From positions 1 through 36,907 of the forward strand of contig JAJRTN010000052.1 in assembly GCA_024278275.1 (NCBI GenBank): a stretch of DNA of 36,907 bases. The letters are read 5' to 3'. Below, piece by piece: positions 1-36,907 of the stretch; positions within the stretch are counted from its first letter, which is position 1; every line of letters starts with the position of its first letter. The DNA is from Candidatus Hydrogenedentota bacterium (GTDB taxonomy: Bacteria > Hydrogenedentota > Hydrogenedentia > Hydrogenedentales > JAJRTN01). The position numbers were made by a program, and so were the translations under genes. The notes under the pieces are model-generated. The model saw only the letters and a program-made list of their open reading frames with translations, made no database searches and was not told the DNA's origin.

Positions 1-4
1 CGCA

Positions 5-39
5 TTAAGTATAGCATATGTTATATACGCTATACTTAA
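5..39. repeat. 11-bp perfect inverted repeat
   Basis: TTAAGTATAGC at 5-15 is exactly complementary to GCTATACTTAA at 29-39, with a 13-nt AT-rich spacer. No T-tract follows on either strand, so it looks more like an operator or a mobile-element end than a terminator. The gene it would serve is not clear; the nearest frame is the interrupted PepSY-like gene to its right. Confidence 0.5.
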
Positions 40-40
40 A

Positions 41-70
41 AGTCAAGAAGAAAGCCCGGCAAAGCCGGGC
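41..70 (-). terminator. Possible intrinsic terminator (minus strand)
   Basis: A perfect 7-bp stem (GCCCGGC 54-60, GCCGGGC 64-70) with a 3-nt loop is followed, read on the minus strand, by a T-rich tail (positions 53 down to 41). It would stop leftward transcription, for example read-through from the sulfatase gene about 1 kb away. Confidence 0.4.
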
Positions 71-158
71 AGATGAAAGGGGTGGCAGTCTCTTGCGGCA
101 GAGGGTTAGCCTAAACTACACTTTGCAAACACCCTCTAAGAATCGCTTGAACCCATTC

Positions 159-971
159 ATGCCGACAAAACCCGTGCCCGTCCAGCGCCCCAGTATAGAA
201 GTTCTACTCTCCCGCAAACCGTTTTCCATAACTTGTCAACCGGGATACTTGTCAACCCCCAACAAACCAACGACCTGTTTCGATGCTTTGCGGACCACCG
301 TGTCTTTTCTGGAAAAGCAGGCTCCCAGCGTACTGCCTCTTCATCCCTACACACGAGTAACCCAGACCGAACAAGGCTGGGTCTTTTACATTCCGTACCA
401 ATACAAAGGCATGCAGTACGCTTTCCATCATGTTTCAATTACGGTGTCATTCAACAAAGGGGCCATTCTGTCAGCAAGATTCCGGCCACCAGCGCAGGAA
501 AGTGAGTATCCCAAAGACACGTAGGTTCTTATCAGCGAGGAAGAAGCCGGCAAGATAGCTACGAGGCGGTATGAGGCATTTCTTCGTTCAAAGACCGGGA
601 AGTCCGTAGGTGTTGAATTATTTCCATCCGAGAATCCCGGACAGGGACCACTGATTGTTTGCCCTGAAGATTGGTCAGATGTTGACGTCGATTCTCCCTA
701 TCCTGATTATCCCACAATTAGTACGGTAAGCCCCAGACTTTGTTGGAGAATCTTGGTCCGTACAATTGACGAATATAACAGGCTGGGGGCTGTTTACATA
801 GATGCTGCCTCCGGGGAGGTCTTGAGGGTGGAGGTAATTGGAGTTGGTCCCGAAACAGTGGAGAAGCGGCGTGCGGAGTACGCTCCCAGGCAGATTATCG
901 TACGGGATATTCTGCCGTCTACGAAATTCCTCGTTGAACCTGTATTCGATGGCGATAAGTCTTGCGACTAA
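159..971 (+). pseudogene. PepSY-like domain protein, interrupted by an in-frame TAG
   Basis: One reading frame runs from an ATG at 159 (or earlier, back to 18) to TAA at 969-971, broken only by TAG at 522-524. Protein-like sequence continues smoothly across the TAG: before it comes GWVFYIPYQYKG and a beta-rich stretch, after it ISEEEAGKIATRRYEAFL and then GAVYIDAASGEVLRVEV, which resembles the helix-plus-strand pattern of PepSY domains. I infer two PepSY-like units. No signal peptide or catalytic motif is visible, so function is unknown. GC content is visibly lower than in the neighbouring genes, suggesting foreign origin. Decay by a nonsense mutation is the simplest reading; amber read-through is possible but unsupported. 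The true start is uncertain. Confidence 0.5.
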
Positions 972-1038
972 CGTGCGTTTACATGAACATGCGTATCGGC
1001 ACGCAGACGGCACTCGATGACACGGGCGCATTGGACCT

Positions 1039-1066
1039 GGAATTGACCAAGTGGAATTGACCAAGT
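1039..1066. repeat. Perfect 14-bp tandem duplication
   Basis: GGAATTGACCAAGT occurs twice back to back (1039-1052 and 1053-1066) in the non-coding stretch between the interrupted PepSY-like gene and the end of the sulfatase gene. I see no gene in 972-1128. Confidence 0.7.
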
Positions 1067-1128
1067 GCATGGACAGGGACAGACTACGGACGAGTTAGCC
1101 CCTCTGGACACGAATGCGAAATTCTTCT

Positions 1129-2601
1129 TTAAGCGGGGTGTTTTCCCCACTCTTTTCGGCGGTCGGGATCGAAATCCGGGTTGGGCGTGGGCATGGCGGC
1201 GTTCACTGAGACACGCCATTGGGCCAATTTCCGTTGCATGCGTTTTGCCCGGCGCGGGTGGCGCTCGGCGAGATTCGTGGTTTCGCCGATGTCTTCGGCC
1301 AGGTTATAGAGTTCGAGGTGGTTGTCGTCGAAGAACTCGATGAGTTTCCAGTCGCCCATGCGGATGGCGCCGGCGGGGGTGCCGTGGTGATACATGGGGT
1401 AGTGCCAGTAGATGGCATCCCGTCCCAGGTGTTTCCGCCCTTTCAACAAGGGCACCAGGCTCTTGCCGTCCAGGTCCTGGCCCTGGTGTGGCGCGGCATG
1501 GGTGGCTTCGAGCAGGGTGGGGAAGAAATCCACGCTGGTCACGGGTTCGTGGCAGGTGGTGCCGGGGGCCACCACGCCGGGCCACCGCACGATAAGCGGC
1601 TCTCGGATGCCGCCTTCGTATACCGTGCCTTTTTCGTCGCGCAAGGGCGCGTTGGTGGAAACGATAGGACCGTTTCCATTGAAAATCTGGTGGAGTCCGC
1701 CGTTATCGGAAAAGAAGATGAGCAGCGTGTTTTCCGTGAGCCCCAGGTCATCGAGTTGCTTCATGACCGCGCCCACGCTGTTGTCCACGTGTTCCACCAT
1801 GGCGGCATAGATGGGATTGTTGACGCCGGTGGCGGGCTTGGGCTTTTTCTCGTACTTGTCGATCAGTGCCTGCCGCGCCTGAAGCGGTATGTGTACCGCG
1901 TAGTGGGCCAGGTAGAGGAAAAAGGGTCTATCCCTGTTGGCCTTGATGAACGCATCAGCTTCCTCCGTCAGTACTTCGCTCAGGTAGGCGTCGGGTGGCA
2001 GCGGGCGGGACGGATACAATTTCACCCGGTTGTGGGTTCCCCGTGACACGCTCATCACGTCGAAGCCCTGCTTATCGGGGTAGTAGCCGCGGCCACCGAG
2101 GTGCCACTTGCCGAACATGCCGGTCGCGTAACCTTCCGCCTTCAGCGCCTCGGCCACGGTCACGATTTCCAGCGGAAGGTACTGCGTCCGGTTCGTGGGG
2201 ACGCGCAGCTTCTCATAGGGACGCCAGTGTCCGGGGATGAAATCGATAATGCCCACGTGCGCCGGATACTGGCCCGACATGATGCTGGCCCGGGTGGGCG
2301 AGCAAACGGGACAGGCGGCGTAGGCATCGGTAAAGCGCATCCCCTGCGCCGCGAGACGGTCGATGTTCGGGGTCTCGTGGAAGGTGTTTCCATAGCAACC
2401 GGCATCGGGCCATCCCATGTCATCGACCAGGATGAACACCACGTTGGGGCGGGAGGGCCTGGATTTCGACGCTTTCGCGGGACGGGCGAGTGTCATGGAC
2501 ATGAGGGCGCCGACGGCACCGAGACCCGTCTGGCGCAGGAAGTCCCGGCGCCCCAAGCCTGTGTTCGACTGAAAACCATTGTTGCTGCTTCTCTTTTTCA
2601 C
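1129..2601 (-). CDS. Tat-exported type I sulfatase (arylsulfatase family)
   Basis: Predicted to hydrolyse sulfate esters, probably on polysaccharides, outside the cytoplasm. About 490 residues. A twin-arginine signal (RRDFL, residues 18-22, then a hydrophobic stretch) is followed by NVVFILVDDMG with the metal-binding Asp pair at 60-61 and the sulfatase signature CSPTRAS, where Cys100 should be converted to formylglycine. Later motifs FFSDNGG and GDWKLI are typical of the family. The GTG start at 2601 is chosen because GAGGAG lies 9 nt upstream and the Tat signal follows; an upstream ATG (2661) would add 20 unrelated residues. No sulfatase-maturing enzyme is in the window, so it must be encoded elsewhere. 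The substrate cannot be told from sequence. Confidence 0.93.
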   Translation of the reverse strand: MKKRSSNNGFQSNTGLGRRDFLRQTGLGAVGALMSMTLARPAKASKSRPSRPNVVFILVDDMGWPDAGCYGNTFHETPNIDRLAAQGMRFTDAYAACPVCSPTRASIMSGQYPAHVGIIDFIPGHWRPYEKLRVPTNRTQYLPLEIVTVAEALKAEGYATGMFGKWHLGGRGYYPDKQGFDVMSVSRGTHNRVKLYPSRPLPPDAYLSEVLTEEADAFIKANRDRPFFLYLAHYAVHIPLQARQALIDKYEKKPKPATGVNNPIYAAMVEHVDNSVGAVMKQLDDLGLTENTLLIFFSDNGGLHQIFNGNGPIVSTNAPLRDEKGTVYEGGIREPLIVRWPGVVAPGTTCHEPVTSVDFFPTLLEATHAAPHQGQDLDGKSLVPLLKGRKHLGRDAIYWHYPMYHHGTPAGAIRMGDWKLIEFFDDNHLELYNLAEDIGETTNLAERHPRRAKRMQRKLAQWRVSVNAAMPTPNPDFDPDRRKEWGKHPA

Positions 2602-2730
2602 GCGACCATTCTCCTCGTTGCTTGAGTGGTTCACGATACGCCAACGGGAAAGCACATGCAAGTCGAGATGTCTGCGAAGTGAGGATATTTATTCATGCCA
2701 TCTATCGGACCGTTTCGGGTCCAATGTCTT

Positions 2731-2761
2731 GTATGTTGCGGCCAAGAGGACCACAACATAC
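2731..2761. repeat. 8-bp inverted repeat between sulfatase and dksA-like gene
   Basis: GTATGTTG (2731-2738) and CAACATAC (2754-2761) are exact complements separated by 15 nt. They lie in the roughly 520-nt gap between divergent genes and could be a regulator-binding site. The rest of 2602-2911 shows AT-rich patches but no gene that I can support. Confidence 0.35.
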
Positions 2762-2911
2762 CGGGGTATGGGGCGGTCTCGCTGAAAATCACCATTTCGC
2801 AAGTGGCACAAATCAGCGGTTCCCATCAGGCGTTTCAATTCTCCCATGGCATGGTGTTTACGGGACTAATTTCAATAATTATCAGAATAATACTTACAAA
2901 AATTGGTTGGC

Positions 2912-2940
2912 TTGACTTTGGGTGTAGGCTATGGTATCTT
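2912..2940 (+). promoter_or_regulatory. Sigma70-type promoter for the DksA-like gene
   Basis: TTGACT (2912-2917), a 17-nt spacer and TATCTT (2935-2940) fit a housekeeping promoter. Transcription would begin near 2947 and give a leader of about 175 nt before the start codon at 3124, long enough to carry control, though I see no known riboswitch in it. Confidence 0.4.
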
Positions 2941-3123
2941 CCTGCAACCTTTCCGGGGACACCCGGAGCGAAAACAGGCGCGATGCTTTGTACAACGGCT
3001 GTGTCGCCCCGGGATGGGCAGGTTTTTAGGCCGTCGTAATATACAATGTGTTGCCAGCCAAGGGAAGCTATTGTCAAAGGAGGCTTGTTGTTATATGGCG
3101 GTTATTTATGGGAGGCGCCCCTC

Positions 3124-3498
3124 ATGAACAAGAGAGAGCTTGCCAAGTTCGAGAAGCTCCTGCTGGCGGAGCATGAGCGTCTCGGCGGTCACATTCGCAG
3201 TATTGAGGAAGCGTCACGGTATGAGTCGGGACGCGATAAGGGGGGTGATCTGTCCAGTTACGCCGATGCCGGGACGGATAGTTTTGACCTGGAGACCTCG
3301 TTGAACATCGCCAGCGGTGAGTCCCACTGGCTCAATGAAGTGACGGATGCCCTGAAACGGTTGCGTGAAGGGCGATTCGGGACGTGCGAAGGGTGCGAGC
3401 AGCCGATTCCCAAGAAGCGTCTTGAGGCGTTTCCCTCCGCCCGTTACTGCATTGCTTGTCAGGAGGAATTAGAGAAGAACCGGACCGCATTCCGTTAG
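3124..3498 (+). CDS. DksA/TraR-family zinc-finger transcription factor
   Basis: A 124-residue protein with an N-terminal coiled-coil-forming region and a C-terminal four-Cys zinc finger (CEGC ... CIAC), the layout of the DksA/TraR family, whose members bind the RNA polymerase secondary channel and alter promoter response. The segment DALKRLREGRFGTCEGC is the classic join to the finger. ATG at 3124 is chosen because GGGAGG sits 8 nt upstream and upstream residues look unrelated. Whether it is true DksA (ppGpp co-regulator) or one of the shorter paralogues common in this group cannot be settled; the length is a little below that of enterobacterial DksA. lgt follows on the same strand after about 125 nt, possibly in the same transcript. 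Confidence 0.9.
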   Translation: MNKRELAKFEKLLLAEHERLGGHIRSIEEASRYESGRDKGGDLSSYADAGTDSFDLETSLNIASGESHWLNEVTDALKRLREGRFGTCEGCEQPIPKKRLEAFPSARYCIACQEELEKNRTAFR

Positions 3499-3623
3499 AG
3501 GCGGGACCGGACCTGGATTTAGGCGCGGCGATTTATTCTTCGTCGCGTCTTTTTGTGTGCCAATTCATTGCATCGGCCCCGGTATTGCGCGTAGACTCCC
3601 CCCGAGGAGATCGGCAGTTTTCC

Positions 3624-4460
3624 ATGTATCCCGTCCTGTTGCAGATAGGCAAGCTCCAGCTCTATTCCTATGGCTTCATGATTGCCATGGGGTTTCTTAC
3701 GTTTCTTCACTTTGCCCAGCGCGATGCGCGCAAGGCGGGGTTTGACGCAGATGCCCTGGCCACCATGAGTTTCTGGTCCCTGGGCATCGGCGTGGCGGCC
3801 ACGCGCCTGCTGCACATCCTCATGGTGCCCCAGGCCTACTCCTGGTCCGACCCCTTGGGGTGGATCGCCCTGTGGCGTGGTGGTCTGGTGTTTCAGGGTG
3901 CCGTTCCGGCCGTGCTCATCTACACCATCGTGGCCACGCGCCGCCGCAAGATCCCCTTTTGGGGACTGGCTGACGTGGTGATCCCGTGGGTGCCCCTGGC
4001 GCACGCTTTCGGGCGCGTGGGATGCCTCCTCTATGGTTGTTGCTATGGGCGCCGTGCGGACGGGCTGCCCTGGGGGATACGTTTTCCGGAAGGCAGCCCG
4101 GCGTATCAAGCCCATTTCCCCATGGGAAGTGCTACCCACCACTGGTCTTATGTGGTGCATCCCACGCAGCTCTATAGTGTTATCGATCTGCTCACCATTT
4201 GTGTCATTCTGTTGTTCCTGCGCAAGAAATGGCATCCTTTCACGGGCTTTACCCTGCCGGTGTATCTCGTGCTTTATGGTATTCACCGCTTCATCGTGGA
4301 AATGTTCCGGGGGGACGGGAATCCGGGTGGTTTTTTGACGGATTCCCTTACGCAGCAGCAGGAATACGCTATCCTGTCGGTGATTCTGGGTATGATTGTC
4401 TTCGTGGTGCTTCGTCGCCGGGCCCGTCTGAAGGTGGGCGACCCCAAACCCGCAAAATGA
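3624..4460 (+). CDS. lgt: Prolipoprotein diacylglyceryl transferase
   Basis: Transfers diacylglycerol from phosphatidylglycerol to the lipobox cysteine of prolipoproteins in the inner membrane. The 278-residue length is normal for Lgt. Several hydrophobic segments are present, beginning YSYGFMIAMGFLTFLHF. The conserved core HAFGRVGCLLYGCCYG (Lgt signature with the essential Arg-Xaa-Gly), HPTQLYS and the last-helix segment IHRFIVEMFRGD are visible. The start at ATG 3624 (MYPVLLQIG) matches the usual Lgt N-terminus; a GAGGAG lies somewhat far upstream. Its likely clients include ActE (GCHP lipobox), encoded further right. Confidence 0.95.
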   Translation: MYPVLLQIGKLQLYSYGFMIAMGFLTFLHFAQRDARKAGFDADALATMSFWSLGIGVAATRLLHILMVPQAYSWSDPLGWIALWRGGLVFQGAVPAVLIYTIVATRRRKIPFWGLADVVIPWVPLAHAFGRVGCLLYGCCYGRRADGLPWGIRFPEGSPAYQAHFPMGSATHHWSYVVHPTQLYSVIDLLTICVILLFLRKKWHPFTGFTLPVYLVLYGIHRFIVEMFRGDGNPGGFLTDSLTQQQEYAILSVILGMIVFVVLRRRARLKVGDPKPAK

Positions 4461-4578
4461 GAGCGGTGCGAAGGGGCAGGCATTCCCGCAGAGGACGTGG
4501 AACGAAGGGGGACACGTTGCTTCCACCTGCCCTTGACTTTCGACGCACGTTCACCACGCTTGCCGAATCCTTTACTTT

Positions 4579-4607
4579 TTGCATCAAAGGGCATGCTGTG
4601 GTATCGT
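4579..4607 (+). promoter_or_regulatory. Possible promoter of the metallophosphoesterase gene
   Basis: TTGCAT (4579-4584), a 17-nt spacer and TATCGT (4602-4607) lie 26 nt before the start codon. Each box matches four of six consensus positions, so this is a weak call. Confidence 0.25.
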
Positions 4608-4633
4608 TGATCCGGACAATACAGGGATAATTC

Positions 4634-5533
4634 ATGTGGCGATTCGTTCAGCTCTCGGATCCACATCTGGCCAGTGACTACGACGGTGTGTGGAACAGCC
4701 GCGTAATCTGTACCATGATGCCCGATGTCATGGCCTGCCTTCGCCGGGACTTGGCCGTCCTCTCTCCGGACTTCATTCTCGCCACGGGCGATATTGTGAG
4801 CAAGCAAACCCGGGAAGCCATGATCGAAGCCGGGCGGCTCATGGACAGCCTCGGAATTCCCTATTACCCCATGGGCGGAAACCATGATTTCGTCCTGCCT
4901 GATTCACGCAAGTGGTTCCTGGACACCTTTGCCCGTCGCCTGCCCGAAGCCCGCACGTACTACGCCTTTCAGCACCGGAATCTGCGGGTCATGGTACTGG
5001 ATCCCTGGTGGAAGTGGACCGATGATTCCCTGAGTCCGGTGAGTGAGGCGTCGGTGGCGGTCCACCTGGACATCACCCCGGGGGGGGCGCGATGGTCGGT
5101 CCCGCCTCATCAACTGGCGTGGCTTGAAGAAGAATTGCGCCGTCAGCCCCATACGCCGACCCTGGTGGCCACCCATTATCCGGCGGTACCCATTCCCGAA
5201 CGCATCCGTTCCGATGATTGTCAGGATACGGGGTGCCTGGACAACGGGCCACTGCTGATGGAAATACTGGCCCATGCGCCCCAAGTGAAGGCCGTGGTGA
5301 GTGGACACAACCATGTGAACTTCATCGAGGTGCGAAACGGTGTGTTTCATATCGTGACCGCCGCCTTGCCTGAGTATCCCGTCGAATACCGGCTTTTCAC
5401 CGTCCACGACGACCGCATCGAGGTCGAAACGCGGGGGCTCAGCGATCCGTCGTTCGCGAAGCGTTCCTACCTTTCCGGGCGCGAGTGGACCCGTGGCGAG
5501 GCACGGGACCGCACGGCGGTGATTACGCTGTAG
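4634..5533 (+). CDS. Calcineurin-like metallophosphoesterase
   Basis: A 299-residue phosphoesterase with all dimetal-site motifs in order: SDPHL near the N-terminus, GDIV (residues about 53-56), GGNHDF, ATHYP and GHNH. The arrangement resembles the class III cyclic-nucleotide phosphodiesterase/Icc-like group, but the substrate cannot be assigned; there are also phospholipid and nucleotide hydrolases in this fold. No signal peptide is evident, so it is probably cytoplasmic. ATG 4634 begins MWRFVQLSDPH, which places the first metal ligand where it is normally found. A gap of 173 nt separates it from lgt, so it may have its own promoter. Confidence 0.9.
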   Translation: MWRFVQLSDPHLASDYDGVWNSRVICTMMPDVMACLRRDLAVLSPDFILATGDIVSKQTREAMIEAGRLMDSLGIPYYPMGGNHDFVLPDSRKWFLDTFARRLPEARTYYAFQHRNLRVMVLDPWWKWTDDSLSPVSEASVAVHLDITPGGARWSVPPHQLAWLEEELRRQPHTPTLVATHYPAVPIPERIRSDDCQDTGCLDNGPLLMEILAHAPQVKAVVSGHNHVNFIEVRNGVFHIVTAALPEYPVEYRLFTVHDDRIEVETRGLSDPSFAKRSYLSGREWTRGEARDRTAVITL

Positions 5534-5647
5534 TTTTCACGGTGCCTGTTCAATGGCCGCAGGGAACGGGTGCATCACGTGCGGAGAAGCCTCGGTCTTC
5601 TCACGAAAACCCGGGATGGGGCAACACCGTAAACAGCTACAAACACT

Positions 5648-5669
5648 TGACCCGGCCAAGCCGGAACCA
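5648..5669. repeat. 22-nt motif shared with 29726-29747
   Basis: The 22 nt beginning TGACCCGGCC and ending GGAACCA match 19 of 22 positions at 29726-29747, in another intergenic region. Each copy can fold as a small CCGGC/GCCGG hairpin. The surrounding gap 5534-5787 holds no gene that I can support. Confidence 0.4.
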
Positions 5670-5744
5670 GGTTTCGCCAGTGCCATCCATGCCACGACCA
5701 ACCCGTCACCCCTGTGAACGCGAGGCTCCATATGGGGCAAACGC

Positions 5745-5787
5745 GTTTTCGTGATCCTTTGTACAGAACTTCACGGGTAAGGGACTA
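5745..5787 (-). repeat. 43-nt repeat, copy A, abutting a stop codon
   Basis: Aligned without gaps to 14908-14950, 35 of 43 positions are identical (GTTTTCGTG, then TACAGAA and TTCACGGGTAAG are shared). Copy A starts immediately after the TAA of the pentapeptide-repeat gene, read on the minus strand. It could be a transcript-end element or a short interspersed repeat. Confidence 0.6.
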
Positions 5788-6270
5788 TTATGCCCCCGGT
5801 CGCTTCCGTGAGTCCCGGTCCGCCACGCTATCCCGGATCAAATGAGGGTGGCGCATGAAGTATAAACGCTGCTTCAATGACAGGCCCGCCCCTTCCAGTT
5901 GCGTGCCATGCATCTCGGCTTCTCTCAGGTAAGCGCCTTTGAGCCGGGTGTTGCGCAGATTCGCGTTTCGCAGGATGGCGGCCTGAAAGTCCGCCCGGTG
6001 CAGATTCGCGCCCTCCAGGTCGGCCGATTCGAGCCAGGCTTTCTGCAGGTCGGCCTCCTCCAGGTCGGCGCCGCGCAGGTTCGCGCCGTGCAAGTTGGCC
6101 ATGAAAAGGCGGGCGCCGCGCAGATTCGTGCCGTGCAGGTCAATTCCTTCGAGCTCCGCCCGTTCAAGGCATGCTTCCGACAGGTCCGGCCGCGCCCCGG
6201 ATTGGCCGCGCCAGGTATTCCAGGCCTCCACACCCTGCTTCAATATGGCTTCGTGCTCATCATCCGCCAT
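5788..6270 (-). CDS. Pentapeptide-repeat protein
   Basis: A 160-residue protein. After a short N-terminal helix (EAWNTWR) the sequence PDLSEACLERAELEGIDL begins a run of about twenty five-residue A(D/N)LxX units, including NLRGARL, ANLHGANLRGADL and SADLEGANLHRADF, which fold as a right-handed quadrilateral beta-helix. The C-terminus (LKQRLYFMRHPHL) is non-repetitive. There is no signal peptide or transmembrane segment, so it is probably cytoplasmic. Members of this family have many roles and none can be assigned here. ATG 6270 is chosen (GGGGA upstream). It lies 35 nt downstream of the sugar transferase and is probably co-transcribed with it. A 43-nt repeat follows the stop. Confidence 0.85.
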   Translation of the reverse strand: MADDEHEAILKQGVEAWNTWRGQSGARPDLSEACLERAELEGIDLHGTNLRGARLFMANLHGANLRGADLEEADLQKAWLESADLEGANLHRADFQAAILRNANLRNTRLKGAYLREAEMHGTQLEGAGLSLKQRLYFMRHPHLIRDSVADRDSRKRPGA

Positions 6271-6305
6271 GATAATCCCCGGTCGCGATCTTCCGCGCCA
6301 CGTGG

Positions 6306-7730
6306 TTATGCCGCGCCACGCCCACGCACCACCGCGCTGAATGTCTTCATCAGGATAACCAAATCCTGGGTCAAAGACCAATTGTCAATATATTGAAGAT
6401 CCAGTTCCACCCATTCCTCGAAGCCTACATCGCTTCGCCCGCTCACCTGCCAGAGGCCCGTCATGCCCGGTCGCACACTGAGTCTGCGCCGTTGGCTCCA
6501 GGTATACTCTTCCACCTCGGCTGGAATCGGGGGGCGGGGGCCTACCAAGCTCATCTGTCCGATCCACACATTGAAGAGTTGGGGGAATTCGTCGAGACTG
6601 TACTTGCGTATAAAACGGCCCACGCGGGTGATGCGCGGGTCTTCGCGAATCTTGAACACCGGCCCGTCCGCTTCGTTCATGTCCTCAAGCTCCGCCCGCA
6701 GCGCTTCCGCGTTGGCCACCATGGACCGGAACTTCAGCATCTTGAAGCGTCGCTGATTCTGCCCCACCCGCTCCTGGGCAAAGAAAACGGGTCCCCTGGA
6801 CTCCAGCTTGATGAGAATGGCCAGTGGAATGAAAAGGATGGGCATGAGAATCAGGATGAGGGCCGACGATACGACAAAATCGAAAAGGCGCTTGAAGGCG
6901 AGTTGCGCATGTGCTTCGGGGATGGTCGAGAGCGACAAGAGCGGGATGTCATCGATGTGCATCAGGCGGCTCGTGGCAATGCGCAGGGGGAAAAGATCCG
7001 CCAGCAGGTGTACCGTCACCCCTGAACCCTCGCAGTAGTGGGCAATATCCTCGATAAGTTCATAATGAGAGCGCACCGGCAGGCAGATATACACCTCCAT
7101 CACCCGCCGGGACTCAATAATCCGGCTTAACTCCTTGACCGGCCCGAGATAGGTCAGGTCAAAGTCACGCAAAAGATCGCACCGGGTTGCGTCGTCTTCG
7201 AGAAGCCCCACCAACTCGTATCCGCACCCCCGTTTGGGGGATATGGTCTCCAGCAGCCCGAGAGTCCGCTCATTGGCACCCACCACGACGATACGTCGCA
7301 AAAGTCGTCCACGGCGCCGCAACTCCCACATGGTCGCCCGTACCAGTGCGCGGAAGAGCAGTAATACCACCAGGGTCAATATGCAAAACCACAGCAGCAC
7401 TTCGCGCGCCAATTGCTGTTCGGAGAACAGGGCCATGGCCACCACGCAAAAAATGGTGGCATTGGCGGCCGTTTTCGTCACCGCGGCAAGGTATTGTTCG
7501 AGGGTTTCGTTCCATCGGAGGCTCCAAAGCCGTTGATCGATGGCCGCGGCGAACCAAACGACCATAAAAATGAGCAGGTAGGGCAAATGTTCGAAGGCGC
7601 TTCGCGACAAGCGTTCGGTCAGCGGTGTCCCCCAATGGAGCGAGACCATATAGGCCGCACAGATAAGGGCGGCATCGAGCACCGCCAGGGCACCCACGAA
7701 CATCGTCCTATGTTTGCCTAAAGGACTCAA
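6306..7730 (-). CDS. Polyprenyl-phosphate sugar phosphotransferase (WbaP/WcaJ type)
   Basis: Starts exopolysaccharide or O-antigen units by moving a sugar-1-phosphate from a nucleotide sugar to undecaprenyl phosphate at the inner membrane. 474 residues, full length for the family: N-terminal membrane helices, a CoA-binding-like Rossmann domain ([12 protein letters not shown]), a further hydrophobic segment, then the catalytic domain with [29 protein letters not shown], the catalytic Asp-Glu of [17 protein letters not shown] and [14 protein letters not shown]. The open frame begins with TTG 7730; ATG 7703 is a plausible alternative. The preceding gene in the operon, 35 nt away, is a degenerate paralogue. 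The sugar specificity is not determinable. Confidence 0.94.
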
Positions 7731-7765
7731 TAGATCCTATTCCGTTTTCATGTTCGGACTTCGCT

Positions 7766-9097
7766 TCATGCGGAACTGTCCCGTTTTTCCGTGCCTCCCC
7801 GGGGAAGATAGGATGCCCCGAGATCGTCACGGCCCGCCAACACCATCAGTAACTGGGGCAACTCATCAAGCCCGTAACGCTCGATGAAGCGGCCCACCCT
7901 TGTTTTATCCTTGCCGGCATTCGCTGGGCGCCATGGCGCGGTTCTGAAAGCCAGCGTTCTTACCCCGCCATGTCCCGTGCGCCACACGAACACCGGCCCG
8001 CGTGATTCGATTAGAATGGCCAGCGCGATAAGAAGCATGGCGGGTGCCAGTATGGTCACCAGCAACAACGCGGCCATGATATCCACCATGCGGCGTAACG
8101 CGAAGGTGGTTTGTATTTCTCGCTCGAAGCTTAGCGACAACAAAGGGATGCTGTTAATGCGGGTTACCTGGCTGGTGGCCATGCGCAGGGGAAAAAGATC
8201 GGCCAGAAAACGCACGGGAACACCCACGCCCTCACACAAGTGGGCGATGCTCTGGATTTGCTCATAAAAAGAGCGAACCGGCAAGGAAATGTACACAGCG
8301 TCTAAGACATGGGTCACCAGCATGGACTCTAAATCTTCCACCCGGCCCAGCCAGTCAAGTCCTTGCTCCTCAAGAATTGGGCGGCGCTCTTCATCGTTCT
8401 CCAGGAACCCTTCGATCATATAGCCATACTGCTCGTTGGCCAAAAGAATGGCGGCCAGATGGGCACTGCGTTCATTGGCGCCCACCAGCAGTATCCGCCG
8501 ATGATTGTAACCGCGGCGACGCAGATTCCACAGGCTGATGCCGGTGGCGAGCCGGGTGAGTACAAGGGTGCATAGCGCGAAGGCGATGAAAGGGATGAAT
8601 ATCCTGCGTTGCAGCCCATAGCTTTCAAGCAACTCAATGACGAAGGCGCTGAAGAGGGCTGCACCGAAAAGCGCCTTGGCAATGGAAAAGAGCAGCGATA
8701 CCAGTGTCTCACTGCGTCGGGACACGAACAGGCGCTGATCGGCCGCGGTTCCAATCCACACCACCGTGAATACCACGATGTAGAGCAGGTTCGCCTGGGC
8801 GTAGCGGCCCCATGTACTGGTCTCTGGAATGGAGAGGGAAACCGCCAGGCAATACGCCCCCACAATGGCTGCGACATCGCTGAGCACGCGCAGACATAAA
8901 ATCAGGAAATGATGAGAACGCTTGGGAGTCAACGGAACCTCGAATAAGTGTTTGTGAGTCTTCGCTTCATTGAACTCGCCAATCCATCGCCCCAATTGTG
9001 ATGAATAAACATTCTGCTCGGGAAACATACCCGTGAAAAGCGCGCCCGACCTTCCCAATCGGATTGACGCACCCAAGTCAATTGTATACGGCAGCAC
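7766..9097 (-). CDS. Degenerate paralogue of the polyprenyl-phosphate sugar transferase
   Basis: 443 residues, with the same plan as the next gene: membrane helices, a Rossmann-like domain (RRILLVGANERS), SLPVRSFYEQI and [12 protein letters not shown], then a catalytic domain. That domain is eroded: KFRSM is replaced by AFRTA, about 20 residues before RVGRFIERY are missing, and although LDELPQL keeps the Asp-Glu pair, everything after AGRDDLG is unlike the family and ends early. The SLVGPRP and RPGMTGLWQ blocks are absent. In the neighbouring frame just downstream one can read ISGHPIFPGEA, similar to [12 protein letters not shown], so a frameshift near 7830 followed by loss of the C-terminus is likely. 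The GTG start at 9097 is uncertain; ATG 9028 is an alternative. It may be a pseudogene or a non-catalytic partner. Confidence 0.75.
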   Translation of the reverse strand: MLPYTIDLGASIRLGRSGALFTGMFPEQNVYSSQLGRWIGEFNEAKTHKHLFEVPLTPKRSHHFLILCLRVLSDVAAIVGAYCLAVSLSIPETSTWGRYAQANLLYIVVFTVVWIGTAADQRLFVSRRSETLVSLLFSIAKALFGAALFSAFVIELLESYGLQRRIFIPFIAFALCTLVLTRLATGISLWNLRRRGYNHRRILLVGANERSAHLAAILLANEQYGYMIEGFLENDEERRPILEEQGLDWLGRVEDLESMLVTHVLDAVYISLPVRSFYEQIQSIAHLCEGVGVPVRFLADLFPLRMATSQVTRINSIPLLSLSFEREIQTTFALRRMVDIMAALLLVTILAPAMLLIALAILIESRGPVFVWRTGHGGVRTLAFRTAPWRPANAGKDKTRVGRFIERYGLDELPQLLMVLAGRDDLGASYLPRGGTEKRDSSA

Positions 9098-9113
9098 ATG
9101 GCAGTCCCTGCAC

Positions 9114-9158
9114 TTTACACAAAAGTCATTTCTGAATCAATATCTAAAAATGTGTAAA
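9114..9158. promoter_or_regulatory. Inverted repeat between divergent operons
   Basis: TTTACACA (9114-9121) and TGTGTAAA (9151-9158) are exact complements 29 nt apart, in the space between the sugar-transferase operon (-) and the signalling operon (+). They could be a shared operator. A clear promoter was not found here. Confidence 0.3.
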
Positions 9159-9200
9159 ACGGGAAAAGTCCTTGTGTTGCCGTTTATGGGGCATGGACAG

Positions 9201-9222
9201 GCGTGCGAATACCTTCGCACGC
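9201..9222 (+). other. Hairpin in the leader of the signalling operon
   Basis: GCGTGCGA (9201-9208) pairs with TCGCACGC (9215-9222) around a 6-nt loop. No T-tract follows, so it is not a standard terminator; it may be a leader structure about 155 nt before the start codon. Confidence 0.35.
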
Positions 9223-9377
9223 GCGCTTGCCTTGGCGGGCACCGGCGGGGTAAGCTATAACCCGGATGGAATAAGTGAGCAAAAGTAAAGCGGAATTTGG
9301 GTTGCAGCAGGGGGCTTTTGGAGCGGAGGCGGAACCGCTTCGAGGGCGTCCGTCAACGTACAGCAGGTGCAGCCGAC

Positions 9378-11042
9378 ATGGAGAGCAAGGGTAGCATACT
9401 CGTCGTTGAAGACGATGCCATCATCCAGGAGGCCCTGTCGCAGATCCTTGAAGGGGGTGGTTACATCCACACGGGTGCCATGAGCCGGGCGGAGGCGCTG
9501 GAAAAGTTTGAAGTCGGCAGGTTCGCCTGCGCGCTGATTGACTTGGGCCTGCCCGACGGGAGCGGGATCGATCTGCTGCCCGAGTTCCAGGCGGCGGATT
9601 CGCAGTTGGTAAACATCATTCTTACCGGGGACAATCGATCCGACACCATTGTGGAAACCATGCGGGCGGGGGCCTTCGACTACCTTACCAAGCCCCTGGA
9701 GGCCACCCAGCTTCTGGCCGCCGTCGCCCGGGCGAAAGAGCATCACGATGCCATCCGCGAGCGGGATAACCTCGTCCGACTCCTGTCGGAAGAGCGGGAG
9801 CAACTTAAACAGCGGGTTGAAGAGGCCACGGTGGACATTCGGCAATATGCCGACCACTGCGAAACCATCAGCGCCCGTTTGCAATCCTTACTCCGTTTGA
9901 CCCAGATGTCTGCCGAGTTTTTCACGGATCAGGCCCTTTTCCAAGCCGTCTTCGAGGAACTGGGCAAGTTTGTACCACTCCGATGCGTGGCCCTTTGCGG
10001 CGCCGATACGTACGAATTTCTCGCCGCCCTGCCCGGCGAGGACGATGAAGTCCGTATTATCGTGGCCGAGACCCTTGCCCAGGATGTCAAAATTGAAGGC
10101 ACCCCGGGCCGGCATGAGCTCCTGGGGATTGTGTTCGAGGCCATGGCCTATCACACGGACTTTGATGCGCGCGCCTGCACGTCTTTCGATTACCCCCAGA
10201 GCTTCTGGGGGCGGACCGTCGGAACGGTTGTGTTTTTCACGGACCAGGGCATCGAGCCCGATGAACATCTCATGGCCTTTCTCAGCATGTGTGCCCACTT
10301 CATTGCCTACGAACGGCAGGAATCGCGGCTCTTCCTTCACGCCACGAAACAGGCAAGCCTGGGCAATATCGCCTTCGAGCTTTCAAAGGGCCTGATCCAG
10401 GGGCTTACGGCTATCGGCACCATTTCGGACTATATTGTTGAAACGAAAGCATCACCGGAGGTGGTGGAAGGGCTCGAAATTATTCGGCGTAACGTGAGCA
10501 GCATGCAACACCAGGTGCAGAACTTCCGCCAGCTTTCAACATTGCGGCGCGACGCAATAGAAACGGTCCATTTGGATGTCATGATCGATCAGGCCCTGGA
10601 TATGTTGACCATGGCCATAGAAAGCCGCAAGATCCGTGTCATTAAGGATTACCGGACGGACCTGGAGTGTGTGCTTTTGAACGGCTCGACCTTGGCCCGG
10701 ACCTTCCTGGATCTCATCTCCAGCGCCGTGCGGACCGCGGAGGCCAGCGGCCAGGTGGTATTGCGGCTCACGGATACGGATAATAGCTTTATCAGTTTCG
10801 AGATAAGCCATGACGGCCAGTACGCCGACGTGTTCAATGTTGTCCGGGCCGCCCGGGAACAATCGGTGCCGGAGTTGATCGAGGGTACGCCGAGTTTTCT
10901 GCTTGCCCAGCGGACAATCCAGAGTTGCGGCGGTCGGCTGCTTTTCGAACAGGAGAAGGGCGCCTGCTGTGGGTTCAGGCTGTTACTGCCCCGGAACGCG
11001 ACCGGCCCTGGCAGGGTCCCGGATGCCGCGGAAAGAAGCTGA
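9378..11042 (+). CDS. Receiver-domain protein with degenerate histidine-kinase module
   Basis: 554 residues. An intact receiver (residues 6-120) has Asp12-Asp13, phosphoacceptor Asp55, Thr83 and Lys105. A predicted coiled coil follows (about 123-170), then a GAF-like region, then a segment resembling HisKA plus ATPase. The HisKA-like helix ASLGNIAFELSKG has Lys337 where the phosphorylated His normally stands (family pattern ASLGxLAAGIAHE). In the ATPase-like part the N-box Asn is not found and the glycine-rich G1/G2 loops are not recognisable, though GGRLLFEQEKGACCGFRLLLP still matches the domain's end. I infer a pseudokinase that senses or scaffolds, with phosphate arriving on Asp55 from another kinase. 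ATG 9378 is preferred to a TTG at 9297 because the receiver starts at once. It probably forms an operon with the NtrC-type gene 24 nt later. Confidence 0.85.
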   Translation: MESKGSILVVEDDAIIQEALSQILEGGGYIHTGAMSRAEALEKFEVGRFACALIDLGLPDGSGIDLLPEFQAADSQLVNIILTGDNRSDTIVETMRAGAFDYLTKPLEATQLLAAVARAKEHHDAIRERDNLVRLLSEEREQLKQRVEEATVDIRQYADHCETISARLQSLLRLTQMSAEFFTDQALFQAVFEELGKFVPLRCVALCGADTYEFLAALPGEDDEVRIIVAETLAQDVKIEGTPGRHELLGIVFEAMAYHTDFDARACTSFDYPQSFWGRTVGTVVFFTDQGIEPDEHLMAFLSMCAHFIAYERQESRLFLHATKQASLGNIAFELSKGLIQGLTAIGTISDYIVETKASPEVVEGLEIIRRNVSSMQHQVQNFRQLSTLRRDAIETVHLDVMIDQALDMLTMAIESRKIRVIKDYRTDLECVLLNGSTLARTFLDLISSAVRTAEASGQVVLRLTDTDNSFISFEISHDGQYADVFNVVRAAREQSVPELIEGTPSFLLAQRTIQSCGGRLLFEQEKGACCGFRLLLPRNATGPGRVPDAAERS

Positions 11043-11066
11043 AACGGCACATGGAGAGATTTAGCA

Positions 11067-12413
11067 TTGGACCATGGGAACCACATTAGTCCGGCGCGTG
11101 GCGGTATCCTGGTAGTCGATACCGACCCCGGCGTGCGCTGGTCCCTGGAAAAAGGGCTTTCACACTCCGGTTACACGGTCCAGGTCGCCAGTACGGTGGA
11201 ACAGGCCGTCCATATCGTGCAGATGCAACCTATTGTCGGCATCGTGCTCGAACTCATGCCCGAGGCGGGACTGACCCTTTCCGTCCTGGCTTCCCTGCTC
11301 CAGGCTCCCAATTCACCCAGTGTGATCTGTACCTCTCTCGATTCCGTGCCCCAGACGGTTATCGAGTGCATGCGCCGTGGGGCCAGCGACTTCCTGGTGA
11401 AGCCCTTCAGCCTCGCGGAAGTGCGGGCGGCACTGGGACGTGCTTTGGCCGCGCGTCCGAAGGGCGAAGACAACGGCGATGATGACGGCGAGGGCCCCGA
11501 CTTCGAGACAAGCCTCATCGTGGGCGTGAGTCCCCCCATCCAGGAGATGCGTGCCATCATCAAGCAGGTGGCTCAAACCGATCTCAACTGCCTTTTGCGG
11601 GGCGAGAGCGGCGTGGGGAAGGATGTGCTGGCCCGCGAGATTCACCGCCTGTCGCAACGGAGTGATTATCCTTTTGTGAAGGTGAATTGCAGCGCTTTGC
11701 CCGAGCAACTGCTGGAGAGCGAACTCTTTGGCTTTGAACGTGGGGCTTTCACCGGGGCCGTGGCCGCCAAGCCGGGACGTTTCAGTTTGGCCGACAAGGG
11801 CATCATCTTTCTCGACGAGATTTGCGAGGTCCATCCCAACCTGCAAGCCAAGCTGCTTCAGGTAATCGAGCACAAGGAGTTCACCAAACTGGGAGGGCGC
11901 CATGCACAAAAGGTGGATGTGCAGATTATTGCCGCCACCAACGCCGATATCGAAGAAAAAATCCGGGACGGCTCTTTCCGCCAGGATCTCTATTTCCGGT
12001 TGAATGAGGTTTCCATTTGGGTGCCGCCCCTGGCGGAACGGCGCGAGGATGTGCCGTTGCTCGTGCGGTATTTCATCCAGAAATACAAGCACTACACGGG
12101 TAGCCGGAAGCTTGAACTGTCCGGCGAGCAACTGGACGCCCTGTGTCAACGGCCCTGGCCGGGCAATGTCCGCGAACTTGAAAGTACCATTAAACGGTGG
12201 CTTGTGCTGGGCAAACTTGATCTGGATAAACCCGAATTTGTGGAGAGAAAGAAAGAAAAAAAGAAGCCCCCGGTTGAACTGACACCGGAGCTCATTCGCA
12301 CCACCCTGGAGAAGAACCGGTGGAATCGGCGGAAGGCGGCCGACGAACTGGGAATCAGCTACCAGGTGCTGCGCCGGCGCATTGACAAGCACAATCTCGC
12401 CCAGCCCCGATAG
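11067..12413 (+). CDS. NtrC-family sigma54 activator with Glu at the phosphorylation site
   Basis: Activates sigma54-RNA polymerase promoters by ATP-driven remodelling. 448 residues in three domains: receiver (about 13-128), AAA+ (about 150-375) and Fis-type helix-turn-helix (RKAADELGISYQVLRRRI). The AAA+ part has Walker A GESGVGKD (179-186), the sigma54-contacting GAFTGA loop (226-231), Walker B IIFLDEI (246-252) and the arginine-finger region FRQDLYFRL. In the receiver, Asp18 and Asp20 and Lys112 are kept but the phosphoacceptor is Glu62 (VLELMPE; codon GAA at 11250). In enterobacterial NtrC, Asp-to-Glu at this site mimics phosphorylation, so this activator may be constitutively on or controlled by its partner. 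The start is TTG 11067, supported by GGAGAG 8 nt upstream; the nearest ATG is out of frame. Confidence 0.93.
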   Translation: MDHGNHISPARGGILVVDTDPGVRWSLEKGLSHSGYTVQVASTVEQAVHIVQMQPIVGIVLELMPEAGLTLSVLASLLQAPNSPSVICTSLDSVPQTVIECMRRGASDFLVKPFSLAEVRAALGRALAARPKGEDNGDDDGEGPDFETSLIVGVSPPIQEMRAIIKQVAQTDLNCLLRGESGVGKDVLAREIHRLSQRSDYPFVKVNCSALPEQLLESELFGFERGAFTGAVAAKPGRFSLADKGIIFLDEICEVHPNLQAKLLQVIEHKEFTKLGGRHAQKVDVQIIAATNADIEEKIRDGSFRQDLYFRLNEVSIWVPPLAERREDVPLLVRYFIQKYKHYTGSRKLELSGEQLDALCQRPWPGNVRELESTIKRWLVLGKLDLDKPEFVERKKEKKKPPVELTPELIRTTLEKNRWNRRKAADELGISYQVLRRRIDKHNLAQPR

Positions 12414-12422
12414 GAGAGAACG

Positions 12423-13688
12423 TTAACGGCGGCGTCTCCGAACAGCCACTTCGGGCGCTTCCTTGATGCATGTACCCAGAACTTTTACGGCCTGCCAGAC
12501 CATGCCCGGCAGGTTGCGGTGAAAGCCGGGCGCTTCGTTCCCCACCTCGGGGAAGCCCTCTTCGGTAGCCTTCACTTTCCCCCAGTTTTGGAAAAGTTTC
12601 CCCCACGGTGAGGCGAGACAGGCCTTCATCTGGCGGCGGCTGTTCCAGGGGTACCAGAAGCCGTCGTGATAAATGACGCTGGCAATGTAGGCCCAAGGCG
12701 CGAGCCACGTCTTGAGCGACCATTCCACGGGACCCTTCAGCGGCCCCCAGTAAATCTTGTGTTGCATCCTGCTGGCGAAGGTCATCTTCTTGAAAGGCCC
12801 CACGAAGCCCCAGCTTTTCCCGGCTTCCTCCGCGTCGCCCAGCACCTCGATCTCCTCCGGGTCGCCGCAGCCCAGCCCCCGCTCGTGGGCGAGGCGAATA
12901 AACTTGCAGTCGGAAAGCGGATCGAAGCCCATGAGTTTGGCCGCCACGGCGTCGATGGCCACCTGGTCTGCCGACGCAAGAAGAACGTTTTTCACCATGG
13001 GCGTCATACAGCGGGGCCCGGGACCATCCCCGGCGAAGGTGCCGTCCATCACGGCGAAGACACCCCGGTGAATCCGCTGCTGAATCATGAGGAGATCCAC
13101 CAGCGTTTCGTGGATGACCGGGTGCGTCCAATGGCGATGCTCGTTCAACAGCCCGCCAAAGGCGTTCTTCATGGCCCCCGTGGTGGTGGTGAAAACATGT
13201 GTTTTCACCGTGGGCAGGTGGATGATGTTCTCGCCGATGAAACGTCGGGGAATCATGAAGCCCTTCGGGTACACCTGGTTGAGGCATAGAAAATCATCCG
13301 CCAGGTCGCCCACCGCTTCGCGCACATCTATCCATTCCTCGCCTTCATAGAGGTGGATGTTCCGAAGTCCATGGGCCTCCACCACGTCGATCTGCTTGTT
13401 TTCCCGCTCGCCCAGGCGGGAATCAATCACCACGGTCCGGTTGTGACAGGCGTGAATCAACTCTTTCTTATAGCCATCGGTCAGCATGGCATGGATGACG
13501 CCGTCCAGTTGCCAGGGCGTGGTTGAACTGGCGGGATAAAAGAAATGCCACGAGATGTTGACCTTGAGCGCCGTATCGGCGTCTTTGGCCACGGTTGCCT
13601 GGTAGTCCGCGAGGTTGAGAAGGCGATGATAATCTTCACGCACCGTGGCGGGCGTGGTCCTGATCAGGGCGACCTTGGATGAAGGCAT
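12423..13688 (-). CDS. DUF362-domain protein
   Basis: 421 residues matching the DUF362 family (function not established; some members carry ferredoxin domains). Typical blocks are seen: VNISWHFFYP, the HLPTVKTHVFTTTTGAMKN region with conserved Lys and His, and the ASADQVAIDAVAAKLMGF segment. No CxxCxxC ferredoxin motif is present here. The C-terminal part, rich in Trp and ending in an Arg run, is an extension not typical of short DUF362 proteins. No signal peptide is seen. It follows the epimerase gene by 27 nt and is probably co-transcribed with it; its end faces the NtrC-type gene 9 nt away. A link to polysaccharide or cofactor metabolism is only suggested by the neighbours. Confidence 0.85.
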   Translation of the reverse strand: MPSSKVALIRTTPATVREDYHRLLNLADYQATVAKDADTALKVNISWHFFYPASSTTPWQLDGVIHAMLTDGYKKELIHACHNRTVVIDSRLGERENKQIDVVEAHGLRNIHLYEGEEWIDVREAVGDLADDFLCLNQVYPKGFMIPRRFIGENIIHLPTVKTHVFTTTTGAMKNAFGGLLNEHRHWTHPVIHETLVDLLMIQQRIHRGVFAVMDGTFAGDGPGPRCMTPMVKNVLLASADQVAIDAVAAKLMGFDPLSDCKFIRLAHERGLGCGDPEEIEVLGDAEEAGKSWGFVGPFKKMTFASRMQHKIYWGPLKGPVEWSLKTWLAPWAYIASVIYHDGFWYPWNSRRQMKACLASPWGKLFQNWGKVKATEEGFPEVGNEAPGFHRNLPGMVWQAVKVLGTCIKEAPEVAVRRRRR

Positions 13689-13715
13689 GATGTTCTTCCG
13701 GGCGCGTCAATCGCG

Positions 13716-14654
13716 TCATGGTTGGCCATGGGTGGTCGTGTACCACCGTACGGTCTCTTTGAGTCCATCCTCGAAGGAAACGGGGGGGGCATAGCCGAGC
13801 ACCGCCCGGGCCTTGCTCATATCCGCGTGGGAATGGCGAATATCTCCCGGCCGTCCCGGGGCCTTTTTAATCGGTATGTCCGTTCCAAGCAGTCGTTGCA
13901 GGGCGTCCGCCGTGTCCCGAACGGTGACACGGTTTCCAGATGCGCAGTTAAACACCTCGCCACACGCTTCCGGTGGCGCTGCGCACGCCGCCAGATTGGC
14001 CTGAACCACGTTGGCCACGAAGGTGAAATCCCGCGACTGCGAACCGTCTCCGAAGAAAACAGGGGATTCGCCCCGGCAAAGCCGGCGAAGGAAAAGGGGG
14101 ATGACCGCCGCATAAGCCGAATCAGGATCCTGGCGGGGGCCGAAAACGTTAAAGTAGCGAAGACACACGGTTTCCAGCCCATACAAGCGGTGGAAAGCCC
14201 GGCAGTATTGTTCCCCCACGTACTTCGTTATCGCGTAGGGCGAGCAGGGCGCGCAGGGCATGGTCTCCACTTTGGGCAATTCGGGGGTTTCGCCATAAAC
14301 CGACGAAGAGGAAGCAAAAACAAAACGCTTCACCGCCGCGTCCCGCGCGGCCACGAGCATGTTAAGCGTCCCCGTGGTGTTCACCCGGTGCGTGCTTAGG
14401 GGATCCTCAATGGAGCGCGGCACCGACGGCAAAGCCGCCTCATGGAACACATGATCCACGCCCTCCACGGCGCGGCGGCACACGGCCATGTCCGTGATGG
14501 AGCCCTCCAACAGCTCCGTGCCTTTGGGCAGGTTGGCACGTTTTCCCGTGGAGAAGTTATCCAGGATCACCACGGCATCGCCCCGTGCACGAATCGCCGC
14601 GGCCAAGTGGGAACCGATAAAGCCCGCTCCCCCGGTGACCAGGTATTTTGTCAT
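13716..14654 (-). CDS. NAD-dependent sugar-nucleotide epimerase/dehydratase (extended SDR)
   Basis: 312 residues. The N-terminal TGGAGFIGSH is the NAD(P)-binding Rossmann loop; SSSSVYG and the catalytic YAITK (Tyr-xxx-Lys) follow, then RYFNVFGPRQDP. Together these place it with UDP-glucose/UDP-GlcNAc 4-epimerases and UDP-glucuronate epimerases, which change the C4 or C5 stereochemistry of nucleotide sugars in the cytoplasm; the exact substrate is not certain. ATG 14654 is chosen because the Rossmann loop comes right after it and AGGGGA lies upstream; the longer frame from 14717 adds an implausible leader. It likely supplies the polysaccharide pathway whose sugar transferases are encoded at 6306-9097. 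Confidence 0.92.
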   Translation of the reverse strand: MTKYLVTGGAGFIGSHLAAAIRARGDAVVILDNFSTGKRANLPKGTELLEGSITDMAVCRRAVEGVDHVFHEAALPSVPRSIEDPLSTHRVNTTGTLNMLVAARDAAVKRFVFASSSSVYGETPELPKVETMPCAPCSPYAITKYVGEQYCRAFHRLYGLETVCLRYFNVFGPRQDPDSAYAAVIPLFLRRLCRGESPVFFGDGSQSRDFTFVANVVQANLAACAAPPEACGEVFNCASGNRVTVRDTADALQRLLGTDIPIKKAPGRPGDIRHSHADMSKARAVLGYAPPVSFEDGLKETVRWYTTTHGQP

Positions 14655-14861
14655 ACTGAAATGTCCCCTGCCGCGCAAGAGGTGACCCGGGGCGCCCCGC
14701 AACCAATGCCCCGACAAGAAAACACATGGGGACGATACGGCATCGGGTCAAGTGTATTCAACCGAGGCCCGGGTTCAAGCAGCACAGCCCTGCAATGACG
14801 GACTTTTATCGCTGGCGTTTTACTTTCCCTTCCGGAAACCGGCCTGCCACCATCCCCTGCT

Positions 14862-14894
14862 TACCGTCATTCCCGCGATGGGGGAATGACGGTA
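14862..14894. repeat. Hairpin repeat with CGTCATTCCCGCG core (dRS3-like)
   Basis: A perfect 13-bp stem (14862-14874 with 14882-14894) around a 7-nt loop, containing ATTCCC and GGGAAT. This type of palindrome is a common dispersed repeat in bacteria. A related core (ACCGTCATCCCCGCG) is at 29837-29851. It lies downstream of the cupin gene and could also act as a 3' transcript hairpin. The gap 14655-14947 has no gene that I can support. Confidence 0.65.
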
Positions 14895-14907
14895 GAAGGG
14901 GAAACAT

Positions 14908-14950
14908 GTTTTCGTGGCCATGGATACAGAATTTCACGGGTAAGAGACTA
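14908..14950 (-). repeat. 43-nt repeat, copy B, overlapping a stop codon
   Basis: Same element as at 5745-5787 (35 of 43 identical, no gaps). Here the terminal TAG of the repeat, read on the minus strand, is itself the stop codon of the cupin gene. In copy A the matching TAG directly follows a TAA stop. Confidence 0.6.
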
Positions 14951-16165
14951 CTCGATCACGAGGTCGGGATTGTCCGCGCCGAAGTGCTTCAGCATCACCA
15001 TGTCTTCCACCGTGCTGCGGTTCGTGATGACCACGCCCTCTTTCGCCGCCTGCTCGGAGACGAAGAACTCATCCAGCGTAAGCTGGCCATAGCGGATGAG
15101 GGCGGGTGTCTCTATCTCCCACGCGCCCATGGTCCCATGGCCCTGAAGGAGGATCATGCCATAGGCCGCTCCGTCGCGAATGGTAACCGTCCGGCCCGGG
15201 TGTACCGTCAATTCCTTGGCGCTGTAGGCCCGGTTCTTGTAGCAGACCCACTTCTCGCAATAGCCTTCCGCCGCCATTTCCTCCACCGGCCGCACCGGTT
15301 TGGGCCGCATGAAATGATTCTTGGCGAAGTAGGGGTCCACATTGGCTTCCCAGTCGATCACCTCGAGGAGATACTCGAAGTTGCCTTTCTCCTCCTCCGG
15401 CGTGTCCTTCCAGAGCAGTTCCTCGCTTACCACCTGGTCACCCACCAGCGACTGATACATGGCGAAAACATCCGACGCGCACTGCGGCTCGTAGGTGCAG
15501 AGACTGCCCGGCGCGTGGAGAATGCCCGGTGGCACGTCCCAGCCCGTTCCCGGTTCCAGCCGGTAGGCCTGCGACAGGCCGGTGATGTGGTTGTCGCCCC
15601 TGGTGAAGTCCTTGAGTGCCTGAAGCACCTCGTCCTTCGTCGTGCCCGGACGTAACCCGAAGAAGGTGTAAGGATAGTCCGCACCATAATTGTTCACTTG
15701 CGGCGAAAAGTAATATGCCTCCGGCTTGCCCATCTGCCCCACCCGCGCCGCGTGTTCCGAGCGGTGGTGAATGTGGTGGGGGAGCGCGCCCTTGTTGTCA
15801 AAAAACTTCGAGAACATGGGCCACTTCCCGTATTCGTTCCAGAGGCGGTCGCCGATAAGCTGCCCCTTCAATTCCGCCACGGCATCCCGCAGGAGAATCT
15901 GTTCCGTCCTGCCTCCATCCTCGAAGACGATTTTGCTCAGTCCTTCGTGTTCGCCCGTGAGCGGACCGTTATCCGCCGGGGTGGTCGAGGCGAACCACCG
16001 TTCATCAATACCGCCACGTTCGCCGCCCAACGCATAATAATCGTCCGGATGCAGCTTGATGCGCCGTCCCGGCACGCAGAAAACCCGTGGCACCCACGCC
16101 GGCGCCAGCCGAACAATACCCTTGCCCTGTTCCATGGCACTCGCGCATACCGATGCGATGGTCAT
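14948..16165 (-). CDS. Mannose-6-phosphate isomerase-like cupin protein
   Basis: 405 residues related to class I mannose-6-phosphate isomerases and similar two-cupin proteins. The metal-site stretch LPHHIHHRSEHA and the PPGILHAPGS segment carry His and Glu residues of the kind that bind zinc. A second beta-rich cupin-like part follows (TVHPGRTVTIRDG, GMILLQGHGTMGAWEIE). It probably acts on a sugar phosphate or related sugar in the cytoplasm; true ManA activity is not assured, since this long form is divergent. ATG 16165 is chosen because AGAGGAG precedes it by about 8 nt. It stands alone, divergent from the respiratory cluster, and ends inside the 43-nt repeat. Confidence 0.8.
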   Translation of the reverse strand: MTIASVCASAMEQGKGIVRLAPAWVPRVFCVPGRRIKLHPDDYYALGGERGGIDERWFASTTPADNGPLTGEHEGLSKIVFEDGGRTEQILLRDAVAELKGQLIGDRLWNEYGKWPMFSKFFDNKGALPHHIHHRSEHAARVGQMGKPEAYYFSPQVNNYGADYPYTFFGLRPGTTKDEVLQALKDFTRGDNHITGLSQAYRLEPGTGWDVPPGILHAPGSLCTYEPQCASDVFAMYQSLVGDQVVSEELLWKDTPEEEKGNFEYLLEVIDWEANVDPYFAKNHFMRPKPVRPVEEMAAEGYCEKWVCYKNRAYSAKELTVHPGRTVTIRDGAAYGMILLQGHGTMGAWEIETPALIRYGQLTLDEFFVSEQAAKEGVVITNRSTVEDMVMLKHFGADNPDLVIE

Positions 16166-16573
16166 AAACCTTTCTCCTCTTTGAAATGGCCGGGGCCACG
16201 CTTTCGTCGTACTACCGAAGCTGCCTCCACGCAACCGGGACAGCATCCAACGCCGACACAGGGAAAGTCAAGTTTTCAAGCCCATTCTTCCGAAGCCTGC
16301 CACTGTCAACTTTTTCGGTGCAAGCGTGTTGATGGGGGCCTTTGGGGGCACTGCACGGGGGAGGCACTGGGAAGTTGGTGAAATGCCGGGGGCGGTACCG
16401 TGCCTCGACCACCGATGCCAAAGAAAAAACTTTCTTGGGAGCATTTTGACCTGAGAAATGCTCTTTTCACTGCCAAAGCGCCCCATCGGTGTGGCGGTAT
16501 TTGCCGCCTTCGGCGTGGCTGACCTGGTTGTCACTTCTATTACGATGAATTGAAGGGAAAAGCCACGGACCCC
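16166..16573. other. Intergenic region between cupin gene and respiratory cluster
   Basis: A stretch of about 400 nt with no convincing reading frame on either strand. It must hold the promoters of the cupin gene (-) and, together with the next 160 nt, of the act-cox cluster (+). I could not identify a convincing -35/-10 pair. Confidence 0.5.
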
Positions 16574-16592
16574 AAACATCATAATCATTATC
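16574..16592. promoter_or_regulatory. Fur-box-like site upstream of actA
   Basis: The 19 nt at 16574-16592 (core CATAATCATTATC) match the 19-bp consensus Fur box at 15 positions by eye, with the whole right half exact. It lies about 145 nt before actA, the first gene of a cluster encoding haem- and Fe-S-rich complexes, so iron control would make sense. No Fur gene is in the window. Confidence 0.35.
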
Positions 16593-16649
16593 ACGTTGGG
16601 AATAATTACCTCGGGAGTCGGGTTAAATCACTCGATTGGAAGGAGCCGG

Positions 16650-16781
16650 GTGGTGGGGCTGGTGGTGGCGGGCGTGGTATGCGGGCTGTGGTGGTCCCTT
16701 TCCAACGGAGTCATTGGTAATAAGAGGAGTATTTCGTGGCACAGGTATTTCGCCCCGGCGCGGACATACTGGTTCGACTGA
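16650..16781 (+). CDS. Possible small membrane protein upstream of actA
   Basis: A 43-residue frame starts at GTG 16650 with AAGGAG five bases upstream and encodes a hydrophobic stretch (VGLVVAGVVCGLWW) near its start, then a basic tail. Its last 46 nt overlap the start of actA in another frame. It could be a real small membrane protein, a translational leader, or chance. No family is recognised. Confidence 0.25.
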   Translation: MVGLVVAGVVCGLWWSLSNGVIGNKRSISWHRYFAPARTYWFD

Positions 16782-17392
16782 TGGTCGTGGGTGGGGGTAT
16801 CGCGGCAGGTGCCGCCGCACTCATGGGTTGGGTCGTGTATAGTTCCCCCGTTTTGACGCAAGTTGACATCAATCGGGCGCAACCGGTTCCTTTCAGTCAC
16901 CAGCGTCATGTGGGCGGTAACGCCATTGACTGTCGCTTCTGCCACACGAGCGTGGAAGAGAGTCCCTTTGCCGGTATACCACCCACTGAAACCTGCATGA
17001 CCTGTCATTCCCAGGTGCTGCCCGACGCTCCGCTCTTACAGCCGGTTCGGGAGAGTTGGAAGACGGGGAAGCCCATCGTGTGGACCCGTCTGAATGATCT
17101 CCCGGATTTCGTCTACTTTGATCACAGCGTCCATATCGCCAAGGGAGTGGGCTGCACAACCTGCCATGGGGCCATTGATGAGATGCCTCTCACGCGCAAG
17201 GTGGAAACGCTCCACATGAGTTGGTGTCTCAACTGTCACCGTGCTCCGGAGAAATTTCTGCGGCCGAAAGACCGGATTTTCGACGTGGATTGGGAACCAC
17301 CGGCGAACCAGGTCGAGCAGGGGAAGCGGCTGGTTGAGGAATATGGCGTTACCGTGGGGCAATTGACCAACTGTTCGGTGTGTCACCGCTGA
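16736..17392 (+). CDS. actA: Alternative complex III subunit A, pentahaem cytochrome c
   Basis: Electron-transfer subunit of ACIII, the quinol oxidoreductase that replaces the bc1 complex. 218 residues: an N-terminal membrane anchor or uncleaved signal (about 12-35), then five CxxCH haem-c sites at 66-70, 87-91, 140-144, 164-168 and 213-217, the number expected for ActA. It lies on the periplasmic face and receives electrons from the Fe-S subunit. The GTG start at 16736 has AGAGGAG seven bases upstream. It is the first gene of the act-cox cluster; actB follows after 47 nt. Confidence 0.96.
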   Translation: MAQVFRPGADILVRLMVVGGGIAAGAAALMGWVVYSSPVLTQVDINRAQPVPFSHQRHVGGNAIDCRFCHTSVEESPFAGIPPTETCMTCHSQVLPDAPLLQPVRESWKTGKPIVWTRLNDLPDFVYFDHSVHIAKGVGCTTCHGAIDEMPLTRKVETLHMSWCLNCHRAPEKFLRPKDRIFDVDWEPPANQVEQGKRLVEEYGVTVGQLTNCSVCHR

Positions 17393-17439
17393 TGGACAGG
17401 CGATGGAAGGCCCGTGGCCAAGGACCGGAATAGGCAATT

Positions 17440-20484
<3,045 letters not shown>

Positions 20485-20489
20485 TCCAT

Positions 20490-21878
20490 ATGGAAGCACA
20501 ATACGTGGATATACCCGAACCGCTGGAGAATATCCCCCCCCTGGCGGAAACGGACCACAGCTACGAATCCATTTCTCGCGCGGTGTGCGACGTGGTGCTG
20601 GAAAAGCCCATGCCCCGGCCCTGGTACCCGGTCTTTGGGGTGGGTAACCTGCTCCTGGCCGTCCTGGGCCTGAGTACCATGTACCTCTTTTACCGCGGCC
20701 TGGGCATCTGGGGCATCAACAACCCCGTGGGGTGGGGCTTCGCTATTGTCAACCTGGTGTGGTGGATTGGCATTGGCCATGCGGGCACCCTCATCTCCGC
20801 CATTCTCCTTTTGTTTCACCAGGACTGGCGCACGGCGATCAACCGTTTCGCCGAGGCCATGACCCTCTTCGCCGTCATGTGCGCGGGGATCTTTCCGCTT
20901 CTCCACGTGGGGCGGCCCTGGGCAATCTACTTCATCTTCCCCCTGCCCAACACCATGTCGCTGTGGCCCCAGTTCAGAAGTCCCCTCTTGTGGGATGTAT
21001 TCGCCATCTCGACCTATTTCACCGTGTCGCTCCTTTTCTGGTACACGGGACTCATCCCCGATTTGGCGACGCTCCGCGACCGTGCGCCCAGGGGAATACG
21101 CCGGACCATCTACGGCATTTTCGCCCTCGGCTGGCGCGGGTCCGCGCGACACTGGTTCCGCTACGAAATGGCCTACCTTCTAATCGGCGGCATGTCGGCG
21201 CCTCTCGTGGTGTCGGTGCATACCATTGTTTCCTTCGATTTCGCCGTGAGCGTCATCCCCGGATGGCATACCACCATCTTCCCCCCCTATTTCGTGGCGG
21301 GCGCCATTTACTCGGGCTTTGCCATGGTGCTCACCATCCTGATTCCCGTCCGGGAATGGTTCAACATGAAGGATTTCATCACCACGCGCCACTTGGACAA
21401 CATGGCGAAGGTCATGTTGGCCACGGGACTGGTGGTCGCTTACGGCTATTTCTCCGAAGCCTTCTATGCCTGGTACAGCGGCAATGAATACGAGCGTTTC
21501 ATGATGTCCAACCGCATGTTCGGCGGCGGGTACTGGTGGGCCTACTGGTGCCTTATGTTCTGTAACGTCCTGTCGCCCCAGTTTCTCTGGATCAAGTGGG
21601 TGCGCCAAAACCCCGTGCCGCTCTTCGTGGCGAGTATTGTGGTGAATATCGGCATGTGGCTGGAACGTTACGTCATCGTGGTGACCAGCCTCACACGGGA
21701 TTTCCTGCCCCAGGCCTGGGGCCAGTATACGGGCACCATCTTCGACTGGGCGGCCTACGTGGGGTCCATCGGGCTTTTCATCACCATGCTCTGCCTTTTT
21801 GTCCGCTTTCTGCCCATGATTTCAATCTTTGAACTGCGCGTGCAGCATCGGCAGATGCTGCGCGGCGAGCTGCGCTAA
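20490..21878 (+). CDS. actC: Alternative complex III subunit C (NrfD-like membrane protein)
   Basis: 462 residues of the NrfD/PsrC polytopic family, with about ten hydrophobic segments, beginning [18 protein letters not shown] after a 45-residue soluble N-terminus. It forms a quinol-binding membrane subunit of ACIII next to the Fe-S domain of ActB. Family-typical blocks [17 protein letters not shown] (conserved His in the second helix) and [17 protein letters not shown] are present. The ATG at 20490 is 6 nt after actB, indicating tight coupling, and actD follows almost at once. Confidence 0.96.
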
Positions 21879-21892
21879 GGAGAGTGCGCACC

Positions 21893-22471
21893 ATGACGGA
21901 TCACGCGCATGAAAGAAGTGGGAAAAAAGTCTTCGGCTTAATCGCCGAATTCGATGATCCCCAGGTTTTGCTGGAGGCCGCGGAAAAGGCGCACAAGAAG
22001 GGCTATCGCGATGTGGACGCCTATGCGCCTTTTCCCGTTCACGGGCTGGCGGAAGCGTTGGGTGTGCAAAAAACGAGGGTTCCTTTTTTCACGCTCATGG
22101 GCGGCATGACGGGGGCGGCCGCGGGCTTCGGTATGCAGTACTTCGCCATGGTCATGCACTACCCCTACAGTATTGGCGGTAAGCCGTTGAACAGTTGGCC
22201 CTCCTTCATTCCCATCACCTTCGAGCTGGCGATTCTTTTCGGCGCTTTCGCGGCATTGGGCAGCATGTTGGCACTCAACGGACTGCCCCGGCTGCACCAC
22301 CCCGTCTTCGGGGCGAAACGCTTCAACCGGGCCAGCAGCGACGGTTTCTTCTTGTGCATCGAGGCCACGGACCATTTGTACGACCCCGAAGGCACCCAAG
22401 GCTTTTTGAATGAACTGGGACCGGTCGAGGTTTCCGAGGTTGAGGATGATTCGGACAATGATGCCCATTAA
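21893..22471 (+). CDS. actD: Alternative complex III subunit D (DUF3341)
   Basis: 192 residues. A soluble N-terminal part (VFGLIAEFDDPQVLLEAAEKA, typical of DUF3341/ActD) is followed by two membrane helices (LMGGMTGAAAGFGMQYFAM and a second ending with FAALGSMLAL) and a soluble acidic C-terminus. It is a structural subunit of ACIII with no cofactor motif. ATG 21893 is preferred over a GTG at 21884 because TAAGGAG is well placed for it; the choice alters only three residues. Its end overlaps the proposed actE start. Confidence 0.93.
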   Translation: MTDHAHERSGKKVFGLIAEFDDPQVLLEAAEKAHKKGYRDVDAYAPFPVHGLAEALGVQKTRVPFFTLMGGMTGAAAGFGMQYFAMVMHYPYSIGGKPLNSWPSFIPITFELAILFGAFAALGSMLALNGLPRLHHPVFGAKRFNRASSDGFFLCIEATDHLYDPEGTQGFLNELGPVEVSEVEDDSDNDAH

Positions 22472-23177
22472 ACGCGGCGGATGGACAGGCAGGGCTTCTT
22501 TTGCAACGTTCGTTGCCCTCATGCTTCTGGGCTGCCACCCGGATATGTGGAATCAGCCCAGGTTCGGCCCGCATCAGAAAAACGATTTTTTCAACAACCA
22601 GAGCGCGGCGCGCGACCGGGTGCCCAATACCGTGCCCTATTCGGGAAAACGCAGACCTTGGCGGGCGGACACCTTCGCGGCCAACACGGGCAGGAAAACC
22701 GTGCCACCCGTGACGAAACAAGCCTTCTACACGGGCCGCAACGCCGATGGCGGGTTTCTTGCCGACAACTATTTCAAGGTGGACGCCGGTCTCGTCGCGC
22801 GGGGCCGGGAACGTTTCGCCATCAACTGCGTGCATTGCCACGGCATGTTGGGCGACGGCAACGGCATCATCACCAAGCGCGGATTCCCGAAAGCGGCGAC
22901 CTATCATATCGACCGTCTCCGCGAGGTGGAAGACGGATACATCGTGGACGTGATTCGTAACGGTTTTGGCCGAATGTACAGCCAGGCATCCAAGGTGGCC
23001 CCCGAGGACCGGTGGGCTATCGCGGCATACATCCGCGCGCTGCAACTCAGCCAGAACGCCGATATCACGGATCCCGACGCGCCCCTCTCCAAGGAGGTGG
23101 CGCGCCATTTGGCGGAACAACAGGCCGATACCGCCGCGGCGGCAACCCATGATGAAGCGAACAACCATGCTCACTAA
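22446..23177 (+). CDS. actE: Alternative complex III subunit E, monohaem cytochrome c lipoprotein
   Basis: About 243 residues. A lipoprotein signal ends in LMLLGC (Cys30), so the protein should be lipid-anchored by Lgt, whose gene is also in this window. One haem-c site, CVHCHG (Cys128 to His132), and a later Met (GFGRMYSQ) suggest a His/Met cytochrome c. It carries electrons from ACIII toward the oxidase. The start is uncertain among ATGs at 22446, 22458 and 22461; 22446 overlaps actD by 26 nt. The C-terminal end overlaps actF. Confidence 0.93.
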   Translation: MIRTMMPIKRGGWTGRASFATFVALMLLGCHPDMWNQPRFGPHQKNDFFNNQSAARDRVPNTVPYSGKRRPWRADTFAANTGRKTVPPVTKQAFYTGRNADGGFLADNYFKVDAGLVARGRERFAINCVHCHGMLGDGNGIITKRGFPKAATYHIDRLREVEDGYIVDVIRNGFGRMYSQASKVAPEDRWAIAAYIRALQLSQNADITDPDAPLSKEVARHLAEQQADTAAAATHDEANNHAH

Positions 23178-24375
23178 CGAACATTTACGAAAAATCGGCG
23201 GCCTCCGCGCCAGGGCGCTCGTGGTGGGCGCCATTGGAACGCTTCTGACGCTGACGGGTTTGTCACGCGGGATGGACGGCCTGTTTCAACCGCTTATCGT
23301 GGCCTACATGTTTTGGTTTGCCCTGGGCGTGGGGTGTCTGGCCGTGGTCATGTTGCACCACCTTTGTGGCGGCGCCTGGAGTTTCATGATACAGCGCATC
23401 TGCGAAGCGGGTTCGCGCACCCTTCCGCACTTCGCCCTGCTGGGCGCCTTTGTCTTCCTTGGCAGTGTCTACCTGTCCGATGTGTACCCCTGGACTGACG
23501 CGGAATATCTTGCCGCCCATGATGCCGCGTCCCGGAAAACGGCCTTCCTCAACGCGAACATCTTTACCATAGCCTATCTTGTGTATTTTGTCATCTGGCT
23601 GGCGCTCATGTTCCTCTACAATACGTGGTCCCGTGAGCTTGATAAAACGGGTGACGCGCGGATCATTGCGCGTATGAAGTTCCTGGCGGGGCCGGGTCTC
23701 ATCGTCTATGTCTTGTCCATGACCTTTGCCGCGACCCACTGGACCATGTCGCTGGAGCCCGAATGGTTTTCCACCATTTATGGTCCGTGGCTGATCGGCA
23801 GCTATGCCCTCGCCGCCGTGGCCTTCGCCACCATCGTCTTGTCCTATCTCCAGGATGTCCCGGAAATAAAGAAGAAGGTGACCGCACGGCATTTTCATCA
23901 TTTGGGCAATTTCATGCTGGGTCTTACCATTTTCTGGTCCTACACCTCTTTCTCCCAATTCCTCATTATCTGGAACGGCAACCTGCCGGAAGAGATCAGT
24001 TGGTACCTGAACCGTCAAGGCGGCGGTCTCACCTTCATGACGGTCCTGTTAATCATCTTCGTGTGGCTCGTGCCCATGTTTCTCCTCTTCATGCGGCCCA
24101 ACAAGCTGGACGTGGGCCGGCTCCGAAGGATTGCCTGTTACGTGCTGGCCATGCGTGCCCTGGACCTGTACTGGAATATCGTCCCTTCCTTTTCCGGGAA
24201 CGCGAACACGGTCAGCTTCTTCACGGTGGGCCTGGTGTTGGCGGCCATCGCGGGGATGGGCGGTTTCTGGATATGGGCCTTCCTGGGCGAGTTGAAAAAG
24301 CGTCCGCTCCTTCCGCGCCAGGATCCGCGCGCCACGCTCATGTTCTTGAAAGACGAGGCACACGACCATGCATGA
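23167..24375 (+). CDS. actF: Alternative complex III subunit F (membrane protein)
   Basis: 402 residues, an NrfD-like polytopic membrane subunit of ACIII paralogous in fold to ActC, with roughly ten hydrophobic segments (for example FALLGAFVFLGSVYLSDVY and FMLGLTIFWSYTSFSQF). The HFHHLGNFMLGLTIFWSYTSF block with its neighbouring FLIIWNGNLPEE is characteristic of ActF. ATG 23167 is chosen (MLTNEHLRKIGG), overlapping actE by 11 nt; ATG 23149 would add six residues. The next gene overlaps its end by 8 nt. Confidence 0.95.
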   Translation: MLTNEHLRKIGGLRARALVVGAIGTLLTLTGLSRGMDGLFQPLIVAYMFWFALGVGCLAVVMLHHLCGGAWSFMIQRICEAGSRTLPHFALLGAFVFLGSVYLSDVYPWTDAEYLAAHDAASRKTAFLNANIFTIAYLVYFVIWLALMFLYNTWSRELDKTGDARIIARMKFLAGPGLIVYVLSMTFAATHWTMSLEPEWFSTIYGPWLIGSYALAAVAFATIVLSYLQDVPEIKKKVTARHFHHLGNFMLGLTIFWSYTSFSQFLIIWNGNLPEEISWYLNRQGGGLTFMTVLLIIFVWLVPMFLLFMRPNKLDVGRLRRIACYVLAMRALDLYWNIVPSFSGNANTVSFFTVGLVLAAIAGMGGFWIWAFLGELKKRPLLPRQDPRATLMFLKDEAHDHA

Positions 24376-24799
24376 ATCCCGGGACAGCAGGAAAGCAGGG
24401 TATGAAGTCAGCGATATGCGGCCCGCGATTATCGTTCTGTTCGTGTCGGCCATCTTCATGCTGATGGTGGGAGGCGTCATCGGCGCGCTCTTTGTCCTGC
24501 GTGGTTTTGACCGGTCACGGACCCCGGAGATGCCACCGTCCGCGCTGGCGTCGGAAGTCGGACAAGTGCCGGAGGAGCCACACTTGCAACAGGATCCGGT
24601 GGCGGAGAAGGAGAAAATCCTGGCGGAGGCGGCGGCGCGGCTCAACAGCTACGGCCTGGTGAGCGACAATCCCGAAATGAAACGTGCCCATATCCCCATC
24701 GAACGCGCCATGGAACTGGTGGCTTCGGGCCAAGTGCCCTACCGCCAGACCCCCACCCCGGCCAAGAAGGCGGATGCCGGTACGACACCGCGGCCATAA
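24368..24799 (+). CDS. Small single-pass membrane protein of the act-cox cluster
   Basis: 143 residues: a short cytoplasmic N-terminus, one transmembrane segment (about 19-44, IIVLFVSAIFMLMVGGVIGAL), a Pro/Glu-rich linker, then a helical part with LNSYGLV and HIPIERAMELVASG, and a Pro-rich tail. The LNSYG ... IPIxRAMEL pattern is, from memory, frequent in small proteins encoded between ACIII and SCO genes, so an assembly or accessory role is plausible; the function is not known. It has no cofactor-binding motif. ATG 24368 overlaps actF by 8 nt. Confidence 0.8.
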   Translation: MHESRDSRKAGYEVSDMRPAIIVLFVSAIFMLMVGGVIGALFVLRGFDRSRTPEMPPSALASEVGQVPEEPHLQQDPVAEKEKILAEAAARLNSYGLVSDNPEMKRAHIPIERAMELVASGQVPYRQTPTPAKKADAGTTPRP

Positions 24800-24812
24800 G
24801 GACACGCCAGAC

Positions 24813-25955
24813 ATGAAAACCAAAAGCCTCAGCATAAAGAAGCAGTTGTGGAACCCGGAGCCTACACCCGGCGGGCCCGGGCTTCCGCCGGGCGTACACC
24901 CCGTGGCAGGGGCGGGTTTCCCTTCGACCGTTAACGGCGTGGGCCTTGTTCCGGCGGAAAGGCCTCGTGGCAAGGGACGGACCGGATCCTGTCCCTGCCG
25001 GGGGGGGGCTCCGGAACCCAGGAGGGCGCAAAGATGCTCCGCGTCTGTACGCCTGTTTCTGCCCGCACTTTTGATCTCTCTTCTCGCGGGACTTCCCGCT
25101 CATGCCCAGCGACAGGACGAAGCCAAGGTGGAGGAGGTGGGACTCGATCCCATTTCTTTCCGTCCGCCCGACCCGGTTGATCAATTCGAGGAAATCTATA
25201 TTGAGCAGAAGCTGGATGCCCCGGTTCCCCTCGACCTGGTCTTCACCGATGAAGAGGGGAAAGAAGTCACTCTGGGCAGTTTTTTCAATGACAAGCCCGT
25301 GGTGCTCTCCCTGGTCTACTATGAATGCCCCATGCTCTGTACCCTGATCCTGACGGGCATGGTGTCGGGATTCGACGGATCGGACAACACGCTGAACATT
25401 GGCGAAGATTACGAAGTGGTTACCATCAGCGTGGACCCGGATGAGACGCCCGAAATGGCGCGGGAGAAAAAAGCAGCCTATCTTAAACAATATCACCGAG
25501 ACGGGGGAGCCGAGGGATGGCATTTCCTTACCGGCAAGGAAGACGCCATCGAGGACCTGGCGCAATCGGTGGGCTTCCGCTACTACTACGACAAGGAGAC
25601 CGATCAGTTCGCCCATGCCAGCGGCATCATGATCCTCACGCCGGGGGGGCGCGTGTCGAGTTATTACCTCGGCATTGAATATCTCCCGCGCAACCTCAAA
25701 CTGGCGATCATGGATGCCGCGGACGGGCGTATTGGCAGCCTGGTCGAACAGTTGATCCTGCTTTGTTACGCCTACGACCCCGCCAAGGGTACGTATGGTT
25801 TCTATGTACTGAACGCGGTTCGCCTCGGTGGCGGCCTGGTGGTGGGCGCCATTGTCCTCTTCTGGACCCTCGCCTGGGCCGCGGGCCGGCGAAAGAAGCA
25901 TCGGCCTCCCGTGGCCGGCAAGGAAAATCACCCGGAAATCCCGGCCCACCATTAG
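24813..25955 (+). CDS. SCO1/SenC-type copper chaperone for cytochrome oxidase
   Basis: Delivers copper to the CuA site of oxidase subunit II. The thioredoxin-like domain has the copper ligands CPMLC (Cys172, Cys176) and the distant His268 (FAHASG), counted from ATG 24813; a C-terminal transmembrane helix (about 340-360) follows. The open frame has a strange 75-residue Gly/Pro/Arg-rich leader before a normal signal peptide (RLFLPALLISLLAGLPAHA). A near-ideal AGGAGG-8-ATG start is at 25018-25036, but that ATG is one base out of frame with the signal peptide; deleting one base between about 25037 and 25052 would give a normal signal sequence. Either the assembly has an extra base or the upstream ATG is used. 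The domain identity is firm, the start is not. Confidence 0.9.
   Translation: MKTKSLSIKKQLWNPEPTPGGPGLPPGVHPVAGAGFPSTVNGVGLVPAERPRGKGRTGSCPCRGGAPEPRRAQRCSASVRLFLPALLISLLAGLPAHAQRQDEAKVEEVGLDPISFRPPDPVDQFEEIYIEQKLDAPVPLDLVFTDEEGKEVTLGSFFNDKPVVLSLVYYECPMLCTLILTGMVSGFDGSDNTLNIGEDYEVVTISVDPDETPEMAREKKAAYLKQYHRDGGAEGWHFLTGKEDAIEDLAQSVGFRYYYDKETDQFAHASGIMILTPGGRVSSYYLGIEYLPRNLKLAIMDAADGRIGSLVEQLILLCYAYDPAKGTYGFYVLNAVRLGGGLVVGAIVLFWTLAWAAGRRKKHRPPVAGKENHPEIPAHH
24863..24999. repeat. Two strong hairpins in the proposed 5' part of the SCO gene
   Basis: Stem 1: CCCGGCGG 24867-24874 with CCGCCGGG 24885-24892, extended by three further pairs beyond one mismatch. Stem 2: 24969-24978 with 24991-24999, nine pairs with one bulged A. 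A run of nine G follows at 25000-25008. Such structure is more usual for intergenic DNA than for coding DNA. Confidence 0.5.
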
Positions 25956-25996
25956 CGTGTCCGAGAGCAACCCAGCAGGGCAGTAACAGACGCACC

Positions 25997-26932
25997 ATGT
26001 GGAACTTTCCTCTATTACCCGAACAGGCATCGGCCTACGCCGCGAAGGTGGATCCCCTCTTTTACGCATTGGCCGTCTTCGTGCTTACCTTCACCATGGG
26101 CGTGACCACCGTGTTTATCGTGCTGGGCGTGCGCTACCGCAAACGCCGGGGCGTTCACCGGAAGTCGGTCCACGTGGAGAACATGCTGATTGAACTGGTG
26201 TGGAGCGCCATTCCCGTGGTTATTGCCATCGCCATTTTCGCCTGGGGCGCCGTGCTCTATTACGATCACGGCAAAGCGCCCGGGGACACCATCGACATCA
26301 ACGTCATCGGCAAGCAATGGATGTGGAAAATACAGCACCCCAATGGCCTGCGCGAGGTGAACGAACTGCATGTCCCCAAGGGCCGGCCGGTGAAGCTCAT
26401 TATGACGTCGCAGGACGTGATCCACAGCTTTTATGTCCCCGCGTTTCGCAAGAAACAGGATGTCCTCCCCGCGCGCTACACCTCCCTCTGGTTCGAGGCG
26501 ACGAAAGTGGGGGAGTATCCCCTGTTCTGCGCGGAGTACTGCGGCACGGAGCATTCACTCATGGGCGGCACGGTCTACGTCATGGAGCCCTCGGACTACG
26601 AGGAATGGCTGGGCGGTGGGCCGGCCCTGACACCGGCGGCGGAAGGGGAAGCCATCTTTCAGAAGATGGGGTGCGCCACCTGCCACGACGCGGGGGATTC
26701 AAGCCGCGGACCAAGCCTTAACGGGCTGTACGGAAAAGACGTAAAACTTCGTGGCGGCGGCACGATTCCCGCCAACGACGAGTACCTTCGCCGTTCCATC
26801 ATGGAGCCCACGGCCGACGTGGTGGTGGGGTATACACCACTCATGCCGGCCTTCAAAACCCAATTTAACGAAGACGATATTCTCAGCCTGCTGGCCTACA
26901 TCAAGTCACTGGGCGGCGGTACGCAGGAGTAA
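25997..26932 (+). CDS. coxB: caa3-type cytochrome c oxidase subunit II with fused cytochrome c
   Basis: Takes electrons from ACIII or cytochrome c and passes them through CuA to subunit I. 311 residues: two N-terminal membrane helices (about 20-45 and 62-85), a periplasmic cupredoxin domain with CuA ligands His143, Cys178, Cys182, His186 and Met189 ([12 protein letters not shown]), and a C-terminal cytochrome c domain with CATCH (Cys226 to His230) and a later Met in PLMPAF. The fused haem c makes the enzyme caa3-type. ATG 25997 begins [12 protein letters not shown]; the ribosome site is weak. It lies 41 nt after the SCO gene and 2 nt before coxA. Confidence 0.96.
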
Positions 26933-26934
26933 CC

Positions 26935-28593
26935 ATGTCCACCGAACACCTTGTCGAACCCTCGGCCGATTTCCCGGTCCGCGATTACGGGCCGCCCCGG
27001 GTACACTACCTGAACTGGCGCCACACCATAGCCTCCTGGCTCCTGTCCCGGGACCACAAGCGCATCGGCATCATGTACCTCGTGTCCATCAGTATTTTCT
27101 TCGTGGTGGGCAGTCTTTTCGCCGCCATCTTCCGGCTGGAGTTGCTGACCCCCGAGGGGGATTTCCTGCAAGCCGACACGTACAACAAGTTCTTCACCCT
27201 CCATGGCGTGGTGATGATCTTCTTCTTTCTCATCCCTTCCATCCCGGCCGTGCTGGGCAATTTCCTCATTCCCCTGATGATCGGCGCGAAGGACGTGGCC
27301 TTCCCTAAGCTCAACCTGGCCAGTTGGTACATCTTCATGGTGGGAGGAACCATCGGCGTTGCGATCATCCTGTTGGGCGGTTTGGACACGGGCTGGACCT
27401 TTTACACCCCCCTGAGTTCCAGTTATGCCAACACCCACGTGTTCCTGGCCGCCATGCTGGTGTTTATCACCGGATTCTCCTCCATTCTTACGGGGCTGAA
27501 TTTCCTGGTGACCATTCACAAAATGCGCGCCCCCGGCCTCACGTGGTTCCGTTTGCCCTTGTTCATCTGGGCTCACTACGCCACGAGCGTCATCCAGGTC
27601 CTGGGCACCCCCGTGCTGGCGATCACGGTCTTCCTCGTGGGCATCGAGCGCATCTGGGGCGTGGGTATCTTCGATCCGGCCCTGGGCGGCGATCCCATCC
27701 TTTTCCAGCATATGTTCTGGTTCTACTCCCATCCGGCGGTGTACATCATGATACTGCCCGGCATGGGCGTCATCAGCGAGGTCATCGCCTGTTTTTCACG
27801 CAACCGCGTGTTTGGCTACGAGTTCATCGCTTTCTCCAGCGTGGCCATTGCCATCATCGGCTTCCTCGTGTGGGGGCACCACATGTACGTGAGCGGACAG
27901 TCCATGTACGCGAACCTGGTTTTCTCCCTGCTGACCATGCTCGTAGCCGTACCCTCGGCCATCAAGATCTTCAACTGGACCGCAACCCTCTACAAGGGCA
28001 ATGTGATCTGGGAGACCCCCATGCTCTACGCCGTGGGTTTCATCGGTCTCTTCGGCATTGGCGGCGGCACGGGGCTTTTCCTGGGCACCACGGGGCTCGA
28101 TGTGCCACTCCACGACACCTACTTCGTGGTGGCCCATTTCCACTATGTCATGGTGGGCGGCATGGTGATGGCCTACCTGGCGGGTATTCACTTCTGGTGG
28201 CCCAAGATCACGGGCAAAATGTACGCCCAAACCCCCGCGAAAATCAGTGCCATCGTTGTCTTCGTGGGATTTAACTTTACCTTCTTCCCCCAATTCCTCG
28301 CGGGATGGAACGGCATGCCCCGGCGTTACCACTCCTACAACGCGGACTTTCAAATCTGGAACGTGCTCTCCACCGCGGGCGCCACGGTGCTGGGCATCGG
28401 CTTTCTCATGCCGGCCTTTTACCTGGGCTGGTCCCTGTTCTTCGGAAAGGACGCCGGCAGTAATCCCTGGGGCGCGCGAGGGTTGGAGTGGGAGGCCTGC
28501 ACCTCTCCTCCCATTCCCCACAACTTCGAGGAAATCCCCGTGGTGACGCAAGAGGCGTATGCCTACACCGGAGAGGAGACCGTCAGTGTCTAG
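26935..28593 (+). CDS. coxA: Cytochrome c oxidase subunit I, A2-type haem-copper oxidase
   Basis: Catalytic subunit that reduces oxygen to water and pumps protons. 552 residues with about twelve membrane helices. Visible ligands: His90 (low-spin haem), His266 (CuB) with Tyr270 of the His-Tyr crosslink, His315-His316 (CuB), and the HFH pair at 401/403 (haems). The helix VI motif is YSHPAVY: the Glu of A1 oxidases (GHPEVY) is absent and Tyr264-Ser265 take its place, the hallmark of A2-type oxidases such as that of Rhodothermus. The stop overlaps the GTG start of coxC. Confidence 0.97.
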
Positions 28594-29272
28594 CCTGGAT
28601 TCACACGCGGATAATCCCTATCTCGCCCATCATTTTGAAACGGAGGAGCAACAAACAGAATCCTGCACGCTGGGGATGTGGCTCTTTCTCGCCCAGGAAG
28701 TCATGTTCTTTGGCGGACTCTTCCTGGCCTACGCCATCTACCGCTCCCTTTACCCGGAGGCCTGGAGCGCGGGCAGCCACACCCTGGACGTGGTCGTGGG
28801 CGGCATCAACACGGTTTTCCTCTTATTGAGCAGCTTCACCATGGCCATGGGCGTCTACTATGCCCAGACCGGCAAACAGAAACAGTTGGCCCTCATGCTG
28901 CTGGCCACGCTGGCCCTGGGAATCACCTTCGTCACGGTGAAGTGGTTCTTCGAATACGCCCCGAAGATCGAGGCCGGTGTGTTTCCCGGCAAACTGTGGG
29001 CGCCCAACCCGGCGAACCACCATTACGGCCAACTGGCCTTTTTCGAGGGGCAGGGCCTACAAATGTTTTTTCTCCTTTACTTCGTCATGACGGGTATGCA
29101 CGCCCTGCACATGATCATCGGCTTCGGTATCTTGCTGGTGCTCATCGTTATGACCATGCAGGGAAAGTTTCACGCCCAACGCTACCTGCCCATCCTCTTC
29201 TTCGGCCTCTACTGGCACTTTGTCGATATCGTATGGGTGTTCCTTTTCCCCATGTTCTACCTTGTTTCCTAG
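28586..29272 (+). CDS. coxC: Cytochrome c oxidase subunit III
   Basis: 228 residues with about five membrane helices (for example [20 protein letters not shown], and a final [16 protein letters not shown], both family-typical). It is a structural subunit that stabilises subunit I. The start is GTG 28586, overlapping the coxA stop by 8 nt, with GGAGAGGAG just upstream; the longer frame from 28559 is less likely. It is translationally coupled to coxA. Confidence 0.95.
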
Positions 29273-29288
29273 CACGGAGCCGACCATC

Positions 29289-29618
29289 ATGTCCGAACAC
29301 CATATCGTCACCCCAAAAACCTACCTGAAGAATCTTGCCGTCCTCATGGTGCTCATGGCCCTCACTATCATTGCCGCAAAATGGCCCGTACTCCATATCA
29401 GCCAGACCGTCAACCTGGCCATGGCGTTGACTATCGCCGTGGCCAAGATGATGTGCATCATTCTCATCTTCATGCACGTGAAGTTCAGCAGCCGCCTGGT
29501 GATGGTCTTCGCCTCGGCGGGTTTCTTCTGGCTTATTATTCTTTTGACCCTCACCTTCTGCGACTATGCCAGCCGCTTCTGGCACTCCCCCACGGCGGTC
29601 TCGCCGTACCTGGGGTAA
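29289..29618 (+). CDS. coxD: Cytochrome c oxidase subunit IV (bacterial type)
   Basis: 109 residues with three hydrophobic segments (LAVLMVLMALTIIAA, LAMALTIAVAKMMCIILIFMH and FASAGFFWLIILLTL). The AxxKMMCIILIFMHVKFS block matches the prokaryotic COX IV family (Pfam COX4_pro). It is a small accessory subunit. The ATG at 29289 follows CGGAG, and the gene sits 16 nt after coxC. It is the last gene of the cluster; a hairpin-rich non-coding region follows. Confidence 0.9.
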   Translation: MSEHHIVTPKTYLKNLAVLMVLMALTIIAAKWPVLHISQTVNLAMALTIAVAKMMCIILIFMHVKFSSRLVMVFASAGFFWLIILLTLTFCDYASRFWHSPTAVSPYLG

Positions 29619-30082
29619 AAAATCGTCTCCCCGGCTACTTGAACGTGCAGGGGAGCATCAGCAGAGCCCGGCAGGTGCCCTTCTCTCGCGCGGTACATGA
29701 GCGACCGTGACAGTCTGGATATACCTAACCCGGCGCAGCCGGAACCAAACATCGTTTCCACGGGGAACCGTGGTTCCGAGGAAAAGTGGAAGAGGCTTCC
29801 AGCCTCTTCAAAGCGGCTGGAAGCCGCTTCTACATTACCGTCATCCCCGCGAAAGCGGGGCTCCAAGATACGGGGAAACGCCTTGACCTTTTTCGTGGGT
29901 TCCCCCGTTTGCGGAATAACGGAGGGGAGGGGCAAGCGTCCGCCCATGCGACGTTGATGCAACCCATGCGGGCGGGTGGCTGTCGGGATGGAGGCTGTCC
30001 CCAGCCTCCGTGTATTGCTTTCGCGGTGCTTGGGGAAAAGCCCCCGCTCGGGTATGCTTGTGGTGCGTCACTATGCCAGGGG
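29619..30082. repeat. Hairpin-rich intergenic mosaic
   Basis: A dense set of perfect short hairpins: 29758-29773 (6-bp stem, GGAA loop), 29789-29809 (9 bp), 29811-29829 (7 bp), 29845-29860 (6 bp, GAAA loop, CGTCATCCCCGCG core) and 29990-30009 (7 bp). 29726-29747 matches 5648-5669 at 19 of 22 positions. No gene with coding character is seen; frames here are short and consist of repeat translation. Confidence 0.6.
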
Positions 30083-30114
30083 AAAAAGCCCGGAACCGGT
30101 GTCCGGTTCCGGGC
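30083..30114 (-). terminator. Intrinsic terminator of the DUF1559 gene
   Basis: A perfect 12-bp stem (30088-30099 with 30103-30114) with a 3-nt loop, followed on the minus strand by five T at 30087-30083. It lies about 55 nt after the DUF1559 stop codon, in the correct orientation. Confidence 0.88.
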
Positions 30115-30170
30115 CATGCTTGCCCCTGTTTACCGTCTGTCAAGGCTGGCGCGGCAAAAAAAGCGCATCA

Positions 30171-31295
30171 TCAGCCCCAGCCGCCGGCGGCACTGAGCAG
30201 CCGCTCTGCCACGGTTGACAGGTTCGGGAAACTTGTGTCGCCAAATCCACAGGGGAATTGGTCGCCGCTGTACTTTTGGAACTCCACGTGACCGTCCATG
30301 TAGAGCACATTGGAGCCACCCGGGATGTGGTTGAAAAAGACCACCGGGTTCGTGGCTTCGCCGACCCACCATTTCTGGTCATTGCCGCTCCAGGCGTCCC
30401 ACATCATGGCGATGGTGCTTTGGGCTTCGGCGCCCGCCGCAGGATTGTTGATGTCGGTGATGGAGAAGCGCTCGATTCCCTCTTTCAGCTTTGGGTACAC
30501 GGGATCAAGTGGATTGTGATATTCATCCACCATCCAGATGGCCGTTCCGTACCAGCCACCGCCCATGTATTGATCCTGGATCCGCTTTGCCGGCATGTCG
30601 TCCATGCCAAAGCCAACGCCTTCCGCCGATTGCCATTGGGCGGGACCGCAGGCAAGGCCCCAACTATTCCCGGGATCGCCCACGTAATAACCCGTGCCCG
30701 GTTGTCCGGCGGCACTCTCGTTAATGGCTTCGATGGTATAGAACCAGTAAGACCACAGGTACGACGCCATATTGCCGAGGGAATCGACTTTATGCCCAAG
30801 ATAAATGTAGGAAACCGGTGTTGACAGCAGCAAGTTCACGCATCCCTGCGCCTCAAGCCGTGCCGCGCCCGCGGGGGCGCTGGCCACTTCGGCGGCCGCG
30901 CGTGCCACTTGCGCGGCGTGATCCTCTTCGATACCCAGCGCTTCGCCTTCCGCGCGGGAATCGGACGGACATACGGCAATGTTAGGGTCGGTCCAGTAGT
31001 CAGGATACAATGCATCCCCCCTGAAGCCCATGAAAATGGGGGTCTGGTCCTGCCACCCGCCGGTATCGTCCGTCTTGGCGAAAATGCCGGCGCCCGGCGG
31101 GTAGTTGTCCCTGTTCTCACCGGAATACATTTTGAAGATCAGCCCGAATTGCTTGAGGTTGTTCGCGCAGGAGGCCCTGCGTGCGGCTTCCCTTGCTCTT
31201 GCGAGCGCGGGAAGCAGGATGGCCGCCAGAATACCAATGATGGCAATGACGACGAGGAGTTCGATGAGGGTAAACCCTCGCTTGGATTGTTGCAT
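30171..31295 (-). CDS. DUF1559 prepilin-like protein
   Basis: 374 residues. The N-terminus [19 protein letters not shown] is a type IV prepilin/pseudopilin signal: cleavage after Gly, a mature Phe, Glu at position 5 and a hydrophobic helix. The C-terminal block [11 protein letters not shown] is the conserved H-x9-DG-like signature used to define DUF1559 proteins, which are numerous in Planctomycetes and related phyla. Predicted to be exported and processed by a prepilin peptidase (not in the window); its role, perhaps a surface or secretion pseudopilin, is not established. GAGGAG lies 8 nt before ATG 31295. A strong terminator follows, so it is likely a single-gene transcript. Confidence 0.93.
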
Positions 31296-31601
31296 GACTG
31301 CATCTCCTCTGGTTTTGCGCCGGACAATCCATTTTGCCCTGCGCGGTTAAAAGAAAGCTGACCAGCGCAGGCAAGGCAACGTTCGGCTGCCCTGCCCTTC
31401 GAACCACGTTTGCAGACGCCATTTGAGCCTGTCAGTTGCGGTCATCTTGGCGCAACGGACGGAATTCGGAACCGAACGCGCTCCCACGGATGTACGTAAA
31501 AAGATTCTCATCATGATGCAAATGCCTCGCCCATAACGCCTATTGACTAATCTATCCCGGTTCTGTCATCTTGTCTTGGCTCAATCAGGAGATCTGTTTG
31601 T
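31296..31601. other. Divergent intergenic region
   Basis: 306 nt between the DUF1559 gene (-) and the AraC-type gene (+). It must carry both promoters. A TTGACT at 31543-31548 could be a -35 box for the AraC gene, but the -10 at 17-nt spacing (TCATCT) is poor. CATCATGATG near 31510-31520 is a perfect palindrome. No gene is seen. Confidence 0.4.
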
Positions 31602-32591
31602 ATGAATCCGTACCGGGCGTTGACGGCGGAAGAGACGATTACCCACGATTTCGAGCAATTATCGAACACGCGGCCCGTGCGGGTGTTGACGCATCTCTTT
31701 GACCAGTTGGACGGCACCCCGGCCAAGGTTTCCGCGGACGATGAATGTATTTGCGGACGGTGTTATCGCATCTCGGACCGCCATGAGGTGGTGGCCCATG
31801 ACCATGATCATTATGAGATCAGCCTGATCATCGGGGGCACGGCACGGCACTACACGGCCATGTATGAATCGGTCTTGAAGCGGGGCGATGTGATCGTGGT
31901 GGCTCCGGGCAAGGTGCATGCTTTCAGTGACATGGACGGCCTGGCCGTCGTGAACTGCATCTATCTCACGGAATGGCTGCTTCATGATGTGCGCGATATC
32001 TGGACGCTTGAAGGACTGATACCGCTTTTCCTGGCGGCGGGGATGCTGGCGCATCCGGAAAACCCCTGGATTCCTCAATATCAGCTCATCGAGGAAGAGT
32101 TTCATGCCTGCTTACGGGAAATGCGGGACATGGGCCGGGAGTGGGAACGGGAGGAGCCCTCACGCATTTACATGAAATGCAGCATCGAGAAGATGATGCT
32201 GACGTTGGGTCGGGCCTTCGCACGTAGTGGACTGGGCGAGACGCGGCTGGCCGCCCAGGCGGAAGTGCAGCAGGCCCTGGAGCGTATCGAAGACCACGTG
32301 GCCAATTGCCAGGTTTTCCGCGTGGCTGAATTGGCGGGACATATCGGTATGTCGCCCGATTATTTAAGCCGCGTATTCAAGGAAGTGACGGGCTGGAGTC
32401 CCATGGATTATTTTCAACGCCGGCGGATTCAGCATGCGTCCTGGTTGTTGCTCAACGCGAACCGGTCCGTAACGGAAGTGGCCCATACGCTGGGTTTTTT
32501 TGACTCGGCACATTTTTCGCGGCTCTTCAAACGCCACCAGGGCCTCTCGCCCCGCGCCTACCGGAAGCGGTACCGAAGCGGGAAGAAGTGA
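31602..32591 (+). CDS. AraC-family transcription regulator with N-terminal cupin domain
   Basis: 329 residues. The N-terminal part has a cupin sensor pattern (HDHDHYEISLIIGG ... RGDVIVVAPGKVHAF), probably binding a small molecule such as a sugar. The C-terminal 100 residues contain two helix-turn-helix motifs: VAELAGHIGMSPDYLSRVFK, then VTEVAHTLGFFDSAHFSRLF with the closing GLSPRAYRKR of the AraC/XylS family. CAGGAG lies upstream of ATG 31602. It is divergent from DUF1559 and convergent with the corrinoid cluster, so either could be its target; the ligand is unknown. Confidence 0.93.
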   Translation: MNPYRALTAEETITHDFEQLSNTRPVRVLTHLFDQLDGTPAKVSADDECICGRCYRISDRHEVVAHDHDHYEISLIIGGTARHYTAMYESVLKRGDVIVVAPGKVHAFSDMDGLAVVNCIYLTEWLLHDVRDIWTLEGLIPLFLAAGMLAHPENPWIPQYQLIEEEFHACLREMRDMGREWEREEPSRIYMKCSIEKMMLTLGRAFARSGLGETRLAAQAEVQQALERIEDHVANCQVFRVAELAGHIGMSPDYLSRVFKEVTGWSPMDYFQRRRIQHASWLLLNANRSVTEVAHTLGFFDSAHFSRLFKRHQGLSPRAYRKRYRSGKK

Positions 32592-32595
32592 ATGA

Positions 32596-32634
32596 GGAAG
32601 TGAGAAAAGGGATTTGTACTATCTCCTCACTTCC
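32596..32634. terminator. Possible shared terminator of convergent genes
   Basis: GGAAGTGAG (32596-32604) pairs exactly with CTCACTTCC (32626-32634) around a 21-nt loop. It sits in the 35-nt gap between the AraC-type gene and the minus-strand gene, overlapping the latter's stop codon. Poor T-tracts make this a moderate call. Confidence 0.35.
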
Positions 32635-33358
32635 GTTTGTCGCGGCGAAAACAGTTTTCCATGGTGCAGATACTGCATCCGCTGGCACGGTGCTTGACGC
32701 GCGCCCCAAGGGCGAACACGCCGCTGACGGATTTCATGGGTTGCATGATGGCGGACTCGCCGAGGGTGACGCCGCAGAAGCCTTCGGGAAACAGGGTGAA
32801 GAGTTGGTGTTGTTCCGCGAGTTTCCAGTCGCAATAACCGGGGCCATAGCGGGCGGATGCCCGCCACTCCATGGGCTTCACGGCCGCCTCCACGTCGCGG
32901 AGCAGTTTGTCGGCGGCCCGTTCCACGATCTCGGAACCAAGGGCGTCGATCAGACAGGCGCGGAAGGGGTCGCCCGTGGCGGCGACGGCCCTCATCCATT
33001 CCTGGTACCCGGCCCCGGCGGTAACGAGGTAGACGGCCAGAGCGTCGGCGTGCTTCAGGCCCAAAGCAATGATGCGCCCCGCGTCAAAGTACTGGTCGTC
33101 CACCTCGAAACCGGTCTCCAAGATTCGTACCCGGGGAGTGCTGCACAGCACATAGCCGCCGATCATCTCGACGCGATGGCCGGCCTCCTCAAGAACATCG
33201 GTCAGGAGGGCCTCGAAGGGTTCAGGCACCACGCCGTCGGCATAGCCCAGGGCGCGTGCCACCATGGCGGCATCAAGATGAAGTTCGGCAAAGGGGATGG
33301 ATACCTCGGATGCCGGGGGGAGGGGAGTGTCATCGAGTTGGATCAATGAACCGGACAT
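32627..33358 (-). CDS. MetH-activation-domain protein (corrinoid reactivation)
   Basis: 243 residues related to the AdoMet-binding activation domain of cobalamin-dependent methionine synthase. The signature RASARYGPGYCDW corresponds to the RxxxRYSxGYP loop that binds AdoMet, and LTFLFPE-like LFTLFPEGF follows. The C-terminus carries CSICTMENC, a three-Cys cluster that could bind a metal centre. In free-standing form such proteins are thought to help reductively reactivate corrinoid proteins. ATG 33358 is preferred; the longer frame to 33541 is probably not translated. It follows the corrinoid-protein gene by 115 nt and a strong hairpin, consistent with one functional unit. Confidence 0.85.
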   Translation of the reverse strand: MSGSLIQLDDTPLPPASEVSIPFAELHLDAAMVARALGYADGVVPEPFEALLTDVLEEAGHRVEMIGGYVLCSTPRVRILETGFEVDDQYFDAGRIIALGLKHADALAVYLVTAGAGYQEWMRAVAATGDPFRACLIDALGSEIVERAADKLLRDVEAAVKPMEWRASARYGPGYCDWKLAEQHQLFTLFPEGFCGVTLGESAIMQPMKSVSGVFALGARVKHRASGCSICTMENCFRRDKRK

Positions 33359-33393
33359 GGACGGGTTCCCGAAGGACCATACACAGAAACCCA

Positions 33394-33425
33394 CCATGAG
33401 CCCCGCGTCGCTTTGGGGCTCATGG
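33394..33425 (-). other. Strong hairpin between corrinoid and activation genes
   Basis: An 11-bp perfect stem (33394-33404 with 33415-33425) and a 10-nt loop, in the gap between two minus-strand genes. It lacks a T-tract. It may set the relative levels of the two products by processing or partial termination. Confidence 0.45.
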
Positions 33426-33473
33426 CGGTGAATTGCACCAAACAGATTCTTTTCGCGTGACGGAAGGCCCTGG

Positions 33474-34142
33474 TTACGCCTCGGCTGTCGCCAGGTAGTC
33501 AAGCGCGCCCTGGGGGTCCGGCGAATAGGCATCGGCGCCAATCTTGTCGGCGAATTCCTGGGTTAGGGGCGCGCCGCCCACGAGCACCTTCGCCTTCTCG
33601 TCGATGGCCTTTACCTGCTTGACCGTTTCCTCCATGTTCACCATGGTGGTGGTCAGCAGGGCGCTGAGGCCGACGACGCAGCCGGGATGTTCCTTGACCG
33701 CTTCGACGAATTGCTCGGGGGAGACGTCCACGCCGAGGTCAACCACCTCGTAGCCGCCGCCCTCCATCATCATGCGGACCAGGTTCTTGCCGATGTCGTG
33801 CAGGTCGCCGCGCACGGTGCCCACCACGAACACGCCCTTGTGCGTGGCCGCGCCGGAGTCGAAGGCCGGTTTGAGGTGATCCATGCCCGCCGTCATGGCC
33901 TTTGCCGCCATGAGCAGGTCGGGGACGAAAACCTCGTTGTTGCTGAACTTGCGGCCCACATTGCTCATCCCGACCATGAGGCCCTGGGTGAGAATATCGT
34001 TGGGATCCACCCCGTCGTCAAGGGCTTTGCGGACAAGCTCGTCAACGCCATCCTGTCCCCGCATGTCGGGGGGATAGGGGGAACCGGCGTTCATTTTCCC
34101 CCGTTCACAGCACGTCGCAATTTGTTCCAGGATCTCGGACAT
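33474..34142 (-). CDS. Methyltransferase corrinoid-binding protein
   Basis: Carries the methyl group on a B12-type cofactor between methyltransferases. 222 residues: a helical cap domain (about 30-95, LTQGLMVGMSNVGRKFSNNEVFVPDLL), then a Rossmann-like B12 domain with the DLHDIG motif (113-118) whose His115 should ligand cobalt, followed by SALLTTTM and GGAPLTQEFADKIGADAY. This is the MtbC/MttC/MtaC-like layout. The ATG start at 34142 follows an AGGAGA site. It has its own promoter immediately upstream. Its neighbours are two URO-D proteins upstream and an activation protein downstream, so it likely serves both methyl transfer and reactivation. Confidence 0.95.
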   Translation of the reverse strand: MSEILEQIATCCERGKMNAGSPYPPDMRGQDGVDELVRKALDDGVDPNDILTQGLMVGMSNVGRKFSNNEVFVPDLLMAAKAMTAGMDHLKPAFDSGAATHKGVFVVGTVRGDLHDIGKNLVRMMMEGGGYEVVDLGVDVSPEQFVEAVKEHPGCVVGLSALLTTTMVNMEETVKQVKAIDEKAKVLVGGAPLTQEFADKIGADAYSPDPQGALDYLATAEA

Positions 34143-34172
34143 TACAGAAATCTCCTGTTAAGTTGATGCCGC

Positions 34173-34200
34173 ATTATAGCATCTGTCAGCCAAAAAACAA
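34173..34200 (-). promoter_or_regulatory. Sigma70-type promoter of the corrinoid-protein gene
   Basis: Read on the minus strand: TTGTTT (34200-34195), a 16-nt spacer and a perfect TATAAT (34178-34173), about 30 nt before the start codon. The -35 box overlaps the T-tract of the upstream terminator. Confidence 0.6.
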
Positions 34201-34219
34201 GGCCCCGTCCCATGCGGGG
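34192..34219 (-). terminator. Probable terminator after the URO-D pair
   Basis: A 5-bp GC stem (34203-34207 with 34215-34219) is followed on the minus strand, after a few bases, by TTGTTTTTT. It lies about 60 nt after the stop of the second URO-D gene. The stem is short, so termination may be partial. Confidence 0.45.
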
Positions 34220-34279
34220 TGTTAAACGTCTGCATGGCATTGCCGGCAAAAGTTGAAACCGGTCTTTTGTCCGGTGGCG

Positions 34280-35356
34280 TCATGTATAGGAACCCAGGGA
34301 GAGCCCGAGGTCCACGAAATAACGATAGGTCTCGTAACTCACCTGGTTCGGTATGGAATGGTCCGAATGCAGGGTATATCCAAAGTTTCCCTTGACCACC
34401 GGGATCTTGGCCTCCAATTCACGCCGCACGGTGTCCCGGTTGTTCCCGTACAGGGTGCGCACATCCATGCCGCCCATGAAGGACAGGCGATCGCCATAGT
34501 CGCGGTAGAGTTCGAGCAGGTCCATGCCCGCCTTCACCTCGATTACCTGGAGACAATCCACGCCCGCTTCGATCATGCCCGGCACCAAGGGCGCCACGTA
34601 GCCGCAGGAGTGCATGATGACGGGCAGTCCCCTGGCGTGAGCGTACTCGATGGTGGCTTTGTGGGCGGGCTGGATGATCTCGCGGTACATGTCGAGGGAG
34701 ACAAAAGGGCGGCCCTTGAAGCCCATGTCCTCGTAGAACCAGATCGCGTCGGGAAGCCCCTCTTCCTCGAAGAGCATGTCCATGAGGTCCAGGGTAAGTT
34801 GAGCGTAGGTGGCCACCATGTCCTTCACCCAATCAGGGTCCATGGCCATGCCCATGAGCATGTATTCATGGCCGCAGACGGGATGCATCATCTCGAAAAC
34901 GTTCACCCCGGCCCAGCAGAAAAGCCGCTGTTTTTCCGCGGCCAGGCGCCGGGTATCGCGGTAGGTTTCACGCGCAATACGCCGGGGGTCCGGCGTGAGG
35001 AAGGGTTTGATGTGCTCTTCCCAGCCGGCGCGATCCTGTACGAGAAAGTCTACATGTTCGGGGGTGCTGTCGTGCTGCTTGTGCTGGCGAAGCAGCGCGC
35101 CATTGCCGTCTCGTGTGAGGATGGTCTCTTCCGTTTCTTCGACAACCTCCGGCTCGTAGTCCAGTCGGGCGACCATGTTGAAAGGCCATGCGTTCTGGAT
35201 GTCAAAGCCGAAATGGTCCTCCAGGCTCGTGCCGGCTTCGATGTGTCCCTGGGCGGTCCACTCCGAAAGGGTGTCGCCCCAGAAATGCTCGAAGAGACCG
35301 ATGCGGTCCACCGGTTTCCGGGCCAGGATGCGTTGCATGCGCTCGATGCTGGTCAT
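34280..35356 (-). CDS. URO-D-family protein, probable cobamide methyltransferase (second copy)
   Basis: 358 residues of the uroporphyrinogen decarboxylase superfamily, outside the HemE branch. MHSCGYVAPL carries His249-x-Cys251, the start of the zinc motif used by MtaA/CmuA-type methylcobamide:thiol methyltransferases; LFCWAGVNVFEMM and FYEDMGFKGRPFVS are typical of the group. With the adjacent corrinoid gene it probably moves methyl groups to or from the corrinoid protein; the substrate is unknown. ATG 35356 is preferred (AAGGCGG upstream); an open frame runs far upstream but overlaps the preceding gene. It starts 10 nt after that gene, so the two are co-transcribed. Confidence 0.85.
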   Translation of the reverse strand: MTSIERMQRILARKPVDRIGLFEHFWGDTLSEWTAQGHIEAGTSLEDHFGFDIQNAWPFNMVARLDYEPEVVEETEETILTRDGNGALLRQHKQHDSTPEHVDFLVQDRAGWEEHIKPFLTPDPRRIARETYRDTRRLAAEKQRLFCWAGVNVFEMMHPVCGHEYMLMGMAMDPDWVKDMVATYAQLTLDLMDMLFEEEGLPDAIWFYEDMGFKGRPFVSLDMYREIIQPAHKATIEYAHARGLPVIMHSCGYVAPLVPGMIEAGVDCLQVIEVKAGMDLLELYRDYGDRLSFMGGMDVRTLYGNNRDTVRRELEAKIPVVKGNFGYTLHSDHSIPNQVSYETYRYFVDLGLSLGSYT

Positions 35357-35366
35357 AATCGCCGCC

Positions 35367-36533
35367 TTAATACTTGGGTGTTCCGCCCACGCGAAAGAGG
35401 GCGCGCTTGCGGTCAAGGTAGTGCAGGTAGTGGGCGTAGGGCACGTTCGCCGGCACGCGATGGTCCACCGTGGGGATGAATCCACCTTCCTCAAAGACCG
35501 GCCGCAGCCGTTCGAGTTCCGCGTCGATGGCTTCTTTGGACTCGGCCAACACCATCTTGCAGACGCCGCCCCAGAACTTGATGCGCCGCCCGTACCTGGC
35601 GCGGAGGGCCACCGGGTCGGTACCCGCGTGTACCTCCACGGGGAACATGGTGTTGAGGCCGTTGTCGAGAAAGATGTCCACAATGGGATTGATGTTGCCG
35701 TCGGTGTCGGTGGTGTAAACGCAACAGCCGTGGGCCACGAGCAGGTCGGCCACGCGGCGGTACCAGGGTCCGGCGGCCTGGCGCATGAATTCGGGCGAAA
35801 TGATGGGGCCGCTGTTGAAACAGATATCCTCCCAGCCCATGCCCGCATCCACCTGTACCCGGGGCAGGGCCTTCTCCAGCACCCCCACCGTGCAGGCCCC
35901 GAAGGTGTCGATAATCTCCGTCAATAGCTCAGGGTCTTCATAGGACATCATGGCGATGCCTTCGAAGCCGATGAAGTTGCGCGCCATGCCCACCATGCTC
36001 CCCGCGAAGATGGCAATGGGAACCGTGCTGTCTTGCAGTGCCTCAATGGATGCCTCGAAGTTTGTCCACCGTTCGGGCGCCTCGGGGTCGAGGGCCGCCT
36101 TGAAAGGTTCCCAACTGGCGCGGTCCTTGATGGGGAAGTCGAGAAAGTGGGGGATGGACTGGTCGCCGTGACGGTTGATCTCCGCCACGCATCCGTACGG
36201 GTCCCGGTAGACCTGCCGGTCCTCGGTTTCCTCCAGGATTTCATGCTCGCAGATGGGAAGGGGGCCGGAATTGACCCCCACGACGGCGAGGTTCTCAATG
36301 CCGAAGTAATCGTAGGCCGTGGCCTCGTCCACCACATGATCGGGCAGTCCCTGGCCGTGCCAGCTTTCCAGCGTGCGGGCCCAATAGCCGAACTCGAAGT
36401 TGGGCGCCGCCGCCACCTCCTGGAAGAACATGGTTCGCCGAAACCGCTCGCGGAGTGTCAGTGATCCCGCGGCCCGCCTTGGGTCGGCCCCGGGGCCCTG
36501 TTCTATCCAGCCGTCGATTTCCTCGAAATCCAT
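35367..36533 (-). CDS. URO-D-family protein (first copy)
   Basis: 388 residues, same superfamily as the next gene. It starts with an N-terminal extension, then LRERFRRTMFFQEV, and the conserved second half has DAGMGWEDICFNSGPIISP and HGCCVYTTDTDGN. The His-x-Cys (HGC) pair is kept but no obvious third Cys ligand follows, so zinc binding is less sure. It may be a substrate-side methyltransferase acting on the corrinoid protein, or a non-catalytic relative. ATG 36533 is preferred (GGGAGAAGGGG upstream); ATG 36551 would add six residues. It is the first gene of the two-gene URO-D unit. Confidence 0.82.
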   Translation of the reverse strand: MDFEEIDGWIEQGPGADPRRAAGSLTLRERFRRTMFFQEVAAAPNFEFGYWARTLESWHGQGLPDHVVDEATAYDYFGIENLAVVGVNSGPLPICEHEILEETEDRQVYRDPYGCVAEINRHGDQSIPHFLDFPIKDRASWEPFKAALDPEAPERWTNFEASIEALQDSTVPIAIFAGSMVGMARNFIGFEGIAMMSYEDPELLTEIIDTFGACTVGVLEKALPRVQVDAGMGWEDICFNSGPIISPEFMRQAAGPWYRRVADLLVAHGCCVYTTDTDGNINPIVDIFLDNGLNTMFPVEVHAGTDPVALRARYGRRIKFWGGVCKMVLAESKEAIDAELERLRPVFEEGGFIPTVDHRVPANVPYAHYLHYLDRKRALFRVGGTPKY

Positions 36534-36672
36534 GTCCCCTTCTCCCGCCATCGCGCCGGGGTACAGGCCCGGCCCGCATGAAGCGGGCGCGATTATACAG
36601 ATCCGGTGATGAATATCAAATTACGTGGCGCCCCGTTTTTGGGGAGAGGCCCGGGAAAACCGTTCACGCCTT

Positions 36673-36907
36673 TCATTCCCGTGGGGCGCACGGGGGGCAG
36701 CCCTTTCCCCAAGGGTTGTGCGTCCCGCCGTCGAGGTCCAGACGTGGTGGCCAGGGCCCACCCTGATACTCCTTTAACCCGGTGAGGGCGATGCCTTCGA
36801 CGATGTGGCGCTGGAAAAGGAGGAAGACCAGGAGGGCGGGGGCGGTGCAGATGGTGGCGGCGGCGAGGGTGAGGCCGTATTCCAGGTAGTACGAGGTCTG
36901 GAACAAC
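36673..36907 (-). CDS. Sugar ABC transporter permease (MalG type), 3' end only
   Basis: The last roughly 77 residues of a carbohydrate ABC permease; the gene begins beyond the right edge. The segment YGLTLAAATICTAPALLVFLLFQRHIVEGIA is the final membrane helix and the FQRxxVEG end of MalG-like permeases, which import sugars with a binding protein and ATPase. Normally the protein ends a few residues later, but here the frame runs on for about 30 Gly/Pro-rich residues, perhaps because an ancestral stop was lost. Confidence 0.8.
   Translation of the reverse strand, partial: LFQTSYYLEYGLTLAAATICTAPALLVFLLFQRHIVEGIALTGLKEYQGGPWPPRLDLDGGTHNPWGKGCPPCAPRE

Follow-up and report, generated by a model that had tools for sequence, protein, structure and literature searches.

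Primary methyltransferases of the URO-D superfamily are well established, the described examples being CmuA, MtvB, OdmB, VdmB, MtoB and CdmB (PMC13222342), and for the MtgBCDE system it has been proposed that several donor enzymes serve one carrier (PMC12478193). A substrate step carried out by a URO-D protein is therefore already known and does not by itself constitute a new pathway, contrary to what the original prediction for the locus studied here had supposed. The principle is thus known; the enzyme branch and the many-to-one layout described below are not yet characterised. The window, i.e., the whole stretch of 36,907 bases that was analysed, is an entire contig (C9) of a 96%-complete genome of a Candidatus Hydrogenedentota bacterium (hereafter, the host genome), so that genes located just past its ends are out of sight. 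Between positions 32627 and 36533, the minus strand contains one gene set encoding two URO-D proteins (uroD1 and uroD2), a corrinoid protein and a stand-alone MetH-activation-like protein. The features of this region are as follows.

31602..32591, plus strand: AraC-family regulator (PF12833/PF02311), convergent to the operon
32627..33397, minus strand: stand-alone MetH-activation-like protein, 256 aa (PF02965, 41 bits), likely corrinoid reactivator
33474..34142, minus strand: stand-alone corrinoid (methyl carrier) protein, 222 aa (PF02310 and PF02607)
34280..35356, minus strand: uroD2, URO-D superfamily, 358 aa (Pfam PF01208, 59 bits), likely substrate:corrinoid methyltransferase
35367..36533, minus strand: uroD1, URO-D superfamily, 388 aa (Pfam PF01208, 35 bits), likely substrate:corrinoid methyltransferase
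36592..36619, minus strand: weakly supported sigma-70-like promoter ahead of uroD1 (TTGATA-16-TATAAT, 11/12 matches)
36673..36906, minus strand: possible sugar ABC permease gene of the MalG type (3' part, truncated at the contig border; sequence EGIALTGLKE)

All four genes of the set, whose association had been noticed in the original prediction, were confirmed; the gaps between them, in the order uroD1, uroD2, corrinoid gene and activation gene, are 10, 137 and 76 bases. The uroD1 gene starts with the ATG at 36533, downstream of a GGAG-like site, with an in-frame ATG at 36551 as a possible alternative. Upstream, 1.7 promoter-like sites of 11/12 quality are expected by chance in the region, and the possible permease has a weak NCBIfam MalG match (E=0.007) and no Pfam match. 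In the genome parts examined, the AraC regulator has one close relative (63% identical; L061:6712-7701), which is located between two URO-D genes. The four-gene set is conserved across the order, and uroD2 and the corrinoid gene are adjacent in many genera at 66-80% identity, which means that their pairing is not due to chance; the neighbourhood conservation that had been proposed as a check is thus present order-wide.

The corrinoid protein contains an invariant D-x-H-D-I-G cobalt-ligand motif and scores 205 bits with NCBIfam corrin_MtgC_2, under the cut-off of 370, and 194 bits with the corrinoid protein 1y80. MetH aside, it is the sole stand-alone corrinoid protein of the host genome; an orthologue is present in 47 of 60 genomes of the order, usually once per genome (again not counting MetH), and both the operon and the order-wide synteny mark it as the cognate carrier of uroD1 and uroD2. 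The activation protein is related to Thermotoga maritima 1j6r and has a C-terminal Cys cluster (GCSICTMENC). It is unlikely to be a helper of MetH, because the host MetH is full length and the activation gene always adjoins the corrinoid gene (9/9 genomes with a strong match).

Pfam assignments, together with AF2 models and Foldseek matches to UroD and MtaA, indicate that both uroD1 and uroD2 adopt the URO-D fold: the best match of uroD1 among solved folds is MtaA (4ay7), and the model of uroD2 (pLDDT 91) matches UroD and MtaA. Direct searches of PDB sequences with uroD1 or uroD2 alone gave no useful match; a profile built from URO-D paralogues was required, and this profile matches MtaA and CdmB. 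That the two proteins are copies of HemE, i.e., ordinary heme enzymes, has the Pfam name in its favour and is next to impossible: neither matches TIGR01464 (HemE) at E<=0.001, the HemE of the host genome is encoded on another contig (C88, 289 bits) and groups with Pseudomonas aeruginosa HemE (100/100), and uroD1 and uroD2 fall in a separate clade of the tree. Neither do they group with MtaA or CmuA, two further comparisons that had been called for at the outset, and their scores with TIGR01463 (MtaA/MtbA/CmuA) are 29.2 and 21.4 bits, respectively, against a curated cut-off of 235.4. By alignment, the putative metal ligands are H249, C251 and H333 in uroD2 and D276, D278 and H358 in uroD1, that is, H-C-H and D-D-H as compared to HIC...C in MtaA, and the His-Cys-Cys zinc ligands of MtaA, MtbA and CmuA are matched by neither. 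The zinc motif of uroD1, earlier regarded as incomplete, is instead a consistent D276-T-D278...D357-H358 set that is invariant in all eight orthologues aligned. The clade that holds uroD1 and uroD2 is thus one of variant metal ligands, and it is uncharacterised.

The host genome contains 41 URO-D matches, one of which is HemE, versus a single stand-alone corrinoid protein, and several of these genomes have about 40 or more URO-D genes. Among 60 relatives, the carrier is present in 46 of the 52 genomes with at least two URO-D genes and in one of the eight with fewer (Fisher p = 3e-5, a value inflated by shared ancestry, with family f4 supplying five of the eight). The carrier was not found in six genomes with many URO-D genes; missing assembly is a plausible, though not proven, explanation, since five of them have a congener with the carrier. 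The 39 other URO-D matches of the host genome (HemE included) are located away from the carrier and might have a different role. URO-D paralogues adjoin genes for glycosidases, a sulfatase, sugar isomerases and ABC sugar-binding proteins. The view that uroD2 always lies beside the carrier is wrong outside Hydrogenedentota, where none of its gene neighbours recur much and a separate carrier is encoded elsewhere in 42 of the 47 uroD2 genomes whose locus is without one. In the open literature, we found no report dealing with expanded URO-D families in Hydrogenedentota or with URO-D proteins that O-demethylate sugars.

Other methyl-transfer genes are found outside the operon. No MtaB had been seen at the cluster, and none is encoded anywhere in the host genome, in a search confined to MtaB among the non-URO-D primary methyltransferases; 18 of the 60 relatives have MtaB. 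An MTHFR-DUF5981-Pterin_bind (PF00809) fusion on contig C80, which is a methyl-THF:corrinoid methyltransferase, is unlinked to the operon. This fusion is whole only in the host genome among the 60, and we therefore reject a folate exit as an order-wide rule; a relative of it is encoded beside a carrier, DUF1638 and a URO-D protein in a Gemmatimonadetes MAG. The operon contains no Ram/RACE gene, and a RACo-type activase is encoded on C197. Among relatives and in other phyla, genes for a homocysteine methyltransferase and RACo often adjoin that of the carrier, as in the homocysteine methyltransferase-RACo-carrier run of Anaerolinea thermolimosa. The host genome yielded no close homocysteine methyltransferase of the c3 type, only two more distant ones; its PF02574 copies are on C30 and, YitJ-like, on C80, while the clusters of relatives contain PF02574. 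The gene-called relatives leave out L115, L205 and L206, which have unlike codon use.

Taken together, the gene set is best read as a counterpart of the MtgBCDE hub that is fed by URO-D proteins, and we think it probable that it forms a corrinoid methyl-transfer module in which URO-D proteins load a single carrier with exits to folate and/or methionine. uroD1 and/or uroD2 would move a methyl group, most likely one bound to oxygen in a small carbohydrate-linked compound, onto the Co(I) of the corrinoid protein, and the stand-alone activation protein and the RACo-type activase would make oxidised Co(II) usable again. The corrinoid protein would act as the single hub of the genome, with many of the ~38 other non-HemE URO-D paralogues probably loading the same carrier. 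The methyl group may leave to tetrahydrofolate via the C80 fusion and/or to homocysteine, giving methionine, via the PF02574 enzymes. A URO-D protein is most likely the primary methyltransferase at this locus, as the original prediction had proposed; its choice of uroD1 is not obvious, because uroD2 has been retained more often as the neighbour of the corrinoid gene. As to the substrates, the neighbouring genes perhaps point to carbohydrates. A broader idea, which we put forward tentatively, is that the expansion represents a large set of O-demethylases with diversified substrates (methylated sugars or polyols), all of them loading one shared carrier whose methyl groups go partly to folate oxidation and partly to methionine synthesis, and that such B12-dependent glycan demethylation extends over many phyla.

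The set might instead be a split variant of methionine synthase that mainly makes methionine, the URO-D proteins replacing the folate module as the methyl source. Its carrier, activation and homocysteine modules match those of MetH, a homocysteine methyltransferase adjoins the carrier in 10 of 19 uroD2-carrier loci, the presence of a second PF02574 gene correlates with that of the carrier (p=1e-4, kinship ignored), and MtgBCDE (PMC12478193) and the three-part synthase of P. inhibens (PMC5764234) provide precedents. We nevertheless find this reading doubtful, given that the host keeps a full-length MetH with its own activation domain plus a YitJ-like protein, and that its homocysteine methyltransferases lie outside the cluster. 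An exit step like that of MtaA, in which the methyl group on the carrier passes to a thiol or another acceptor, with MtaB (in some relatives) or other URO-D paralogues (in the host) performing the substrate step, seems unlikely. The MtaA-like fold and profile match, the presence of MtaB inside the uroD/carrier cluster of six relatives and the unusual conservation of uroD2, whose orthologues in many phyla are 64-77% identical, as for a shared step, are consistent with it. However, in other phyla uroD2 lies away from the carrier while the homocysteine methyltransferase and RACo adjoin it, the URO-D proteins next to the carrier are different ones in the G004, G014 and G037 lineages, and the third Cys ligand of thiol methylators is replaced by His in the alignment. 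Less likely still is that the expansion is unrelated to methyl transfer (the proteins being, e.g., sugar-acid lyases or decarboxylases) and its pairing in the operon incidental: paralogues located away from the carrier near carbohydrate genes, many of them without the H-x-C motif, would fit, but the order-wide synteny, the co-occurrence with the carrier within the order and across phyla, and a uroD2-CobT-RACo run in Ruminiclostridium argue against it.

URO-D genes without a known role belong to the most highly multiplied genes of these genomes, and tying them to one carrier offers a single handle on them. If the carbohydrate link is true, it would add B12-dependent demethylation of methylated sugars, connected to methionine supply. 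Tests do not require a Hydrogenedentota isolate, since the cultured bacteria Anaerolinea thermolimosa and Caldicoprobacter oshimai have a close uroD2 homologue and a stand-alone carrier.

Several known systems resemble the URO-D-loaded hub that we favour. The MtaBC methanol system is not one of them, MtaB being absent from the host genome. TM0269 (1j6r) of T. maritima is likewise a stand-alone MetH-type activation protein, but in the host MetH includes an activation domain itself, and the stand-alone protein is encoded next to the carrier. The chloromethane system CmuA/CmuB/CmuC (pCMU01) of an aerobe shares a URO-D domain as primary methyltransferase and a folate exit; in CmuA, however, the URO-D domain is fused to a corrinoid domain, CmuB is MtrH-like, and uroD1 and uroD2 group with neither CmuA nor CmuC. 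Type 1 mlp clusters (PMC10418091) also have several URO-D genes beside one corrinoid gene and no folate methyltransferase gene in the cluster, whereas the ligands of Mlps are His-Cys-Cys and their cluster includes a RACE gene, as opposed to the aligned H-C-H and D-D-H ligands and the RACE-less operon of the host. The Cdm, Mto, Odm, Vdm and Mtv systems (PMC13222342, PMC8630106) combine a URO-D primary methyltransferase with a separate corrinoid protein, a folate-side methyltransferase and an activase; in the host, MTII and the activase are outside the operon, a MetH-activation-like protein is inside it, the paralogues are many and near carbohydrate genes, and the CdmB profile match is weak. MtgBCDE of Ruegeria pomeroyi (PMC12478193), also from an aerobic host, uses donors of the MttB type (PF06253; up to seven), where the host has about 40 URO-D paralogues, retains a complete MetH and has a PF02965 activator beside or instead of RamA. 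What the two layouts would share is one corrinoid hub served by donor-specific methyltransferases, with a folate exit through PF00809, RamA-type activation and perhaps a homocysteine exit through PF02574; of these hub features, the host genome encodes the stand-alone carrier and, in the unlinked C80 fusion, the PF00809 folate-side methyltransferase.

The four-gene set that the original prediction placed at 32627-36533 is real: all four genes are on the minus strand, the presence and conservation of the set are certain, and it very probably has a corrinoid methyl-transfer function. The features are as follows.

36619-36592, minus strand: sigma-70-like site TTGATA-16-TATAAT directly upstream of uroD1 (1.7 such sites expected by chance in the region)
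35367-36533, minus strand: uroD1, URO-D superfamily protein
34280-35356, minus strand: uroD2, URO-D superfamily protein
33474-34142, minus strand: corrinoid protein (the carrier)
32627-33397, minus strand: MetH-activation-like protein

The intergenic gaps are 10, 137 and 76 bases, in the order uroD1 to activation protein. The window is the complete contig C9, and the view stops at the contig end, which truncates the gene upstream of uroD1; what is left of it may be the last part of a MalG-type permease (match at E=0.007 only). Upstream of the corrinoid operon, 17509-29618 encodes an aerobic respiratory chain: first a subunit that fuses molybdopterin-like and Fe-S parts and resembles QrcB/QrcC, of the kind present in alternative complex III, then more genes of respiration and a set for cytochrome c oxidase.

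It had been proposed that a URO-D protein performs the substrate step, and we consider a URO-D protein the probable primary methyltransferase. In a maximum-likelihood tree of 59 rows (OdmB, MtvB, VdmB and MtoB absent; CdmB compared by profile match only), the HemE of this genome pairs with that of P. aeruginosa, and the wider group around them also takes in MtaA, CmuA and some relatives; by contrast, uroD1 and uroD2 fall outside the HemE grouping, in a separate clade (support 100/98) with the C30, C140, C163, C13, C26 and C177 paralogues. In the paralogue profile, the MtaA ligands His-x-Cys and Cys align with H249, C251 and H333 of uroD2, and by alignment uroD1 has D276, D278 and H358 there. 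By a rule given in PMC10418091, ligand sets with fewer Cys suit oxygen more than sulphur, and zinc is not needed by some URO-D methyltransferases, namely CdmB and the Moorella O-demethylase (PMC13222342). AF2 models (pLDDT 91 for uroD2, 77 for uroD1) both match the UroD and MtaA folds.

The genome has 41 URO-D matches, one being HemE (C88, TIGR01464, 289 bits), and its corrinoid-type proteins are one stand-alone carrier, MetH and one radical-SAM B12 protein. Among 60 genomes of the order, the carrier occurs in 46 of 52 with at least two URO-D genes versus one of the eight below that number (p=3e-5 by Fisher's test, ancestry ignored; five of these eight come from one family, f4). Six genomes have many URO-D genes and no carrier found, five of them with a carrier-bearing congener. 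A single carrier common to most URO-D paralogues is quite conceivable.

Relatives from the genome scan were mostly Candidatus Hydrogenedentota MAGs. Carrier orthologues (52-79% identity) are present in 47 of the 60 genomes, usually one per genome besides MetH. The predicted neighbourhood is conserved across the order, uroD2 being directly upstream of the carrier in most long loci and uroD1 directly upstream of uroD2 in several families. In the G004, G014 and G037 lineages the same carrier is flanked by URO-D proteins that share only 22-24% identity with uroD2, one of which resembles MtaA/MtbA (111-123 bits, below cut-offs); a constant carrier beside varying URO-D proteins is expected if the latter are substrate-specific. 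Codon use in three relatives from family f7 (L115, L205, L206) is too unlike that of other relatives, and a finder trained on those calls zero genes there.

The uroD2 family is tight, with 64-77% identity across Bacillota, Chloroflexota, Armatimonadota, Lentisphaerota, Spirochaetota, Planctomycetota and others. Outside Hydrogenedentota uroD2 does not adjoin the carrier; a separate stand-alone carrier lies elsewhere in 42 of 47 genomes with a carrier-less uroD2 locus, a raw count over these genomes alone, at least two of which are Hydrogenedentota (G063, G073). In the exceptions (G064, G072, G087, G091, G099) there is MetH only, a fragment, a protein that is long and fused, or no match at all. 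In other phyla RACo adjoins or is close to the carrier in many genomes; Anaerolinea thermolimosa has the run homocysteine methyltransferase-RACo-carrier, and in Clostridia the carrier adjoins a PocR-AraC regulator. In a Ruminiclostridium MAG (L298:2403-6520), the genes after a uroD2 homologue encode CobT and a RACo-type activase, which ties uroD2 to corrinoids outside Hydrogenedentota.

The stand-alone activation protein most likely serves the carrier, since it adjoins the carrier in all nine genomes with a strong match, is commoner where RACo is missing (5/9 vs 4/38, p=0.007), and the MetH of this genome is full length and contains an activation domain itself. It retains the MetH R-x-x-P-G-Y stretch and has an extra C-terminal cysteine cluster; this genome has a RACo gene on C197.

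For methyl exit, folate and homocysteine both come into consideration. The PF00809 matches here are DHPS, MetH and one 799-aa MTHFR-DUF5981-Pterin_bind fusion (L097:3975-6374, C80:65974-68373), whose pterin part resembles methyl-THF:corrinoid methyltransferases. No other genome of the 60 has the fusion whole, so that folate, the likely exit here, is no rule for the order. A Gemmatimonadetes MAG (L347:2903-5509) has the same three domains in another order, beside a carrier, DUF1638 and a URO-D. A PF02574 homocysteine methyltransferase adjoins the carrier in 10 of 19 uroD2-carrier loci of relatives, and a second PF02574 gene co-occurs with the carrier (p=1e-4). Besides MetH, the PF02574 proteins of this genome are one encoded on C30 and a YitJ-like one from C80. 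The C30 gene is followed ~50 bases on by a URO-D gene in an operon-like pair (L076:4655-6680) whose URO-D carries a uroD2-like H-x-C...DH motif; the pair could be its own demethylase/methionine unit.

As to substrates, same-strand neighbours of the URO-D paralogues include GH28, GH38 and GH2 proteins, a sulfatase, two xylose-isomerase-like proteins, an aldose epimerase, Gfo/Idh, two sugar-binding ABC proteins and an MFS transporter, a sample picked by eye in an organism itself rich in such genes and so no established enrichment. In the examined part of the genome, the AraC regulator of the window has a single relative at 63% identity, whose gene lies between a URO-D gene on one strand and another on the opposite strand (L061:5234-8781, C78). 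Together these make O-methyl carbohydrates our leading guess, a tentative one, carbohydrate substrates being possible rather than probable.

Both URO-D proteins belong to a clade other than that of the genome's HemE, and the tests placed the system outside the MtaA/CmuA family (TIGR01463), type 1 mlp clusters and MtaBC. Of the distinct pathway originally predicted, the URO-D substrate enzyme is favoured, but the mode matches known systems: the set is like MtgBCDE (PMC12478193) with a URO-D protein in place of MtgB, and works in a similar way to the Cdm/Mto/Odm O-demethylase systems.
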